The translations under genes were made by a program, and so were the position numbers. Source: Enterobacter ludwigii (GTDB taxonomy: Bacteria; Pseudomonadota; Gammaproteobacteria; Enterobacterales; Enterobacteriaceae). From it: a DNA stretch of 64,000 bases. Below are positions 1 to 64,000 of this stretch, piece after piece. The stretch spans positions 454,410 through 518,409 of the forward strand of contig CEFQ01000001.1 of NCBI GenBank assembly GCA_900068845.1. Reading direction: 5' to 3'. The notes under the pieces are model-generated. The model searched no databases, was not told the DNA's origin, and worked only from the letters and a program-made list of their open reading frames with translations. The number at the start of each line of letters is the position of its first letter. The first letter of the stretch is position 1.

Positions 1-732
1 CGTCACTTCCGGTTTGGCTTCAGCCGCATGGTGATTCCATAATTTCTCGGCATCGCTGCGCAGTACCAACAGCGCGTTGATCTGCGGACGACCAAGACCC
101 GACTCCAGCAACGCCGGTAAATGTGGATAGAGATGACGGACGCAACTGTCCATACGGCTCAGGCTGGAGTAACTAACCGGATAGCCTTGATCTGTCAGCG
201 CCGTGGCCAGTTCACGCAATGAAACCGCTTTGCCCGATTCATCTTCAATGATTTGGCGGGCGTTGCGGATGCCGATCGCTTTCTCGATAAAGCTCAGCTC
301 GCCGCGCAGCTCGTTTTCAGCCAGATGGCCAATCACGCATTTGATGCGACCAGGCCACGGTTTGAACAGGCAATGCACGCGGTAGAAATGTTCGCTATGC
401 GTCTCTGCCCACAGCTCACTCAGCGCCTGGTAACGCGTGTTTCCGCCGTCGCTGAAGATGTAAGAGCCGGGATTATCGGGATCGAGCGTGACTTTCGGCA
501 CGGTATCGAGGCCGCGCGCGCGAATCGATGCCTTGATGTCATCAAAGCGTGGATTGCGGCTGGTTCGTGGGTTATCTGGATTGGGGCGCAACTGGTCCAG
601 CGTCAGCACCATTGGCATTTCGCTGCCTAGCGCATCTGGCGTTGCCACGGTTAATGTTGCCTCTGCCTGACGACCGCGTTTTAAAAGCGCATCTGTGAGG
701 TCGGTAGTGCGCTGTTTTGCCATCGCTGTCAT
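1..732 (-). CDS. ParB-family partition protein of an ICE (5' part only)
   Basis: Reading the minus strand from the ATG at 732 gives 244 open codons that run off the left edge of the window, so the C-terminus is missing. The N-terminal region contains a ParB-like segment with LRPNPDNPR at about residues 44-52 and a later FSDGGNTRYQAL stretch, as in ParB/Srx folds that bind DNA and nucleotide. Its ATG overlaps the dnaB stop by 4 bases (ATGA), so the two are translationally coupled. ParB proteins of this type accompany ParA and DnaB at one end of PFGI-1/SPI-7-class integrative elements and help maintain the excised circle. The family assignment is from motif and context; the exact role is inferred. 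A later in-frame ATG at 723 is an alternative start. Confidence 0.85.
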   Translation of the reverse strand, partial: MTAMAKQRTTDLTDALLKRGRQAEATLTVATPDALGSEMPMVLTLDQLRPNPDNPRTSRNPRFDDIKASIRARGLDTVPKVTLDPDNPGSYIFSDGGNTRYQALSELWAETHSEHFYRVHCLFKPWPGRIKCVIGHLAENELRGELSFIEKAIGIRNARQIIEDESGKAVSLRELATALTDQGYPVSYSSLSRMDSCVRHLYPHLPALLESGLGRPQINALLVLRSDAEKLWNHHAAEAKPEVT

Positions 733-2108
733 GCCTGAGCCCTCCCATAACCGAAGTGATAGGAGTTGTTTTCACCATTTGAAAAGCGCGTGTAGCGGCC
801 ATCATAGACGGTTTTGACGGTGCCGATAGGGCCCTGGCGTTGCTTGCCGATGATGATTTCGGCGATGCCTTTTTCGGTGGAGTTCTCGTTATAAACTTCA
901 TCACGGTAGATGAAGAGAATCAGGTCGGCGTCCTGTTCCAGCGCACCAGAATCACGCAGATCGCCGTTGTTTGGCCGCTTGTTGGGGCGTGATTCAACCT
1001 GACGATTTAGCTGGGATAGCGCGACCAGCGGACATTTCAGCTCTTTGGCCAGCGCCTTCAGGCAACGCGAAATCTCTGATATCTCTTGCGTGCGGTTCTC
1101 CTGCTCAGGCGCGCGCATCAGCTGCAGGTAATCGACCAGAATCAGGCTCGGTTGCCCGTATTTGCGGATGTAACGCCGCGCGCGGGCACGCAACAGCGCC
1201 GGGGTCTGGTCACTGTTTTCATCGATGATCAGCCGATCTTTCCAGGCAGTGACGCGCTCCATCGCCATGCTGATTCTGACCCAGCATTCATCATCGAGCT
1301 GGCCGCTGCGCAGCAAATTCAGCTCAACCTGACCCAGCATCGCAACCAGCCGCATCATCAGCTGCTCAGCGGGCATTTCCAGGCTGAAGAAGAAGACTAA
1401 ATTGCTCTCCAGCGCATCCAGCGCCGATTCGCACATCGCTAAGGCCAGCGCCGTTTTACCCATCGAAGGACGCGCGGCCAGCAGAATTAAATCGCCTGCC
1501 TGCAAACCACACGTCATTTGGTCGAGTTCTCGAAAGCCCGACGGCGTGCCGGTAATGCCATTGCCGCCAGTCGTCTCTTCTAAGCGGGTAAGCAGCTGCG
1601 ACATGCCATCGAGAACCGTGATTTCCTGGTGCTGGCGCGCATGGCCTTTTTCGGCCAGGTTGAACAGCTGGCTTTCGGCGACTTCGGTGATGTTGCTGGC
1701 GGCAGCGTTGGGAAGCTGCACATCGCGCGTAAGTTGGTTGCCAAGCAGATACAACTGACGCAGCTGGCTTTTTTCGGCGATTATCCGCGCGTAGGCGAGG
1801 ATGTTGGCGGCGCTCGGCGTGTTCTTGCTCAGCTCGGCGAGGTAAGCAAATCCGCCGCATTGATCGATGATGTTGTGACGCTCCAGCAGCTCGCTGAGTG
1901 TGATCAAGTCGAACGGATTGTTGCCTTTGGCCAGCTCGTCGATACCTTTGAAAATCGCGCGATGCGGACCGGAGAAGAAGTCTTCGCGTTGAATCAGCGT
2001 AACCACATCATCCCAGCGATCGTTATCGAGCATTAGTGCGCCCAGCACTGCCTGTTCAGCATCGATGGAATGTGGCATATCGATTGGGTAATTGCTGGAC
2101 TTAGACAT
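729..2108 (-). CDS. dnaB: DnaB-type replicative helicase (ICE-borne)
   Basis: This 459-residue protein has the DnaB layout: an N-terminal all-alpha domain (about residues 10-110) that pairs subunits and binds primase, a linker, and a RecA-like C-terminal helicase domain. Walker A is ARPSMGKTA at about 212-220 and Walker B is LILVDYLQLM. It unwinds DNA ahead of a fork as a hexameric ring. The chromosome would carry its own dnaB; this copy lies between parA and parB genes in overlapping order (8 bases with parA, 4 with parB), the arrangement at one end of SPI-7/PAPI-1-type elements, where it likely supports replication of the excised circle. Length is close to the 471 residues of E. coli DnaB. 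Family is certain; the element-specific role is inferred. Confidence 0.93.
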   Translation of the reverse strand: MSKSSNYPIDMPHSIDAEQAVLGALMLDNDRWDDVVTLIQREDFFSGPHRAIFKGIDELAKGNNPFDLITLSELLERHNIIDQCGGFAYLAELSKNTPSAANILAYARIIAEKSQLRQLYLLGNQLTRDVQLPNAAASNITEVAESQLFNLAEKGHARQHQEITVLDGMSQLLTRLEETTGGNGITGTPSGFRELDQMTCGLQAGDLILLAARPSMGKTALALAMCESALDALESNLVFFFSLEMPAEQLMMRLVAMLGQVELNLLRSGQLDDECWVRISMAMERVTAWKDRLIIDENSDQTPALLRARARRYIRKYGQPSLILVDYLQLMRAPEQENRTQEISEISRCLKALAKELKCPLVALSQLNRQVESRPNKRPNNGDLRDSGALEQDADLILFIYRDEVYNENSTEKGIAEIIIGKQRQGPIGTVKTVYDGRYTRFSNGENNSYHFGYGRAQA

Positions 2109-2994
2109 GGTTCACCTCCTTCACAGAACGTGAAAGAAGCGCATTAAACTGAACGCGCCATTCCGGGAACAATTCACACGCCAGGTTGTGCATGGTTTGC
2201 AGTGCCGAATCGCTCTTACGGCGCGTCTGCGTTTCTAACCGGTGTGCAGGTTCGCCAGCAAAGTGACCTGCCTTATAGATGTCGAGATCGTAGATTTGGG
2301 TATTCAGCAGCGACACAGGGATCTCATCAGCATAGGGACTATATTTCCCCTCGCTGACAATCGTCTCCAGCTGGCCCAACGTGGTTTTAGCCAGCGAGGT
2401 GTAATCCATGCAATTCACCAGAATGCGGATTGCCGGAAGCGCGATGCCGTAGGAGGAGAGTGAGCGCAGTTGTTCGAACATCGCGATAGCACCGCGCAGA
2501 AACTCGCGGATGTCGGGCAGCACCGGCTTCACTATGCCGATGGTGGTGTCAGTGGCGGCGAGTGCAATCAGTTCCAACATCACCGAACGCGCGCCCTGTG
2601 AATCAATGATGATGGCGTCGTACTCATTAAATAGCGGATGTCGCAGCACATTGCGCATGCGCAACCGCCCATCCGGCGCGTGCAGCATCGCAGTCAGCAA
2701 GTGGGCTTGCGGGTCGTTGGAGATAATGACGTCGAGATTAGGGATAAAGCTGTTGGAGATTATGTTGCTGGATTTGCTGAGATCTACTGACTGCATCAAC
2801 AGCTCGTAAATGCCGCACGGCGCTTCATAGGTGAGTTGATAGATGCTGCTGGCTGTGGGCTGGCCGAAGTCGCCATCGATTAACAGCGTCTTCAATCCTG
2901 CATCAGCGAGGAAGCCACAGAGGTTTGCGGCCTGCGTAGATTTGCCTTCTCCACCTTTGGTGGAAATTACGGGAAGTATTTTCATCATACACAT
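2101..2994 (-). CDS. ParA-family partition ATPase (ICE-borne)
   Basis: The 297-residue product opens with a deviant Walker A box, STKGGEGKST at residues 11-20, the signature of ParA/Soj/MinD ATPases, which form DNA-bound dimers and move partition complexes. An acidic Walker B-like stretch (DAIIIDSQGA) follows near residue 130. The gene is first in the overlapping parA-dnaB-parB block and its start lies only about 95 bases from the truncated tRNA-Phe that marks the element border. Starts at 2994, 2988 and 2985 are all possible because no strong ribosome site precedes them. A 10-bp palindrome, GGTGTACACC, sits at 3009-3018 just upstream and could be an autoregulatory site. I infer a role in stabilising the excised element. 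Confidence 0.92.
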   Translation of the reverse strand: MCMMKILPVISTKGGEGKSTQAANLCGFLADAGLKTLLIDGDFGQPTASSIYQLTYEAPCGIYELLMQSVDLSKSSNIISNSFIPNLDVIISNDPQAHLLTAMLHAPDGRLRMRNVLRHPLFNEYDAIIIDSQGARSVMLELIALAATDTTIGIVKPVLPDIREFLRGAIAMFEQLRSLSSYGIALPAIRILVNCMDYTSLAKTTLGQLETIVSEGKYSPYADEIPVSLLNTQIYDLDIYKAGHFAGEPAHRLETQTRRKSDSALQTMHNLACELFPEWRVQFNALLSRSVKEVNHV

Positions 2995-3087
2995 CCGAAG
3001 TTAGTTCGGGTGTACACCTGCTTATTCCGTCAATGCCCGTTTACTGCATGAAATCCGGTGAAAAAATCAAACCTAAAGTCTCAGCAA

Positions 3088-3137
3088 GGGGATTGAAAAT
3101 CCCCGTGTCCGTGGTTCGATTCCGCGTCCGGGCACCA
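3088..3137 (+). other. Attachment site: 3' half of tRNA-Phe(GAA)
   Basis: From the anticodon stem GGGG-ATTGAAAAT-CCCC (anticodon GAA at 3095-3097) to the terminal CCA at 3135-3137 this reads as the 3' two-thirds of an enterobacterial tRNA-Phe, including a paired T arm (CGTGG/CCGCG). The sequence before 3088 does not form an acceptor 5' strand or D arm, so the gene is incomplete. A 3' tRNA remnant beside parA is what integration of a tyrosine-integrase element into the tRNA 3' end leaves at the far border; the intact tRNA and the integrase would lie left of the window. tRNA-Phe is the known insertion site of SPI-7. The exact core of the direct repeat cannot be fixed without the other end. Confidence 0.88.
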
Positions 3138-3146
3138 ACATTTAGA

Positions 3147-3171
3147 AAACCCAGCTTATGGCTGGGTTTTT
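3147..3171 (+). terminator. Rho-independent terminator of the tRNA-Phe unit
   Basis: AACCCAGC (3148-3155) pairs with GCTGGGTT (3161-3168) across a five-base loop and is followed by a T run. It starts 10 bases after the tRNA CCA, so it is the original tRNA terminator carried on the chromosomal side of the attachment site. Confidence 0.85.
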
Positions 3172-3578
3172 GCTTTTCTGCGTTTGCTAATCTCAACCAC
3201 TGCCTCCTTTTCTTCCCTGTACGCTGATGATCCAGCGTTGATCGATGCCAATATATATATCCCCAGCTCATACTTTTAATTTATTACCCCATAATAAAAT
3301 CCAATAAAATTCATAATCAGTGAGTTAAAGTCTCATGAAATATTAATTCGTGATCCTATCTCCGTTAGCCGTAACATCCCATACGTAACACCTACGTAAT
3401 CGCGTAAACTTGATCGCATGCCCGTAACCAACTGCTTATTCTGATTTTTAGCTTAACGTCCTAACCATTGAAGTAATGTCTGATCAAACAAAACAATAAA
3501 ACGCCGTACTCTCCAATTTAATTATTTATTCAGAAACACAATTCGACTAATTAAATCACTCCCTACAGGAAAATAACC
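3172..3578. other. Gene-free A+T-rich stretch upstream of the RraA-like gene
   Basis: No convincing reading frame is seen in these roughly 400 bases between the tRNA terminator and the next gene. The sequence is A+T-rich and must hold the promoter of the gene at 3579, but I cannot pick a single promoter or operator with confidence. A run with repeated CGTAA words (about 3368-3428) is the only visible local structure. Confidence 0.5.
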
Positions 3579-4274
3579 ATGAGCGCAGGAAACCGAATCT
3601 ATTTACGCCGTCCCGCCGATGCCGAACCGCTGCTGGAAGCCTTTCGCCGTTTACCGGCTGCGGTGGTCGCGGATTGCATGAGCCGCTTGCCTGCCTTGTC
3701 GGCGGAGATCAGCCTGAAAACCACGCCGCGCCAGCCGATCATGTGTGGCCTGGCGGTAACTGTTAAAGCGCGTTCCGGCGACAACCTGATGCTACACAAA
3801 GCGCTGGATATGGCAGGCCGAAACGATGTGATTATTCTGTCGAACGAAGGCGATCGCAGCCAGTCGCTGATGGGAGAAGTGATGGCGACCTATGCCAAAC
3901 AGCGCGGTATGGAAGGCATTGTGCTGGACGGACCGGTGCGCGATATCGAAGGATTGTCACGCATGGACTTCCCCCTCTACGCCGCCGGTCACACGCCGGG
4001 CGGTCCGTTCAAGGATGGTCCGGGCGAGATCAACGTGCCGATTGCTTGCGGCAAAATTCACGTCTCACCAGGCGATATCGTGCTGGGCGATGCGGATGGT
4101 GTGATTGTGATTCCACGTCAGGATGCCGCGCGCATTCTCGAAGCGGCGCAGGCATATCTCATCGTTGATGAATACAATTTCGAGCTGGCGAAAACCGGCG
4201 CGCTGGAACGTGGCTGGCTGGATGAGACGCTGCGCATCAAGCAGGTTGAAATCATTGATGATGTATTTCGTTAA
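3579..4274 (+). CDS. RraA-like / HMG aldolase family protein
   Basis: The 231-residue product belongs to the RraA-like fold, whose enzymatic members cleave 4-hydroxy-4-methyl-2-oxoglutarate or 4-carboxy-4-hydroxy-2-oxoadipate to pyruvate or decarboxylate oxaloacetate, using a divalent metal. The G...RD signature is visible as GPVRDIEG with R121 and D122 and the acidic E124; a glycine-rich segment (GGPFKDGPGEINVPI) and GDIVLGDADGVIVIP near residue 175 complete the family pattern. An ACAGGA ribosome site precedes the ATG. The length is typical of aldolase-type members and longer than the 161-residue RNase E inhibitor RraA, so I prefer an enzyme. It stands alone, convergent with an EamA exporter. 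The substrate is unknown. Confidence 0.85.
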   Translation: MSAGNRIYLRRPADAEPLLEAFRRLPAAVVADCMSRLPALSAEISLKTTPRQPIMCGLAVTVKARSGDNLMLHKALDMAGRNDVIILSNEGDRSQSLMGEVMATYAKQRGMEGIVLDGPVRDIEGLSRMDFPLYAAGHTPGGPFKDGPGEINVPIACGKIHVSPGDIVLGDADGVIVIPRQDAARILEAAQAYLIVDEYNFELAKTGALERGWLDETLRIKQVEIIDDVFR

Positions 4275-4300
4275 CGCAATACCCATGTTACACCGTTGTC

Positions 4301-4322
4301 GGGTGTGCGTTCATGCGCACCT
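4301..4322. repeat. REP-like palindrome (GTGCGCAT type)
   Basis: A GTGTGCGTTCATGCGCAC palindrome sits between two convergent genes. It belongs to the GTGCGCAT/ATGCGCAC family also seen near 23786, 35350, 50466, 58153 and 63672. Confidence 0.7.
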
Positions 4323-4324
4323 TG

Positions 4325-5245
4325 TTAAGGCGTGCTGCTCACCATCGCCAGTTTGCGTTGGCGATTCTCACGCCACACCGTGAAAATCCCGGCCAGCGCC
4401 ACAATCGATGCGCCCAGCAAGGTGGTGCTGCCCGGCAGGCTATTCAGGAACAGATAGCCAATCAGCATCGACCACACCAGCGTGGTGTAATCGAACGGTG
4501 CCAGCAGTGACGCATCAGCGTAACGCAGGCTAAGCGTGACCAGAATCTGTGCCAGACCGCCAAACAGGCCGCAGCCCACCAGCAATAACAGCTGTAACGC
4601 GCTGGGTTTGCTCCAGCCAAACAGCGCTGTCGCCAGGCCAATAAGGGTCGTCATTACAGAAAAATAGAACACAATCGCGCCCGGCTTTTCGATGCCGTTA
4701 AGGAAACGGATTTGCACGTTGGAGGTCGCGGAACAGAGCGCCGCAATCAGCGCGAATGCCACACCTAGGCTCGCCGTCGCGTTGCTGGCACCCTGAGAAA
4801 ACAGCGCTACGCTGGTGCTCAGACTGGAAGAGAGCATGATCAAAATGCCGGATAATCCCACGACTACCGCTATCCAGCGCGAAACCCGCACCCGCTCTTT
4901 CAGCAACATGGCCGCCATGATCACGGTAAACAGCGGCGCGGCATAGCTTAGCGCCGTGGCATCAGCGAGTGAGATATAGACCAGCGCCAGGTAGTTAAAA
5001 TACATGCCGCCTGTGCCAGAGAAGCCACGTATAAAGTGACCAAACAGGTTACGCGTCTTAAGGTTTTCCAGCACGTCACCCTGTATTTTCAGCCAAATTA
5101 GCAGCGGAAACAGCGCGATAAAACTGCGGAAAAAAATCACTTCGCCAGTGGGAATGGCACCGTTCAGCCCCTTCACACACGCCAGCATCAAGGTGGCGCA
5201 CAGCGCGGCCAGTATCTTCAATATCACGCCTAATCGGGCATTCAT
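4325..5245 (-). CDS. EamA/DMT-family inner-membrane transporter
   Basis: The 306-residue protein shows about ten hydrophobic segments arranged as two EamA halves, the layout of drug/metabolite transporters such as RhaT, YdcZ or PecM relatives that usually export amino acids, nucleosides or other metabolites. Conserved signs include FFRSFIALFPLL near residue 38 and a C-terminal TLVWSMLIGYLFLNSLPGSTTL stretch where the second EamA repeat ends. It is convergent with the RraA-like gene and divergent from the amino-acid binding protein gene, sharing a 270-base upstream region with it. The substrate cannot be read from sequence; linkage to the neighbouring oxoproline genes is possible but not shown. 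Confidence 0.85.
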   Translation of the reverse strand: MNARLGVILKILAALCATLMLACVKGLNGAIPTGEVIFFRSFIALFPLLIWLKIQGDVLENLKTRNLFGHFIRGFSGTGGMYFNYLALVYISLADATALSYAAPLFTVIMAAMLLKERVRVSRWIAVVVGLSGILIMLSSSLSTSVALFSQGASNATASLGVAFALIAALCSATSNVQIRFLNGIEKPGAIVFYFSVMTTLIGLATALFGWSKPSALQLLLLVGCGLFGGLAQILVTLSLRYADASLLAPFDYTTLVWSMLIGYLFLNSLPGSTTLLGASIVALAGIFTVWRENRQRKLAMVSSTP

Positions 5246-5515
5246 GCTTGTTCACTTCTCTCTACCACATGCAACCGGCGGGACTGCCGAGAGGACATGC
5301 GATCAGACTGGCGAGAAAATTGTGCGCTGGATAACACTTTTTTGCTCTGCCCGAATAGAAAGAACTTATGCGCCGCTTAGCCATATTTTTTTGCTATTGC
5401 ACGACAGGGTTTCCCTCTTTTTCGTCTGAAAACAAAGCCGATATAGTCCATATAAGCGAGAAATCAGGCGCTCCGTCCCGGTGACGCCGTGGTATTCATC
5501 ATTGAGGAAGATCAC

Positions 5516-6355
5516 ATGACCATGAAAAGACTTACCACCATCGGGCTGACACTGCTGCCGCTGCTGGCTGTTTCGGCTGCGCATGCAGACATGATGGCGA
5601 ACATCAAATCCAGCGGCGAGCTAAAGTGCGCGGTCTATTCAGATGTGCCGCCCTTCTCTTCTCCGGATCCGAAAACGCGTCAGCTGGTGGGCATGGATAT
5701 CGATCTGTGTAACGCGCTGGCGAAGCAGATGAACGTCAAACTGACGCTGGTGCCCACCTCGGTGGAAGCGCGTATTGCGGTAATTGCTACCGGTCGCGCC
5801 GACGTATTGATCGCTAACCTTGCCTACACCAAAACCCGCGGTAACCAGATTCAGTTCAGCGATCCCTACTACGTCGCCAAAGAGATGCTGCTGGTGAAAG
5901 CACCGCTGGCCGACAAGCCGCTGAGCTATTTCCAGGGCAAACGCATCAGCGCCACTAAGGGCACCACCTCTGAACAGTCGATCCACATCAAAGGCGGCAA
6001 AGCGGTGACGTTCCAGGATTCGGCCTCCGCCTTCCTCGCGCTGGAGCAGAACAAATCGGTCGGCTTCGTCACCAACACCATGACCGGCATTAAAACCATT
6101 TCGCAGGCGAAAAAAGACGGCATCAATCTGGCGATGATCAAAGAGCCGATGGCGCTGGAGCCGATCGGTGTTGGCATGAAGCGTGATGAACCGGCGCTGC
6201 TGGCCAGCGTCAACAGCAGCCTAAAGACGATGGACGATGACGGCACCATCGACAAAATCTGGGATACATGGATTGGGCCCAACACCGAATACAAAATGGT
6301 GCGCGAAGAGCGCGTCCAGCCGCTCTCCAGTCTGAAATTTGAACCGCTGGAATAA
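5516..6355 (+). CDS. Polar amino-acid ABC transporter, periplasmic binding protein (family 3)
   Basis: The 279-residue product starts with a Sec signal peptide (MTMKRL... ending AHA near residue 24) and continues as a type II periplasmic binding fold: LKCAVYSDVPPFSSPDP, then GMDIDLCNALAKQM, and RADVLIANLAYTKTR, all hallmark segments of glutamine/histidine-type binding proteins. I chose the ATG at 5516 because GAGGA lies 7 bases upstream; an upstream GTG at 5489 has no such site, and 5522 is an alternative. The gene lies 2 bases before pxpB in one operon. The matching permeases and ATPase are at 13339-15542, so I infer one importer split across the locus. 5-Oxoproline or a related cyclic amino acid is the best guess for the ligand. 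Confidence 0.88.
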   Translation: MTMKRLTTIGLTLLPLLAVSAAHADMMANIKSSGELKCAVYSDVPPFSSPDPKTRQLVGMDIDLCNALAKQMNVKLTLVPTSVEARIAVIATGRADVLIANLAYTKTRGNQIQFSDPYYVAKEMLLVKAPLADKPLSYFQGKRISATKGTTSEQSIHIKGGKAVTFQDSASAFLALEQNKSVGFVTNTMTGIKTISQAKKDGINLAMIKEPMALEPIGVGMKRDEPALLASVNSSLKTMDDDGTIDKIWDTWIGPNTEYKMVREERVQPLSSLKFEPLE

Positions 6356-6357
6356 CC

Positions 6358-7068
6358 ATGCCCGTGACGTCGCACGCTGCCCGCCAACCCGCCAGCGCCC
6401 CCGAGCTGGTTTGCTCCTCTGATATCAAGCTCTCCACCATCGGCGCACGCGCGTGGCTGGTGGAAGCGCCGGGCGGTTTCGATCTCCCGGCGCAGCGCCG
6501 CATCTGGTCGCTGGCACGCCTGCTGCATACCGACGAAGCAATTGAAGCGTTGATCCCCGGCGTCACCAATCTGCTGGTGCTGTTCCGTCATATTCCAGCC
6601 GATGAAACCGCCGTGCGCATGCAGCTGCATGCTGCCTGGGATCAGGCGCAGGCGATCAGTCCGCAGGGCAAACTGATTGAAATCCCGGTGCATTACGGCG
6701 GTGAACACGCCACCGATCTTGAGGCAGTGTGCCGCCATACCGGCTTAAGTGCACGCGAAGTGGTGCGCTTACATCACCAAAGTGAATACACGGTGTTTGC
6801 GCTGGGCAGCGCGCCGGGCTTCGGTTATCTGCATGGTTTGGATCCGCTACTCGCAACGCCGCGCAAGAAAGTGCCGTCGCTCAGCATGCTGAAAGGCACC
6901 GTGACCATTGGCGGCGCGCAGGCGGGTGTCTCCGCGCTGACCGGCCCGAACGGCTGGAACGCAATTGGTTTTGCCGAGCTGGTGGTGTTTGACCCGCTGG
7001 CCGCATCGCCCGCGCTGATGGCACCGGGCGATCGCATCCGTTTTCTGCCGCAGAGGATTGAGCTGTGA
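6358..7068 (+). CDS. pxpB: 5-oxoprolinase subunit PxpB (KipI family)
   Basis: The 236-residue product is a KipI/PxpB-type carboxyltransferase-domain protein. Diagnostic stretches are IPVHYGGEHATDLEAV near residue 103 and FALGSAPGFGYLHGL near 145. With PxpC and PxpA it forms the prokaryotic 5-oxoprolinase, which opens 5-oxoproline to L-glutamate at the cost of ATP in the cytoplasm. It carries an N-terminal extension of about 25 residues before the conserved domain. The gene begins 2 bases after the binding-protein stop and its TGA overlaps the GTG start of pxpC. The complete, correctly ordered B-C-A set supports the function strongly; the B. subtilis homologue KipI was first known as a sporulation kinase inhibitor. 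Confidence 0.93.
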   Translation: MPVTSHAARQPASAPELVCSSDIKLSTIGARAWLVEAPGGFDLPAQRRIWSLARLLHTDEAIEALIPGVTNLLVLFRHIPADETAVRMQLHAAWDQAQAISPQGKLIEIPVHYGGEHATDLEAVCRHTGLSAREVVRLHHQSEYTVFALGSAPGFGYLHGLDPLLATPRKKVPSLSMLKGTVTIGGAQAGVSALTGPNGWNAIGFAELVVFDPLAASPALMAPGDRIRFLPQRIEL

Positions 7069-8075
7069 TTGAGATCGAACAGAGCGGTGCGCTGAATACG
7101 GTACAGGATTTAGGACGTTTCAACTTCCGCCACATGGGCGTATCGGTGAGCGGCGCGATGGATGCGCTGGCGCTGCGTGCTGGTAATTTACTGCTGGGCA
7201 ACGATGAAAACGCGGCGGCACTTGAAGTGCAGCTGTTCCCGTTCCGCATGCGTTTTCTGCAGGACAGCAGCATCGCGGTGACCGGCGCCGATTGTCGCGC
7301 CACGCTGGATGGCACGCCGCTGCCGCCATGGTGGGGCTGTGGCGTACGCGCCGGGCAGGTGCTGGAGCTGCGTTACCCGCGCAGCGGCGCGCGTGGCTAC
7401 GTGTGTGTCGCCGGCGGGATTGATGTGCCGCTGGTGCTCGGCTCGCGCAGTACCGCGCTGCGCGGCGGTTTCGGTGGTGTTGAAGGACGCCCGCTACAGC
7501 GTGACGATCGGCTGTCGCTGGGCGAAAGTCGCAGCCCGGCACTTCCCCACAGCGGCATCGGCATCGAACCGCCAGACAGCGCGTTACATGCCTGTTTTCC
7601 CCGCAATAGCGCCGGAGAAATTCAGCTGCGTGCCATTCCCTCCGGCGAATACCCGCTGTTTGCAGCCGATGCTGCGCGTTTCTGGCATCAGTCGTGGCAA
7701 GTCTCCACGCAAAGCAATCGCACCGGCTATCGGCTATCAGGTGATCCGATCTTCCCGTCAGAAACTATTGAAATGCGATCTTACGGACTGATCCCCGGCA
7801 TTGTGCAAGTGCCACCGGGTGGCGAACCGATTATCCAGCTAAGCGATGCCAACACCGCTGGCGGCTATCCGAAGATCGCTGGCGTGATCGAGCAGGATCT
7901 GTGGCGGCTTGGGCAAGTGCTGCCGGGTCAATCGATCCAGCTGATCCAGAGCGATGTGCGCGAAGCCATCGCCATCGAACAGGAAGTCGCGCGCTGGCTG
8001 AATCGGCTGCGCCTCAGCTGCCAGCCACTGCGTAAAGCCCTTACCGTTTACTCTGCACAAGGACCCCAACCATGA
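7065..8075 (+). CDS. pxpC: 5-oxoprolinase subunit PxpC (KipA family)
   Basis: This 336-residue protein is the biotin-dependent-carboxylase-like KipA/PxpC partner of PxpB. It opens with SGALNTVQDLGRFNFRHMGV, the usual start of the family, and contains GAMDALALRAGNLLLGN and SNRTGYRLSGDPI motifs. It combines with PxpB in the subcomplex that, with PxpA, hydrolyses 5-oxoproline. The start is a GTG overlapping the pxpB stop, and its own stop overlaps the pxpA start (ATGA), so the three are translationally coupled. Domain order and length fit the family; nothing is missing. Confidence 0.93.
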   Translation: MIEIEQSGALNTVQDLGRFNFRHMGVSVSGAMDALALRAGNLLLGNDENAAALEVQLFPFRMRFLQDSSIAVTGADCRATLDGTPLPPWWGCGVRAGQVLELRYPRSGARGYVCVAGGIDVPLVLGSRSTALRGGFGGVEGRPLQRDDRLSLGESRSPALPHSGIGIEPPDSALHACFPRNSAGEIQLRAIPSGEYPLFAADAARFWHQSWQVSTQSNRTGYRLSGDPIFPSETIEMRSYGLIPGIVQVPPGGEPIIQLSDANTAGGYPKIAGVIEQDLWRLGQVLPGQSIQLIQSDVREAIAIEQEVARWLNRLRLSCQPLRKALTVYSAQGPQP

Positions 8076-8842
8076 AGATTGATGTGAATTCCGATATGGG
8101 CGAAGGCTTTGGTGTTTACCAGCTGTGCGATGACGCTGCCCTGATGAAAGTGGTGTCGTCGGCCAATATTGCCTGCGGTTTCCACGCTGGCGATCCGGCG
8201 ATCATGACCAACATGGTGCGGCTGGCGAAAGAGCACGGTGTAGGCATTGGCGCGCATCCCGGCCTGCCCGATCGCCAGGGTTTTGGCCGGCGCGAGCTGC
8301 CGTTTAGTGCCGAAGAGATTTGCCAGCAGGTGGCGTATCAACTCGGTGCGCTGATGGCGATTGCCGTTGCAGAAGGTACGCAGGTCTCGCATTTCAGTTT
8401 CCACGCCGCGATGGGCAACATCGTCAACCGCGATGCCGCGCTGGCGCAACAGGTGATGGAATCAGTGGCGCGCATTAATAGCGATCTGATCATCTTCGCC
8501 CAGCCCGACACGATCATCGAAGCCGCCGCGCAGGCAGCTGGCCTGAAGACGCTGACGCTGTTTCTGGCCGACCGCGCCTATGACGCGCAAGGTCGCCTGG
8601 TGCCACGCGGCATCGCCGGTGCGGTGATCAAAGAAGAGCACGCACTGCGCGCCCGCGTGCGGCAGTTTTTGCAGCACGGCACGGTGACGACGATTGAAGG
8701 TGAAGAGATTGTCGTGCGTGCGCGTTCGATTCTGGTTCACAGCGACACGCCAGGCTCACTGGCGCTCGCCACCCTTGTGCGCCGCGAAATCGAAGCCAAC
8801 GGCCATCAGGTCGCCCCGGCCGCGCAAGTGTTAGCGCAATAA
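8072..8842 (+). CDS. pxpA: 5-oxoprolinase subunit PxpA (LamB/YcsF family)
   Basis: The 256-residue product is a LamB/YcsF family protein. Conserved motifs are NSDMGEGFG at residues 6-14, ANIACGFHAGDP near 30-41, and the AHPGLPDRQGFGRR segment near 61-75. PxpA is thought to carry the ATP-dependent ring-opening activity of 5-oxoprolinase together with PxpB and PxpC. It is the last gene of the four-gene run that begins with the binding protein at 5516 and is followed by a REP palindrome and a long structured non-coding block. E. coli PxpA (YbgL) has a similar length. Confidence 0.94.
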   Translation: MKIDVNSDMGEGFGVYQLCDDAALMKVVSSANIACGFHAGDPAIMTNMVRLAKEHGVGIGAHPGLPDRQGFGRRELPFSAEEICQQVAYQLGALMAIAVAEGTQVSHFSFHAAMGNIVNRDAALAQQVMESVARINSDLIIFAQPDTIIEAAAQAAGLKTLTLFLADRAYDAQGRLVPRGIAGAVIKEEHALRARVRQFLQHGTVTTIEGEEIVVRARSILVHSDTPGSLALATLVRREIEANGHQVAPAAQVLAQ

Positions 8843-8846
8843 CCCT

Positions 8847-8870
8847 GGTCGCCATAAATGGCGCCCCTAC
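8847..8870. repeat. REP-like palindrome (GTCGCCAT type)
   Basis: GGTCGCCATAAATGGCGCCC, the palindrome most often repeated in this window, lies 4 bases after pxpA. It may protect the 3' end of the pxp transcript. Confidence 0.75.
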
Positions 8871-9195
8871 AAAACAGACCGCGAATATGCAGCAAGAGAA
8901 CGCATTGCTGTCACAGCGCGGGTGTTGAGGCGACATCCCGACCCGCTGAGCGAATGAGGGATTCCAGGGCGAGCCGCAGGGATGCGGCGAGAGGCGGCGC
9001 TGAGCAGGAGCGAATCGCCGCCGGTCCGTAAGGCATCGTGAACGAGCGAAGGCACCGCGCAGCGGCGGGCTGGGCCGGCGCAAGGCCGGGGAGTGCTGAG
9101 GGCGCGGCCAGGCGCCCTCTGCTCGGTCGCCGCACGATATCGCTGAAACTGACCCAGCCGAGGGCGAACGAAAGTCGCGCCGTGCGAACAAGATC
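8871..9195. other. G+C-rich non-coding block with at least four perfect hairpins
   Basis: No plausible gene is seen in these 325 bases; the minus-strand frames across it are arginine/proline/alanine-rich and look like translated structured DNA. Perfect stem-loops occur at 8973-8988 (GCCGCA/TGCGGC, GGGA loop), 8993-9022 (GGCGGCG/CGCCGCC), 9075-9089 (CCGGC/GCCGG) and 9098-9119 (GAGGGCGC/GCGCCCTC). The block starts right after a REP palindrome and ends at the aminotransferase stop. It may be a larger dispersed intergenic element or a structured RNA. I cannot name it. Confidence 0.6.
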
Positions 9196-10398
9196 TCAGC
9201 GACAGCTGTCGCAAAACGCCGCAATGCGATCGCATCCCGTCTCTAACCGCTCCATGCTCGTGGCATACGACAACCGGATAAACGGGCTCATGCCGTACGC
9301 CGCGCCCTGCACTGTCACCACGTGCTGCTCCTCAATCAACGCCAGCACAAAATCGGCATCATTCATGATCAACCGACCACCGGCACTGGTTTTGCCGATG
9401 TAGCCCGCGATATTCACAAACAGATAAAACGCGCCCTGCGGTTTATGGCAGCGCAAGCCGTCAATCGACGTCAGGCGCTCCAGCACGTAATCGCGGCGCT
9501 GACGATAAATGTGTGCGCGCGCCTGCAACAGATCCTGCGGGCCTTCCAGCACCGCCACCGCCGCTGCCTGGGTTAAGGTGCAAACGCCGCCGCTGTTCTG
9601 GGTATTAACATTGCTCATCGCTTTAATTAACGGCGCTGGGCCGCCGCAGAAACCCAGACGCCAGCCAGTCATTGAATAGGCTTTTGACACGCCGTTCACC
9701 GTCAGCACGCGGTCATACAGACGCGGCTCAACCTGCGCCAGCGTATAAAAGCGCACATCGTCATAGATCAGGTGTTCGTAGATATCGTCGGTCATGATCC
9801 ACACCTGCGGATGGCGCAGCAGCACCTCACCCAGCGCGTGCAACTCCGCTTTACTCGCCACCGAACCGGTGGGATTGCTCGGATAGTTAAGCAGCAACCA
9901 TTTGGTCTTGTCGGTGATGGTCGCGTCTACATCGGCTGGCAACGGCTTGAAGCCGTTCTCCTGCGCGCAGGGCAATGCCACCGGAACGCCACCGGCGAAT
10001 TTGACGATATCGGCATAGCTGATCCACGACGGTGAAGGGATGACCACTTCATCGCCCGGATTAATGGTCGCGAGGATCGCGTTAAAGATGATCTGCTTCG
10101 CGCCGCCAGCGGTGAGGATCTGGCTGACATCGTAATCGAGCTGATTATCGCGTTTGAACTTCAGCTGGATCGCTTTGCGCAGCGCCGGCGTGCCGTCGGT
10201 AGGCGGATAGCGCGTATCTCCGGCGCGCGCGGCGGCATAAGCGGCCTCAATTGCGTGAGGTGGCGTAGGAAAATCGGGTTCACCGGTGGAAAGCGCGACA
10301 ACATCAATGCCTTGGGCGGCGAGATCGCGGGCCTTTTGGGTCATAGCAACGGAGGCAGAAACGGTGACATTCTTTAATCGATCGGCTATCTCGGGCAT
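9196..10398 (-). CDS. PLP-dependent aminotransferase, class I/II (aspartate aminotransferase-like)
   Basis: The 400-residue product is a fold-type I aminotransferase of the AspAT Ib group. The PLP-binding lysine lies in VNGVSKAYSMTGWRLG near residue 235, NYPSNPTG supplies the cofactor ring contact near 170, and FIRLSYATS near 380 carries the carboxylate-binding arginine. I chose the ATG at 10398 because AGGA lies 7 bases upstream; the frame is open further upstream but has no site. It is convergent with pxpA and divergent from the Nac-like regulator. After oxoprolinase yields glutamate, a transaminase could pass its amino group to a keto acid, which would explain its presence here; this is inference. 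The specific amino donor is not determined. Confidence 0.9.
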   Translation of the reverse strand: MPEIADRLKNVTVSASVAMTQKARDLAAQGIDVVALSTGEPDFPTPPHAIEAAYAAARAGDTRYPPTDGTPALRKAIQLKFKRDNQLDYDVSQILTAGGAKQIIFNAILATINPGDEVVIPSPSWISYADIVKFAGGVPVALPCAQENGFKPLPADVDATITDKTKWLLLNYPSNPTGSVASKAELHALGEVLLRHPQVWIMTDDIYEHLIYDDVRFYTLAQVEPRLYDRVLTVNGVSKAYSMTGWRLGFCGGPAPLIKAMSNVNTQNSGGVCTLTQAAAVAVLEGPQDLLQARAHIYRQRRDYVLERLTSIDGLRCHKPQGAFYLFVNIAGYIGKTSAGGRLIMNDADFVLALIEEQHVVTVQGAAYGMSPFIRLSYATSMERLETGCDRIAAFCDSCR

Positions 10399-10697
10399 AG
10401 GTTTATCCTGGCTCAGTGTCAGCATGAACGGCTTGCAGCGAGCTGCAAACACGACGTTTACCAGAGGATAGGTTTTTGCCCGAAGCGGCGGTTAATAGTG
10501 CTTTGTTGTGGTGATATAACACAAAGCGATGACTGTACCGACCGCACACTTTCGCCATAAAGGTGGCGAGTCTGATGAGGAAATGCGCGGCCGGTCACGT
10601 GTCAGCGCCTGACGCAATGTTAATAGAGTGTTACTTTGAGTGCCGGTGAACAGCGCGCAACGCTCATGCCCATCATCGCCAAATCTAATGAGTGAAT

Positions 10698-10714
10698 CGC
10701 ACCATACCTGTGCA
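10698..10714. promoter_or_regulatory. Putative NtrC-binding site
   Basis: CGCACCATACCTGTGCA matches the NtrC dyad TGCACC-N5-GGTGCA in its core, GCAC-N7-GTGC, at 10699-10713. It lies about 120 bases upstream of the sigma-54 promoter at 10824-10840, a usual enhancer distance. Confidence 0.6.
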
Positions 10715-10823
10715 AAGGCCGCTGTTGTACCCTCGCCGTCACAGCAACTTTCCCACTCAGCATCAGCCTTAGGAGGCAGTGTGGCTCTACCCTCCTGTCT
10801 GAGTTCACTCGCGAAAGCTTATT

Positions 10824-10840
10824 TTGGCATCAACTTTGCT
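10824..10840 (+). promoter_or_regulatory. Sigma-54 (-24/-12) promoter of the Nac-like gene
   Basis: TTGGCATCAACTTTGCT has the invariant GG (10826-10827) and GC (10838-10839) exactly 10 bases apart and fits TGGCAY-N5-TTGCW. Transcription would start near 10851, about 25 bases before the ATG at 10877. In Klebsiella, nac is itself sigma-54/NtrC dependent. The rest of the 10399-10876 interval holds no gene. Confidence 0.75.
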
Positions 10841-10876
10841 TGATAACCGCTATGCGTTCTGTTGGAGGAAGCGTTA

Positions 10877-11800
10877 ATGAATCTTCGTCGCCTGAAGTAC
10901 TTTGTTAAAATTGTGGATGTGGGCAGCCTGACGCAGGCCGCCGATATTCTGCATATTGCCCAGCCCGCGCTGAGCCAGCAACTGGCTACGCTGGAAGGAG
11001 AAGTGAATCAGCAACTGCTCATTCGTACCAAGCGCGGCGTGACGCCGACCGAAGCCGGTAAAACGCTCTATTCCCACGCGCAGGCGATTTTGCGCCAGTG
11101 CGAGCAGGCACAAAGCGCCATTGAGCTGGTCGGCGCTTCGCTGAGTGGTAGCGTCTCGGTGGGCTTAGCGCCGGGCACCGCCGCACAAAATCTCGCATTA
11201 CCGCTGATGATGGAGGTGCAACAGCAGCATCCCGGCATCGTGCTCTACTTCAATGAGAACTTCGGCACCACGCTGAGCGAACTGATCATGAATGGCCGCA
11301 TGGATATGGCGGTAATTTACGATCACCGCACCATTCACGGCTTGCGCTTTATGCCGCTGATGAAAGAGGATCTTTACTTCGTCTGCCCGTTCAGCCTCGC
11401 GCAACCGGTGAAAGAGATCCCGCTGGCACAGGTGGCACAGTACGACCTGTTCCTGCCGCGCGTCTATAACATCATGCGCAAAGTGCTCGACGATGCCTTC
11501 GTACACAACAATCTGCAGTACCGCGTCAAATGCGAGATCGAGTCACAAACCACGCTGAATGCCGCGCTTAGCGCCGGTCTCGGCACCACCATCATGCCGG
11601 AATCCGCTGCGCGCGCGATGCTGAAAAGCGGGGATGCGTGGATGGCGAAGATCGTCGATCCGGATGTGCAGGTGTCACTGTCGTTCTGCATGTCGGATCA
11701 TCTGCCACTGTCACAGCCGGCCGAAGCGGTGAAATCGATCCTCCTGTCGCTGATGTCGCGCCGCAACGTTGAGAACCATCCACTGACCTTAGTGGGATAA
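10877..11800 (+). CDS. Nac-like LysR-family transcriptional regulator
   Basis: The 307-residue product has a LysR winged helix at residues 2-62 (LTQAADILHIAQPALSQQLA) that closely resembles Nac, the nitrogen assimilation control protein, followed by a periplasmic-binding-like effector domain (about 90-300). Nac couples NtrC-activated nitrogen limitation to sigma-70 promoters without needing a co-inducer. GGAGGA 8 bases upstream fixes the ATG at 10877. A sigma-54 promoter and an NtrC-type dyad lie upstream, as for nac itself. It is divergent from the aminotransferase and sits inside the oxoproline locus, so it may be either the genuine Nac or a locus-specific paralogue; the C-terminal half is more divergent from Nac than the DNA-binding domain. 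Confidence 0.88.
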   Translation: MNLRRLKYFVKIVDVGSLTQAADILHIAQPALSQQLATLEGEVNQQLLIRTKRGVTPTEAGKTLYSHAQAILRQCEQAQSAIELVGASLSGSVSVGLAPGTAAQNLALPLMMEVQQQHPGIVLYFNENFGTTLSELIMNGRMDMAVIYDHRTIHGLRFMPLMKEDLYFVCPFSLAQPVKEIPLAQVAQYDLFLPRVYNIMRKVLDDAFVHNNLQYRVKCEIESQTTLNAALSAGLGTTIMPESAARAMLKSGDAWMAKIVDPDVQVSLSFCMSDHLPLSQPAEAVKSILLSLMSRRNVENHPLTLVG

Positions 11801-11909
11801 GTCCCGCTTATTACCGCAAAGCGAAACGCTCTTACTGCCCGGATTGCGAACGCGCTAAATTACGATTTTGCCCGCTCTGGCGGGCATGTTTCGCTTTGAC
11901 GGGAATGCC

Positions 11910-12338
11910 ATGAATAAATCCGCAATACCGCTGCCGACGCTGCGCGCGCTGGCACGCAAGATGCAATCCTCCGGGCTGAGCAGCCTGGCGCTCGATGGCA
12001 AGCATTGGTCAGTGCGGTTAGCCTTCGCCGCCACGCCAGCCGCGCCCGCGCCAGTATCCGCAAGGGTTCCCGCCCCGGAAACCCCCCCCCTAACACAACG
12101 TATCGGCGCACCGATGCCCGGCACGCTGCTGCGCCGCCATCCGCATAGCCAGCAAGATTTTGTCGCGCCCGGCCAGCAGATGGTAGCCGGTGAAGTGGTG
12201 GCGCTGGTGCAGGTGGGCCCACTGTATGTGCCGGTGCGCAGTCCCACCAGTGGCACGATCCGGTCGCTCACGGCTGAGCATCTTTCTGCGGTGGAATATG
12301 ACGAGGAGATTCTGATATTCGCGCCGTCGGACGCATAA
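11910..12338 (+). CDS. Biotin carboxyl carrier-like protein lacking the biotinyl lysine
   Basis: The 142-residue product resembles AccB: a short N-terminal helix region, a Pro/Ala-rich linker (about 41-62), and a C-terminal biotinyl/lipoyl fold beginning APMPGTLLR at 67. The AccB hairpin EAMKM is replaced here by QVGPL (101-105), so Pro104 stands where biotin would be attached; the following SPTSGTI matches the DKSGTV turn. It therefore cannot be biotinylated at the normal place. No biotin carboxylase gene is nearby. ATG at 11910 has GGGAA just upstream; the longer frame from a TTG is unlikely. The linker is encoded over a run of nine C residues (12082-12090). A structural or scaffold role with the PxpB/PxpC carboxyltransferase-like pair is a guess. 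Confidence 0.75.
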   Translation: MNKSAIPLPTLRALARKMQSSGLSSLALDGKHWSVRLAFAATPAAPAPVSARVPAPETPPLTQRIGAPMPGTLLRRHPHSQQDFVAPGQQMVAGEVVALVQVGPLYVPVRSPTSGTIRSLTAEHLSAVEYDEEILIFAPSDA

Positions 12339-12347
12339 GGTCAACAC

Positions 12348-12435
12348 CGCGCGATAAATCGCGCCGCTACCAAGATGTACATTGTGTGGGTCGAGCAATC
12401 ACCACACATGTCATAGCGGCGCAATTTATTGCGCC
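12348..12435. repeat. Paired REP-like palindromes (GTAGCGGCGCAAT type)
   Basis: Two inverted copies, CGCGATAAATCGCGCCGCTAC at about 12350-12370 and TAGCGGCGCAATTTATTGCGCC at 12414-12435, face each other across a 43-base spacer. The same head-to-head arrangement recurs at 28332, 38896, 46322, 49120 and 54846. Confidence 0.8.
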
Positions 12436-12505
12436 ATGTTGGAACGGGTGAAGTGCGGCAGGCAAGCGTTATAAGGGGCGCTTATCGCCTCAAAATTTTT
12501 ATGTC

Positions 12506-12524
12506 TTATGCCCTTGCGGCATAA
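12506..12524. promoter_or_regulatory. Perfect inverted repeat upstream of the SDR gene
   Basis: TTATGCC (12506-12512) and GGCATAA (12518-12524) form a perfect 7-bp dyad with a 5-base centre, 40 bases before the SDR start. It has no T tail and lies in the promoter area, so an operator is more likely than a terminator. Confidence 0.4.
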
Positions 12525-12563
12525 CTGCATACAGTCAAAAGACGCCATAACGAGGAGAGGCAG

Positions 12564-13316
12564 ATGCCATTTTCAGATTACAAAACCGCGCTGGTAACCG
12601 GCGCATCCGCGGGAATGGGCGAAGCGATCGTTGAGCGCTTGTGCAAAGAGGGCATCACTGTTCATGCAGTGGCGCGCCGTAAAGAACAACTGGCGGCGCT
12701 GGCCGATCGTACCGGCTGTATTCCGCACGCGGTGGATGTCAGCGACGTTAACGCGCTGACCGCGCTGTGCAAAGACCTCGAAATCGACATTCTGGTCAAC
12801 AATGCCGGCGTGTCGCATCCGGGATCGATCCTCGAAGCCGACGAGAACGTGATTGAAACCCAGGTTGACGTCAATCTGCGCGCGGTGCTGCATCTGTGCC
12901 GTTTGCTGGTGCCGGGCATGGTGAAACGCGATCGCGGCCACGTTTTCAACATCACCTCAATTGCTGCCATCTACAACTTCAACGGTAACTCGGTGTATCA
13001 CGCCACGAAAGCCGGTGTGCATGCTCTTTCGCGCCAGCTGCGCGTGGATTGCTACGGCGCACGCGTGCGCATCACCGAAATCTGTCCGGGCCGCGTCGCC
13101 ACCGATATATTCGGTAACGTCTCGGGCGATCACGAAGAGGCGCGCCGCCGCTTCATTGATGGCTTTGAACTGCCGCAGGCCAAAGATATCGCCGACTGCG
13201 TCGCTTTCGCGCTCGCCGCACCGCGGGCGGTGAATATCGGCAATATCGAAATCACCCCAACGCTACAGGTGCCGGGCGGTCTTTCCACCATGCGACCGGG
13301 CGACCACAGCGCGTAA
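12564..13316 (+). CDS. SDR-family short-chain dehydrogenase (YdfG-like)
   Basis: The 250-residue Rossmann enzyme has the classical SDR signatures: TGASAGMGEAI at about 10-20 for NAD(P) binding, NNAGVSHPG near 77, and the catalytic Ser-Tyr-Lys triad in ITSIAAIY and YHATKAG near 132-150. Members of the YdfG group oxidise or reduce 3-hydroxy acids such as serine and 3-hydroxypropionate. GAGGAGAGG sits 6-14 bases before the ATG. The two permease genes and ATPase gene follow closely, so it is probably the first gene of that operon (SDR-permease-permease-ATPase). Its substrate is likely a compound brought in by the importer, but that is inference. Confidence 0.9.
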   Translation: MPFSDYKTALVTGASAGMGEAIVERLCKEGITVHAVARRKEQLAALADRTGCIPHAVDVSDVNALTALCKDLEIDILVNNAGVSHPGSILEADENVIETQVDVNLRAVLHLCRLLVPGMVKRDRGHVFNITSIAAIYNFNGNSVYHATKAGVHALSRQLRVDCYGARVRITEICPGRVATDIFGNVSGDHEEARRRFIDGFELPQAKDIADCVAFALAAPRAVNIGNIEITPTLQVPGGLSTMRPGDHSA

Positions 13317-13338
13317 TTTGCGACCATGAGGTAACAGA

Positions 13339-14034
13339 ATGGCTCTCGATTTCAGCAGTGTGATAACCGGCCAATACGGCCAGATGATCGTTGACGGAAC
13401 GGTGATCACCCTAGAACTGGCGTTGGGTGCCTGGCTGCTGGCGATGGTGCTGGCGCTGCTGCTGGTGGTCATCCGCCTGACTGAAAGCCGCATTGCGGTC
13501 GGGCTGGTCAAAGCCTATGTCTCTTATCACCGCAATGTGCCAACGCTGATCCAGTTGATGATGTGGTACTTCGCCATCCCCACACTGCTGCCAGAAGCGC
13601 TGCAAATTTGGATCAACAACTACAACGCCGAGTTCCTGTTCTCCCTCACCGCGCTGGGCCTGTGTCAGGCGGCGTACTTCGCCGAAGATATTCGCAGCGG
13701 CCTGCGCGCTATTCCCGACGGGCAAAACGAGGCCGCTCGCGCACTGGGCATGAGCTATGTGCGCGCCATGCGCGGCGTCATTCTGCCGCAGGGCATTCGC
13801 AACGCGCTGCCCGCAGTGATCAACCATACGGTGCTGCTGTTTAAAAACACCAGCCTGGCGATGGTGATTGGCGTGGCGGATCTGACCTATGTGACGCGCG
13901 ATATTGAGAACCAAACGTTCCGTACCTTCGAATCCTACATCGTGGCGACCGTGGGCTATCTGTTCTTCTCCCTGCTGCTGATGGGCCTTGGCGCACTGCT
14001 GGCCCGCCGCTTCCAGCGCGTCTATGCGAGGTAA
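13339..14034 (+). CDS. Polar amino-acid ABC transporter permease 1
   Basis: This 231-residue inner-membrane protein is a HisM/HisQ-type permease with about five membrane segments. The EAA loop that contacts the ATPase is seen in GQNEAARALGMSYVRAMRGV near residue 132. SYHRNVPTLIQL near residue 55 is the usual signature before the second core helix. Its stop overlaps the following permease start by one base (TAATG), so the two are coupled and form a heterodimeric pore. With the binding protein at 5516-6355 and the ATPase at 14805 it makes a complete PAAT-family importer. Confidence 0.9.
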   Translation: MALDFSSVITGQYGQMIVDGTVITLELALGAWLLAMVLALLLVVIRLTESRIAVGLVKAYVSYHRNVPTLIQLMMWYFAIPTLLPEALQIWINNYNAEFLFSLTALGLCQAAYFAEDIRSGLRAIPDGQNEAARALGMSYVRAMRGVILPQGIRNALPAVINHTVLLFKNTSLAMVIGVADLTYVTRDIENQTFRTFESYIVATVGYLFFSLLLMGLGALLARRFQRVYAR

Positions 14035-14795
14035 TGGCGATGTTTGAGATTTTCACCATTTTGCATGACAACGGCATGCTGCTGTTAATGGGCCAATACC
14101 CGAACGGTCCGATTGGTGGCGTGCTCTGTACGCTGCTGATCTCGGTGCTGGCGGTGCTGCTGGCGTTTCCGCTGGGGGTGCTGCTGGGCCTGGCGCGTCT
14201 TTCGCCGTGGCGCTGGCTGAGCTGGCCCGCCACCGGCTGGGTTTACCTGCTGCGTGGCATCCCGCTGATGATGGTGGTGTTCTGGACCTACTTCTGTGTG
14301 CCGCTGCTGATTGGCCACAATATCAGCGGCTTCGCCACCATGCTGTGTACGCTGGTGATCTATGAAAGTGCCTATATTGCGGAGATCGTGCGCGGCGGCA
14401 TTCAGGCGCTGCCGCACGGCCAATACGAAGCTTCACGGGCACTGGGCATGAGCCACCTGAAAACCCTGCGTCTGGTGATTCTGCCGCAGGCGCTGTTCAA
14501 CACCTTGCCCAGCCTGGTTAGCCAACTGGTATCGATCATCAAAGACAGTACGCTCGGCTACGTAATTAACGTGCCGGAACTGACCTTTGCCGCCAATCAG
14601 GTGAGCAATCAGTTGCTGACCAAACCGTTCCAGGTGTTCGCCATTGTGGCGCTGAGTTACTACATCATCTGCTTCAGCCTCACCTGGCTGGCCAATAAAC
14701 TCGAAGCGCATATTGCGCAGAAACGTCGTCAACCGCCGCAGCCAGCTTCCAGCGTGGCGCCCGCGGTGATGCTGACTAAAACCTCTTCGCAATAA
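14034..14795 (+). CDS. Polar amino-acid ABC transporter permease 2
   Basis: The 253-residue product is the second permease of the same importer. YLLRGIPLMMVVFWTYF near residue 72 and the EAA loop GQYEASRALGMSHLKTLRLV near 127 are typical of the HisM/GlnP family. Five hydrophobic stretches are visible, and a short polar C-terminal tail rich in Q, P and S follows. The gene overlaps its upstream partner by one base and lies 9 bases before the ATPase gene. Confidence 0.9.
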   Translation: MAMFEIFTILHDNGMLLLMGQYPNGPIGGVLCTLLISVLAVLLAFPLGVLLGLARLSPWRWLSWPATGWVYLLRGIPLMMVVFWTYFCVPLLIGHNISGFATMLCTLVIYESAYIAEIVRGGIQALPHGQYEASRALGMSHLKTLRLVILPQALFNTLPSLVSQLVSIIKDSTLGYVINVPELTFAANQVSNQLLTKPFQVFAIVALSYYIICFSLTWLANKLEAHIAQKRRQPPQPASSVAPAVMLTKTSSQ

Positions 14796-14804
14796 GGAAA
14801 CAGC

Positions 14805-15542
14805 ATGAGACCGATGATCATGTTTAACCAGGTCAACAAATGGTATGGCGCGTATCAGGCGCTAACCAACCTGAGCGCCGAGATTAATCCCGGCGAAGTG
14901 GTGGTGGTGTGCGGCCCGTCCGGCTCGGGCAAATCGACGCTGATCCGCACCGTTAACCGGCTGGAGCCGATCGATGACGGCCAGATCGTGTTTGATGGTA
15001 CCGATATTCACGGCAGCAGCACGCGTCTCAATCAACTGCGCACGCGCATCGGTTTTGTGTTTCAGAGCTTCAACCTGTTTCCGCATGTCTCAGTGGCTGA
15101 GAACATTATGATGTCGCCGATGAAAGTGCTGGGCGTGAAGCGCAGCGAAGCTCGTCGTCAGGCCGGTGAATTGCTGGAGCGCGTCGGCTTAGCGCACAAA
15201 GCGGATGCCTATCCAGCGCAGCTATCGGGCGGCCAGCAGCAACGCGTGGCGATTGCCCGCGCGCTGGCGATGAAACCGCCAGTAATGCTGTTCGATGAAC
15301 CGACTTCGGCGCTCGATCCAGAGATGGTCGGCGAAGTGTTGTCGGTGATGCGCGGTCTGGCGCAGGAAGGAATGACGATGATGTGCGTGACCCATGAGAT
15401 GAACTTTGCCCGAGAGGTGGCGGACACCATCTGGTTTATGGATCAGGGACAGATTCTGGAGAAATCACAACCAGAACAGTTCTTCACCCAGCCGCAGCAC
15501 CCGCGCGCGCAGCGCTTTCTAAGCGATCTGCGTTCGCATTAA
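14805..15542 (+). CDS. Polar amino-acid ABC transporter ATP-binding protein
   Basis: The 245-residue ATPase has all ABC motifs: Walker [10 protein letters not shown] near residue 37, Q-loop in [13 protein letters not shown], signature [14 protein letters not shown] near 141, Walker [16 protein letters not shown] near 160, and the switch histidine in CVTHEM. Its length and the [11 protein letters not shown]-type ending place it with GlnQ/HisP-type ATPases. It is the last gene of the operon and is followed 3 bases later by a REP palindrome. It energises uptake of the ligand captured by the binding protein at 5516. Confidence 0.92.
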
Positions 15543-15544
15543 TT

Positions 15545-15568
15545 GTAGGGTCGCCATTTATGGCGACC
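15545..15568. repeat. REP-like palindrome (GTCGCCAT type)
   Basis: GTAGGGTCGCCATTTATGG and its completing GCGACC form the standard palindrome of this genome, placed directly after the ATPase stop and before the convergent dehydrogenase gene. Confidence 0.75.
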
Positions 15569-15589
15569 TGGCTAACCACCGCACCGCAC

Positions 15590-16759
15590 TCAGCACTCCA
15601 CCCATACCGCGCCGGCATCGGCGGATTTCACGCACTGCTCTACCCATCGCACCCCCATCAAGCCAGCATGCGCGCCGGGATACCAGAACTCCTGCAGGAA
15701 AGCATGATCGCCGCGATCGGTGGCATCCATCGCCAGCGCGAAACGGCGATAGAGATTCGACCAGGCTTCAAACAACCCTTCCGGATGGCCGCCGCCAATA
15801 CGGTCATCTGCCAGCGCACTCTGATGCAGATAACCCATGCCGCGCTCGAGAATCTTTACTGGCTCGCCCTGCACTTCATAGCGCAGCTGATTGGGCTGCT
15901 CGTCCCACCACTCAAGACTGGCTTTCTCACCAATCACGCGCACTTTCTGACCGTGCATCGAACCGCAGTTCACCGCAGAAGCCCACATTGTGCCGACCGC
16001 GCCATTGTCGTACTCCATCATCACGAAGGCGTTATCCTCCAGCGGTGCGCGGGTTTTGACAAAGCTCTGGCGGCTGCACAGCAAGCGTTTTACCTGCAGA
16101 TGCGGCGCCATAGTTTCAGCGATAAACAGCGGATGCGTCGCCAGGTCGCCCAGCACATAGCTGGGCCCAACGAAGCGCGGATCGACACGCCATTTGGTGC
16201 TTTCATTCTGAAGCTCAACCGCTTCGTTATGGAAGCCGTGCGCGAACTGCATATTGATGATGCGGATCTCGCCCAGTAAGCCTGCGGCGATCATCTCGCG
16301 CGCCTGATGAATCAGCTGATGTCCGGCGTAGCCGTAGGTGACGCCGATGATTTTCTTCTTCTCGGCGCACAGCTGTTCCAGCTCATCGGCTTCTGCCGCG
16401 GTGAAGCACAGCGGCTTCTCGCACACCACATGCAAGCCGGCATTCAGCGCGGCACGGCAAATGGTGAAGTGCGTATTGTTTGGCGTAGCAATCGACACCG
16501 CTTCAATGCCATCCGCGCGCGCCGCTTCCGCCGCAAACATCGTTTCGTAATCTGCATAGCAGCGTTCGGCGTCGATACCCAGCGAGGTGCCAAAGGCACG
16601 ACCGCGCTCGGCGTTGAGATCGAAGGCACCCGCCAGCAAGGTGAAATTATTGTCACGCGTTGCCGCCGAACGGTGTATGTAGCCAATCTGGCTGGTGCCG
16701 CCGCCGCCGACCATGCCCCAGCGCAGTGAACGATCCAGTGCTTTAATACCGTTAATCAT
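15590..16759 (-). CDS. Gfo/Idh/MocA-family NAD(P)-dependent dehydrogenase
   Basis: The 389-residue product has an N-terminal Rossmann fold (LRWGMVGGGGTSQIGYIHR near residues 11-29) and the family hallmark CEKPLCFT near 112-119, with a C-terminal alpha/beta substrate domain. GAGGAG upstream supports the ATG at 16759. Family members oxidise sugars, inositols or their derivatives, often to keto forms for a partner isomerase. The next gene upstream in the operon is such a xylose-isomerase-like TIM barrel, 10 bases away, which matches inositol/keto-sugar catabolic modules of the iolG/iolE style. The actual sugar is not determinable; the longer reading frame up to 16918 overlaps the neighbouring gene and is rejected. 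Confidence 0.9.
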   Translation of the reverse strand: MINGIKALDRSLRWGMVGGGGTSQIGYIHRSAATRDNNFTLLAGAFDLNAERGRAFGTSLGIDAERCYADYETMFAAEAARADGIEAVSIATPNNTHFTICRAALNAGLHVVCEKPLCFTAAEADELEQLCAEKKKIIGVTYGYAGHQLIHQAREMIAAGLLGEIRIINMQFAHGFHNEAVELQNESTKWRVDPRFVGPSYVLGDLATHPLFIAETMAPHLQVKRLLCSRQSFVKTRAPLEDNAFVMMEYDNGAVGTMWASAVNCGSMHGQKVRVIGEKASLEWWDEQPNQLRYEVQGEPVKILERGMGYLHQSALADDRIGGGHPEGLFEAWSNLYRRFALAMDATDRGDHAFLQEFWYPGAHAGLMGVRWVEQCVKSADAGAVWVEC

Positions 16760-16769
16760 GCTGCGCTCC

Positions 16770-17693
16770 TCAGAATCCGACCGATTGTAAATAGTGCAGG
16801 CTGGCGGTGACGTCACGCAGGCTGGTCTCTGCATCGCGCGGATCGCGCTCCTGTTCCACGGTGATCCAGCCTTGATAATTGCGCTCCGCCAGGAAGGCGC
16901 GCACCGCCGGATAATCAATCGCCCCTTTACCCATCGGGCACATCACGCCTTCCGCGCAGGCGGCAAAGAAATCCACGCCGCGCGCAATCACGTCGCGCCA
17001 CACCGCGTGGTCAACGTCTTTAAAGTGCAGGTAATCGATGCGATCCCAGTAGCGGCGGAGGTAAGGAATCGGATCCATGCCGGAATAGTACAGATGGCCG
17101 GTGTCGAGGCACAAACCGGCCACCTCATGCGGAATGTCTTCCACCAGCCGTTGCAGCTCATCGGCAAATTCAATACAACCGCCGGCATGCGGATGGATAA
17201 CCGCACGCACGCCATATTCGTTCCAGGCAATCTGACTCAGCGTAGTGATGTGCTGCATCATGCGCTGCCACTCTACATCTGACAGGCGCGGTGCCTTGTC
17301 AGATTGGCCGGCGTATTTGGCGCGTTCTGGATTACCAAAATCGATAATCACCAGATAGGGCGCGGGTTTGTTATCCGCGTGGGTTTTGGTGGCGGTCGGC
17401 ACCAGAGACAGGTTGCGGCAAATGTTATGCGTGAGTTCAACCATCGCCGGGAAATTGGCTTCACTCACCAAATCATCAAAAATAGTGCCCGCCACCAGCG
17501 ACAGTTGGTGCGCTTCCAGCTGCTGACGCAGCTCGGCAGGATCGACCGGCAGGTAGCTCCACGGGCCCAGCTCAATACTTTGGTAACCGGCCTGCGATGC
17601 TTCACTCAGCACTTTCTGCCACGGCGGCAGGAAAGGGTTTTTTGGGTCATCGACGCCCCAGCTACAGGGCGCGTTAGCAATATAAATGGTCAT
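16770..17693 (-). CDS. Sugar phosphate isomerase/epimerase (IolE-like TIM barrel)
   Basis: The 307-residue protein belongs to the xylose-isomerase-like TIM-barrel (AP endonuclease 2) family. Metal-site candidates appear in SIELGPW near residue 40, VRAVIHPHAGGCIE near 160, CLDTGHLYYSG near 193 and HFKDVD near 220, with WITVEQERDP near 280 as the last conserved block. The start ANAPCSWGVD resembles IolE, the 2-keto-myo-inositol dehydratase. AAGGAA precedes the ATG at 17693. It is the first gene of a two-gene operon with the Gfo/Idh/MocA dehydrogenase. Two inverted repeats lie in its upstream region (17734-17764 and 17805-17820), so it is likely under LacI-type repression. Confidence 0.88.
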   Translation of the reverse strand: MTIYIANAPCSWGVDDPKNPFLPPWQKVLSEASQAGYQSIELGPWSYLPVDPAELRQQLEAHQLSLVAGTIFDDLVSEANFPAMVELTHNICRNLSLVPTATKTHADNKPAPYLVIIDFGNPERAKYAGQSDKAPRLSDVEWQRMMQHITTLSQIAWNEYGVRAVIHPHAGGCIEFADELQRLVEDIPHEVAGLCLDTGHLYYSGMDPIPYLRRYWDRIDYLHFKDVDHAVWRDVIARGVDFFAACAEGVMCPMGKGAIDYPAVRAFLAERNYQGWITVEQERDPRDAETSLRDVTASLHYLQSVGF

Positions 17694-17733
17694 GATCGTT
17701 CCTTGCGGTAATGGATGGTGCAAGTATCAAATA

Positions 17734-17764
17734 AATATTTCATCACCAACAACCATGAAATATT
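17734..17764. promoter_or_regulatory. Perfect 10-bp inverted repeat, likely operator
   Basis: AATATTTCAT (17734-17743) and ATGAAATATT (17755-17764) are exact reverse complements separated by 11 bases, about 40 bases upstream of the IolE-like start. The ATTTCAT/ATGAAAT heptamer recurs at 19085-19105. Confidence 0.55.
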
Positions 17765-17804
17765 CATTTTTTGATAGCGATCATGTTATTTCACATCAGT
17801 AAAA

Positions 17805-17820
17805 TGATAGAAAATTATCA
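17805..17820. promoter_or_regulatory. Putative LacI-family operator, copy 1
   Basis: TGATAGAAAATTATCA is a 16-bp dyad that differs at only two positions from the site at 18960-18975. One lies upstream of the isomerase-dehydrogenase operon and the other directly upstream of the LacI-family gene, so both are likely bound by that regulator. Confidence 0.6.
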
Positions 17821-17882
17821 AATCAAGCCAGGGCAAGGCTTGGCGCGCACAAAGACGCAACCAACAAATTCGCGCTTTTGTC

Positions 17883-17904
17883 AGGTCGCCATTCAGGGCG
17901 ACCC
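17883..17904. repeat. REP-like palindrome (GTCGCC type)
   Basis: AGGTCGCCATTCAGGGCGAC is a variant of the GTCGCCAT palindrome placed just beyond the regulator's stop codon. Confidence 0.6.
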
Positions 17905-17909
17905 GCCCG

Positions 17910-18938
17910 CTACAGATTCTCCCGCGTCACGATATCGAACGGCAGGATGATTTGCGTGAAATGATCGCCCGGTTCAGCTTGGTGCTGCTGCACCATCTGC
18001 GCCAGCCGCATGGCCATCTCGTCGATGCGATTGCGGATCATCACCGTAATGGTGCCATCAATCAGCGCCAGTTCGCCCTCTTTCACCGGACCATGACAAA
18101 TCAACGCCACCTTGCGCTGCGGCTGCTGGCGCAAAGCGTGAATCACGCCCTCGATACCGCCGCACGGCGCAAAGATCAACGCCAAATCAGCATGTTCATC
18201 CAGTAACTGACGCGTCGAACGATAGCCGCCATCAATTGATTCGTGGGTCTTCAGCGGTTCCAGTACCCGCCGCGCGCTGTCCTGTTCACGCAGATAAGAG
18301 CGGAAACTGATCTCATTACTTTCCTGGCAGATAAAGCGATGGTCGCCTACCAACACACCCACCGCGCCCGGTTGGTGCAACAAATGCGTCGCAATCCAGG
18401 CGGCAGTGCGCCCGGCTTTCTGGTTATCCAGACCGACATAGCCGGCGTGACCGCACGGTGAAAAGTTGGAGAACAGCGCATAAACCCGCACGCCCTGACG
18501 TGATATGTGTTCAATCGCGTGGCGAATCAGCGGGTGATCCAGCGCGACTAAACCGATGGCATCCACTTGCTCGGCCAGCGCATACAGCGAGGTCACCACC
18601 GCCGCAACATCGTCAATATCGTGCCAGGTAAACAGCGGTTCGCTGCCTGCCGGATGAAAGGGTTGCGTATGCTGGCGCAGCGCATCGCTGAGGGAATGAT
18701 AGAACGAGTAGGATTTTGATAGCAGGATAAAGCCCATGCGCAGCGTCTCGTTCGAGGCCGGCGCGATGTTGCTTAATACCGATGTTGCTCCCATGCGGTA
18801 ACCGAGTCGGTTTGCGGCTTCCAGTACCTTCTGCTCAGTGGCGGCACGCACCGGCGCGCGGCGGTTTAACACGCGATCCACCGTTGCTACACCGACACCC
18901 GCGGCGGCAGCAATGGCGTTCAGGGTGATTTTACTCAT
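17910..18938 (-). CDS. LacI-family transcriptional regulator 1
   Basis: The 342-residue product has an N-terminal LacI helix-turn-helix (ITLNAIAAAAGVGVATVDRV at about 4-23, with hinge region near 50) followed by a periplasmic-binding-like sugar-sensing domain. The frame also opens at a GTG at 18944; I prefer the ATG at 18938. It is transcribed toward the isomerase-dehydrogenase operon on the same strand. Matching 16-bp dyads upstream of both this gene and that operon suggest repression of the operon and of itself. The VATVDRVLNRR variant of the helix is shared with the second LacI-type gene at 20258. The inducer is probably a product of the pathway. Confidence 0.9.
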   Translation of the reverse strand: MSKITLNAIAAAAGVGVATVDRVLNRRAPVRAATEQKVLEAANRLGYRMGATSVLSNIAPASNETLRMGFILLSKSYSFYHSLSDALRQHTQPFHPAGSEPLFTWHDIDDVAAVVTSLYALAEQVDAIGLVALDHPLIRHAIEHISRQGVRVYALFSNFSPCGHAGYVGLDNQKAGRTAAWIATHLLHQPGAVGVLVGDHRFICQESNEISFRSYLREQDSARRVLEPLKTHESIDGGYRSTRQLLDEHADLALIFAPCGGIEGVIHALRQQPQRKVALICHGPVKEGELALIDGTITVMIRNRIDEMAMRLAQMVQQHQAEPGDHFTQIILPFDIVTRENL

Positions 18939-18959
18939 GCTCACATTCCCAGATTAAAA

Positions 18960-18975
18960 TGATAATAAATTATCA
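18960..18975. promoter_or_regulatory. Putative LacI-family operator, copy 2
   Basis: TGATAATAAATTATCA, centred about 30 bases upstream of the regulator's ATG, is nearly identical to copy 1 at 17805-17820 and fits autoregulation. A further half-related word, TTTGATAGATAATC, lies near 19038-19051. Confidence 0.6.
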
Positions 18976-19084
18976 AAAATAATGCCCTAACCGACCCTAA
19001 AGCGCCAATGTAACCACTCATGAATCATTATTAAATCGCTATATTTGATAGATAATCTCTCAGTATTTTGATCGCACTCGCAAA

Positions 19085-19140
19085 AATGAAATGTCTAATT
19101 TCATTCCAGTGCCATTCAGAATAAATGTTTGATATTTATT
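19085..19140. promoter_or_regulatory. Two adjacent 21-bp inverted repeats
   Basis: AATGAAAT-GTCTA-ATTTCATT (19085-19105) and AATAAAT-N7-ATTTATT (19120-19140) are both perfect dyads, spaced about 35 bases centre to centre, in the gene-free 18939-19307 interval. They could be operators for the TIM-barrel gene at 19308, perhaps for the second LacI-type regulator. The rest of the interval shows no gene. Confidence 0.5.
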
Positions 19141-19307
19141 TGTCTGATTACGGCGCTTTGGTTGAGGGATTGCCATCAGAAAAACAGTAGAGGCTGCGGC
19201 TGGCTCTTCCTACAGTTAACGCGATCTGCCCTAAAAAAGGTCGTAAAAAACGTAAGCACAAGCCTTTACCGATAAATGGGAAATCCCCTAACGCTCAGGA
19301 GAAAACA

Positions 19308-20189
19308 ATGAAAATCGCTTTTGATGTGGATGTCATCAGGGATCTTGGTATTACACGCATGGTGCATCAGGTGGCGGAATGGGGCTACAAGTACATCGAA
19401 CAGTCGCCGCATCCGCAGATCAACCCGTTCTATAAACACCCGAAGGCCAGCCGCGAAATCATGCGCGAATACAAAAACGCGCTGAGTGCCACCGGGCTGG
19501 AAATCTCTTCGTTCATTACGGTTTATCGCTGGTCTGGCCCGGATGAACTGCGTCGTCAGGCGGCGGTGAAAAACTGGAAACGCATGATCGAGATTGCCGT
19601 CGAAATGGGCGTGCAGGTGATCAACACCGAGCTGTCGGGTAATCCCAATGAACCGGAAATCTGTGAAGAGATGTTCTATCGCTCGATGGAAGAGCTGCTG
19701 CCAATCATCGAACGTGAAGGCATCCGCGTCGAAATTCAGGCACATCCGTGGGATTTCTGCGAGCAGAGCAACGAGACCGCTGACATTGTGAAATCTTTTC
19801 GCAGCGAAAATGTGAAGTACATCTACAGCGCCCCCCACACCTTCTATTACGACAAAGGCGTGGGCGATGTGAAGAACATGCTGCATTACGCCGGTGACGA
19901 TCTGTCGCATATGCTGATTGCCGATACCATGAACCATACCAAGCATTGCCGCTACATCGTCAACCCGCCGGGCGTGGATGCCACCATCCATCAGCACGTT
20001 GCAGTGGGTGAAGGCGAAGTCAATTTCGATGCGCTGTTTGAAGCGCTGCGCGAGATGAATTTTGCTAACCGCAGGTTTAAAGTCGGCGGCGAGTCGATTA
20101 TCTCGGCGGCGCTATTTGGCTATCCGGAAAAGATGAAATATCAGGCGGTTGAAACGCGCGAATTGATTGAGCGTGAATTGCTGGGGTAA
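19308..20189 (+). CDS. Sugar phosphate isomerase/epimerase (TIM barrel) 2
   Basis: The 293-residue product is another xylose-isomerase-like TIM barrel. Candidate metal-site blocks are VINTELSGNPNEPE near residue 105 (Glu), IEREGIRVEIQAHPWDF near 134 (Glu/His), and MLIADTMNHTK near 204 (Asp/His), with GEGEVNFDALFEAL near 245 as in many epimerases. It is preceded by AGGAG 8 bases before the ATG and followed 68 bases later by the second LacI-type gene on the same strand, so the pair is probably co-regulated. Together with the 16770-17693 isomerase and the dehydrogenase it suggests catabolism of an uncommon sugar or polyol. It is not a close copy of the first isomerase. Confidence 0.88.
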   Translation: MKIAFDVDVIRDLGITRMVHQVAEWGYKYIEQSPHPQINPFYKHPKASREIMREYKNALSATGLEISSFITVYRWSGPDELRRQAAVKNWKRMIEIAVEMGVQVINTELSGNPNEPEICEEMFYRSMEELLPIIEREGIRVEIQAHPWDFCEQSNETADIVKSFRSENVKYIYSAPHTFYYDKGVGDVKNMLHYAGDDLSHMLIADTMNHTKHCRYIVNPPGVDATIHQHVAVGEGEVNFDALFEALREMNFANRRFKVGGESIISAALFGYPEKMKYQAVETRELIERELLG

Positions 20190-20199
20190 TGATTAGCGC

Positions 20200-20239
20200 G
20201 ATCGGTCGCTTCTCCCGTTGGTGGGATAAAGGACCGATC
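20200..20239. promoter_or_regulatory. Inverted repeat between isomerase 2 and LacI 2
   Basis: GATCGGTC (20200-20207) and GACCGATC (20232-20239) are perfect complements separated by 24 bases, ending just before the AAGGA upstream of the regulator. There is no T tail. It may be an operator pair or an mRNA hairpin that separates the two genes. Confidence 0.4.
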
Positions 20240-20257
20240 TAAGGAAATGCATACAAC

Positions 20258-21277
20258 ATGAAAGCGGTGACGTTGGCCAAGCTGGCAAAACAACTGGGCG
20301 TGGGTGTCGCCACGGTTGACAGGGTATTGAACGATCGCGGTGGCGTGTCACCCGCCATGAGCAAAAAAATCCTGCAGGCGGCGCGTGACGCCGGTTTAAA
20401 ACGCATTCTGCCCGAGGAGCATCGGCATCCATGGCAGATCGAAGTTCTGCTCAGCGGAAACGCCTCCTTCTTCTTCCAGCAATTGGCGCAAGACTTTGGC
20501 ACACTCGCCGACGAACTCGGTTATCGCCGCCTGCGCCTGCATCGCACGCTGATTCCAGAAAATGCGCCGGAAAAACTGGCCGCGCATATCAACGCCAGCA
20601 GTAAAAAGAGGGATGCGCTGATCGTCTTCGCCCATGAAAACCCACTGATTTATGATGCACTCACCGCCTGTCAAGCGCGCGGCGTTCCGGTTATCACGTT
20701 GGTCGCCGATCTGCCGGATGCTGCACGACTGTGCCACGTCGGCATCGATCAATACAAAGCCGGGCGCACCGCCGGTTTGATGCTCGGCAGCATGCTATCG
20801 CAGCCGGGTGAAGTGGTACTGATGAGCGGACGCGCCGATTATGCGGCACATCGCCTGCGCATTGAGGGTTTTCAGGCGGTGCTGGCCGAACGCTTTCCAC
20901 AACTGCAGCTGCGCGAGATTCTCGCCGGTCAGGATGAGCGTGAACGTATCAGCCGCCTGTTAGAAAAAAACCTGGCCGCTTCGCCGTCGATTGTTGGGTT
21001 GTATAACACCGGAATTGGTAACACGCAGGTGCACGAGGCGCTGATGCGTCATCGTCTCGACGGCAAAGTGGTGTACGTCACGCACGAATTGTATAGCACC
21101 ACGCGCCGGCTACTGCAGGATCGCGTACTGACGTTAACCCTCGATCAAAACACTTTGCGTCATGCCCAACTCGCCTTAACACTGATGTTGCGTCACCTGG
21201 AAGAGGGCGACATCCCCGACACTTATCAACCCGGCAAAGTCGACTTTATGCTGTTTACGCAAGAGAACTTTACATAA
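20258..21277 (+). CDS. LacI-family transcriptional regulator 2
   Basis: The 339-residue protein has the helix-turn-helix VTLAKLAKQLGVGVATVDRV at about 4-23 followed by a sugar-binding-like domain with VGIDQYKAGRTAGLMLGS near 165 and VVLMSGRADYAAHRLRIEGF near 190, typical of LacI regulators of sugar catabolism. It lies directly downstream of the TIM-barrel gene at 19308. The AAGGA box is 12 bases from the ATG, a long gap, so initiation may be weak. It is a paralogue of the regulator at 17910 in its DNA-binding helix, which raises the possibility of cross-recognition of operators. Confidence 0.9.
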   Translation: MKAVTLAKLAKQLGVGVATVDRVLNDRGGVSPAMSKKILQAARDAGLKRILPEEHRHPWQIEVLLSGNASFFFQQLAQDFGTLADELGYRRLRLHRTLIPENAPEKLAAHINASSKKRDALIVFAHENPLIYDALTACQARGVPVITLVADLPDAARLCHVGIDQYKAGRTAGLMLGSMLSQPGEVVLMSGRADYAAHRLRIEGFQAVLAERFPQLQLREILAGQDERERISRLLEKNLAASPSIVGLYNTGIGNTQVHEALMRHRLDGKVVYVTHELYSTTRRLLQDRVLTLTLDQNTLRHAQLALTLMLRHLEEGDIPDTYQPGKVDFMLFTQENFT

Positions 21278-21378
21278 TCCGACTTTGTCATTCACCGCCA
21301 GCGCGGTTAAATCGCCTGTATCACGCGCTGCTACACTCAATAGCAGCAAAAATACAAACACAACAAGGCGAAACCACT

Positions 21379-22260
21379 ATGTCGGAACATCAGTATCAGC
21401 CCGCGAAAGTCTGGACCTGGGACCCGGAAGCCAAAGGTAACGGCGCGAAAACCAACCGTCCAACCGCCGGGCCGACGCACGAGAAAACTCTGCCGGTCGG
21501 CAAACATCCGCTGCAGCTTTATTCGCTCGGGACGCCCAACGGCCAGAAAATTACCATCTTGCTGGAAGAGTTGCTGGCGGTTGGCGCCAAAGACGCCGAG
21601 TACGATGCCTGGCTGATCCGCATCGGCGACGGCGATCAGTTCTCTAGCGGCTTTGTCGATATAAACCCGAACTCGAAAATCCCGGCGCTGAGCGACCATT
21701 CGGTAACGCCGCCGCAGCGCGTATTTGAATCCGGCAACATCCTGCTGTATCTGGCTGAGAAGTTCGGTCATTTCCTGCCAACCTCACTGGCGGGCCGCAC
21801 CGAAACCCTGAACTGGCTATTCTGGTTGCAAGGCTCGGCACCTTATCTCGGCGGCGGCTTTGGTCACTTTTATCACTACGCGCCAGAAAAAATTGAATAC
21901 GCCATCAACCGTTTCACGCTGGAAGCGAAACGTCAGCTCGACGTGCTGGATCGTCAACTGGCGGATAATCGCTTCCTTGCCGGTGACGAATACACCATCG
22001 CCGATATCGCGACCTGGCCGTGGTACGGCAATCTGGTGCTGAACAATCAATATGGCGGCAGCGAATTCCTCGATGCGCAGTCGTACAAAAACGTGGTGCG
22101 TTGGGCGAAAGAGATTGCCGAGCGTCCGGCGGTGATTCGTGGTCGTAAAGTGAATCGCGCCTTTGGCGCCGAGCCGCAAGATCAGCTGCTGGAACGTCAT
22201 GATGCGTCAGATTTTGATAACAACACCGAAGACAAACGTCAGGCGCGAGGAGAGAAATAA
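21379..22260 (+). CDS. yghU: Glutathione-dependent disulfide-bond oxidoreductase YghU
   Basis: The 293-residue product matches YghU, a Nu-class glutathione transferase that binds two glutathiones and reduces disulfides and organic hydroperoxides. It shows the YghU-type N-terminal extension (about 1-45, with YQPAKVWTWDP), a thioredoxin-like domain with LYSLGTPNGQKITILLEE near 47 and the cis-proline block NPNSKIPAL near 95, and an all-helical C-terminal domain with YTIADIATWPWYGNL near 204. Length is close to the E. coli 288. It is followed by a DUF1330 gene whose ATG overlaps its stop (TAATG). Confidence 0.95.
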   Translation: MSEHQYQPAKVWTWDPEAKGNGAKTNRPTAGPTHEKTLPVGKHPLQLYSLGTPNGQKITILLEELLAVGAKDAEYDAWLIRIGDGDQFSSGFVDINPNSKIPALSDHSVTPPQRVFESGNILLYLAEKFGHFLPTSLAGRTETLNWLFWLQGSAPYLGGGFGHFYHYAPEKIEYAINRFTLEAKRQLDVLDRQLADNRFLAGDEYTIADIATWPWYGNLVLNNQYGGSEFLDAQSYKNVVRWAKEIAERPAVIRGRKVNRAFGAEPQDQLLERHDASDFDNNTEDKRQARGEK

Positions 22261-22550
22261 TGGCTGCATATGTGGTGTTTATTAAGGACGAAACCGTAGA
22301 CAAAGACGAGCTGGCCACCTACGCCGAAAAAGCGGGACAGGCGCGGGGTGACCATCCGATCACGCCACTGGCATTTTATGGCGCGCTGGAAACACTGGAA
22401 GGCCCGGAAGCCGAAGGTGTGGTGGTGCTGGAGTTCCCCGATGCTGAAGCGGCGAAAGGCTGGTATTACAGCCCGGCGTATCAGGAGGCCAAAGCGCATC
22501 GCCTGAAAGGCGCGAAGTACCGCGTGTTGCTGGTGAACGGCATAGAGTAA
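22260..22550 (+). CDS. DUF1330 domain protein
   Basis: The 96-residue product is a small ferredoxin-like alpha/beta protein of the DUF1330 family, with the usual VVVLEFPDAEAAKGWYYSPAYQ block at about 57-78. Function in the family is unknown. Its start overlaps the yghU stop by one base and it is preceded by AGGAGAG, so the two are co-expressed; a role in the same redox or detoxification response is possible only by association. Confidence 0.9.
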   Translation: MAAYVVFIKDETVDKDELATYAEKAGQARGDHPITPLAFYGALETLEGPEAEGVVVLEFPDAEAAKGWYYSPAYQEAKAHRLKGAKYRVLLVNGIE

Positions 22551-22573
22551 ATCGCAACTGTGCATTTCTCAAC

Positions 22574-22597
22574 CGGGTCGGCCTCAGTGCCGACCTT
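22574..22597. repeat. REP-like palindrome (GTCGGC type)
   Basis: GGGTCGGCCTCAGTGCCGACC is a variant palindrome also seen at 58190-58214. The remaining 22598-22823 region shows no gene. Confidence 0.6.
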
Positions 22598-22823
22598 GTC
22601 CTCACCTGCACAACAAAATCGCCTGCATCAGTGCATGAGCGTGCTGCTGCACGCACGCAGTAGGTAAAATCGCGGCGGAGCAAGGGAGTTTAGATTGCGT
22701 TAATTAACAACGTTCAGAGCTGTGAGTATGATTAGCTAAGACCTGCAACACAATTTCATTCCCTTCAGCGCAGAAAGCGATAGACTTGTTAGCAATGAAT
22801 GCTCTCTGAACCTTAACGGATAG

Positions 22824-23759
22824 ATGCTAATTATGGATTCACCCTGCTCTCTCAGCGTCCTGGTTACGGCTCACAATTGCGAAAAGTATATTACTGAGAC
22901 CTTAAGCAGTCTAAAAAAAGCCTGCTCTGGCGTTGAGGAGGTGGTCGAGATTGTTTTGGTGAATGACTCATCATCGGATAATACCCGCGAGTTGATGCAC
23001 ACCTTTGCCACTTCATTCAGCCATGTGAAAATTTTTGACGTGACGCTGCGCAACATCGGCAAAGTCAGAAATTTTGGCGTCAGCAAATGCAGCGGACAGT
23101 ATGTCACGATGCTGGATGGTGACGATCAGCTACTGCAGAACTCTTTTTCTGACATCGTGCGGTTTTTACAGCTAGAACAACCCGATATTCTGCTGACGCC
23201 GTTGAATGAAATTTATGAAAAGAAGACCAAACCACTGCAGTGGAAAGGTTTGCAGGTCACCGCCCTGTCGCAGCATCAGGTCATTGAAAAATTCCTCATC
23301 CATCGTGATATTCAGGCGCATTTTATTGGTCAGTTTATTAAACGCTCGCTTTTAACAGAAAACCACTTTCCTGACTTCACCTGCTACGAGGATGCGTATT
23401 TATTCCCCTCGATCCTGAAAGGCAGTCAGAAAATATTTTTGACGAAATTAGGGCCTTATCTCTATTTCAAACGCGAGAAAAGTCTCTCCAGCGCGCTCGA
23501 TGCCGATAAAATATCGATGCTGATAAAAGCGACACAACAGATGGATGCGGTGCTCGACGAAACATACGGCAACTTGCTCTCTTGCCATTGGATCAATCTT
23601 GCGCATAAGTATTATCCGCTGATTAGCGATGAACATGAGAAACGTGTGGTGAAGCAAGCTATAGAGAATGTCTCTTCCGCCTCTTTCCTGATGGACAGTA
23701 AAGTCAGATTTAGCCTCAAGAAAAAATATCTGAGGATGAAGCTGCGAGGAATGGATTAA
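22824..23759 (+). CDS. Glycosyltransferase family 2
   Basis: The 311-residue product has a GT-A fold: SLSVLVTAHNCEKYITETL near residue 9, LVNDSSSDNTREL near 45, and the DXD motif in MLDGDDQLL near 92. Such enzymes transfer a sugar from a nucleotide donor to a lipid-linked or LPS acceptor at the inner face of the inner membrane. ATG codons at 22824 and 22833 are both possible. The gene is visibly richer in A+T than its surroundings and converges on the O-antigen-ligase-like gene, with which it may form an acquired glycan island. Donor and acceptor are unknown. Confidence 0.88.
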   Translation: MLIMDSPCSLSVLVTAHNCEKYITETLSSLKKACSGVEEVVEIVLVNDSSSDNTRELMHTFATSFSHVKIFDVTLRNIGKVRNFGVSKCSGQYVTMLDGDDQLLQNSFSDIVRFLQLEQPDILLTPLNEIYEKKTKPLQWKGLQVTALSQHQVIEKFLIHRDIQAHFIGQFIKRSLLTENHFPDFTCYEDAYLFPSILKGSQKIFLTKLGPYLYFKREKSLSSALDADKISMLIKATQQMDAVLDETYGNLLSCHWINLAHKYYPLISDEHEKRVVKQAIENVSSASFLMDSKVRFSLKKKYLRMKLRGMD

Positions 23760-23769
23760 GGAGATAAGA

Positions 23770-23807
23770 ATGTTATAAGGTGCGCATTAATGCGCACCCA
23801 ATAACAT
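23770..23807. terminator. Bidirectional hairpin between convergent genes, containing a REP palindrome
   Basis: ATGTTAT (23770-23776) and ATAACAT (23801-23807) flank a GGTGCGCATTAATGCGCACC palindrome, giving one long stem between the converging GT2 and ligase-like genes. It may end transcription from both sides. Confidence 0.55.
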
Positions 23808-23815
23808 CCTGAAGA

Positions 23816-25063
23816 TTACCTGTTATTTATGGATTTAAGCTGCAGCAGCGCATAGCTAATTATAATCGACGCCATCAGAATAAACACCGAACTGCTTTGA
23901 ATCCATACCGTATCTGTCAAACCAAATAAAATCAGGGAAGCAGGAAGCAGTAGGATATCCCATGCCCGACGATGTATGGCTGTCAAAATCAAACCCAGAT
24001 AAAAAATAATCAGAGAAACTGCACCCGCGATACCTTGTAGTGAAAGGGTTTCCAGGAAGTCATCATGCAAGTGATACATCACATTTTTATACGCTTCGGG
24101 ATTAGCGCGTTCATTCGCTTTAATATAAGCGCGGGCTTTGTCCGTTCTATCATCAGGACTTTGCCCCAGTAAACTCCATGAAACACTGTGATAACCACTT
24201 TTCCAGATCGAGAAACGCGCGCCAATAGAGGTATCATTATTTTTTTGATAACTGTCTATCTCGTTCTGAATATTGTCCAATCGATGCATAATCGAGCTTG
24301 GCATGAAGTACAAACCACCGGCAATAAGCAGCACTAACATCACCAGCGAATATTTCCCCGCCCAACGATGAACAACATAAAAACATAACAGATATAACAC
24401 GGGCAGCACTAACACAGCCGCACGAGACTCAGTGAGGAACATCAACACCATATTCACCACAAAAATAGCCGTGAACAGCAATATTTGATTGATACGACCA
24501 ACTATCACCTTATTCACAATTAACAGTGCGGTTAACGCCAATGCCGTCATGAGGTATGAAACCGTACCGGCTGAATCTGTGAGTAATCTAATGCGTTGCT
24601 GAGTCTGAGCATGCTCGTAAAAGCCTGCAGCAAGCGTCAGCAGCAGGCCAAAAATTATTAAACACACACTTATCCGCATGACTTTAGCTGAAAGACAGTG
24701 GCGCCACGCAATGAAAAAATAGCTGACAAAAGCAGAGATAATGAACAGCTTTCCGCCCTGAAAATAGTTGTCAACGACATCACTGAAATAAGCATCGGCA
24801 TAAATACGCGACCAAATGACCCTGACCAAACCCAACAGTAAAATGGGAATGGCGACTAGCAGAGCACACTTATCCAAAATGATTTTTCTTTTTACGCCCT
24901 GAGCAAGCAAAAAAAACAGGGTTAAATAACCCACCAAATAGAATGTTTTCTTAGGATACGCGGGGACAACTAATGAGGTCGCAAACGCCATTGTTAGCAA
25001 CAGAAAACAAAGCTGATAAACGTTACTTTCGTTTAGCAGAGGCTTAATACGTAAAGTCCGCAC
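23816..25063 (-). CDS. O-antigen ligase/polymerase-like membrane protein (Wzy_C/WaaL family)
   Basis: The 415-residue protein has about ten to eleven hydrophobic helices and, between the later ones, a large periplasmic loop with ARFSIWKSGYHSVSWSLLGQ and HDDFLETLSLQGIAG near residues 285-340, the pattern of WaaL/Wzy_C proteins with their conserved Arg and His. WaaL joins O-polysaccharide to lipid A-core; related proteins ligate sugars to pilin or polymerise polysaccharide. The start is a GTG directly abutting the GT8 stop, so the two genes are coupled. Base composition is A+T-rich. Ligase versus polymerase cannot be separated by sequence alone. Confidence 0.85.
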   Translation of the reverse strand: MRTLRIKPLLNESNVYQLCFLLLTMAFATSLVVPAYPKKTFYLVGYLTLFFLLAQGVKRKIILDKCALLVAIPILLLGLVRVIWSRIYADAYFSDVVDNYFQGGKLFIISAFVSYFFIAWRHCLSAKVMRISVCLIIFGLLLTLAAGFYEHAQTQQRIRLLTDSAGTVSYLMTALALTALLIVNKVIVGRINQILLFTAIFVVNMVLMFLTESRAAVLVLPVLYLLCFYVVHRWAGKYSLVMLVLLIAGGLYFMPSSIMHRLDNIQNEIDSYQKNNDTSIGARFSIWKSGYHSVSWSLLGQSPDDRTDKARAYIKANERANPEAYKNVMYHLHDDFLETLSLQGIAGAVSLIIFYLGLILTAIHRRAWDILLLPASLILFGLTDTVWIQSSSVFILMASIIISYALLQLKSINNR

Positions 25064-26032
25064 TCAAAAATACCTCATTTTAAAATACTTAATGCGCCAA
25101 TAGAGTGCCCGAACCCGTTGATGGCTACGGAACAGAAATTTGTACATTCTCTTTGCTTGCTGAGCATTTTTAGGGGTTTCAAAAGGAATATCGGCTAACG
25201 GAGAAATCTGATAAAGATCGCGATAGTAATGGCCAACGTATTGTTGATTCCATTGTTGCCAGGGTTTATCGGCACCCGCGTAATGTAATAAGCAGGTATC
25301 TTTTGGCACATCCTGCGTATAACCTTCATCATCGTGTGAGAGCATGTTGATAGTATTGAAGCGCGCTTCAGTAAATATCACACGATCCTCAAGCAAGGTG
25401 TTTAATGCATCCTGATCAAGATACTGGAAATGTTTTCCCTTTTCGCTGAGCAAACAGAAAGCACGTTCACTTACCTGCTCTCGGTTCCATTTTTGAACAT
25501 CCATGAACATCATGCCAGCATTAAAATAGCGTTTTCCACGCAGCCCAATATTTTCAGCCAACTGAGGTTGCAGTGCTCCAATTTCACCAACCACCAGCGC
25601 AATCACCTCAGGTGGCATAGTAATCTGCCATAATTCGTCAATAGGATTCAGACAAACCATATCCGCATCGAGATAGAGAAGTGTATCAGCATGATGCAAT
25701 ATTAGCGGCGCGAGAAAACGATAGTAGGTCGCGCGGGTGAACAACTCTGTGGTATGAAAGGCGCTAAACAGACTATCCTGAATATGATGCAGTGTTAATC
25801 CATGTGGCGATCCGGCAAATATTTTTTCCAGATGCGCAATATTAATCGCAGATAATTCTGAAGAGATAAGATGAAAGTGATAACGGCCATCACCGGCATG
25901 CTTAATTAACGACATGATGGTAATTAGCGAATGTGCAATGAATTTTCCGTCAACACCAAAAATAATATGCCGGTCGCTTTGAGCGGGAAAAAGGTGCTGA
26001 GAATTTATGGTATTAAGAATGTCTTTATCCAT
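25064..26032 (-). CDS. Glycosyltransferase family 8 (LPS core glycosyltransferase-like)
   Basis: The 322-residue product is a GT8 retaining transferase, like WaaI/WaaJ/WaaO that add glucose or galactose to the LPS outer core. The catalytic DXD is in LLYLDADMVCLNPIDEL near residue 110, and IIFGVDGKFIAHSLITIMSL near 20 is the usual donor-site start; YFNAGMMFMDVQKW near 165 and LDQDALNTLL near 200 are family blocks. I chose the ATG at 26032, with GGAG 11 bases upstream; frames from 26059 or a TTG at 26089 are alternatives. It sits upstream of the ligase-like gene, so both likely modify LPS or another surface glycan. Confidence 0.88.
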   Translation of the reverse strand: MDKDILNTINSQHLFPAQSDRHIIFGVDGKFIAHSLITIMSLIKHAGDGRYHFHLISSELSAINIAHLEKIFAGSPHGLTLHHIQDSLFSAFHTTELFTRATYYRFLAPLILHHADTLLYLDADMVCLNPIDELWQITMPPEVIALVVGEIGALQPQLAENIGLRGKRYFNAGMMFMDVQKWNREQVSERAFCLLSEKGKHFQYLDQDALNTLLEDRVIFTEARFNTINMLSHDDEGYTQDVPKDTCLLHYAGADKPWQQWNQQYVGHYYRDLYQISPLADIPFETPKNAQQAKRMYKFLFRSHQRVRALYWRIKYFKMRYF

Positions 26033-26233
26033 CCTGCACTTTTCTCCGGTAGAACGCATGCGTTCTGTCAATGCATCTAGCCTGAACAATGATTAACCAG
26101 GGATGATTCTGGTTGCTGCCGGAGTTTATCAGTCAGAGTTTGGCAAATAAAGCGAAGCGGCCAGGGAACAATTCTGCTTTTAAGTGTAAATCTCCCCTGC
26201 TAACCGAGCAAAAGTGAGAAGAAACGATCGCGA

Positions 26234-27139
26234 TTACAACGCCATCTGCAAAAAATTCACAAACGCACTAATCCGCGCCGGCAGCTGACGCTGAGACTGC
26301 CAGACGGCAAAAATATCGCCGTCGGGTGCCGTCCACTCTGGTAGTACATGGAGCAATTCACCACGCTTGATGCTGTGCTGTGCATCCCACCATGAACGCA
26401 GCAGAATGCCATGCCCATCCAACGCCATTTGCATCGCCACTTCACCATCGTTGGTGATGAAACTGCCGCGTACCTTTTGCGTAAGCTGCTGCGTGCCATC
26501 GCCTAAACGCCACAGCGCAAAGTCACCGTCAAATTGTCTTAACAGAATACAGTTGTGCTGCGCCAGCGCCGCGATATTGTCCGGCAAGCCGTGGCGCGTG
26601 GCGTAATCCGGCGAGCAGCACAGCACGCGCGGATTAGTCCGCAGCTTGCGTGCAATGAGCCGCGCATCCGGCGGTTCACCGATACGGATATCAATGTCCA
26701 CGCGCGCATCAAGAAAATTGAGCGGCTGACTGCTGAGCTGCAAACTGATGGCCAGTTCGGGATGCAGCGTGGCAAAGCGCGACACGCACGGTGCGACATG
26801 ACGCCGACCAAAGCCGAAAGAGGCGTTGATGTTGAGCGAGCCGCGCAGCACCGACGTTTGGCTGCTAACCGCTTCTTCCAGCTCCGCCAGCTGGTCGAGC
26901 AACGGACGCGCGCCATCGAGATAACGTTTGCCCTCCGCCGTCAGCTCTAGCCGCCGCGTGGTGCGCTTCAGCAACTGCACGCCCAACCGCTGCTCAAGCT
27001 TACTCAGGCGCTTACTCACCGCCGGTAACGATAAGCCGAGTTCGCGTGCGGCGGCGGTTAAGCTGTCCAGCGCCGCCACGCGCACGAAGAAGGCCAGGTC
27101 GTCGGATGAGGTGCGCGATTCTCTACTTTTATTCAACAT
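26234..27139 (-). CDS. LysR-family regulator, divergent from the D-malate dehydrogenase gene
   Basis: The 301-residue protein has the LysR winged helix at about 15-72 (LTAAARELGLSLPAVSKRLS) and a co-inducer domain. Its N-terminus MLNKSRESRTSSDD precedes the domain. The gene is divergent from the D-malate/tartrate dehydrogenase gene with an 84-base shared region, the same layout as dmlR/dmlA in E. coli, so it is likely the activator that responds to D-malate, L-tartrate or a similar acid. The inducer is inferred from the neighbour. Confidence 0.88.
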   Translation of the reverse strand: MLNKSRESRTSSDDLAFFVRVAALDSLTAAARELGLSLPAVSKRLSKLEQRLGVQLLKRTTRRLELTAEGKRYLDGARPLLDQLAELEEAVSSQTSVLRGSLNINASFGFGRRHVAPCVSRFATLHPELAISLQLSSQPLNFLDARVDIDIRIGEPPDARLIARKLRTNPRVLCCSPDYATRHGLPDNIAALAQHNCILLRQFDGDFALWRLGDGTQQLTQKVRGSFITNDGEVAMQMALDGHGILLRSWWDAQHSIKRGELLHVLPEWTAPDGDIFAVWQSQRQLPARISAFVNFLQMAL

Positions 27140-27223
27140 TGGCTTATCGCTCAGGCTAATTATTTCCTACAGATGCATGGTTATACTGCTTTCAGAACAT
27201 CAACAGCAACCTGCGAGAACCCT

Positions 27224-28294
27224 ATGAGCGGCAAAACCTATAAAATCGCCGTCATCCCTGGCGATGGCATTGGCAAAGAAGTGATGCCGGAAGGCATCCG
27301 CGTGATGGATGCAGCGGCAAAGAAATTTGATATTGCACTGGAGTGGCAATGGTTTGATTTCGCCAGCGCCGAATATTGGCAGCAGCACGGCAAAATGCTG
27401 CCCGACGACTGGTTCGCAACGTTAAGCCAGTTTGATGCGATCTACTTTGGCGCGGTGGGATGGCCGGATGTGGTGCCGGATCATGTGTCGCTGTGGGGAT
27501 CGCTGCTGCAGTTCCGTCGCGAGTTTGATCAGTACGTCAACCTGCGCCCGGTACGTCTGATGCCAGGCGTGAAAGCGCCGCTGGCGAATCGTCAGCCAGG
27601 CGATATCGATTTCTACGTGGTACGAGAAAATACCGAAGGCGAATATTCGTCGGTGGGCGGCACCATGTTCCCCGGCACCGATCGTGAAGTGGTGATTCAG
27701 GAAACGGTCATGACGCGAGTCGGCGTTGATCGCATTCTGAAATTTGCCTACGAACTGGCGCAGAAGCGGCCGAAGAAACACCTTACTTCCGCCACCAAAT
27801 CCAACGGCATTGCCATTACCATGCCGTATTGGGACAGTCGCGTGGAAGCCATGGCGCCAGGCTATCCCGAAGTGAAAGTCGATAAATATCATATCGATAT
27901 TCTTACCGCCAATTTCGTGCTGCATCCGGACTGGTTCGATGTGGTGGTCGCCAGCAACCTGTTTGGCGATATTCTGTCGGATCTCGGTCCGGCGTGTACC
28001 GGCACCATCGGTATCGCGCCATCGGCCAACATTAACCCGGAAGGCAAATTCCCCAGCCTGTTCGAGCCGGTGCACGGTTCGGCACCCGATATCGCCGGCA
28101 AAGGCGTGGCTAATCCGATCGGCCAGATTTGGTGTGGCGCGATGATGCTGGAGCATCTGGGTTATGCCGAAGCCGGTGCAGCGGTGCTGGACGCCATCGA
28201 GCGCACGCTGGCGGCGGGCAACAGCTTGACGCGCGACCTCGGCGGCAGCGCTTCAACCGAAGAGCTGGGCGCGGCGATCGCGGCTGCGTTGTAA
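27224..28294 (+). CDS. D-malate / tartrate dehydrogenase (isopropylmalate dehydrogenase family)
   Basis: The 356-residue enzyme belongs to the beta-decarboxylating dehydrogenase family. Visible motifs: IPGDGIGKEVMPEG near residue 10, the substrate arginines in LLQFRREFDQYVNLRP near 92, the Asp pair in SNLFGDILSDLG near 245, and EPVHGSAPDIAGKG near 280 where NAD specificity is set. The wording of these motifs matches tartrate dehydrogenase/DmlA rather than LeuB. It oxidises and decarboxylates D-malate to pyruvate and CO2 with NAD and Mn2+. ATG at 27224 is supported by GAGAA upstream. An 84-base divergent region with the LysR gene holds the control sites. Confidence 0.9.
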   Translation: MSGKTYKIAVIPGDGIGKEVMPEGIRVMDAAAKKFDIALEWQWFDFASAEYWQQHGKMLPDDWFATLSQFDAIYFGAVGWPDVVPDHVSLWGSLLQFRREFDQYVNLRPVRLMPGVKAPLANRQPGDIDFYVVRENTEGEYSSVGGTMFPGTDREVVIQETVMTRVGVDRILKFAYELAQKRPKKHLTSATKSNGIAITMPYWDSRVEAMAPGYPEVKVDKYHIDILTANFVLHPDWFDVVVASNLFGDILSDLGPACTGTIGIAPSANINPEGKFPSLFEPVHGSAPDIAGKGVANPIGQIWCGAMMLEHLGYAEAGAAVLDAIERTLAAGNSLTRDLGGSASTEELGAAIAAAL

Positions 28295-28331
28295 TGTTTT
28301 TTGATTAATCCGCGCGGAAAAATTATTACCT

Positions 28332-28427
28332 GCACGCACCGTAGCGGCGCAATTTATTGCGCAATGCCTGAATGGGCACGGTGCTGGCATCAAGACGCGC
28401 GATAAATCGCGCCGCTACGGTGCGTGC
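28332..28427. repeat. Composite REP element with 19-bp perfect inverted arms
   Basis: GCACGCACCGTAGCGGCGC (28332-28350) and its exact complement at 28409-28427 enclose internal palindromic arms (AATTTATTGCGC, CGCGATAAATCGC) and a spacer reading GGGCACGGTGCTGGCATCAA. The arms and spacer resemble the element at 49120-49199. Confidence 0.8.
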
Positions 28428-28460
28428 GGTTGACAGAGAAACGGTGCTACAAATTTAATC

Positions 28461-29789
28461 CTACAAAATCTGCACCGTTTCCGCATGCCAGCCGTGCGGT
28501 AGCGGTTGCGGACGGGCGATCACCACGTTGTGCAGCTGAAGATTCTCCACCCCGCGAGCAAATACGCCCGGCAAGCCATGCGGATACGCGGCAACGCCAT
28601 AGGCTAAGCCGGATGCGCTATCCAGTTTATACGCATTGTCCAATCCCATGCCGGTCGGTGATTCCGGATTACACGGCGGGCGCACATCGTAATGTCCCTG
28701 CTCTGCCTCTTCCGCGACCACCTGGCACAACTGCACATTTGCCAGCATCACATCACGAATCTGTCCTGGCTGCTCAGCATGCAGGTTAATTGCCCCTTCC
28801 ATCACACCGCTAACGTTGCTGAACTGCAGCTGTTCAATGCGACCTGGCGCTATCGCCGGATCGCGCGCCCGCACCGAGACAAACAGCGCATCGGCTTTGC
28901 CCCAATGGCAGGGCGGCGCGTGGCGACAGGCCAGCGTAATATTGCTAAACAGCAAACGGCGGAACTGGCCGCCATCACGTGATAGCAAGCCAATCGCACG
29001 GTTGGAATCAAAGATGGTACAGCCGGAAACGGTGACATCTTCTATATCATCAAAGGTTTCGGTACCCATTTTGAACGCGCAGCTATAAGAACGCAGCTGG
29101 CAGTTGCTGATCATGATTTGTCGTGCGGCACGCCGCAGATGCGCGGGTTTATTGGTGGTTTTAATGCAGATGGCGTCATCGGCAGCGCTGAGATAGCTGT
29201 TACTCACGAACACCGCCTCGCAGCTATCGATATCCAGCGCATCGGTGTTCGGCATGCTCATGCTGTTATCAATGGTGAGATGATCGACATGCACATGGCG
29301 GCAACTCACCAGATGCACCGTCCACATCGGTGCCTGAATAATGGTGAAATCTTCCAGCGTCACCTGCTCGCAATCCTCAAACACCACGATGCGCGGACGC
29401 AGAGGACGCGGCAGGCGATAACCTTGCTCATCCTTTTCAGCGGCAAACCAGGCCTCGCCGTTACCATCAATTACCCCTTTACCACTGATGCGAATATTGC
29501 GCTGACCACAGGCATAGAGCAGCACATGTTGCGACAGCTCAGCCTGGCTCTGCGCCAGCTGCTGCTGATAATCCTCAACGCGCGAGCTAGCGAGCAGCGT
29601 GGCCCCCGCTTCAAGATGCAAATGGATGTTGGAACCCAGCGTGAGCGTGCCGAGATGATAGCGACCAGGTGGTACTGATAAGGTGCCGCCGCCGCGCGAC
29701 GCCAGATGATCTAAAGCGCGCTGGAAGCAGTAAGTATCGAGCGTTTCGCCATCGGCGATGGGATAGAAATCAGCCAGTGAAACGTGCAT
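28461..29789 (-). CDS. Glycoside hydrolase family 28 protein, no signal peptide
   Basis: The 442-residue product is a right-handed beta-helix of the GH28 polygalacturonase family. NTD (181-183) and the Asp pair of the AADD block (204-205) match the catalytic aspartates, but the canonical GHG and RIK motifs are not evident; where they are expected the sequence reads KMGTET and IGLLSRDGG. The N-terminus has no signal peptide, so the enzyme should act on imported oligosaccharides in the cytoplasm. GGAG precedes the ATG. It is on the same strand as, and downstream of, an ABC importer, 164 bases after the last permease. Substrate may be a decorated galacturonide or an unrelated glycoside; I cannot decide which. 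Confidence 0.85.
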   Translation of the reverse strand: MHVSLADFYPIADGETLDTYCFQRALDHLASRGGGTLSVPPGRYHLGTLTLGSNIHLHLEAGATLLASSRVEDYQQQLAQSQAELSQHVLLYACGQRNIRISGKGVIDGNGEAWFAAEKDEQGYRLPRPLRPRIVVFEDCEQVTLEDFTIIQAPMWTVHLVSCRHVHVDHLTIDNSMSMPNTDALDIDSCEAVFVSNSYLSAADDAICIKTTNKPAHLRRAARQIMISNCQLRSYSCAFKMGTETFDDIEDVTVSGCTIFDSNRAIGLLSRDGGQFRRLLFSNITLACRHAPPCHWGKADALFVSVRARDPAIAPGRIEQLQFSNVSGVMEGAINLHAEQPGQIRDVMLANVQLCQVVAEEAEQGHYDVRPPCNPESPTGMGLDNAYKLDSASGLAYGVAAYPHGLPGVFARGVENLQLHNVVIARPQPLPHGWHAETVQIL

Positions 29790-29953
29790 GCAGTTCTCCT
29801 GAATAGCGGCGATGCGCTATTGCAGCACGCGCCGCACGACCAAACCTTTTGCTGATGGACAACCCATGGCGTAATGCAGATCAGTTACGACATGAAGATC
29901 GACACCACAGAACGCACGTGCCGTCGCGGTTGATCAGCATCATGGGCGACCAA

Positions 29954-30769
29954 CTACTTAACCGCGCCTTCGGTGACACCGCTGATAAATTTGCGCTGGA
30001 ACACCAGGAACACCGCCACCAGCGGCAAGATGACAATCATCGCCCCCGCCATCAATACCGGAATATCGATGGTGTTTTTGTTCTGGAAAAACATCATGCC
30101 GATTGGCAAGGTGCGCAACTCATCTTTATTCACCAAAATCAGCGGGATCAGGAACTCGTTCCACGTCCAGATAAACAGCAACAGCGCCAGTGTTGATAAC
30201 GTCGGCCAAATCGCCGGCACCAGCAAGCCCCAAAGAATTTTACGGCGCGATGCACCATCCATCACCGCCGCTTCCACCAGCTCGCGCGGCACCTGCTGCA
30301 GCGCGGTGGCGATCATCAGCGTGGTGAACGGCAGCGATAAGGCGATTTGCGGCAGAATCAGCGCCAGATAGGTGTTGGTGAGCCCCATCCAGCGCAGCTC
30401 GTGATACAGCGGAATAATAAAGGCTTCACTCGGCAGCACCATGCCAAGACCCAGCAGCGCGGCAACGACCGTTTTGCCGGGGATCTTCAGCCAGGCAAAA
30501 CCGAATCCCGCCAGAATGCCGAGCAGGACGCTGCAGATCACCACCGGAATCACCACCAGCACCGAGTTCATGAAGTAGACGTTGAAATGTCCCTGCTGCC
30601 ACGCGGTGACGTAGTTTTTAAAATTAAGCGAAGAGGGCAAAGTGAACACGCCCTGAAACAGCTCCATCTGGGTTTTGAACGACGTCATTAGCGCCATTAA
30701 AAATGGCAGAATGGTCATCAGCGCCACAATCCAGATCAGCGCGCGTGGGGCAAAAGGCGTGCCGCGCAT
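29954..30769 (-). CDS. Carbohydrate ABC transporter permease, MalG type
   Basis: The 271-residue inner-membrane protein has six predicted helices and the EAA loop EAAVMDGASRRKILWGLLVP near residue 180, which docks on the ATPase. I chose ATG 30769, which shares a base with the upstream permease's TGA and has GGGAG 8 bases before it; an in-frame ATG at 30790 is possible. With the MalF-type partner it forms the channel of a CUT1-family oligosaccharide importer. It is the last transporter gene before the GH28 enzyme gene. Confidence 0.9.
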   Translation of the reverse strand: MRGTPFAPRALIWIVALMTILPFLMALMTSFKTQMELFQGVFTLPSSLNFKNYVTAWQQGHFNVYFMNSVLVVIPVVICSVLLGILAGFGFAWLKIPGKTVVAALLGLGMVLPSEAFIIPLYHELRWMGLTNTYLALILPQIALSLPFTTLMIATALQQVPRELVEAAVMDGASRRKILWGLLVPAIWPTLSTLALLLFIWTWNEFLIPLILVNKDELRTLPIGMMFFQNKNTIDIPVLMAGAMIVILPLVAVFLVFQRKFISGVTEGAVK

Positions 30770-31641
30770 CAGTGACGCTCCCGTAAGCATAAATGAATTA
30801 ATCCATTGATTATCAAAACAATCATCATACTGAACACCGCCACGGCGGAAGCATAGCCGAAGTAGTGCAGGTCAAAGCCCTGCTTATACATAAAGATGTT
30901 GGTCACCATGGTGGAAGTGCCCGGTCCGCCTTGCGTCATTACGTAGACTAAATCGAAGGCTTTCAGGCTGGCGATCACCGTCAGTAGCAGCGCGATACGC
31001 AGTTCGGGACGCAGCGATGGCAGCGTGATGCGCATAAACTTCTGGCGGCGTGATGATCCATCCAAATCGGCCGCTTCCAGCAGCGAGGGATCCATGCGCT
31101 GCAAGCCCGCCATAAACAGCACTAAGCAGAAACCGAAGAAATACCACGTGGCGACAAAGCCGACGGCCGGTAGCGCCCAGGTAAAATCACCCAGCCATGA
31201 CAGCGCCAGCTGGGGCAAACCGACGGCACGCAGGAACTGATCGATCGGACCAAATGCCGGGTTATACAGCCAGCGCCATACCACGCCGAGCACCGCCATC
31301 GGCATGATGTACGGCAGAAAGAAGAGGATCCGCAGCACGCTGCGCTCTTTATTATTGCGCGTCTCATACAGGAAACTGCACAGCAGCAGCCCAACGCCAA
31401 TCGGAAACAGCGTGTAGAACAGCATTAGCAGGGCATTATTACCGAGCGCTACCCAGAATATTGGGTCCTGGAACATGCGCAGATAGTTGCCAATGCCGAT
31501 GAAAATCGGCCATGAGGTACCATCCCATTCGGTAAAGCTGATCCCTAACGAGGCCAACAGCGGCAGCAGCAAAAACACCGCATACACCAGCACTGCGGGC
31601 AGAAGATAAAGCGCATTGCGCCAGGCAGATTTATTCAGCAT
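30769..31641 (-). CDS. Carbohydrate ABC transporter permease, MalF/UgpA type
   Basis: The 290-residue membrane protein begins with a hydrophobic helix (LYLLPAVLVYAVFLLLPLLA) and carries the EAA loop SLLEAADLDGSSRRQKFMRI near residue 203. It has six helices in all, as in UgpA/MsmF-type permeases without the extra MalF domain. It lies between the binding protein gene (60-base gap) and the MalG-type partner (one-base overlap), in one operon. Confidence 0.9.
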   Translation of the reverse strand: MLNKSAWRNALYLLPAVLVYAVFLLLPLLASLGISFTEWDGTSWPIFIGIGNYLRMFQDPIFWVALGNNALLMLFYTLFPIGVGLLLCSFLYETRNNKERSVLRILFFLPYIMPMAVLGVVWRWLYNPAFGPIDQFLRAVGLPQLALSWLGDFTWALPAVGFVATWYFFGFCLVLFMAGLQRMDPSLLEAADLDGSSRRQKFMRITLPSLRPELRIALLLTVIASLKAFDLVYVMTQGGPGTSTMVTNIFMYKQGFDLHYFGYASAVAVFSMMIVLIINGLIHLCLRERH

Positions 31642-31700
31642 AACCGTACTCGCTTGCGGGCCTGTTCGCGGCCCGGCTACTTACACCGGGCCGAACGTCA

Positions 31701-33044
31701 TCAGTGCTTGAGGGTTTTCTGGTAACGTTGATAGTTGTTATCGAAGTTTGCCACCATCTGTTCGGCAGTTTGACGTCCCGCCAATAACAGCTGCACGTTC
31801 TGGTTCAGTTCGGCATTCATGGTTGGCGTGGCCCAGTCGAGATAATGGCCGAGACCATCGTTCTCATTGAGCGCGACCCACACCTGATACGCTTCCGCTA
31901 ATAGCGGATTGTCAGCGGGAATCTGTGCATTTTTGCTGGTGCCGGCAGGCAGAAAGCCGACTTTCAGCCAACGGTTGGCCATCTCGTCTGAGACGATGTA
32001 ATCAATAAATTTCGCTGCTGCATCTTGCTGCGCTTTGTCTTTAGCCGTGCTGGTAATCGAGAACGCCAGATCGGTGCCGCCCACCATCAGCGGATGCTGC
32101 ACACCCTCGCCTGCTGGCATCGCGGCGAAATGCAGATCTTTGTTGTCTTTAAACTGGCCGAGATACCAGGTTCCGCTCACGAGGAATGCGGCCTGACCAT
32201 TCTGGAATAAGGTAGCGGCATCGTCGTGACCAATGCCCTGGAAGCCCGGGAACAGGTAGCCTTTATCGTTCCAGCCTTTCATCAGGTTGGCGGCTTTTAC
32301 CAGCTTGTCGTCTTTGAACGTGCCGCCCACGTCATAAATCAGATCGTCGAGTTTTTTACGGTCGCTGCTCTCAATCTGCGCTTCCCACAAGGTGCTCAGC
32401 AGCTGCTGGCCCATGTTGCCGTCAAGCAGGCCCAACATCATGGGCGGCGTACCGGCAGCTTTGAGTTTTTCCATCGCCTGTTCCAGCTCCGGCAAAGTCT
32501 TGGGTACCGCGACACCGGCTTTATCCAGCAGCGCTTTGTTATAGTACAACCCCACCATCTCACCGAGGCTGGCCACGCCGTACAGTTTGCCGCTGCCAAA
32601 ATCTTGTTTATCTGACCAGCGGTTACGTTTCAGGATCGAATCCGGGAAGCGCGTGCTCCAGCCGTAGGTTTTGGCGTAATCATCCAGCGGCCACAACAGT
32701 TTGTCTTTCACCAGCGAACCCATATCGCCGCCACCCTGATTCACCTGGGCAATCTGCGGGCCATCACCGGCAGTCAACGCCAGTTTAAGTGGAATGCGTG
32801 TGTCTTCGAAGGAGTGCACCGAACGCTGAATCACAATACCGGGATTCTTTTGCTGGAAAGCTTTTACCGCTTCATCCACGGCTTCGGTCTGCTGCGGATA
32901 GTTGTAAATGTCCCATTCATTCAGGGTAACGGCCTGCGCGGCTGCCATGGTCGCACCGAGCAACATCCCGGCGGAGACCAGACGCGACACAGTGCGCAGT
33001 GAGCTTTGCAAACGGGAAGAACGATTGGTTGAATCACACATCAT
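31701..33044 (-). CDS. Carbohydrate ABC transporter substrate-binding protein (family 1)
   Basis: The 447-residue product has a long signal peptide (hydrophobic core around 22-36, ending AQA near 38) and then a CUT1 binding fold: [37 protein letters not shown] and [20 protein letters not shown] are typical blocks. GGAG 8 bases upstream fixes the ATG at 33044; the TTG 15 bases further upstream overlaps that site. It would capture an oligosaccharide in the periplasm for the two permeases downstream. The divergent region up to 33571 separates it from a GNAT gene and the ATPase gene. Confidence 0.9.
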
Positions 33045-33571
33045 GCTCGGTTTCTCCAACAGATGACTGGCATCCCTTCATCTCAACACCTGCGATTCCT
33101 GGCAGGTTGATTCAGCGGCAACAACGCACATAATTCATACTTACTTTATGCACAAAAGAAAGTCAAACATCGTCACTGCGGAATTTTTGCTCTGTGATAC
33201 AGTGCAAAGAGTAAGAAGAAAAGCCCCCTGAGTAGCAGAGGATGCTGTGAACAGCGCCGCAAACCAGATAGCTCCGGGATTAAAGCGCGACCTTCAGTAT
33301 AAATCACCCAGGCGAATAACGTGCTTTAACTTGCTGATAGAGCATATGAAAATCCTATAGCTCAGCGAATAGCATCAGGACATTGGCGGTGCTCGACGGT
33401 CAACAGCCCTTAGCAGCGGGCATTCTGCGCGGGTTGATGAGGCGCTCAGTCATGCTTTGTGGTGATAGTTCGCATCAGCTTTGTGCGCCAGCGCAATTAT
33501 TACACCTTGAAAACTAAGTCGGCTTTCTTTACCGTAAAATCTGTTCATCTCCTGACCACAGAGGCTCCACC
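33045..33571. other. Divergent regulatory region, no gene seen
   Basis: These 527 bases separate the binding-protein gene from the GNAT-ATPase pair and must contain promoters in both directions. No believable coding frame or perfect operator is visible. A partial CRP-like word, TGTGATACAGTGCAAAG, lies near 33192-33208, but only its left half matches the consensus. Confidence 0.5.
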
Positions 33572-34171
33572 ATGACGGCTGAAGGTGTTATTCGTCGCGC
33601 CAGCGAGGCAGATTTCCCTGCCTTATCGCGCATCTGTTTAGAGACCGCCAATGCCGGGACCGATGCCAGCGCGCTCTACTCTGATCCCGCGCTGCCCGGC
33701 CTGCGCTTTGTCATTCCCTACGCGCGCTTTGCGCCCGAGTTTGCTTATGTGCTGGAGCAGCACGGCGACGTCGTCGGCTATGCGGTCGCGGCGCCGGATA
33801 CGCGCGCCTTTGAAGCGCAGCTGAATACCGATTGGTGGCCACAGCTGCAGCAGCAATATCGTGATTACGCGCCGCGGGCAGCGCTCGACAGCAAAGTGCT
33901 GGAGGCCATTCATCAACCCGATGCGGCCGCCGAACAGCTGGTGACACAGTGGCCTGCACATCTGCATATCAATCTCCTGCCCACCGCACAGCAAGGTGGC
34001 TGGGGCCGCAAGCTGATCGCACAGTTGCTGCACGATCTGCGTGCGGCCGGCGTGCCGGGCGTTTACCTCGGCGTCAGCCTGCAAAACGAGCAGGTATGCG
34101 GTTTCTATCAGCGCCTCGGCTTCACGCCGATTATGCGTAGCAACGCCATTTATATGGGCCAACTTCTCTGA
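33572..34171 (+). CDS. GNAT-family N-acetyltransferase
   Basis: The 199-residue product has the GNAT fold, with the acetyl-CoA loop in [16 protein letters not shown] near residues 138-153 and the terminal FYQRLGF block near 180. The N-terminal half ([21 protein letters not shown] and [17 protein letters not shown]) resembles the acetyltransferase-like domain of the human O-GlcNAcase family, by memory only. It is 13 bases upstream of the MalK-type ATPase gene, so both are co-transcribed. A link to amino-sugar metabolism is suggested by the NagK-like kinase gene nearby; the acceptor is not known. Confidence 0.85.
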
Positions 34172-34184
34172 TTCGAGGCACCGC

Positions 34185-35276
34185 ATGACCAGCCTGCATC
34201 TGCAAAACGTTAAGAAGTCCTACGAGAATGTAAACGTCATTCACGGTATCGATCTCACCATTAACAGCGGCGAATTCGTGGTGTTTGTGGGGCCATCCGG
34301 CTGCGGGAAATCCACGCTGTTGCGTATGATTGCCGGACTGGAGGAGATCAGTGACGGTAAGTTGCTGATTGAAGGCGCCGACATGACCGATCAGCACGCC
34401 ACCGAGCGCGGCATCGCCATGGTGTTTCAGTCGTATGCGCTCTACCCGAATATGACGGTGCGCGGCAATCTGGCCTATCCGCTGGAAGTGATGAAGCGCC
34501 CCAAGGCCGAGATTGAACAGGCGATAAAACAGACGGCCGCGCGCCTGCATCTGACTGAATTCCTTGACCGCTTACCGCGCGCACTGTCAGGCGGGCAGCG
34601 TCAGCGCGTAGCTATTGGCCGCGCGATTATCCGCCATCCGCGTATCTTCCTGTTTGATGAGCCACTGTCGAACCTCGATGCCGAGCTGCGTTTGCAGATG
34701 CGCATTGAAATTGCCCGCCTGCATGCCTCGCTGGGCAACACTATGATCTACGTGACGCACGATCAGCTGGAGGCGATGACGCTGGCGGACCGCATCGTGG
34801 TGCTGCGTCAGGGCCGCATTGAGCAAGTTGGCGCGCCGATGGCGCTGTATCGCGATCCCGACAACCTGTTTGTCGCCGGATTTATTGGCTCGCCGAAGAT
34901 GAATTTCCTCAACGCCGAAGTGGCCGCAATCACGCCGGGTGCGGTGCAGCTGCGTGTGCCAGCGTTGGGGATCAGCCAGTTGACGCTGCCGATCGCCGCG
35001 CCGTGCCGCGAAGGGCAAAAAATCACGCTGGGCGTGCGCCCGGAGCATTTCCAGCCGGTGAGCAGCAACGATGATGCACTGCGTTTCAGCGGCGAGTTGT
35101 CGTTTAGTGAGATGCTAGGGCACACCAACTATCTCTATCTCGACATCGGTGAAGAGAAACTGCTGGTGATTGAGGAACGTAACGTGGCGGAGCATGCGAT
35201 TGGCGAGAGACTGAATTACCAGCTGCGTGCTGAGAACTGCTTGTTGTTTGATGAGCAGGGTTTGCGGCTGCGGTGA
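34185..35276 (+). CDS. Carbohydrate ABC transporter ATP-binding protein (MalK/UgpC/MsmK type)
   Basis: The 363-residue ATPase has Walker [10 protein letters not shown] near residue 36, signature [14 protein letters not shown] near 135, Walker [13 protein letters not shown] near 156 and switch [12 protein letters not shown] near 190, followed by the C-terminal MOP/OB regulatory domain (about 240-363) seen in CUT1 importers. GAGG precedes the ATG at 34185. It is encoded apart from the permeases on the opposite strand, and no other carbohydrate ATPase is nearby, so it most likely drives the 29954-33044 importer. Confidence 0.92.
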
Positions 35277-35300
35277 TGGCTGCGGTGCGTTCATTTTTAC

Positions 35301-35425
35301 GGTCGCCATAAATGGCGACCCTACGTTTACAGAGCTGGGCTTTCGTAGGGTGCGCATTCATGCGCACCTGCTTAACAAGGCAATTATTTGCTTAAGTGTG
35401 CGGCATTACGCCATAAATGGCGACC
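35301..35425. repeat. Cluster of three REP-like palindromes
   Basis: A GTCGCCATAAATGGCGAC copy (35301-35324), a GTGCGCATTCATGCGCAC copy (35346-35368) and a partial CGCCATAAATGGCGACC (35409-35425) lie between the convergent ATPase and ROK genes. Confidence 0.75.
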
Positions 35426-35445
35426 TTCCCAATACGCGCACAAGA

Positions 35446-36567
35446 TTACAACGCAATATCTTCATCCGCCTTAGCTGCCAACAAATCCAGCAACTTATTC
35501 ACCGCAAACCCAGCCGCGCCCTGCGCCCACATGCGGTTCGACTCGGTGAGGAATTGCAGCGGCGTCATGTGCGGCGTCAGTTTCAAACGGTAGGTCTGGA
35601 AACTCTGGGTGATGTGATCGAGCAGAATGCGCGAGGCCATTTGTGGCTCCATCGCCAGATACACCACGTCCGGATCGTAAGCCACCGACAGATTCGCCAG
35701 CGACATGCCCAAATGCTGCCCGGCCTCGGCCAGCGCGCTCAGCACGTCCGGCGTGGGACGCACATCCAAATCGCGCAGCGTTTGCGGCACCTCATCTTTT
35801 GTGGTGGCCGCCACGCGTTGCAGAATCGCCTGTGACGACGCCACATCCTCGAGCAAACGCTCTGAACCATCGCCCAGCAGCGAAACGCCGATCTCACCGG
35901 CTTTACCGTGACGACCGCGATAGAGTTGGCGATCCAGCAGAATCCCCGCGCCGATGCCTTTACCAAACGTAGCGATCACCGCCGACTGCGCGTGACCGAG
36001 CTGACCAAATACCAGCGCCGCCATCGCCAACGCGTTAGCATCATTTTCGATAAACACCGGCAGCGAGAAACGATCCTCCAGCAGACGAGCAATCGGTACG
36101 TTATCCCAGCCCAGCGCGCGCGACAGCACGCAAACGCCGTTGCTGGCATCCACTAAACCGGATAGCGCCAGGCCAATGGCTCCCACCTTTTTGCCCTCAA
36201 CGCCGCGCAGGAACTTTGCCAGCGCATCACCGAGCTGTTTGGGCGTCATCGCGCCAGAAGGAATCTGTTGCTCACCGATAATATTGCCGCTGAGATCGGT
36301 CAGCACCATCAAATTGCGCTCGGCGTTGAGCTGAATACCCACCACGCTGGCGTGATCCGGATTGAGGCCGAGCAGCGTCTTGGGCCGCCCCATCGATACG
36401 CGACGCAGACCCAATTCCTGCACGATGCCGCCGGTCAGCAGACGATTGGTGGCTTGCGACACCGTCGACATGCTTAGGCCGCTGCGCACTTTGAGATCGG
36501 ATTGACTAATAGGCGCATTTTCGACAATCAGCCGCAGAATGCGCGCGGTTACGTTGGGAGCGCTCAT
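35446..36567 (-). CDS. ROK-family transcriptional regulator (NagC/XylR type)
   Basis: The 373-residue protein joins an N-terminal winged helix (about 1-60, ISQSDLKVRSGLSMSTVSQA) to a ROK domain with GLALSGLVDA near 133 and FGKGIGAGILLDRQLYRGRHG near 205, where GEIG follows. The usual zinc-binding CxCGxxGCxE segment of NagC/Mlc relatives is absent; the stretch after GEIG reads VSLLGDGSERLLEDV, without cysteine. It is transcribed after the kinase gene on the same strand (18-base gap). It is the likely repressor of this carbohydrate locus, sensing a sugar or sugar phosphate, but operators were not recognised with confidence. Confidence 0.88.
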   Translation of the reverse strand: MSAPNVTARILRLIVENAPISQSDLKVRSGLSMSTVSQATNRLLTGGIVQELGLRRVSMGRPKTLLGLNPDHASVVGIQLNAERNLMVLTDLSGNIIGEQQIPSGAMTPKQLGDALAKFLRGVEGKKVGAIGLALSGLVDASNGVCVLSRALGWDNVPIARLLEDRFSLPVFIENDANALAMAALVFGQLGHAQSAVIATFGKGIGAGILLDRQLYRGRHGKAGEIGVSLLGDGSERLLEDVASSQAILQRVAATTKDEVPQTLRDLDVRPTPDVLSALAEAGQHLGMSLANLSVAYDPDVVYLAMEPQMASRILLDHITQSFQTYRLKLTPHMTPLQFLTESNRMWAQGAAGFAVNKLLDLLAAKADEDIAL

Positions 36568-36585
36568 GAGCCTCTTTATTTGAAG

Positions 36586-37464
36586 TTATGCGGGAAGTGT
36601 CAGGCTGAATTGCGTGGCAAGGCGAATCGCACCGCTTAGCGCATCGCCCTGCGGCGGTACCAGCAGCGCGGCGATATCCGCCGGCAACCACGCCTGAATG
36701 GGCTCGGCTAATCCGCCCATCAAGGCCAGTTTGCCGTGACTGCGTGCCAGCAGCGGCTGCACCATCTGCACGATATCCGCTGCAGATTGTTGTACCAGCG
36801 CGATGCCTTGTGCATCGCCTTGCTGTGCAGCTGCAAAGACCTCAGGCACCACGCGGCCCCAATCGGCAGGCGTCGCTTGCTTCGACCAGATCAGCAGCTG
36901 TTCCGGGCTGTGTTGATAGTTTGCCATGATGCGTTGCGTTAGCGCCGAGGCAGGCACAATGTCTTCGTGCGCTAGCAGCGCTAGCCGCAGCGCGCGTTGG
37001 CCGAGAATCGCACCCGAACCGGCATCCGACAGGGCAAAGCCCCAGCCGCCGAGCAGTGTGAAGTGTGCGCCATCCCACGCCGCGCCCTGGCTGCCGGTGC
37101 CGATAATAAAGACCGCACCCGGCGCACCCGCGTGCGCACCGGCACAGGCGATTTCGACATCGGTAAACAGAAAGCGCGCCTGACAGCGTGGCTGCCAGCG
37201 GGCGAGACGGGTTTGCACCGAGGCGACGTTCGCGCCCGCCAGACCGGCGACGATCACGGTGCGATTGCGCGCTTCAGCGGGTAAATTCGCCTGCCTAAAC
37301 AGATCGTCGATGACTTGCTCGATGGCCACGATGGCGGCATCAAACTGCGACCAAACGTTGGCAGGACCGCCTTTGGCTTCCGCCAGCAAGTGTCCGGTGC
37401 TGTCGGTCAGGCGTCCACGACAGTGCGTACCACCGCCATCAATACCCAGCATTAGTGATTGCAC
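36586..37464 (-). CDS. BadF/BadG/BcrA/BcrD-type sugar kinase (NagK/GspK-like)
   Basis: The 292-residue protein has an ASKHA ATPase fold: phosphate-1 motif MLGIDGGGTHCRGRL at the N-terminus, AGLAGANV near 75, and phosphate-2/adenosine blocks VFIIGTGSQGAAWDG and GGWGFALSDAGSG near 125-150. The pattern is that of N-acetylglucosamine or glucosamine kinases. The GTG at 37464 is chosen because AGGAGGA lies 6 bases upstream; the longer frame to 37560 has no such site. It precedes the ROK gene and is divergent from the Gfo/Idh/MocA gene. Amino-sugar specificity is inferred from family resemblance. Confidence 0.88.
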   Translation of the reverse strand: MQSLMLGIDGGGTHCRGRLTDSTGHLLAEAKGGPANVWSQFDAAIVAIEQVIDDLFRQANLPAEARNRTVIVAGLAGANVASVQTRLARWQPRCQARFLFTDVEIACAGAHAGAPGAVFIIGTGSQGAAWDGAHFTLLGGWGFALSDAGSGAILGQRALRLALLAHEDIVPASALTQRIMANYQHSPEQLLIWSKQATPADWGRVVPEVFAAAQQGDAQGIALVQQSAADIVQMVQPLLARSHGKLALMGGLAEPIQAWLPADIAALLVPPQGDALSGAIRLATQFSLTLPA

Positions 37465-37731
37465 GCGCTTCCTCCTGCCAGCCCGAAACGGTATGACGCC
37501 TATAGATGTGCGAAAGATAGGGGAAAAAAACTTAAATCGCAATAACAAATAAATAGGCAATCCGTATAGTTAATTAAATTAGATAAAAATCAAATGAATA
37601 ACAATTTTTCACCAATTGAGATCCGCCACACGGATTGACATTAGTTTTTCTGTCGTAATAAGTTAGCGGTCAGATTATCAGCAGCCTGACAGGTCGGGCG
37701 GCTAACAGGCAACGGGCTTCAGGGGTACAAC

Positions 37732-38892
37732 ATGAAAGTGGGCATTATTGGTCTGGGCTTTCGTCTTTCCCACGTGGTGAAAGAGTTCAACAAAGCCGAC
37801 ACAGATTTTTCCGTGGTGGGTTATGTCGATCCGGCTCCGGCGGGGTTACCCAATCTGCACAGCTTTGGCATCGATGCGGGCACCGCGTTTGACAGCGTGG
37901 ATGCGCTGCTACAGCACGGCGGCTTTGACCTGCTGCTGGTGGGTTCGCCGAACTTTATGCACCTTGAGCACATTCGTCAGGGTTTAGCCGCAGGCTACAC
38001 CGTGTTCACCGAGAAGCCGGTGGTGATCAACGAAGAACAGACCATGGCGATGGCACGCCTGGTGCAACAATATGGTCACGAGCGCATTTTGGTCGGTTTA
38101 GTGCTGCGTTACTCGCCGCTCTATCGCGATCTGCTTACCGCGCGCGATGAAAACCGCCTCGGCGAAATCACCTCGATTGAAGCCACCGAACACATCAAGC
38201 CTTATCACGGTGCGTTCTTCCAGCGCGACTGGCGTCGTCTGGAGAAGTACGCCGGCCCGTACATATTGGAAAAGTGCTGTCACGATATCGACCTCTATCA
38301 AGGTCTGGTCGGCCAGCGTCCAGTGCGGGTTGCCAGCTTCGGCGGACGCAAAAACTTTACGCCGCAGCACGCGCCTAAAGGTGCGGTCACGCCGCAGTCT
38401 GAGGTGTATCACGTTAAACCGAGCGGCTGGTCAAGTACCGATGCGGTGTTTGATGGCGATGCGGATATCGTCGATTACCAAACCGCGCTGATTGAGTATG
38501 CCGGTGGCGCCACCCTCGCCTTCCACGCCAACCTTAACGTGCCAGACGAGTTTCGCCGCTTCTGCGTAATGGGCACCGATGGCATGGCCGAAGGTGACTT
38601 TGTGCGGAACTACTTCCGCGTACACAACGCCCGCACCGGTGATCGCGAAGTGGATACCGCCTATGACGGCAACGCCTACGACGGCCATTACGGTGCCGAT
38701 GCGTTGATGGCTGAAGAGATTGTAAAACACATTAAACAGGGAACGCCGCTGAAGGTTTCAGTGGTGGATGCACTGGAAGCAGGACTCACCGCGATTAAAA
38801 TCGATGAAGCGCGAAAATCGAGAACCGTGGTGGATATGACCGATAGCTGGAAAAACTTTGACGCCAGCCTGGGGAAAAGCGCGACAGTCTGA
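37732..38892 (+). CDS. Gfo/Idh/MocA-family oxidoreductase
   Basis: The 386-residue product has the N-terminal Rossmann motif MKVGIIGLGFRLSHVV, the family signature FTEKPVVINEEQTM near residue 90, and a C-terminal domain with ILEKCCHDIDLYQGL near 178 where the catalytic His/Asp usually lie. It oxidises or epimerises a sugar or sugar derivative with NAD(P). AGGGGT is just upstream of the ATG. It is divergent from the kinase-regulator pair across a 267-base A+T-rich region, so one regulator may control both. It is not closely similar to the dehydrogenase at 15590. Confidence 0.9.
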   Translation: MKVGIIGLGFRLSHVVKEFNKADTDFSVVGYVDPAPAGLPNLHSFGIDAGTAFDSVDALLQHGGFDLLLVGSPNFMHLEHIRQGLAAGYTVFTEKPVVINEEQTMAMARLVQQYGHERILVGLVLRYSPLYRDLLTARDENRLGEITSIEATEHIKPYHGAFFQRDWRRLEKYAGPYILEKCCHDIDLYQGLVGQRPVRVASFGGRKNFTPQHAPKGAVTPQSEVYHVKPSGWSSTDAVFDGDADIVDYQTALIEYAGGATLAFHANLNVPDEFRRFCVMGTDGMAEGDFVRNYFRVHNARTGDREVDTAYDGNAYDGHYGADALMAEEIVKHIKQGTPLKVSVVDALEAGLTAIKIDEARKSRTVVDMTDSWKNFDASLGKSATV

Positions 38893-38895
38893 CAA

Positions 38896-38959
38896 ACGCG
38901 CAATAAATTGCGCCGCTACGGCCCCCTGCACAACCCGTAGCGGCGCGATTTATCGCGCA
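38896..38959. repeat. Paired REP-like palindromes between convergent genes
   Basis: CGCGCAATAAATTGCGCCGC (about 38897-38916) and CGTAGCGGCGCGATTTATCG with its completing GCGCAA (38936-38959) face each other across a short spacer. Confidence 0.75.
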
Positions 38960-38963
38960 ATTT

Positions 38964-40202
38964 TTACCCCACCGTTTCGTTTTCCAGCTTCTGCCGTTTG
39001 CGCAGGTGCGGGAAAATCGTCATCCATACGCCAACCACCACCAATGTGCCAATACCACCCATCACCGCCGCAGGCACAGCGCCCATCCACGCCGCCAGCA
39101 AACCTGACTCAAACTCGCCGAGCTGATTCGAAGTATTAATGAAGATGGCGTTGACCGCATTAACGCGGCCGCGCATGTCATCCGGCGTATCCAACTGCAC
39201 CAGCGCACCACGAATCACCATGCTCACCATATCGAAGCCACCCAGCGCCGCCAGCGCCACCACCGACAGCCACAGCTGCGTGGAGAGCGCGAATACCAGC
39301 GTCGCCACGCCAAAACCCGCCACCGAACCAAACATGATCATGCCAACATGCTTTTCCAGCTTGTGACGGCTGAGCCACACGCCGACCAGTAATGCACCGA
39401 CTGATGGCGCACCGCGCAGAATGCCCAATCCCCACGGTCCGGTATGCAGAATATCTTGCGCGAAGATCGGCAACAGCGCGGTCGCACCGCCAAGCAGCAC
39501 TGCAAACAGATCGAGTGAAATCACGCCAAGCACATCTTTGCGGTCACGGATAAAGCGTACGCCAGCAAACAGGTTAGGCAGATTCATCGGCAAGCGCGCC
39601 TGCGGCGGACGCTCATAGCGCAGTCGGCTCACCAGCACGATTGAGAACAGATAAAACAGCGCCGAGACGCCATACACCACATGCGGACCGGCGACATAAA
39701 GGAAGCCGCCAAGCGTAGGGCCGATAATGACTGCCGCCTGTCCGCCCACCGAACTGGCGGCCATGGCTCGCGCCAGAATCGGTGGCGGCACCAGTGCTGG
39801 CAACATGGAGGTAATCGCTGGCCACTCAAGCGCCTTCGCCACGGAGATCAGGAATACCAATCCCCAAATCTCAATCTTGCCCGCCCAGTTCATCAGCGTG
39901 AGCGCAACGAGCCCAAGCAGCGCCAGCCACTCAATGAATTGTCCGAGTAACACGATGCGGCGCCGGTCGAGTTGATCCGCCAGATGCCCGGCGGGTAGCG
40001 CGAGCAATACAGAAGGAAGAAATTGCATGAGACCGATCATGCCCAGCGCCAATGCACTGTGGGTCAAAGCATAGATTTGCCAGCTGACCGCGACCGAGAA
40101 CATTTGAAAACCAAACGATGAACAAGTACGTGCCAGCCAAAAGGCGACAAACGACCTGTGCCGCAGCAACGAATCCTCAGCTGCGGATACTGGTGAACCC
40201 AT
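38964..40202 (-). CDS. MFS exporter, DHA3 type
   Basis: The 412-residue protein has twelve predicted helices. LPAGHLADQLDRRRIVLLGQ near residue 75 is the MFS motif A between helices 2 and 3, and the overall look matches DHA3 exporters such as EntS and macrolide/tetracycline pumps. It has the expected charged loop midway (about 195-215). It would export a drug or siderophore-like molecule by proton antiport, but no biosynthetic genes are adjacent. The gene is convergent with the dehydrogenase gene, and a 420-base gene-free region lies upstream. Confidence 0.88.
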   Translation of the reverse strand: MGSPVSAAEDSLLRHRSFVAFWLARTCSSFGFQMFSVAVSWQIYALTHSALALGMIGLMQFLPSVLLALPAGHLADQLDRRRIVLLGQFIEWLALLGLVALTLMNWAGKIEIWGLVFLISVAKALEWPAITSMLPALVPPPILARAMAASSVGGQAAVIIGPTLGGFLYVAGPHVVYGVSALFYLFSIVLVSRLRYERPPQARLPMNLPNLFAGVRFIRDRKDVLGVISLDLFAVLLGGATALLPIFAQDILHTGPWGLGILRGAPSVGALLVGVWLSRHKLEKHVGMIMFGSVAGFGVATLVFALSTQLWLSVVALAALGGFDMVSMVIRGALVQLDTPDDMRGRVNAVNAIFINTSNQLGEFESGLLAAWMGAVPAAVMGGIGTLVVVGVWMTIFPHLRKRQKLENETVG

Positions 40203-40623
40203 AGTTTATCCCATCCTAAAATAATGACTTCAGTTGGCGTCGTTGCACCAACCTGGTGAAAAGCCATCTAATGGCTTCCGCTTTATTTTTTACAGGCCAC
40301 AGAGTGCGACATCTTGTTGAGCCAGACAATGGCTAGCAGTGCTGTTTAAAAACAGAAGCTTATCTAAATTTTAGCTAAGTATAGCGCTCTTAATATTAGC
40401 AGGCTGATGGTTTTCAACTGCAAATATCCAAATAACTCCTAATGTTCCAGTAAAATCTAAATTAACAATATTTAAACGCCTAATATTTATCTAGCAGACA
40501 GAGTTAAAAAAGGTGAAATCCCTAAGCAAATCTGTTTATATTGGCTGCGTCAAGATTTCATTAATCTCGCCGTCCTTATAATAGTTAAGACGTTCCAGCC
40601 AATTAATTTATTCACAGAGATAA
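40203..40623. other. A+T-rich gene-free region between divergent genes
   Basis: No coding frame is seen. The stretch is clearly A+T-rich and holds promoters for the exporter gene and for the gene at 40624. I cannot identify an operator with confidence. Confidence 0.5.
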
Positions 40624-41223
40624 ATGGAAAACAGTTCTTATAATCCTTATGTTACTGAGCGCATCCGACGTTTCGACGGCGCGCTAACCGGTGTGTGTTA
40701 TTCAGCGCCCTTTATGCATGTTGAACAGGACAACAAGGCATTACTTAATGAACGCAACATAATTTCGCTGCATAATCAGTTGCCGAATTCACCTGAATTA
40801 ATAATCATCCCGTTTACAGGAAATAATCTGCAGCGCTTTTTACAGGCACCGGAAAATTATTCCAGCTTGCAAAATGATAATGTGCATCTGGCGATCAATT
40901 ATGCCGATTTAGTTCAGGAAGATAGTGCGTTACGCCAGGCGGCTGAGCATTTCTCTTTCTGGCTTTATGATTTGGCACCGCCCGGCACCTGTTGGAAGAA
41001 TATCGCGGCTTTTCCTTTAAAAGGATTAGTGCTGACCGAGGAATTTTTTAACGATAATTACCTCAAGTTCAGCTTCCCGTTTCTACTCGAGTCCTGTCGG
41101 GAAAGAGAAGCAGAAGTAATATTACGCACGCCGCAGTTAACACTGCCCGCTGATCACTATGCGCAACTTAATTTAAGCGGCTGGCAAGAACAACGTACCC
41201 ACAGCTCGCTGCTTGAAGGGTAA
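40624..41223 (+). CDS. Unrecognised protein, possibly a degenerate EAL-domain protein
   Basis: The 199-residue product has no signal peptide or membrane segment. One stretch, NDNVHLAINYADLV (about 83-96) then FWLYDLAPPGTCWKNIA and FPLKGLVLTEEFF (about 111-141), lines up by eye with the EAL-domain run of LAINVS, DDFGTGYSSL and LP-DxLKID-F, but the catalytic EAL, DDFG and lysine residues are missing. It would then be a non-enzymatic relative, like YdiV, which binds FlhDC. This reading is weak. The gene has A+T-rich codon use, no near neighbours on its strand before gcd, and its own downstream hairpin. It may equally be an unrelated orphan. Confidence 0.6.
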   Translation: MENSSYNPYVTERIRRFDGALTGVCYSAPFMHVEQDNKALLNERNIISLHNQLPNSPELIIIPFTGNNLQRFLQAPENYSSLQNDNVHLAINYADLVQEDSALRQAAEHFSFWLYDLAPPGTCWKNIAAFPLKGLVLTEEFFNDNYLKFSFPFLLESCREREAEVILRTPQLTLPADHYAQLNLSGWQEQRTHSSLLEG

Positions 41224-41246
41224 GCGTTTACACAAAGTATTGTTCT

Positions 41247-41285
41247 AAGGTGTTATGGCCCGATGTAACCGGACATAACGCCTTT
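41247..41285 (+). terminator. Hairpin after the 40624 gene
   Basis: AAGGTGTTATG (41247-41257) pairs with CATAACGCCTT (41274-41284) with one G-T pair and a following T-rich stretch. The weak T tail makes it a probable rather than certain terminator. The rest up to 41508 holds the gcd promoter region and no gene. Confidence 0.5.
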
Positions 41286-41508
41286 ATTCCCTCATAAAAT
41301 GTCGCACTACTTGCCCTCAACGAGTGCAAAGCACTAAAAATATCAAACCCTTTAACGTTTTTAAGATAAAATTTAACGCAAAGGGATCAACTCGCCGCAC
41401 GGAAAGCGTCGTTCGAACCGTTTTCGTTATTTCGTACTCTATGTCGGGAAGCAACCCAACGCGTTGTTTCCTTTTTAGTTTTTAATGGCAAAGAAAGAGG
41501 TCAATATT

Positions 41509-43899
41509 ATGGGGAAAGCTTCCTCATCTTTTGGCGTAATCCGTTTTCTCACAGTGCTTTTTGCACTGCTGACGGGCGCGTTTATGCTGGTTGGTGGCGT
41601 TTGGTTAGCCGCCATTGGTGGTTCCTGGTATTACGTTATTGGCGGTGTGGTCATGTTGATCACCGCTATTCTGCTGTGGCGCCGTAGCGGCTCAGCGTTA
41701 CTGCTGTATGCATTGCTGCTGTTGGCAACGCTGGTGTGGGGCGTGTGGGAAGTCGGCTTCGACTTCTGGGCGCTGGCGCCGCGTACCGATGTGCTGGTGA
41801 TCTTCGGCGTCTGGCTGATTCTGCCGTTTGTCTATCGCGGTCTGAATAATGCCAGCAAAGGCGCGCTTGGCCTGCTGGCGGTGGCGCTGGTTGCCAGTGC
41901 GCTGGTGCTGGCATGGGCAGTGTTCCACGATCCACAAGAGCTGAACGGTGAAATTCCAGCGGCAGCATCCAATGCTCCGCAGGCGCAGCCGCTTAGCAAC
42001 ATCGATGATGCTGACTGGCCCGCGTATGCGCGTGATCAGCAAGGCACCCGCTTTTCGCCGCTGAAACAGATCAACACCGGTAACGTTAAAGAGCTGCAGG
42101 TTGCCTGGCAGTTCCAGACCGGCGATATGAAGACACCGAACGATCCGGGTGAAATCACGGATGAAGTGACGCCAATCAAAATCCGCGACACCCTTTATCT
42201 CTGCTCACCGCACCAGATTCTGTTTGCGCTGGATGCAAAAACCGGTAAGCAGAAGTGGAAATTTGATCCGGGCCTGAAGCCGAATCCAACCTTCCAGCAC
42301 GTCACCTGCCGTGGTGTTTCTTACCACGAAGTGCCAGCTGCTGCCGATGCGGCAAACACCCAACCTGCGCTGTGCTCACGCCGTATTTACCTGCCGGTAA
42401 ATGATGGCCGCATGTTCGCGCTGGATGCAGAAACCGGTGAACGTTGTGCCGCCTTTGGCAATAACGGTGAACTGGATCTGCAGCACAAGCAGCCTGTATT
42501 AACTCCAGGTCAGTACGAGCCGACATCGCCGCCGGTTATCACCGATACCACCATCGTGGTAGCGGGTGCGGTCACCGATAACTACTCAACCCGTGAACCG
42601 TCTGGCGCCATCCGTGGCTTCGATGTGAACACCGGTAAACTGCTGTGGGTATTCGATCCGGGCGCTAAAGATCCTAACGCGATTCCGGCCGATGAACACA
42701 CCTTCACCATGAACTCACCGAACTCGTGGGCGCCGGCGGTATACGATCCGAAACTGGATATCGTTTATCTGCCAATGGGTGTCTCGACGCCGGATATCTG
42801 GGGCGGCAACCGCACGCCAGAGCAAGAGCGTTATGCGAGTAGTGTGCTGGCGCTGAACGCCACCACCGGTAAGCTGGTGTGGTCATATCAGACCGTGCAT
42901 CACGACCTGTGGGATATGGACTTGCCGTCGCAGCCGACGCTGGCTGATATCACTGACAAAGAGGGTAAAACCGTACCGGTGATTTATGCACCGGCGAAAA
43001 CCGGTAACATCTTTGTGCTGGATCGTCGTACCGGCGAGCCGGTTGTCCCTGCGCCTGAAACCCAGGTGCCACAGGGTGCTGCTAAAGGTGACCACGTTTC
43101 ACCTACTCAGCCGTACTCCGAACTGACCTTCCGTCCGAAAAATAATTTGTCGGACAAGGACATGTGGGGCGCGACGATGTATGACCAACTGGTGTGCCGC
43201 GTGATCTTCAAGCGTCTGCGCTATGAAGGTCCGTTCACGCCACCGTCTGAGCAAGGCACGCTGGTGTTCCCAGGCAACCTCGGCATGTTCGAATGGGGCG
43301 GTATCGCGGTGGATCCACATCGTCAGATTGCGATTGCTAACCCAATGGCGCTGCCGTTTGTGTCGAAGCTGATTCCGCGCGGTCCGGGCAACCCGATCGA
43401 GCCACCGGCTGATGACAAAGGCGGTTCAGGTACCGAAACCGGCATCCAACCGCAGTACGGCGTACCGTACGGCGTGGAGCTGAATCCGTTCCTGTCACCG
43501 TTTGGTCTGCCATGTAAACAACCGGCGTGGGGCTATGTCTCAGCGGTTGATCTGAAGACCAACGAAACCGTGTGGAAAAAACGCATTGGTACGGTACGTG
43601 ATAGCGCACCAGTGCCACTGCCGTTCAAAATGGGTATGCCAATGCTGGGCGGCCCAATCACCACCTCGGGTAACGTGTTCTTCATTGGTGCTACCGCAGA
43701 TAACTATCTGCGTGCATTCGACACCAACACCGGTGAAATGCTGTGGCAGGCACGTCTGCCAGCAGGCGGCCAGGCAACGCCGATGACCTATGAAGTGGAT
43801 GGCAAGCAGTATGTTGTTATCGCGGCAGGTGGTCACGGTTCGTTTGGTACCAAGCTGGGTGATTATGTGATTGCTTATGCACTGCCAGACGCGAAGTAA
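41509..43899 (+). CDS. gcd: Membrane-bound PQQ-dependent glucose dehydrogenase
   Basis: The 796-residue product equals E. coli Gcd in length. Five hydrophobic helices (about 10-135) anchor it, and the periplasmic part is an eight-bladed PQQ propeller, with YLPVNDGRMFALDAETG, NSWAPAVYDP, and HHDLWDMDLPSQPTL as diagnostic W-type motifs. It oxidises D-glucose to gluconolactone in the periplasm and passes electrons to ubiquinone. AGAGG 8 bases upstream supports the ATG at 41509 over the one at 41485. PQQ biosynthesis genes are not in this window. With the gluconate dehydrogenase genes at 58240-62092 it gives a periplasmic route to 2-ketogluconate. A strong terminator follows. Confidence 0.95.
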   Translation: MGKASSSFGVIRFLTVLFALLTGAFMLVGGVWLAAIGGSWYYVIGGVVMLITAILLWRRSGSALLLYALLLLATLVWGVWEVGFDFWALAPRTDVLVIFGVWLILPFVYRGLNNASKGALGLLAVALVASALVLAWAVFHDPQELNGEIPAAASNAPQAQPLSNIDDADWPAYARDQQGTRFSPLKQINTGNVKELQVAWQFQTGDMKTPNDPGEITDEVTPIKIRDTLYLCSPHQILFALDAKTGKQKWKFDPGLKPNPTFQHVTCRGVSYHEVPAAADAANTQPALCSRRIYLPVNDGRMFALDAETGERCAAFGNNGELDLQHKQPVLTPGQYEPTSPPVITDTTIVVAGAVTDNYSTREPSGAIRGFDVNTGKLLWVFDPGAKDPNAIPADEHTFTMNSPNSWAPAVYDPKLDIVYLPMGVSTPDIWGGNRTPEQERYASSVLALNATTGKLVWSYQTVHHDLWDMDLPSQPTLADITDKEGKTVPVIYAPAKTGNIFVLDRRTGEPVVPAPETQVPQGAAKGDHVSPTQPYSELTFRPKNNLSDKDMWGATMYDQLVCRVIFKRLRYEGPFTPPSEQGTLVFPGNLGMFEWGGIAVDPHRQIAIANPMALPFVSKLIPRGPGNPIEPPADDKGGSGTETGIQPQYGVPYGVELNPFLSPFGLPCKQPAWGYVSAVDLKTNETVWKKRIGTVRDSAPVPLPFKMGMPMLGGPITTSGNVFFIGATADNYLRAFDTNTGEMLWQARLPAGGQATPMTYEVDGKQYVVIAAGGHGSFGTKLGDYVIAYALPDAK

Positions 43900-43915
43900 G
43901 TTTTCGCGTTGATGT

Positions 43916-43943
43916 AAAAAAGCGGGCTTATGCCCGCTTTTTT
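43916..43943 (+). terminator. Rho-independent terminator of gcd
   Basis: AAAAAAGCGGGC (43916-43927), loop TTAT, GCCCGCTTTTTT (43932-43943): a perfect 12-bp stem with a T run, 17 bases after the gcd stop. Confidence 0.95.
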
Positions 43944-44032
43944 GTAGGGTCGCCATTTATGGTGACCTGTGCAAAAACCGCACAAACTTGCGGTGCGCCC
44001 ATCCTAACGGTCGCCATGAATGGCGCCCCTAC
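43944..44032. repeat. Two GTCGCCAT-type palindromes
   Basis: GTAGGGTCGCCATTTATGG (43944-43968, with one mismatch in the right arm) and ACGGTCGCCATGAATGGCGC (44008-44032) lie between gcd and the convergent MFS gene. Confidence 0.75.
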
Positions 44033-44034
44033 GG

Positions 44035-45246
44035 TTAACCTTTCCGCAGTACCCGCGCGTTTAACAGCGCACACAGCGCCATAATCACGCAAGTCGCCAA
44101 AAACACCGGACGCATGCCAAATGCGCCGCCAATAAAACCGCCGAACAGCGGACCCGAAACCTGGCCGACATACTGCGCCGAGGTGGAATAACCGAGCATT
44201 TTACCCACCTGCGATTGCGGCACGCTGTGACGAATCAGCGCCGTCACGCACGGCATCAGGCCACCCAGCGCCATTCCCATCAAAAAGCGTAATACCACCA
44301 ATTGCCATGCTTCACTAATAAATGCCTGCGGGATCAGCAGCAGCGCGCAGGCAATCAGTCCATACACCAGCACGCGGCCATGCCCGACGCGGTCGGCCAG
44401 CCGTCCTAAACGCGGCGCGGAGATAATGCTGCCAAGCGCAGCGGCTGCCATCACCAATCCGGCAGTGACCGTCACCGCGTGATCACCACTGACAAACTGG
44501 CCGATATACAGCGTGATAATCGGTTCAATCGACATGTTGGCGAAAATCAGCAGCATGCCCGACAGCCACATCAGGCGCACTACCGGCAAATTCATCGACT
44601 GCGCATCATCTGCGGCGCTTTGCGGGGTTTTTCTGCCGGAGGAACACGGCACCTCTTTCAGCAAAAAGGTGGTCGCCAGAAACGCGAGAAAAATCACCGC
44701 GCCGGTCAGCCAGAACGTATGACGAATGCCAATCAGCGGTGGCAACACGCCGCCCAGCAGCGGCCCCACCACGTTGCCCGCCATAATGCCGGACGACAGC
44801 ACACCCAGCGCCCAGCCGGTTTGCTCTTTTGGCGTTTGCGCCGCCACCAGAATGGTTGATCCCGAAGCGTAACCGCCGAGCAAACCCGCCAGCAAGCGCA
44901 GCGCCACCAGTTGCCACGGCGCGGTGGCCATGCCAATCAGCGACATCGCAATCGCCATGCCGAGGCTGGCGCGGATCAGCATCAGTTTGCGGCCGTAGCG
45001 ATCGGCCAACTTGCCCCACAGCGGCGCGGTCAGGGCAGCGCTAAGGAAGGTGGCGCCGTAGGCCGCGCCTGACCAGCGCGCAATCGCCGCCGGTTCCTGC
45101 ACGCGAAGCTGCTGCACGTAGAGCGGCAGAAACGGCAACAGTAGCGTCATCGCCACAATGGTGCTGAACGATCCCAGCACGCAAACAAATAAATTTCGCT
45201 TCCAGTGTTGCTGTTCGGGCGCTAACGCGATGGAGGGTTGCTGCAT
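44035..45246 (-). CDS. MdtG-like MFS multidrug transporter
   Basis: The 403-residue twelve-helix protein resembles MdtG: HWKRNLFVCVLG at the start, PLWGKLADRYGRKLMLIRAS as motif A near 76, and TGWALGVLSSGIMAGNVVGP as motif C near 142. MdtG exports fosfomycin and deoxycholate by proton antiport; the substrate of this copy is uncertain because identity is moderate. A LysR gene lies 111 bases upstream on the same strand and may control it. Confidence 0.88.
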   Translation of the reverse strand: MQQPSIALAPEQQHWKRNLFVCVLGSFSTIVAMTLLLPFLPLYVQQLRVQEPAAIARWSGAAYGATFLSAALTAPLWGKLADRYGRKLMLIRASLGMAIAMSLIGMATAPWQLVALRLLAGLLGGYASGSTILVAAQTPKEQTGWALGVLSSGIMAGNVVGPLLGGVLPPLIGIRHTFWLTGAVIFLAFLATTFLLKEVPCSSGRKTPQSAADDAQSMNLPVVRLMWLSGMLLIFANMSIEPIITLYIGQFVSGDHAVTVTAGLVMAAAALGSIISAPRLGRLADRVGHGRVLVYGLIACALLLIPQAFISEAWQLVVLRFLMGMALGGLMPCVTALIRHSVPQSQVGKMLGYSTSAQYVGQVSGPLFGGFIGGAFGMRPVFLATCVIMALCALLNARVLRKG

Positions 45247-45357
45247 GGTGAAATCCCTGTTTTTGCTTTTTTAGCAGGCTAACAGTGACTCTTTGGAGAA
45301 AACAGCCTTGCGCGGATAATTGTCAGGCGGCGCATTATTGTTGCCAGATAACAACAA

Positions 45358-46248
45358 TTACGTCGTGCTGAGCGCGTTGATCAGCGCATCACACAGCAAG
45401 GTCACCGGCGATGAGGGCTGTGGCTGCTCTTTTAGCAACAGATAGCTGTGCAGACGGTCCATTTGCCATTCCGGCAACACCTGCTGGATTTCGCCGCGCG
45501 CTAAGGCGTCTTGCGTCATATAAGCGGGCAGATACGCGATGCCGGTGCCGGCCAGCGCGGCATTCAGCAGCGCCATGCTGTTGTTAGCGCGGAAGCGGCT
45601 GTGCACATCCAGCGCCAGCCGCTGTTTATCACGACGAAACGGCAGCGCCGCCGTGTGCGCCGGACCGTGAAACAGCAACAAATCGTGGCGCGTCAGACGG
45701 TTAGGGTGATCAATCGGCGCATGTGCCGTCAGATAATCGGGCGTGGCGTACAAGCCCCAATCAATGCTGGCGAGTTCACGGTAATTGGCCGCATCAGGCG
45801 CACGCGCACGGATGACAATCGCCACATCGGCGCTGGGTTGCGGGTCATCGCGGGTGGTGAGTTCGAGATCGACGTTGATGTGAATATGGCGGCGGATAAA
45901 GTCATTGAGCGTTGGCACCACGCACTGACAGCCGTAGGTGATGGGTGCCTGCAAGCGCACATTACCGGCCGGAAGCTGATGCACCTGCTGTACGAAGGCA
46001 TCGGCGCGATGCATCTCTTCCAGCATACGCACACAGAAGGGATAGTAAGCCTGGCCGAGCTCGGTCAACACCACTTTGCGCGTGGTGCGTTGTAGCAGCT
46101 TGATGCCGAGTCGCACTTCCAGCCGGGCCACTTCACGGCTGACGTGCGATTTGGAGACGCCCAGGGTGCGTGCGGCTTCGCTAAAGCTTTGCCGTTCCAC
46201 CACGCGTGCAAACAGCATCATGGCGGAGAGATTGTCGCGGTTGTCCAT
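45358..46248 (-). CDS. LysR-family transcriptional regulator
   Basis: The 296-residue protein has the winged helix at about 8-65 (FSEAARTLGVSKSHVSREVA) and a co-inducer-binding domain. The pattern, with ITYGCQCVVPTLNDFI near 105, is that of the CrgA/DmlR/YhaJ-like subgroup. It is transcribed toward the MdtG-like gene and could regulate it, though LysR proteins usually act on a divergent gene and none is adjacent here; upstream is a REP element and the MarA-like gene. Confidence 0.88.
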   Translation of the reverse strand: MDNRDNLSAMMLFARVVERQSFSEAARTLGVSKSHVSREVARLEVRLGIKLLQRTTRKVVLTELGQAYYPFCVRMLEEMHRADAFVQQVHQLPAGNVRLQAPITYGCQCVVPTLNDFIRRHIHINVDLELTTRDDPQPSADVAIVIRARAPDAANYRELASIDWGLYATPDYLTAHAPIDHPNRLTRHDLLLFHGPAHTAALPFRRDKQRLALDVHSRFRANNSMALLNAALAGTGIAYLPAYMTQDALARGEIQQVLPEWQMDRLHSYLLLKEQPQPSSPVTLLCDALINALSTT

Positions 46249-46321
46249 GTTCTCTGACGGGCTGGATGAGTGAGAACCGTAGATTAAAAGCTAAACCTGC
46301 AATAATCCATCATCGCACATT

Positions 46322-46403
46322 CCGTAGCCGCGCGATTTATCGCGCGTATCAATGGCGGCAGCTTGCCCATCCAGATATTGCGCCATAAATTGCGCCGCTA
46401 CGG
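46322..46403. repeat. Composite REP element, subtype with GCCCATCCAGATATTGCG spacer
   Basis: CCGTAGCCGCGCGATTTATC and the facing AAATTGCGCCGCTACGG enclose a spacer almost the same as that at 54846-54926, including the AATGGCG and GCCCATCCAGATATTGCG words. The conservation of the spacer shows that the whole 80-bp unit is one mobile or propagated element. Confidence 0.8.
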
Positions 46404-46435
46404 AACGCACCCAAGGGAATATCGGTGCCCAGATC

Positions 46436-46804
46436 TTAACTCGCCATCGCCAGCGGGAATAGCAGACGATCCGGTTCAACGCGACGCTGGCGGCGCAATT
46501 GGCCTGGCGTGACGAGAAAATAGTTTTTAAACGTGCGGGTATAAGCCTGCTGGGTATCAAAGCCGTAGCTCATCGCCACCTGCAGAATCGCTTCATCGCT
46601 GTTGATCAGCGTCAGCGCGGATTCCGTCAACCGACGCTGGCGAATGTACTCAGCCAGTGAGAAACCGGTGTGCTGACGAAACAGACGTTGCAGATGCCAG
46701 CGGGAGTATCCCGAGCGGCGTGCTACTTCATCCAGATGCAGATCGTGTCCTAAGTTGTTCTCTATCCAGTCCAGCAAACTACGGATAAACTCGCGCTGAT
46801 TCAT
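46436..46804 (-). CDS. Small AraC-family activator (MarA/SoxS/RamA-like)
   Basis: The 122-residue product is a stand-alone pair of AraC helix-turn-helices: LHLDEVARRSGYSRWHLQRL near 21-40 and ILQVAMSYGFDTQQAYTRTF near 71-90. Its size and lack of an effector domain match MarA, SoxS and RamA, which bind 20-bp boxes to induce efflux and stress genes. GGAG before the ATG at 46804 sets the start. Activity of such proteins is set by their level, so transcriptional control must lie in the upstream region, which also contains the ERIC element at 46913-47037. Confidence 0.9.
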   Translation of the reverse strand: MNQREFIRSLLDWIENNLGHDLHLDEVARRSGYSRWHLQRLFRQHTGFSLAEYIRQRRLTESALTLINSDEAILQVAMSYGFDTQQAYTRTFKNYFLVTPGQLRRQRRVEPDRLLFPLAMAS

Positions 46805-46912
46805 GGGATTCTCCTGCTTAAACGATTTGTCCAGTGCAGCCACTGTAGCGCGTTAAATTTATCCCTTAATTAGCGGAAAATTAGCGCAGAATTAGCAAGG
46901 CGAGAAATCCGG

Positions 46913-47037
46913 CCCTCCTAAATACTTCAAGATGTGGAAAGGCGGCAAGTGTGAGAATCCCCACGAGCTTACAAAAGTAAGTGACTGGGGTGAACACACG
47001 CAGCCAACGCATCTGCAGCTTGAAGTATGACGGAGGG
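46913..47037. repeat. ERIC element
   Basis: This 125-bp imperfect palindrome contains the ERIC core: GTGAGAATCCCCACGAGCTT followed by AAGTAAGTGACTGGGGTGA (central part about 46950-47000), bounded by CCCTCC and GGAGGG with complementary TACTTCAA/TTGAAGTA arms. It lies between the divergent MarA-like and response-regulator genes, ending about 57 bases before the latter. Confidence 0.93.
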
Positions 47038-47093
47038 TAATTCTGCGCTAATTATCTGGCGCTAAACTGCGTTCAGTTAAGTTGGAGGGCATC

Positions 47094-47753
47094 ATGCGTG
47101 TGCTGCTGGTAGAAGATGACGAAATGATTGGCGCGAACCTGCAGCAAGCGTTGGAAGCGGCGGGTTGGTCGGTGGATTGGGTGCGTGATGGCGTGTTTGC
47201 CAGTAATGCCTGGGCGGAAGGTGGTTATACCTGCGTGTTGCTGGATCTCGGCTTGCCGCGTGAAGATGGCCTGCAGGTGCTGCGTCGCGCACGCACGCGC
47301 GGCGACATGACGCCGGTGCTGGTGCTCACCGCCCGCGATACCGTGCAGCAACGTATTCAGGGATTGGACAGCGGCGCGGATGACTATTTGCTGAAACCCT
47401 TTGATCTGCAAGAGGTACTGGCACGCATGCGAGCTATAACCCGACGTCGCCACGGTGCGGCGGATTCCCTGTTGGGCAGCGGCGATGTGCAGATCGACAT
47501 CATGACGCGTGAAGTCTTGTACAAAGGCCAACGCGAACAGCTTACCGCACGCGAATATGCCCTGCTCTACGCCTTGCTGGAGCGGCCGGGCGCTATTCTT
47601 TCACGTGAACAGTTAGAAAACCGTATTTACGGCTGGGGCGAAGAAGTCAGCAGCAACGCGGTTGATGTGCTGATTCACGGTATGCGCCGTAAACTGGATA
47701 ACGAAGTGATTCGCAACGTACGCGGGCTCGGCTGGCGGGTTCCGGCAATATGA
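47094..47753 (+). CDS. OmpR-family response regulator (QseB/PmrA/TctD-like)
   Basis: The 219-residue protein has a receiver domain with acidic residues EDD at 7-9, phospho-accepting Asp51 in LLDLGLP and Lys101 in LLKPF, then an OmpR winged-helix DNA-binding domain (about 125-219) with LTAREYALLYALLERPG and SSNAVDVLIHGMRRKL. GGAGG 6 bases upstream fixes the ATG at 47094. It overlaps the kinase gene by 4 bases. The regulon is unknown; the closest look is QseB/PmrA. An ERIC element lies immediately upstream and may be transcribed in its leader. Confidence 0.93.
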   Translation: MRVLLVEDDEMIGANLQQALEAAGWSVDWVRDGVFASNAWAEGGYTCVLLDLGLPREDGLQVLRRARTRGDMTPVLVLTARDTVQQRIQGLDSGADDYLLKPFDLQEVLARMRAITRRRHGAADSLLGSGDVQIDIMTREVLYKGQREQLTAREYALLYALLERPGAILSREQLENRIYGWGEEVSSNAVDVLIHGMRRKLDNEVIRNVRGLGWRVPAI

Positions 47754-49108
47754 AACCTTTCACCTTTATGCGCTCACTGCGTAACAAACTGCTCACCACG
47801 CTGGTGATTCTGCATCTGGCGATGATCGGCGGTGTGACCTGGTATTTCTATCATTGCTACGGCGATATGATGGGCACCATGAAGGACGATCAGCTCGCTA
47901 AGATTGCCGATGCGTGGGCCACCAGCCAGCGTATGCCCGCCCTGATGCCGATGGTGATGCATGCCGAAAAATTAAAAAGCACCTACATTGTCCAGTTATG
48001 GGATACCAATAATAAACTGCGCGCCAGCTCGTGGCCTGATTTACACGCGCCACTGCAAATGAAAAAAGGCTGGCACGATCTCAAGGTCGGTGACTGCGGA
48101 GATGACTGCGAATGGCGCGTATACACGCGTCCCGGCGAGCTGGGCAGTGAGATCGGGAATATTCAGGTCCTGCACAACATCGGTTATATGAAAAGCCTGA
48201 TGCTAAAACGGGCGCTGTCGGCCATCATTCCGTTGATGCTCATGATGCCGCTCTCACTGCTGGTCATATGGCTGGTGGTGCGTGCCATTACGCGCGATTT
48301 ACGCGTGGCTTCACGTCATATCGCTGCGCAGGAAACGCTGCATCCGCATACGGTTTCTCCCGATGGCTTGCCGGATGAAGTGCTGCCGCTGGTGGCGGCT
48401 TACAACGCTTTGCTGGATAAACTGCGCGCGGCCTGGTCATCACAGCGTCAGTTCCTTGAGGATGCGGCGCACGAACTGCGCACGCCGGTCACCGCAGTAA
48501 CCTTGCAGCTGGAGAACCTGCGGCAACATATTCAACCCGGTGAAGCCAGCCGCCAGTTCGATCAGCTGGAAGCAGGCGTTACGCGTACGCGCCATCTGGT
48601 GACGCAGCTACTGAATATCTCACGTCAGGAAGATCAATCGGTGGTCGCCACGGTGGAAAGCATCGAGCTGGACGATCTGCTGAAAGAGAGCATTGAGCAG
48701 CTGATGGTGGTGGCGGATAAGCGCGGTATTGATATCGGTTTCAACGGCACGACGCACTATCGTCTGCACGCCAGCCGCTCCGATCTGCGCAGCCTGTTCG
48801 ATAACCTGATCGGCAATGCGATGCTGCATACACCGGAAGGCAGTCTGGTGGATGTGCTGCTGCATCGCGTCGGCAATCATACCGTGGTGGATATCGTGGA
48901 TAACGGGCCCGGCATGGCAGAATCCTTTATTGAGCGCGCCTTCGACCGCTTTACTCGTTCGCCGGATGTTCAGGCGCAAGGCAGCGGTTTAGGGTTGTCG
49001 ATAGTGCGCAGCGTGGCGCAGAAACATCAGATGCAGGTTGCGCTGTCGAACCGCCATGATCCGCAAGGTCAGATTGCTGGCCTGCAGGTGCGCGTGACCT
49101 TGCCATAA
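47750..49108 (+). CDS. Sensor histidine kinase, partner of the adjacent response regulator
   Basis: The 452-residue kinase has membrane helices near 13-34 and 155-178 flanking a periplasmic sensor of about 120 residues, which contains a Cys pair (DCGDDCEW at 115-122). A HAMP-like linker leads to the H box FLEDAAHELRTPVTAV with His241, then N box DNLIGNAMLHTPEG, G1 DIVDNGPGM and G2 GSGLGLSIV. It is a class I kinase that autophosphorylates and passes the phosphate to Asp51 of the regulator. The signal is not known; the methionine-rich stretch near 62-72 (RMPALMPMVMH) plus the cysteines could point to a metal or redox stimulus, which is a guess. Confidence 0.93.
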   Translation: MKPFTFMRSLRNKLLTTLVILHLAMIGGVTWYFYHCYGDMMGTMKDDQLAKIADAWATSQRMPALMPMVMHAEKLKSTYIVQLWDTNNKLRASSWPDLHAPLQMKKGWHDLKVGDCGDDCEWRVYTRPGELGSEIGNIQVLHNIGYMKSLMLKRALSAIIPLMLMMPLSLLVIWLVVRAITRDLRVASRHIAAQETLHPHTVSPDGLPDEVLPLVAAYNALLDKLRAAWSSQRQFLEDAAHELRTPVTAVTLQLENLRQHIQPGEASRQFDQLEAGVTRTRHLVTQLLNISRQEDQSVVATVESIELDDLLKESIEQLMVVADKRGIDIGFNGTTHYRLHASRSDLRSLFDNLIGNAMLHTPEGSLVDVLLHRVGNHTVVDIVDNGPGMAESFIERAFDRFTRSPDVQAQGSGLGLSIVRSVAQKHQMQVALSNRHDPQGQIAGLQVRVTLP

Positions 49109-49119
49109 CTCACACCGTG

Positions 49120-49199
49120 CCGTAGCGGCGCAATTTATTGCGCCTTATTGCAGCGACACGGTGCTCATCAAAAGGGCGCGCGATAAATCGCGCCGCTAC
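49120..49199. repeat. Composite REP element, subtype with CACGGTGCT spacer
   Basis: CCGTAGCGGCGCAATTTATT and the facing CGCGATAAATCGCGCCGC enclose a spacer with ACACGGTGCTCATCAA, close to that at 28332-28427. Confidence 0.8.
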
Positions 49200-49281
49200 A
49201 TCCTTTTCCCACATCTAACACGTTTCCAGCTGTACGCGACACGTAAACGGTTGCGGGGTTCCGTTCGCCACACGGCATTTA

Positions 49282-49297
49282 TGTGATAACGATCACA
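49282..49297. promoter_or_regulatory. CRP-cAMP site upstream of tsx
   Basis: TGTGATAACGATCACA is a perfect dyad fitting TGTGA-N6-TCACA. It lies about 200 bases before tsx, in a region that in E. coli is controlled by CRP, CytR and DeoR. Confidence 0.85.
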
Positions 49298-49333
49298 TTT
49301 CCAGTGAATCAAACTGCAACACTTTTTGACAAA

Positions 49334-49349
49334 CGTGACCAAAATCTAT
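49334..49349. promoter_or_regulatory. Second, weaker CRP-like site upstream of tsx
   Basis: CGTGACCAAAATCTAT matches the left half of the CRP site. It is centred 52 bases from the strong site, a spacing used in CytR-regulated promoters such as deoP2, where CytR binds between two CRP dimers. Confidence 0.45.
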
Positions 49350-49493
49350 TTTCTATGCCTCTGTTACAGGCACATTACGCAAACTTGAAAATCTGGCGCT
49401 GCAGACCGGATACGACAACACACTGCCCATCCCTGGGATCGATTTCACCCGATCGCGGCGTCAGCCCGGCGATCACAAGCATGTGGTAAAATA

Positions 49494-50360
49494 ATGAAAT
49501 ATAAATCGTTGATAGCAGGCGCTTTATTGGCCAGTGGCTTAACTGGTACAGCACAAGCGGCAGAAAGCGATCCGCAGTACGTTTCTGATTGGTGGCATCA
49601 GAGTGTTAACGTGGTGGGCAGTTACCACACCCGTTTTGGACCTCAGTTCAATAACGACGTGTACCTCGAATATGAAGCCTTTGCCAAAAAGGATTGGTTC
49701 GATTTCTACGGCTACCTCGATCTCACCAACTTCTTCGGCGTGGGCAACAGCAACGCTAACGGCGTGTTCGACCACGGTTCGCCGATGTTCATGGAAATTG
49801 AGCCACGTTTCTCTATCGATAAGCTGACCGGCACCGATCTCTCTTTTGGTCCGTTTAAAGAGTGGTACTTCGCCAACAACTACATCTATGACATGGGTCG
49901 CAACAGCGATAACCGTCAGAACACCTGGTACATGGGTCTTGGCACCGACATCGATACGCACAGCGATATCGGCCTGTCGCTGAACGTTTACGCTAAATAC
50001 CAGTGGGAAAACTACGGTGCGGCGAACGAGAACAGCTGGGATGGTTATCGCTTCAAGGTGAAATACTTTGTACCGATTACCGATCTGTGGGGCGGCAAGC
50101 TGAGCTACATCGGCTTCACCAACTTCGACTGGGGTTCGGATCTGCGTGACAAGTCAGATCGTTCACGCACCAGCAACTCGATTGCGTCCAGCCACATTCT
50201 GTCGCTGAACTACGATCACTGGCATGTTTCCACCGTAGCGCGCTACTTCCACAACGGCGGCCAATGGGCTGACGGCCAGGAGCTGAACTTCGGCAAAGGT
50301 CCGTTTGAAGTGAAATCGACCGGCTGGGGTTACTACCTGGTGGTGGGTTACAACTTCTAA
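49494..50360 (+). CDS. tsx: Nucleoside-specific outer-membrane channel Tsx
   Basis: The 288-residue product is Tsx. The signal peptide ends AQA near residue 22, and the mature part is a 12-stranded barrel that ends in an aromatic residue (YLVVGYNF), as outer-membrane barrel proteins do for Bam recognition. The segments [20 protein letters not shown] and [15 protein letters not shown] are close to E. coli Tsx (294 residues). It admits nucleosides and deoxynucleosides and serves as a phage and colicin K receptor in E. coli. Its ribosome site is weak. Upstream CRP sites suggest catabolite and nucleoside control. Confidence 0.96.
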
Positions 50361-50367
50361 TCGAGTA

Positions 50368-50486
50368 AAACGGTCGCCATGAGAGGGTGCAGTTGGTTAA
50401 ACGGTCGCCATGAGAGGGTGCGGTTGGTTAAACGGTCGCCATTAATGGCGACCCTACAATGTAGGGTGCGCATTTATGCGCACCGT
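50368..50486. repeat. Tandem 31-bp repeats derived from a REP palindrome, plus two full palindromes
   Basis: Two 31-bp copies (50368-50398 and 50399-50429) share AAACGGTCGCCATGAGAGGG and differ at one base; the third starts the same way but becomes the full GTCGCCATTAATGGCGAC palindrome (50430-50455), and a GTGCGCATTTATGCGCAC palindrome follows (50461-50486). The copies look like a slipped duplication of a half-palindrome. Confidence 0.85.
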
Positions 50487-50546
50487 TTTAAGGTCGGTGA
50501 AGAAAGCCAATGCATTTACGCGCACCTTGTCGCAAATCGTACCCTC

Positions 50547-50978
50547 TTAACTCTGCGGTTTATACGCATTCACCATCCACGGCACGCCGAACTTATCGGT
50601 TAGCATGCCAAAGCCATTGGCCCAGAACGTGGGTGCCCAGCTTTTTGTCACTTCACCGCCCGCCGACAACGCATCAAACCAACGCTTCCCTTGCGCTTCA
50701 TCCGGCGTAGATAAACTCACAGCAAAACCGCCATACGCCGCCTGTGGCGCGCCGTCACTCAGCATAATTTCGCCCTGCCCGATGCGCAGATGGGCATGCA
50801 TGATCTGCTCCGGCGAAAAGCGCACACCCGAGAGGCAACCTTCATCTTCCACCGGCGTCTCATCCGGCATGTCGCCATAGGTCATCTTAAACAGTAGCTC
50901 GCCGTCGGTGGCCGCAAGATAGAAAGCAATCGCCTCTTCACAGCGGCCGCTGTAGAACACATACGGGGTAACTTGCAT
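50547..50978 (-). CDS. VOC-family protein (PhnB/YjdN-like)
   Basis: The 143-residue product has the paired beta-alpha-beta-beta-beta units of the VOC fold, starting VTPYVFYSGRCEEAIAFYL and ending TFWANGFGMLTDKFGVPWM, which closely resembles E. coli YjdN. The family includes metal-dependent lyases, dioxygenases and resistance proteins; the PhnB/YjdN branch has no assigned reaction. It is convergent with tsx across the repeat cluster and lies alone. Confidence 0.9.
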   Translation of the reverse strand: MQVTPYVFYSGRCEEAIAFYLAATDGELLFKMTYGDMPDETPVEDEGCLSGVRFSPEQIMHAHLRIGQGEIMLSDGAPQAAYGGFAVSLSTPDEAQGKRWFDALSAGGEVTKSWAPTFWANGFGMLTDKFGVPWMVNAYKPQS

Positions 50979-51056
50979 GGTCTGTACTCCAAAAAGGGAA
51001 CGCCAGTTGCAAGTGTAGTGTGCATTATTTATACCGTTGCGAGCCGGGCCGCACTC

Positions 51057-51959
51057 TTACCTTTGCTGACAATAGCGACGGAACAGTTGCGCCATATAGG
51101 CGCTCATCGGCGTCAGCGCGGTGTCTTTGCGTTGAATTAAATAGAACGTGGCTTTCGGCAGTGGTTCATCAAGTTCGAGAGAAATTAGCTGGCCGCCGTG
51201 CGTGGGGTCTTCAATCACGTCGCGCGAAATAATGCTGACAAAATCGCTCCGCGCCACCAGGCTGGTGCAAGCCATAAAGGTCTCGCAGGTAACGATGATG
51301 TTAGGCGCCATACCTCGCTCGCCGAACAGATCGTGCAGCAGCCGATAATAGCTCCCCTGCGGTGTCGGCATCGTCCAGTCGCAATGCTGCAGCTCGGCCA
51401 GCGTGCGGGCATGCGCCAGCGGATGCCCTTTGCGCATCACCACCTGGTAATCGCGCTCCATCAGCCGTTCAAAAACTAACTCCTGGTCGAGATGATTTTT
51501 ATCGTAGGTATTGATAGTGAAATCCAGCTCGCCCTGGCGCAGCTCATGCACCATCGAAACCAGCTGACCTTCAACAATCCGCACCTTCACCAGCGGATAC
51601 TCGCGGTGAAACTGATTGATCACCTGCGGCATGACGGTGCGTGCAATGCTGCCGCCCACGCCGATATTAACGCGCCCACCGGCTAATCCCAGCCGCTGCT
51701 GAATATCTTCCTGCGCCACCCGCAACTCTTCCAGCACCAGGCTGGCATGCTGAAAAAAGTTATCACCGATATCGGTCAGCGTAACGCCCTGCTGACGCCG
51801 CTCAAACAGGCGTGCGCCCAGCGCCAGCTCCAGTTCCTGAATTGCTTTGGTCAGCGCAGGCTGTGAAAGCCCGGACAAACGGCTGGCGGCGCGAATGCTG
51901 CCCTGACGCGCCACGTCAACAAACGCGCGCAGCTGATGAAGTTTGAGGTTCGCAGACAT
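51057..51959 (-). CDS. abgR: AbgR, LysR-type regulator of p-aminobenzoyl-glutamate use
   Basis: The 300-residue protein has the LysR winged helix (LHQLRAFVDVARQGSIRAAS at 7-26) and strongly resembles AbgR across its length, for example HASLVLEELRVAQEDIQQR near 77 and EGQLVSMVHELRQGELDFTI near 131. It is divergent from abgA across 113 bases, as in E. coli. The ATG at 51959 is chosen as the family start; the longer frame from 51992 is not supported. It is expected to activate abgAB in response to p-aminobenzoyl-glutamate. Confidence 0.92.
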   Translation of the reverse strand: MSANLKLHQLRAFVDVARQGSIRAASRLSGLSQPALTKAIQELELALGARLFERRQQGVTLTDIGDNFFQHASLVLEELRVAQEDIQQRLGLAGGRVNIGVGGSIARTVMPQVINQFHREYPLVKVRIVEGQLVSMVHELRQGELDFTINTYDKNHLDQELVFERLMERDYQVVMRKGHPLAHARTLAELQHCDWTMPTPQGSYYRLLHDLFGERGMAPNIIVTCETFMACTSLVARSDFVSIISRDVIEDPTHGGQLISLELDEPLPKATFYLIQRKDTALTPMSAYMAQLFRRYCQQR

Positions 51960-52072
51960 AGTTTGGTGATAACCGTTGTTTATCAGTAGCAAGATATTCG
52001 CATCTTATGCGCGCTAAAACCAATGTGTAGATTCGGATGAATGCATAAAAAACCAACACAAAGGAAATGCCG

Positions 52073-53386
52073 ATGAAAACCCTGTCTGACCTCGTCAACG
52101 CGCGCATACCGCAGATGCAAACCTGGCGTCGCGATCTGCATCATTTTGCCGAATCGGGCTGGCTGGAGTTCCGTACCGCCACGCTGGTGGCAGAAGAGCT
52201 GCATCGTCTTGGTTATCAACTCAAGCTGGGCCGCGAGGTCATCGATGCTGAATCGCGCATGGGGTTGCCCTCTGCTGAAGTGCTGGCGCAGCAGGAAGCG
52301 CGCGCGCTGGAGCAAGGCGCATTGCCGCAGTGGATTAAACACTTCTCCGGCGGATTTTGTGGCGTGGTCGCCACGCTAGAGACCGGTCGTCCGGGGCCGG
52401 TGATGGGTTTCCGCGTTGATATGGATGCGCTCGATCAAAACGAAAGCCGCGCCGCCGATCATCTGCCAACGCGGGAAGGCTTTGCCTCCTGCAATCCCGG
52501 CATGATGCACGCCTGCGGCCACGATGGACACACCACCATCGGCCTGGCGCTGGCGGGTGTGTTGATGGAGATGAAAGCGCAGCTGAGCGGCACCCTCAAA
52601 ATCATCTTCCAGCCAGCCGAAGAAGGCGTACGCGGCGCCAAAGCCATGGTGGCGGCGGGCGTGGTGGATGATGTCGATCTGTTTACCGCCATCCATCTCG
52701 GCACTGGCGTGCCAGCCGGAGAAATCGTCTGCGGCAGCGACAGCTTCCTCGCCACGACCAAGCTGGATGTGAATTTCACCGGCGTTGGCGCACACGCGGG
52801 CGGCAAACCGGAAGAGGGCCGCAATGCCCTGCTGGCGGCGGCGCAGGCCACGCTGGCGCTGCACAATCTGCCACAACACAGCGGTGGCGTGGCGCGCGTC
52901 AACGTGGGCGTATTACAAGCGGGCACTGGACGCAATGTGGTGCCCGACTGCGCGCTGATGAAGGTGGAAACGCGCGGCGTCAGCAATCAGGTTAACGACG
53001 ATATCTATCAGCAGGCGCTGCGTGTGATTGCCGGTGCAGCGGCGATGTACGGCGTAGAGTATGACGTCAAGCTGATGGGCGGCGCGCGCAGCTGCACGCC
53101 GAGCCAGCCATGGGTTGAGTTCATCCACCAGCAGGCCGAAACGCTGGGCATTTTCACCTCGGTGGTCGATACGAAAAAACAGGCGGCGGGTTCCGAAGAT
53201 GCCACTTACATGCTAGAGCGCGTGCAGCAGCGCGGCGGCCAATCCTCCTATGTGATTTTCGGCTGTGCACTGGCGGCGGGCCATCACAACGCGAAGTTTG
53301 ATTTCGACGAAGCGATCATGGCGACCGCGGTTTACACGCTGGCGACGCTGGCACTCAATCAAGCACAGTTTGGAGGCCAGCGATGA
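52073..53386 (+). CDS. abgA: AbgA, p-aminobenzoyl-glutamate hydrolase subunit A
   Basis: The 437-residue enzyme is an M20 metallopeptidase, one residue longer than E. coli AbgA. Metal and catalytic motifs: MGFRVDMDAL near 106, MHACGHDGHTT near 145, and QPAEEGVRGAKAM near 183, with AAGHHNAKFDFDE near 400. It works as a heterodimer with AbgB to cleave p-aminobenzoyl-glutamate, a folate breakdown product, to p-aminobenzoate and glutamate. AAGGA 7 bases upstream favours ATG 52073 over 52067. Its stop overlaps the abgB start by 4 bases. Confidence 0.95.
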   Translation: MKTLSDLVNARIPQMQTWRRDLHHFAESGWLEFRTATLVAEELHRLGYQLKLGREVIDAESRMGLPSAEVLAQQEARALEQGALPQWIKHFSGGFCGVVATLETGRPGPVMGFRVDMDALDQNESRAADHLPTREGFASCNPGMMHACGHDGHTTIGLALAGVLMEMKAQLSGTLKIIFQPAEEGVRGAKAMVAAGVVDDVDLFTAIHLGTGVPAGEIVCGSDSFLATTKLDVNFTGVGAHAGGKPEEGRNALLAAAQATLALHNLPQHSGGVARVNVGVLQAGTGRNVVPDCALMKVETRGVSNQVNDDIYQQALRVIAGAAAMYGVEYDVKLMGGARSCTPSQPWVEFIHQQAETLGIFTSVVDTKKQAAGSEDATYMLERVQQRGGQSSYVIFGCALAAGHHNAKFDFDEAIMATAVYTLATLALNQAQFGGQR

Positions 53387-54828
53387 GCCACAGCGAATTT
53401 ATCGATCGCTACATCAACCAAAACCAGCCGCGTTTTACCGCCCTGAGCGATGCCATCTGGGACGTACCGGAAACCCGCTTTGAAGAGACCCAATCCTCCG
53501 CGCTGCTGGCCGATGCGCTGGAGCAGGAGGGCTTTACCGTTGAGCGCGGCGTCGGCAACATCGACACCGCCTTTGTCGCCAGCATTGGCAGCGGTAAACC
53601 GGTGATCGCCCTTCTTGGCGAGTTCGATGCGCTGGCCGGTTTGAGCCAGCAATCGGGTTGCGCCACGCCGCAGCCGCTGGTGGAGAACGGCAACGGTCAC
53701 GGCTGCGGCCACAACCTGCTTGGCACCGCCGGTTTGGCTGCCGCCTTCGCCATCAAAGCCTGGTGGGCAGAGCACGGCCAGCGCGGCACGCTGCGCTTTT
53801 ATGGCTGTCCGGGCGAAGAAGGCGGCTCCGGCAAAACCTTTATGGTGCGCGAAGGCCTGTTTGACGATGTGGACGCGGCAGTCACCTGGCATCCCGAAGG
53901 CTTCAGCGGCATGTTTAACCTCAGCACGCTGGCCAATATCCAGGCCGCCTTCCGCTTCAAAGGCGTGGCGGCGCACGCGGCCAACTCGCCGCATTTAGGA
54001 CGCAGTGCGCTGGATGCGGTGACGTTGATGAACACCGGTGCCAACTTCCTGCGCGAGCACATCGTGCAGGAAGCACGGCTGCACTATGCGGTTACCAACG
54101 CGGGCGGCGTCTCCCCCAATGTGGTGCAAGCCGATGCCGAAGTGCTGTACCTGATTCGCGCGCCACAGCTCGATCAGGCGCAGGACATTTATCAGCGCGT
54201 CATCAACATCGCCAAGGGCGCGGCCCTGATGACCGACACGCAGATGACGGTGCGCTTCGATAAAGCCTGCTCCAATTACGTCCCGAATCGCGCGCTGGAG
54301 AGCGTGATGGAGCGCTATTTGCATCAGTTTGGTTTGCCTGACTACAGTGAAGCGGAACAGGCATTTGCCAGCGAGATTCGATCCACGCTCAGCAAAGACG
54401 ATCTGCGCAACGCGCGCCTCAATGCGGCGCGCACCGGCGGTGAAGCGGGCATCGCCTGGACCGAGGCGCTGGGCGATAAGGTGTTAATGGATGAAGTGGC
54501 GCCTTATGCAGTGACACGCGAGATCCTTTATGGCTCAACCGATGTGGGCGATGTGAGTTGGGTGACGCCAACCGCGCAGTGTTTTGCGCCCTGCTTCGCC
54601 TTTGGTACGCCGCTGCACACCTGGCAACTGGTGGCGCAGGGCCGCACGTCTATCGCGCACAAAGGCATGTGTCTGGCCGCCAAAGTAATGGCCGCCACCG
54701 CGCTGACCTTGCTGCAGGATGACGAGGCGCTGGCGCGTTGCCGCGATGAGTTCCAGCGCGTGCGCCGCGAGCAGGCATACGTTTGTCCGATTCCTGCTGA
54801 CGTAACACCGTCGAAATTAGCGTCCTAA
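53383..54828 (+). CDS. abgB: AbgB, p-aminobenzoyl-glutamate hydrolase subunit B
   Basis: The 481-residue product equals E. coli AbgB in length and belongs to the M20 amidohydrolase family. LLGEFDALAGLSQQSG near 74, GHGCGHNLLGTAGL near 106 and GCPGEEGGSGKTFMV near 141 hold the metal ligands. It is translationally coupled to abgA (ATGA overlap) and forms the heterodimer's second half. A composite REP element follows, then abgT after a 192-base gap, so abgT may have its own promoter or reduced read-through. Confidence 0.95.
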   Translation: MSHSEFIDRYINQNQPRFTALSDAIWDVPETRFEETQSSALLADALEQEGFTVERGVGNIDTAFVASIGSGKPVIALLGEFDALAGLSQQSGCATPQPLVENGNGHGCGHNLLGTAGLAAAFAIKAWWAEHGQRGTLRFYGCPGEEGGSGKTFMVREGLFDDVDAAVTWHPEGFSGMFNLSTLANIQAAFRFKGVAAHAANSPHLGRSALDAVTLMNTGANFLREHIVQEARLHYAVTNAGGVSPNVVQADAEVLYLIRAPQLDQAQDIYQRVINIAKGAALMTDTQMTVRFDKACSNYVPNRALESVMERYLHQFGLPDYSEAEQAFASEIRSTLSKDDLRNARLNAARTGGEAGIAWTEALGDKVLMDEVAPYAVTREILYGSTDVGDVSWVTPTAQCFAPCFAFGTPLHTWQLVAQGRTSIAHKGMCLAAKVMAATALTLLQDDEALARCRDEFQRVRREQAYVCPIPADVTPSKLAS

Positions 54829-54845
54829 GCAGTAATAAGCACCAT

Positions 54846-54926
54846 CCGTAGCGGCGCGATTCATCGCGCATTTGAATGGCGACTCCGTGCCCATCCAGAT
54901 ATTGCGCAATAAATTGCGCCGCTACG
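54846..54926. repeat. Composite REP element between abgB and abgT
   Basis: CCGTAGCGGCGCGATTCATC and the facing AAATTGCGCCGCTACG flank a spacer with GTGCCCATCCAGATATTGCG. It is nearly identical in the spacer to the element at 46322-46403 and interrupts the abg gene run. Confidence 0.8.
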
Positions 54927-55020
54927 ATATGTACGAGCAGTAAAAACGACCTTAAAACAAAAAAATATAGCCCCCAAGCGGGCATGCAAACATCACAAGA
55001 CGACTAACGAGGATTGACCT

Positions 55021-56541
55021 ATGGAAGCCACCACGGAGAACCGCAGCCCCGGAAAGCTGTTTAGCTGGATTGAACGCGTTGGCAATAAAGTGCCGAACCC
55101 ATTTTTACTGTTCGTCTATTTGATTGTGGTGCTGATGGTCGCGACTGCCCTTCTCAGCAGCCTCGATGTGGCGGTGAAAAACCCAGCCAACGGCGAAATG
55201 GTGCGGGTGAACAACCTGCTGAGCACGACCGGGATCCAGTGGATCCTGCCCAACATCATCAAAAACTTCAGCGGTTTCACGCCGTTGGGATCGATTCTGG
55301 CGCTGGTGATTGGTGCCGGTCTGGCGGAAAAAGTTGGCCTGCTGCAGTCGTTGATGGTGAAAATGGCCTCACGCGTGAGCCGTCGTTACGCCAGCTACAT
55401 GGTGCTGTTTATTGCTTTCTTCAGCCACATCTCTTCCGATGCCGCGCTGGTGGTGATGCCGCCACTCGGCGCGCTGATCTTCCTCGCAGTGGGACGTCAT
55501 CCGGTGGCGGGTTTAATGGCGGCGATTGCCGGTGTGGCGTCCGGTTTTACCGCCAACCTGCTGATTGTTACCACCGATGTGCTGCTGTCGGGCATTAGCA
55601 CCGAAGCCGCCAAAGCGGTGAGCGACACCGTGCACGTTAGTGTTATCGACAACTGGTTCTTTATGGCCAGCTCGGTGATTGTGCTAACCATCGCCGGGGC
55701 GCTGCTGACCGATAAGTTTGTCGAGCCGCGCCTGCCCGCGTGGAACGGCGGCAACAACGATCGTCTGCCGCCGCTCACCGCGCTGGAGAATCGTGGCCTG
55801 AAAGCCGCCGGTATCGCCGCGCTGGTATTTATCGCGTTGCTGGCGCTGCTGGTGGTGCCAGAACACGCGCCACTGCGCAATCCAAAAACCGGCGGCATCA
55901 TTCCCTCGCCGTTTATTCAGGGCATTGTGCCGATCATCATCCTGTTCTTCTTTGTGGTGGCGATTGCCTATGGCGCGGTAACGAAGCAGATTCGCCGTGC
56001 GGATGATATCCCGCAGCTGCTGGTAGATCCGATGAAGAGCATGGCGGGCTTTATTGTGATGGTGTTTCCGCTGTCGCAGTTTGTTGCCTTCTTCAACTGG
56101 AGCAACATGGGCAAATTTATGGCCATCGGCCTGACCGATGTGCTGGAGAGCGCGGGCATTAGCGGTGCACCGGCGTTTATGGGCTTGATGTTCCTGTCGG
56201 CGTTCCTGTGCATGTTTATCGCCAGCGGATCGGCCATCTGGTCGATTCTCGCGCCGGTGTTTGTACCGATGTTTATGCTGCTTGGCTTTCATCCGGCGTT
56301 TGCGCAGATGATCTTCCGCATCGCCGATTCTGCGGTATTGCCGCTGGCACCAATGTCGCCCTTCCTGCCGCTGTTCCTCGGCTTCCTGCAGCGCTATCAA
56401 AAAGATGCACAACTCGGCACTTATTACGTGCTGATCTTCCCCTATCCCTTAGTGTTCTTTAGCACCTGGATTGTGCTGTTGCTGGCATGGTATGCGCTCG
56501 GCTTACCGATCGGTCCGGGCGTCTATCCCAGCCTGCACTAA
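55021..56541 (+). CDS. abgT: AbgT, p-aminobenzoyl-glutamate transporter
   Basis: The 506-residue inner-membrane protein matches the AbgT family (E. coli 508). GKLFSWIERVGNKVPNPFLL near residue 11 is the family start, and SHISSDAALVVMPPLGALIF near 137 and DSAVLPLAPMSPFLPLFLGF near 435 are re-entrant hairpin segments of the fold. It imports p-aminobenzoyl-glutamate for AbgAB; some relatives such as MtrF export sulfonamides. GAGG 8 bases upstream gives the ATG at 55021. It lies on the same strand as abgAB after a REP element. Confidence 0.95.
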   Translation: MEATTENRSPGKLFSWIERVGNKVPNPFLLFVYLIVVLMVATALLSSLDVAVKNPANGEMVRVNNLLSTTGIQWILPNIIKNFSGFTPLGSILALVIGAGLAEKVGLLQSLMVKMASRVSRRYASYMVLFIAFFSHISSDAALVVMPPLGALIFLAVGRHPVAGLMAAIAGVASGFTANLLIVTTDVLLSGISTEAAKAVSDTVHVSVIDNWFFMASSVIVLTIAGALLTDKFVEPRLPAWNGGNNDRLPPLTALENRGLKAAGIAALVFIALLALLVVPEHAPLRNPKTGGIIPSPFIQGIVPIIILFFFVVAIAYGAVTKQIRRADDIPQLLVDPMKSMAGFIVMVFPLSQFVAFFNWSNMGKFMAIGLTDVLESAGISGAPAFMGLMFLSAFLCMFIASGSAIWSILAPVFVPMFMLLGFHPAFAQMIFRIADSAVLPLAPMSPFLPLFLGFLQRYQKDAQLGTYYVLIFPYPLVFFSTWIVLLLAWYALGLPIGPGVYPSLH

Positions 56542-56731
56542 CCCTGCGCCACGGATGGCGATCACTTTTCTGTGAACTGCAACGTATGTTGCCAAAATGT
56601 CACCGTCCTGCCTCTCGGCAACCCGTACTGAATTTATTATCCTGCTATTCCTTCGCTTGCTAACGGTTAATTATTTTTAAAACCACTCTCAGCCGTCAGC
56701 GGGTTCTGCAAACACCGAGGTTTACATAACA

Positions 56732-58141
56732 ATGACAACCATCACGTCGACAGGGATGGCGAACGATCACATGAGCGCGGATCGCCGCACCTTAGCCGGG
56801 CGCATAGATGCGCTGCCCTCATCCGCCGGCTTATGGCGTTTTATCACGCTATTGGCGCTGGGCGGCTTCTTTGAGCTCTACGACCTGTTTGAAACTGGCT
56901 ACATCAGCTCCGGCCTGGTTGCGGCGGGCGTGTTTCATACCGGTTCTGCGGGTGTGTTCGGCATCGCCGATCAGGCCGCATTTGCCTCCGCCACTTTCCT
57001 CGGTCTGTTTGTCGGCGCTAGCCTGCTGGCACCTTACGCCGACCGCTTTGGCCGCCGCCTCACCTTTATGTGCGCGCTGGCATGGTACGGCGCATTTTCC
57101 CTGCTGATGGCGTTCCAGCAGAGCGCGGAGATGATCATCCTGTTCCGCTTCCTGGTCGGCATTGGGCTGGGCGTCGAGCTGGTGACCATCGACACTTATC
57201 TCTCCGAATGGGTGCCAGCACATTTGCGCAGCCGCGCGTTCGCTTACTCGTTCTTTATCCAGTTTCTGTCGGTACCGGCGGTGGCGCTGATGTCGTGGTG
57301 GCTGGTGCCGCAAACCATCCTCAACCTCGAAGGCTGGCGTTGGGTGGTGATTGCCGGTGCGGTCTGCTCGCTGGTGATCTGGCTGATTCGTAAAAACCTG
57401 CCGGAATCGGCGCGCTGGCTAGCGCAGCAAGGGCGCCATCAGGAAGCGCATCAGGTGCTGAGTGCGATGGAGAAGCGCTGTGGTATCTCGCCAGGCGAAG
57501 ACTTCTCCAACAGCGATGCCGCGGCACAACTGCCGAAAAAAGGGCGTTTCAGTGAGATTTGGGCACCGGCCTATCGCAAGCGCACGCTGATGCTGGTGGT
57601 GATGAACTTCTTCCAGGCGATTGGCTTTTTTGGCTTCGGCAACTGGCTACCGGCGCTGCTGTCAGGCAAAGGCGCGACCATCACGCACAGCCTGCTGTAT
57701 GCGTTTTTCATTACGCTGGCCTACCCGATCGGATCGCTGATTTGCAGCCGCTACGCTGACAAGATTGAGAATAAATGGCAGATCGTTTTGTCATCGCTGA
57801 TGACGGTGGTGTTCGGCACGCTGTTTGCGTTTATGACCAATCCGGTGCTGATGATCATCTGCGGTTTCCTGATCACCTACAGCAACGCATGGCTAACCTT
57901 CAGCTATCACGCTTATCAGACCGAGATTTTCCCAACGCACATTCGCGCCCGCGCGGTGGGCTTCTGCTACTCGTTCAGCCGCCTGTCGACGGTGTTCAGC
58001 AGTATTTTGATTGGCATTATTTTGCAGTATGCCGGCAGCCAGGGCGTGATCGCCTTTATCGTGCTGAGCATGTTGATGGTGATGCTGTCGGTGGGAATTT
58101 ACGGGCCGAAAACCCGGGGGATGGATTTGGAGAATATTTGA
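56732..58141 (+). CDS. MFS metabolite transporter (sugar/aromatic acid type)
   Basis: The 469-residue protein has twelve helices and the MFS sugar-porter style signature DRFGRRLTFMCALAWYG near residue 110 with ESARWLAQQGRHQEA near 225 (PESxRWL motif) and RARAVGFCYSFSR near 410. It resembles YaaU/YgcS-type putative metabolite transporters. Starts at 56732 or the later in-frame ATG at 56759 are possible; GAGG is 13 bases before the first. It has no clear functional partner and lies between abgT and the gluconate dehydrogenase genes. Confidence 0.88.
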   Translation: MTTITSTGMANDHMSADRRTLAGRIDALPSSAGLWRFITLLALGGFFELYDLFETGYISSGLVAAGVFHTGSAGVFGIADQAAFASATFLGLFVGASLLAPYADRFGRRLTFMCALAWYGAFSLLMAFQQSAEMIILFRFLVGIGLGVELVTIDTYLSEWVPAHLRSRAFAYSFFIQFLSVPAVALMSWWLVPQTILNLEGWRWVVIAGAVCSLVIWLIRKNLPESARWLAQQGRHQEAHQVLSAMEKRCGISPGEDFSNSDAAAQLPKKGRFSEIWAPAYRKRTLMLVVMNFFQAIGFFGFGNWLPALLSGKGATITHSLLYAFFITLAYPIGSLICSRYADKIENKWQIVLSSLMTVVFGTLFAFMTNPVLMIICGFLITYSNAWLTFSYHAYQTEIFPTHIRARAVGFCYSFSRLSTVFSSILIGIILQYAGSQGVIAFIVLSMLMVMLSVGIYGPKTRGMDLENI

Positions 58142-58148
58142 GGATCCA

Positions 58149-58214
58149 GGTGCGCATGAATGCGCACCCTACATGTGCGGTGCGGTTTTGTAGGGTCGGC
58201 ATTCATGCCGACCG
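58149..58214. repeat. GTGCGCAT- and GTCGGCAT-type palindromes
   Basis: AGGTGCGCATGAATGCGCAC (58149-58172) and GTAGGGTCGGCATTCATGCC with its completing GACC (58190-58214) lie between the convergent MFS and cytochrome genes. Confidence 0.75.
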
Positions 58215-58239
58215 GTTCACAAACCGCACCAACTCACAT

Positions 58240-59559
58240 TTACTGCCCCTCTAACACCTTAATATCCGCACTGCCCTGTTTCGACTGCACGGTTTCGTCT
58301 TTACGTAATTCCGCCACATCCTTAGCAGATACGCTCGACTTCACGCCATTACCCCAGCTGCCACGGATAAAGTTCACTACATCCGCCACCTGCTGATCGT
58401 TCATGCGCCAGCCGAATGCCGGCATGGTGATCGCCGTTGGTGCGCCTTGCACGCCTGGCAAGGTGCCGCCGACCAACACAATATGAATCAGCGAGGTCGG
58501 ATCATCCGCCATCACCACCGGATTGCCGCGCAGCGCTGGATAGAAGCGCTGATAACCGCTGCCGTCGGTTTTGTGGCACGCCGCACAGCTATCGACGTAA
58601 GTCGATGCGCCTGGCTGGCTGTCGTCACCTTTCCACAACGCTTTCGCGACCGCATCATCCTGCTTAAACACCGCCTGATTTGGATCTTTCGCGCCGAGTG
58701 ATTTCAGATACTTAGCAATCGCACTGATATCCTCATCGTTCAGATATTGCAGGCTGTGCTGCACCACATCGGTCATGCCACCAAACACGGCGGTGTGATC
58801 GTTGCGGCCAAAGCGCAGGAACTGCTTGAGATCGTCTTCACTCCAGCGGCCTAAACCATCGCGGTTGTCGCCACGCAGATTGCTGGCGGTCCAGCCATCA
58901 ATTGGCGCGCTGCTGCCGGCGAGATAGTTGTTGCCCTCGTCGTTGTTAAGCGCTTTTTCCTGCATGGTGATGCTGCGCGGCGTGTGGCAGGCGCCACAGT
59001 GACCGAGGCCTTCCACCAGATAGCGACCGCGTGCCAGTTGCGGATCTTCCTGTGCTGCTGGCTGGAACGCTTTTACGTCCGGCGCAAAGATGCCGCGCCA
59101 GATCGAAAGCGGCCAACGCATCGACAGCGGCCACGGAATATCGCTCTCTTTATTGGCCTGCGCCACCGGCTGCACGCCGTGCATGAAGTAGGCATACAGC
59201 GCCTTCATGTCGTCATCGCTGACCACCGCGTACGACGGATAGGGCATCGCCGGATAGAGCGTGTCGCCATTTTTCGCTACGCCGTGACGTACCGCTTTCT
59301 GGAAGTCATCGTAGCTGTAGTCACCAATACCGGTCGCTTTGTCCGGCGTGATGTTGGTGGAATAAATGGTGCCGATCGGCGTTGCCATTGGCAGTCCACC
59401 GGCAAACGGCTGGCCGCCTTGCGCGCTGTGACACGCCACGCAGTCACCCGCACGCGCCAGATACTCACCGCGCTTCACCAACGCGTCCGAACCTGCTTCG
59501 TCCGCCACTGCGGCGAACGTCATCGTGCCCAGAAACAGGGCTAAAATGCTTTTGATCAT
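58240..59559 (-). CDS. Gluconate 2-dehydrogenase cytochrome c subunit
   Basis: The 439-residue product has a signal peptide ending near ADE and three CXXCH haem c sites: CVACH near residue 40, CGACH near 187 and CAACH near 325. This is the triple-haem cytochrome of membrane-bound gluconate and alcohol dehydrogenases that passes electrons to ubiquinone in the periplasm. It is the third gene of the operon after the small subunit and the flavoprotein, 11 bases behind the latter. Three-subunit gluconate dehydrogenases of this design are known from Pantoea (Erwinia) cypripedii. Confidence 0.93.
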   Translation of the reverse strand: MIKSILALFLGTMTFAAVADEAGSDALVKRGEYLARAGDCVACHSAQGGQPFAGGLPMATPIGTIYSTNITPDKATGIGDYSYDDFQKAVRHGVAKNGDTLYPAMPYPSYAVVSDDDMKALYAYFMHGVQPVAQANKESDIPWPLSMRWPLSIWRGIFAPDVKAFQPAAQEDPQLARGRYLVEGLGHCGACHTPRSITMQEKALNNDEGNNYLAGSSAPIDGWTASNLRGDNRDGLGRWSEDDLKQFLRFGRNDHTAVFGGMTDVVQHSLQYLNDEDISAIAKYLKSLGAKDPNQAVFKQDDAVAKALWKGDDSQPGASTYVDSCAACHKTDGSGYQRFYPALRGNPVVMADDPTSLIHIVLVGGTLPGVQGAPTAITMPAFGWRMNDQQVADVVNFIRGSWGNGVKSSVSAKDVAELRKDETVQSKQGSADIKVLEGQ

Positions 59560-59570
59560 CGCCGTGTTCC

Positions 59571-61355
59571 TTATGCCTGTACCAGCGGGCCGGGGTTTTT
59601 CAGATACTGTTCACGAATCGCTTTGGCTGACCAATAGGTCAACGCGGCAACCATGCCGGTCGGGTTGTAGCCGAGTCCCTGCGGGAACGCCGAAGCGCCT
59701 GGCACAAACACATTAGACACATCCCAGCTCTGCAGATAACGGTTCACTGCGCTGGTTTTCGGGTCTTCACCCATGATCGCCCCGCCGCTCATGTGCGTGG
59801 TTTGATACACGGTAGTATCGAAGTGCGAGCCCGGCCCTTTCGCGCCGCCGATGATCATTTTCGGGTTCATCGCTTCGGTGATTTTGCGCATCTTGCCGAT
59901 CATGAACTGCGCCATCTTGATGTCGTTATCCTGCCAGTCAAAGGTCATACGCAGCAGCGGCTGGCCGTAGGCATCTTTGTAGTTCGGATCGAGATCGAGA
60001 TAGTTGGCGCGATAAGACTGATGCGCGCCGTGCGCATCCATCGAGATGTGATGGTTGTAAGTATCCGCTACTGCGGCTTTCCACTGGCTGCCCCAGTTTG
60101 GTGTGCCTTTCGGCGTCGGCAAACCGGAGATCGGCTTAGTACCGGCCTGATTCACCCAGAATGGCGAACCGCCGACGAAACCGTGCGGGCCGTGATCGAA
60201 GTTGTCGGCGTTGAAATCATCCACCGCCACACCTGCACCACCAGCACCAATAAACGGGTTGGTGGTGGTGTTTTTATCGAACAGCGCTTTCAGCGTCGAG
60301 ATGTTCTGGTAGGCAAAGTTACGGCCCACCACACCTTCGTTGGAAATCGGGTTATACGGCTTGCCGATGCCGGACAGCAGCATCAAATGCACGTTGTGGA
60401 ACTGGAACGCCGACAGGATCACCAGATCCGCCGGCTGCACCACTTCACGGCCCTGACCATCAAGATAGGTCACGCCGGTGGCGCGCTTTTTATCGTCAGT
60501 CAGATTAACGCGCAGCACGTAAGCGTTGTTGCGCAGCTCGAACTTCGGCTCCTGACGCAGCGCCGGCAGGATGTTGACGTTCGGCGATGCTTTGGAATAC
60601 ATGTAGCAGGCGTAACCGCTGCAGAAACCGCAGAAGTTGCACGGGCCCATCTGTGCGCCGTAGGTGTTGGTGTACGGGCCAGAGGTGTTGGCAGATGGCA
60701 TATCATAAGGATGATAACCGACCGATTCCGCCGCCTGCGCGAACAGCTGCGCCGAGTAGGTGCGCTTTTGTGCTGGCAGCGGGAAGTCGCTGGAACGGTC
60801 TGGCGCGTAGGGGTTGCCGCCCTTCTCTTTGCCCAGCAGCTTGCCTTTGATTGACCAGGCGCTGCCCGAAGTGCCGAACACTTTCTCGGCCTGATCGAAG
60901 AACGGTTCCAGTTCGTCATAATTGACGCCGAAATCCTGAATCGTCATGCCTTCCGGGATGAAGTTTTTACCGTAACGCTGCTCGTAGTGGCTGCGCAGGT
61001 TGAGTTCTACCGGGTCAACGCGAAAATGCACGCCTGACCAGTGCAGCCCTGCGCCGCCGGTGCCGGTGCCCGGCAGGAATGCCGCCAGCTGACGATACGG
61101 CACAGCGGTCTGCGACGCATCGTGACGGATGGTCACAGTGCTTTTCGACAGATCCTGGAACAGCTTTTTGCGGATGTTATAGGTCAGTTCATCAATCGAT
61201 TGCGGATACGATCCATCCGGATAGGTATCGCGATGCGGACCGCGCTCCAGCGCGACCACATTCAGGCCCGCTTCGGTCAGCTCTTTCGCCATGATGGCGC
61301 CCGCCCAGCCGAAACCGACGACTACCGCATCTACTTTTTTCAATTCATTTGCCAC
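59571..61355 (-). CDS. Gluconate 2-dehydrogenase FAD subunit (GMC oxidoreductase)
   Basis: The 594-residue flavoprotein opens with VVVGFGWAGAIMAKELTEAG, a FAD dinucleotide-binding motif, followed near 90-110 by LPGTGTGGAGLHWSGVHFR. MGPCNFCGFCSGYACYM near 235-251 contains a cysteine cluster (C237, C240, C243, C248 by approximate count) typical of gluconate dehydrogenase large subunits. The C-terminal block NVFVPGASAFPQGLGYNPTGM carries the second FAD contact. It oxidises gluconate to 2-keto-D-gluconate in the periplasm, exported with its Tat-tagged small subunit. It lies 2 bases behind the small-subunit gene. Confidence 0.93.
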   Translation of the reverse strand: MANELKKVDAVVVGFGWAGAIMAKELTEAGLNVVALERGPHRDTYPDGSYPQSIDELTYNIRKKLFQDLSKSTVTIRHDASQTAVPYRQLAAFLPGTGTGGAGLHWSGVHFRVDPVELNLRSHYEQRYGKNFIPEGMTIQDFGVNYDELEPFFDQAEKVFGTSGSAWSIKGKLLGKEKGGNPYAPDRSSDFPLPAQKRTYSAQLFAQAAESVGYHPYDMPSANTSGPYTNTYGAQMGPCNFCGFCSGYACYMYSKASPNVNILPALRQEPKFELRNNAYVLRVNLTDDKKRATGVTYLDGQGREVVQPADLVILSAFQFHNVHLMLLSGIGKPYNPISNEGVVGRNFAYQNISTLKALFDKNTTTNPFIGAGGAGVAVDDFNADNFDHGPHGFVGGSPFWVNQAGTKPISGLPTPKGTPNWGSQWKAAVADTYNHHISMDAHGAHQSYRANYLDLDPNYKDAYGQPLLRMTFDWQDNDIKMAQFMIGKMRKITEAMNPKMIIGGAKGPGSHFDTTVYQTTHMSGGAIMGEDPKTSAVNRYLQSWDVSNVFVPGASAFPQGLGYNPTGMVAALTYWSAKAIREQYLKNPGPLVQA

Positions 61356-61357
61356 GC

Positions 61358-62092
61358 TTACGTCCTCTCCCCGCGAATATCCACTGACGGGAACGGATAA
61401 CGTTCACCGCGTTCCACCCAATCCATAAAGTCAGCACGTGCGCCAGGGAAGCCAATGAGCTTCCAGCCCACCATGCCTTGATTGCCGCCGTGGATTGGAT
61501 CGCTGAAGTAACCTTCACGGGTATTCTGCAGCAGGAAAGAGAAGAAGGTTTTTGCCGGCAGCTGCGGGAACTCAGCGCTACCGCTTTCAAAAGCCGTGAG
61601 CAGCGCGTCCTGCTGTTCGCCTGTCAATTCAGCGAACACTTTGCCGTGCTGTTTTTTGCTCCAGCCATCGGCATCGGCAAGGCCGAGACGGTAGATCTGT
61701 TGCGGCACCAGCGGCAGCTGATAACCCAACTCTTTAGGCAGATCGGGATTGAACGGGCCTTGCATATACCAGTTGTTACCGGTGGCATACGGCGTGTTCA
61801 TTTGGCGATCGATAAACTCCGGCACGCCGGCTTCAAGAGCGCCAGGACCGCGTTCATCGCTGGGGATCAGGCGCGCCACGGCCGCAGTGATAAAGGCAAA
61901 CTCTTCGGCGGTGAACCAGTTTGGCTGGTAGCTGCGCGCCTGTTGTGATGACGAATCTTGCTCTGCTGCCCCGGCGGCCATCGGTGCCACCAGTGCGCCC
62001 ATCGCCGTACTGCCCACCGCCATTGCCGGCGCCAGGGTGATGGTTCTCAGCAGAAAGTCTCTGCGAGTGTGACCATTTTTTTGTTCTGACAT
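61358..62092 (-). CDS. Gluconate 2-dehydrogenase subunit 3 (Tat signal)
   Basis: The 244-residue product starts with a twin-arginine signal, [20 protein letters not shown] (Arg10-Arg11) followed by a hydrophobic run ending GAAEQ, and continues with [26 protein letters not shown]-type sequence of the gluconate dehydrogenase small subunit. This subunit carries the folded flavoprotein across the membrane through Tat. GAGG before the ATG at 62092 sets the start; the longer frame to 62197 lacks a site. It is first in the operon. Confidence 0.93.
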
Positions 62093-62373
62093 GACATTGC
62101 CTCTATCCGCACAAGGCGCGGAATAAACGTTAACTACAAGCCTGGTAATGATTTTTTTGCTGTTACGGGGCAGAAATGTGACTGTTACCGGTAACAATGC
62201 ACGTTAGTTTAACACTTCAACATCTAAAGATTTAGCTCACAGATACAAATAAGCACAAATTCATTAACATCATCTTCTGGTACTGATTCGCCTTGTTACT
62301 GCAAGAAACGTCTCAAAACAGACAAAGAATGATAAAAGCGTTATAAAATCATTTACTCAACAGCGGAGTGCCT

Positions 62374-63609
62374 ATGTTTAAGTCCTTTTTTCCGCGGCCA
62401 ACGCTGTTTTTCAGCTCAGCTGCGATTTGGAGTTTGTTAGCAATATTTGCGTGGTTTGGCTATTTCAGTGACTTCCCAGCACGCTGGCCTGCGTTGCAGG
62501 CGGCCATGCAGCAGCCCTTACCGACGAATGCCAGCCGTTTCATTCACGCCAGCCAACTGTGGTTTTATGCTTATTACTGGATTGTTGCCGGTATCTTTGG
62601 CCTTGCGTGGCGGGTGATCGATAACCATCCGTGGCAGCGCTGGTCGGTATGGGGTTCAATATTGATCATCTTTGTCACCTGGTTTGGCGTGCAGGTCGGC
62701 GTGGGTGTTAACGCGTGGTACGGCCCGTTCTACGACATGATCCAGCAAGCGCTCACCAAAGCCGGTTCTGTCGCTATCCACCAGTTTTATGTGCAAGTAT
62801 TGGCGTTTCTCGGTATCGCCCTGATCGCCGTAGTAATTGGCGTAATGAACTCGTTCTTTGTCAGTCACTGGGTATTTCGCTGGCGTACCGCGATGAACAA
62901 TTACTACATGCACAACTGGCAGCGTTTGCGTTTAATTGAGGGTGCCGCGCAGCGTGTGCAGGAAGACACCATGCGCTTCGCCGGGACGTTACAGGATTGG
63001 GGCATTAACTTTATCCAGGCGATCATGACGCTGGTGGCATTCCTGCCAGTGCTGGTAACGCTGTCGCATCATGTAAAAGAAGTGCCGATTCTCGGCAGCA
63101 TTCCCTATGCGTTAGTGATCGCCGCGCTGCTGTGGTCGTTGTTTGGTACTGCGCTGCTGGCGTTAGTGGGGATTAAACTGCCGGGGCTGGAGTTCCGTAA
63201 TCAGCGTGTGGAAGCGGCCTACCGTAAAGAGCTGGTGTACGGCGAAGACGATCCTGAACGCGCTTCACCGCCGACGGTGCATGAGCTTTTCAGTCGCGTG
63301 CGTCAGAACTATTTCCGCCTCTATTTCCACTATTTGTACTTCAACATTACCCGCATTATGTATCTGCAAGTGGATAACGTATTCGGGCTGTTTGTGCTGT
63401 TCCCATCAATTGTGGCGGGCACCATCACGCTGGGATTGTTGAACCAGATCACCAACGTGTTTGATCAGGTACGCTCATCGTTCCAGTATCTGATCACTTC
63501 GTGGTCAACGCTGATTACGCTGATGTCGATCTACAAACGTCTGCGCAGTTTCGAGCAGATTCTGAATGATATCCCGCACGACGAGATGATGCGCGAAGCG
63601 GCGGAATAA
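62374..63609 (+). CDS. sbmA: SbmA peptide antibiotic transporter
   Basis: The 411-residue protein matches SbmA/BacA, a homodimeric proton-driven importer of microcin B17, J25, bleomycin and proline-rich peptides. It starts MFKSFFPRPTLFF as in E. coli and has eight helices; VQEDTMRFAGTLQDWGINF and GLEFRNQRVEAAYRKELVYG are nearly the same as in E. coli SbmA (406 residues). GGAG precedes ATG 62374; the frame extends two codons to a GTG. It is divergent from the gluconate dehydrogenase operon across 281 A+T-rich bases. Confidence 0.95.
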   Translation: MFKSFFPRPTLFFSSAAIWSLLAIFAWFGYFSDFPARWPALQAAMQQPLPTNASRFIHASQLWFYAYYWIVAGIFGLAWRVIDNHPWQRWSVWGSILIIFVTWFGVQVGVGVNAWYGPFYDMIQQALTKAGSVAIHQFYVQVLAFLGIALIAVVIGVMNSFFVSHWVFRWRTAMNNYYMHNWQRLRLIEGAAQRVQEDTMRFAGTLQDWGINFIQAIMTLVAFLPVLVTLSHHVKEVPILGSIPYALVIAALLWSLFGTALLALVGIKLPGLEFRNQRVEAAYRKELVYGEDDPERASPPTVHELFSRVRQNYFRLYFHYLYFNITRIMYLQVDNVFGLFVLFPSIVAGTITLGLLNQITNVFDQVRSSFQYLITSWSTLITLMSIYKRLRSFEQILNDIPHDEMMREAAE

Positions 63610-63625
63610 GGTGCGGATGTTGAAA

Positions 63626-63720
63626 CGGTGCGCATAAATGCGTTAACCCATTCTGCGTCCATTGAAACGGTGCGCATGAATGCGCACCCTACATCGTAGG
63701 GTCGCCATTAATGGCGACCT
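63626..63720. repeat. Three REP-like palindromes
   Basis: A partial GTGCGCATAAATGCG (63628-63642), a full GTGCGCATGAATGCGCAC copy (63669-63686) and a GTCGCCATTAATGGCGAC copy (63701-63718) lie between sbmA and the convergent gene. Confidence 0.75.
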
Positions 63721-63733
63721 GGCTACAGCTTCA

Positions 63734-64000
63734 TCAACGCGCCAACACCGCAAACACCGTCTCAATCGCATACGCGCCGGGATCTTTCACCCCATCCAGA
63801 CTTTGCTGATTCAGATAGGCCGAGCGTCCCGCTTTGGCGCTCTGCATCTGCGCAGTCGCATCCGCGCCTTGTTGAGCCGCGTCTGCCGCCGCCGCCAGCG
63901 ACTCACCCGCCACTAACGCTTCCAGCGCCGGTTGCAGTGCATCCACCAACGTACGATGGCCCGGCTGAGCGCCGCCATAATGCTTCATGCGTTCCAGCCC
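63734..64000 (-). CDS. DhaL-domain protein (dihydroxyacetone kinase), C-terminal part
   Basis: Eighty-eight C-terminal codons are present; the gene continues past the right edge of the window. YGGAQPGHRTLVDALQPALEAL and the later AKAGRSAYLNQQSLDGVKDPGA match the DhaL/DAK phosphatase fold, in which these segments lie near the ADP/ATP site and end the domain. It is either the DhaL subunit of the PTS-dependent kinase or the C-terminal half of a fused ATP-dependent dihydroxyacetone kinase; the missing part decides. Confidence 0.85.
   Translation of the reverse strand, partial: GLERMKHYGGAQPGHRTLVDALQPALEALVAGESLAAAADAAQQGADATAQMQSAKAGRSAYLNQQSLDGVKDPGAYAIETVFAVLAR

Follow-up and report, generated by a model that had tools for sequence, protein, structure and literature searches.

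A dispersed structured RNA element between pxpA and an aminotransferase gene, probably a truncated MITE-like repeat related to TwoAYGGAY

The TwoAYGGAY RNA (RF01731, clan CL00106) was discovered in 2010 (PMC2864571) and has been an orphan since. A 2014 proposal made it a CsrA-binding small RNA with tandem GA pairs and described its external stem as poorly conserved (PMC4333381); the link to CsrA is a prediction. Here we describe a block of non-coding DNA in a 64,000-nucleotide stretch (the window) of assembly GCA_900068845.1. The reading that we favor, and consider probable as a whole, is that this block is what is left, after truncation, of one copy of a MITE-like, non-autonomous element with a TwoAYGGAY-related RNA aboard, that this holds for both its identity and its carrier, and that a function involving CsrA is the most likely one.

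The block lies in a 353-base gap (8843-9195) between pxpA (8072-8842, + strand) and a class I/II aminotransferase gene (9196-10452, - strand). As the initial annotation had observed, the segment is exceptionally G+C-rich (0.67 for the gap, against an intergenic mean of 0.48, the highest of the 23 non-coding gaps of the window), and the four perfect stems listed there are all present, at 8973-8988, 8993-9022, 9075-9089 and 9098-9119. The window had no match in Rfam at the curated cut-off, and its sole match at E 10, a snoRNA, was judged to be due to chance. Folded singly, this copy shows no stability beyond that of its dinucleotide shuffles (z -0.19, not significant), so the case rests on comparison between copies. 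Stems in one sequence prove nothing by themselves; covariation across copies does. A covariance model (R1) was built from 20 copies. The features of the window copy are as follows.

8847-8870, + strand: internal REP-like palindrome GGTCGCCATAAATGGCGCCCCTAC, a 5' part that the window copy retains; it equals the central spacer of the full element and lies at the same spot, just 5' of the core, in full-length copies.
8913-9178, + strand: the whole conserved unit, very probably a TwoAYGGAY-type structured RNA core (133 bits with R1, which has the window copy in its training set).
8940-9068, + strand: portion of the core spanned by R1.
8960-8965, + strand: 5' strand of helix P1, GATTCC, pairing with 9032-9037 to close a three-way junction; 6/6 pairs have two-sided changes, and the window copy has one T-C mismatch.
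8973-8988, + strand: hairpin P2, GCCGCAGGGATGCGGC, with a GGGA loop closed by A-U, the first GGA site (GGA in 121 of 126 distinct sequences).
8993-9022, + strand: hairpin P3, GGCGGCG...CGCCGCC, with a TGA/GAA internal loop and an apical GC-AGGA-GC, the second GGA site (GGA in 122 of 123 distinct sequences).
9032-9037, + strand: 3' strand of P1, GGCATC, supported by covariation.
9055-9065, + strand: hairpin P4, CCGC-gca-GCGG, supported by covariation.
9075-9089, + strand: GC-rich hairpin CCGGCGCAAGGCCGG (CCGGC-gcaag-GCCGG), not conserved as such.
9098-9119, + strand: strong stem P5, GAGGGCGCGGCCAGGCGCCCTC, whose letters change between species while complementarity stays (judged by eye); it lies outside R1 and was not counted.
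9160-9195, + strand: 3' tail (GGCGAACGAAA repeat) with a right end in decay; the window copy lacks the intact end GCTTAACTGATCGGCATTA, which is present in the orthologue L135.

Among 126 distinct sequences, two-sided compensatory changes were found in 24 of the 29 pairs tested. The covariation score was 0.398, whereas shuffles gave 0.109 and slid partners no more than 0.087, in an alignment fitted to the model structure and to that extent biased toward pairing. For example, P1 appears as GATTCC/GGAATC, GGCC/GGCC or GCTGCC/GGCAGC, and P2 as GCCGCA..TGCGGC, GCGGCA..TGCCGC, GCGACA..TGTCGC or CATCA..TGATG; a further helix, P0, is weak (38-85% paired). While the stems vary, the loop GGA stays constant in P2 and P3 (96-99% of distinct sequences), and such invariant GGA loops on changing stems are the signature of candidate CsrA sites. 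The GGA of the P1 junction reads GGG in the clade of the window copy. A lack of homologues and a lack of covariation had been named beforehand among the grounds for refutation, and both are clearly contradicted. The block is almost certainly a dispersed structured RNA element that encodes no protein.

How widely does it occur? By BLASTN the window's own genome (5.08 Mb, Pantoea) has 15 copies, each some 270-350 bp long, along with shorter fragments, and the covariance model finds 21 structural matches there. DNA similarity extends to 47 of 59 further genomes from the genus and to none of 39 from other genera; the matches that bear names are Pantoea. The unverified impression of the initial annotation that similar sequence recurs in related genomes was thus borne out. 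With R1, 56 of 61 genomes of the genus match, with from 1 to at least 55 copies per genome, as do 26 of 295 genomes and 11 of 100 genera in a search of Enterobacterales. In a separate search, E. coli genomes gave no match. Scanning with a degenerate pattern extends the names to Pectobacterium, Serratia marcescens, Brenneria, Symbiopectobacterium, Izhakiella, Tatumella, Pseudomonas and Stutzerimonas. In one genome (G039) the RNA unit forms tandem arrays that repeat roughly every 410 bp (loci L024 and L095), and at L100 (G005) the arrays consist of head-to-head pairs. Loci L117-L125 (family f25, probably Aeromonas) have related RNAs in which a long conserved stem, GTGACTTT...AAAGTCAC, comes next in place of P5.

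The same annotation had left the choice between an undescribed dispersed element and a structured RNA. The block is both at once, although its RNA core is akin to a described family, RF01731. This kinship emerges from divergent copies: L046, L026 and L028 score 50.1, 49.9 and 48.6 bits, above the RF01731 gathering score of 43, and score 125.7 and 114.1 bits (L046) and 112-117 bits (L026, L028) with R1, whose training set includes several of them. Three copies in the own genome pass the RF01731 cut-off and 14 control genomes gave no matches. Since the window copy itself has no match to RF01731 even at E 10, and so does not reach the 43-bit threshold, its link to the family is transitive. The RF01731 matches begin at model position 43, leaving the outer 5' part (1-42) unmatched. 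In the core, the neighboring hairpins P2 and P3 both end in NGGA loops, and one stem has what is, going by sequence only, probably a tandem G-A motif (TGA opposite GAA within P3). We regard the core as very probably a TwoAYGGAY-type RNA.

The carrier can be recognized by its ends. In the own genome, copies terminate in 19-bp inverted ends, TAATGCnnnTCAGTTAAGC (78 matches, against none for the reversed control), and are flanked by a 14-bp target duplication. Flanking 14-mers agree within an element (mean Hamming distance 3.5, against 5.25 between elements; 0/10,000 permutations), and the several overlapping or nested pairs among the rows permuted weaken this signal but do not create it. Examples are the non-palindromic CGACCTAAACTGCC on both sides of L067, CGGCATAAATGCCG at L029 and CGCTATTGATGGCG at L062; the insertion targets are palindromes of REP or terminator type, mostly REP-like. 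There are three size classes: about 134 bp without RNA, about 400 bp with one RNA, and about 700 bp with a head-to-head pair of RNAs. The last is the complete form, its two modules lying on either side of a central spacer that contains a REP palindrome. In species where such ends were not seen, the units are as a rule likewise paired head to head. The element thus has terminal inverted repeats (lost in the window copy), target-site duplication and insertion polymorphism, and the RNA is very probably MITE-borne; the window copy derives from the 400-bp form, with one RNA module, and has lost both ends.

No autonomous parent and no transposase with the same ends was found among the TIR pairs listed for the fetched loci and four genomes. 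Larger TIR pairs proved not to be parents: a 1.7-kb pair in G059, like a comparable stretch elsewhere, consists of insertion-sequence-like DNA that lies within an element, and two ends 5.5 kb apart in the window (29872-35408) enclose ordinary ABC-transporter-type genes and are a coincidental pair. Insertion-sequence-like DNA lies within the element at L276 and L278 of G059, in the P5 hairpin in the case of L278. The 134-bp form is abundant in the own genome (e.g. L050, L059, L062 and L067), with the same ends and an inner palindrome, GTAGCGGCGCAATTTATTGCGCGATAAATCGCGCCGCTAC, in place of the RNA. At 35300-35425 in the window, REP palindromes of the GTCGCC and GTGCGC types are clustered, and the cluster finishes with GCTTAAGTGTGCGGCATTACGCCATAAATGGCGACC, which is the right end of a further MITE of the same family without RNA core. 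RAYT-driven REP movement was rejected because the own genome has no PF01797 protein (0 detected, against 7 of 30 genomes in the genus).

Comparison of the pxpA-aminotransferase gap among relatives shows the element in three genomes and its absence in at least 15. G027 and G004 carry it, and G004 retains the right end GCTTAACTGATCGGCATTA adjoining CGCCATTTATGGCGACC. G046 has an empty site with a single bare palindrome, GTAGGGTCGCCATTTACGGCGACC, and one much like it stands alone in G052; G059 and G031 have REPs without the core, and more distant species have a plain terminator or other repeats. In G018 there is an independent insertion at the same spot, of a different related RNA with a TAATGATTGTCAGTTAAGC end. 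The C-terminus of the aminotransferase varies with the element (9190-9210; L136, L135, L134), reading ...CDSCR* where it is present and ...CDSCV* in G059; the stop codon of this gene appears to be supplied by the element's edge. What can be read directly from the sequences is the repeat, the covarying fold, the GGA loops, the tie to RF01731 via intermediate copies, the inverted ends, the target duplication, the empty site and mobility over evolutionary time.

In 41 clean cases, where a simple ORF rule served to define the genes, the flanking genes were convergent in 23 and divergent in 2, and in tandem-gene contexts no orientation bias was found (7 sense, 9 antisense); the element thus lies at gene 3' ends with no preferred direction. 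A sigma-70-like promoter was not found upstream of the cores: none of 123 scored at least 9 of 12, against 11% of shuffles. The own genome has one csrA gene (92 bits), and the RNA has multiple GGA hairpin sites. On our reading, a transposase encoded elsewhere would move the element in trans, and the element would settle between convergent genes, where it would do little harm. Read-through from flanking genes would yield the RNA, whose P2 and P3 loops could offer paired GGA sites to CsrA, and the many copies might jointly titrate CsrA as a decoy. That the RNA is a CsrA decoy is a serious candidate function on this sequence evidence, if a little short of likely. More speculative, and on present evidence doubtful, is the extension that the element multiplies as a carrier of CsrA-sequestering RNA, each insertion at a gene 3' end adding a decoy, so that copy number tunes CsrA, a global post-transcriptional regulator, differently from one Pantoea species to the next.

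The RNA module might instead serve only the element, for example in transposition or its control, with no function for the host. The wide range of copy numbers among species and the decay or interruption by insertions of several copies fit such a selfish passenger, but the module also occurs in many genomes where MITE ends were not seen (Pectobacterium, Serratia, Brenneria and others), and we consider this explanation rather unlikely.

A fold acting at the DNA level is a somewhat weaker alternative: inverted units would form hairpins or cruciforms on single-stranded DNA for a transposase, gyrase or IHF, and transcription would be irrelevant. The units are mostly head to head about an A/T-rich spacer with no promoter signal and, as noted above, show no orientation preference relative to tandem genes. 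Against it, the NGGA loops and the TGA/GAA internal loop are conserved strand-specifically, the core is kin to an RNA family in Rfam, and G-U pairs exceed A-C pairs, by 33 to 7 distinct helix haplotypes in P2 and P3. For P1-P4 the counts were 59 and 30 (p 0.003), in an alignment fitted to the structure; a first test that included the weakly supported P0 gave 37 and 35 and no asymmetry, so that the excess emerges only without P0. A thermodynamic case for the + strand was dropped, 58 of 66 shuffled controls also showing greater + stability, which is an effect of base composition. Weighing these points, we think a DNA-level role improbable.

Much the same weight falls to a role at gene 3' ends in the manner of REP/BIME, in which the stacked hairpins would terminate transcription or shield messages from 3' exonucleases. 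Insertions lie mostly between convergent genes, and at this very locus relatives have in its place either one palindrome or a simple intrinsic terminator; such a role nevertheless leaves the near-invariant GGA loops, the three-way junction and a conserved unpaired GGTCCGT unexplained, and there is no U-run after P5. Finally, the idea of a protein gene in decay, or of DNA that is GC-rich by chance, to which a 198-aa ORF crossing the block on the minus strand and the unremarkable single-sequence fold might lend color, is refuted by the covariation and thus vanishingly improbable: substitutions track base pairing rather than codons, the ORFs overlapping the block have no Pfam match, just as the absence of a protein-like frame had been reported at the outset, and plasmid matches have no annotation beneath them.

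If the favored reading is true, this is an unusual mobile element, one that spreads a structured regulatory RNA instead of a protein. TwoAYGGAY-type RNA here is abundant, defined by covariation and present in numerous Enterobacterales that can be cultured (Pantoea, Pectobacterium, Serratia, Brenneria), and is therefore directly testable. The open-access literature, which leaves subscription journals outside, contains no account that we found of a high-copy, MITE-borne, head-to-head form, and nothing relevant on Pantoea repeats, Pantoea MITEs or CsrA in connection with MITEs.

Among known systems, CsrB/RsmZ-type decoys also have GGA in hairpin loops, in pairs, in hosts with csrA, but they are products of one or two dedicated genes, whereas here a dispersed repeat, upstream of which no promoter was found, has two to three GGA sites in each unit and predicted CsrA binding. 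GTAG-type REPs/BIMEs (PMC3733652) contribute the GTAG-tagged palindromes, GTAGGGTCGCCATnnATGGCGACC, that occur both as targets and within the element; the core, however, is not a REP, and the own genome, which has at least three families of GTAG-type REP palindromes, yet has no detectable RAYT. With bacterial MITEs the element shares short length, lack of an ORF, inverted ends, target duplication and insertion polymorphism; it differs in its conserved structured RNA, in having no parent transposon that we found, and in a 14-bp duplication inside palindromic targets. With TwoAYGGAY it shares the paired (A)NGGA-loop hairpins in a closing stem, the CAGGA...CGG..CGUC flanks and the tandem-GA stem, although the subtype in the window is beyond the reach of the Rfam model and the unit is longer (about 265 nt, with P4, P5 and tail). 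The RNA family and the CsrA idea were already known; what is new is the mobile form of a TwoAYGGAY-type RNA, in high copy number, in head-to-head pairs and on a TIR/TSD-bounded carrier.
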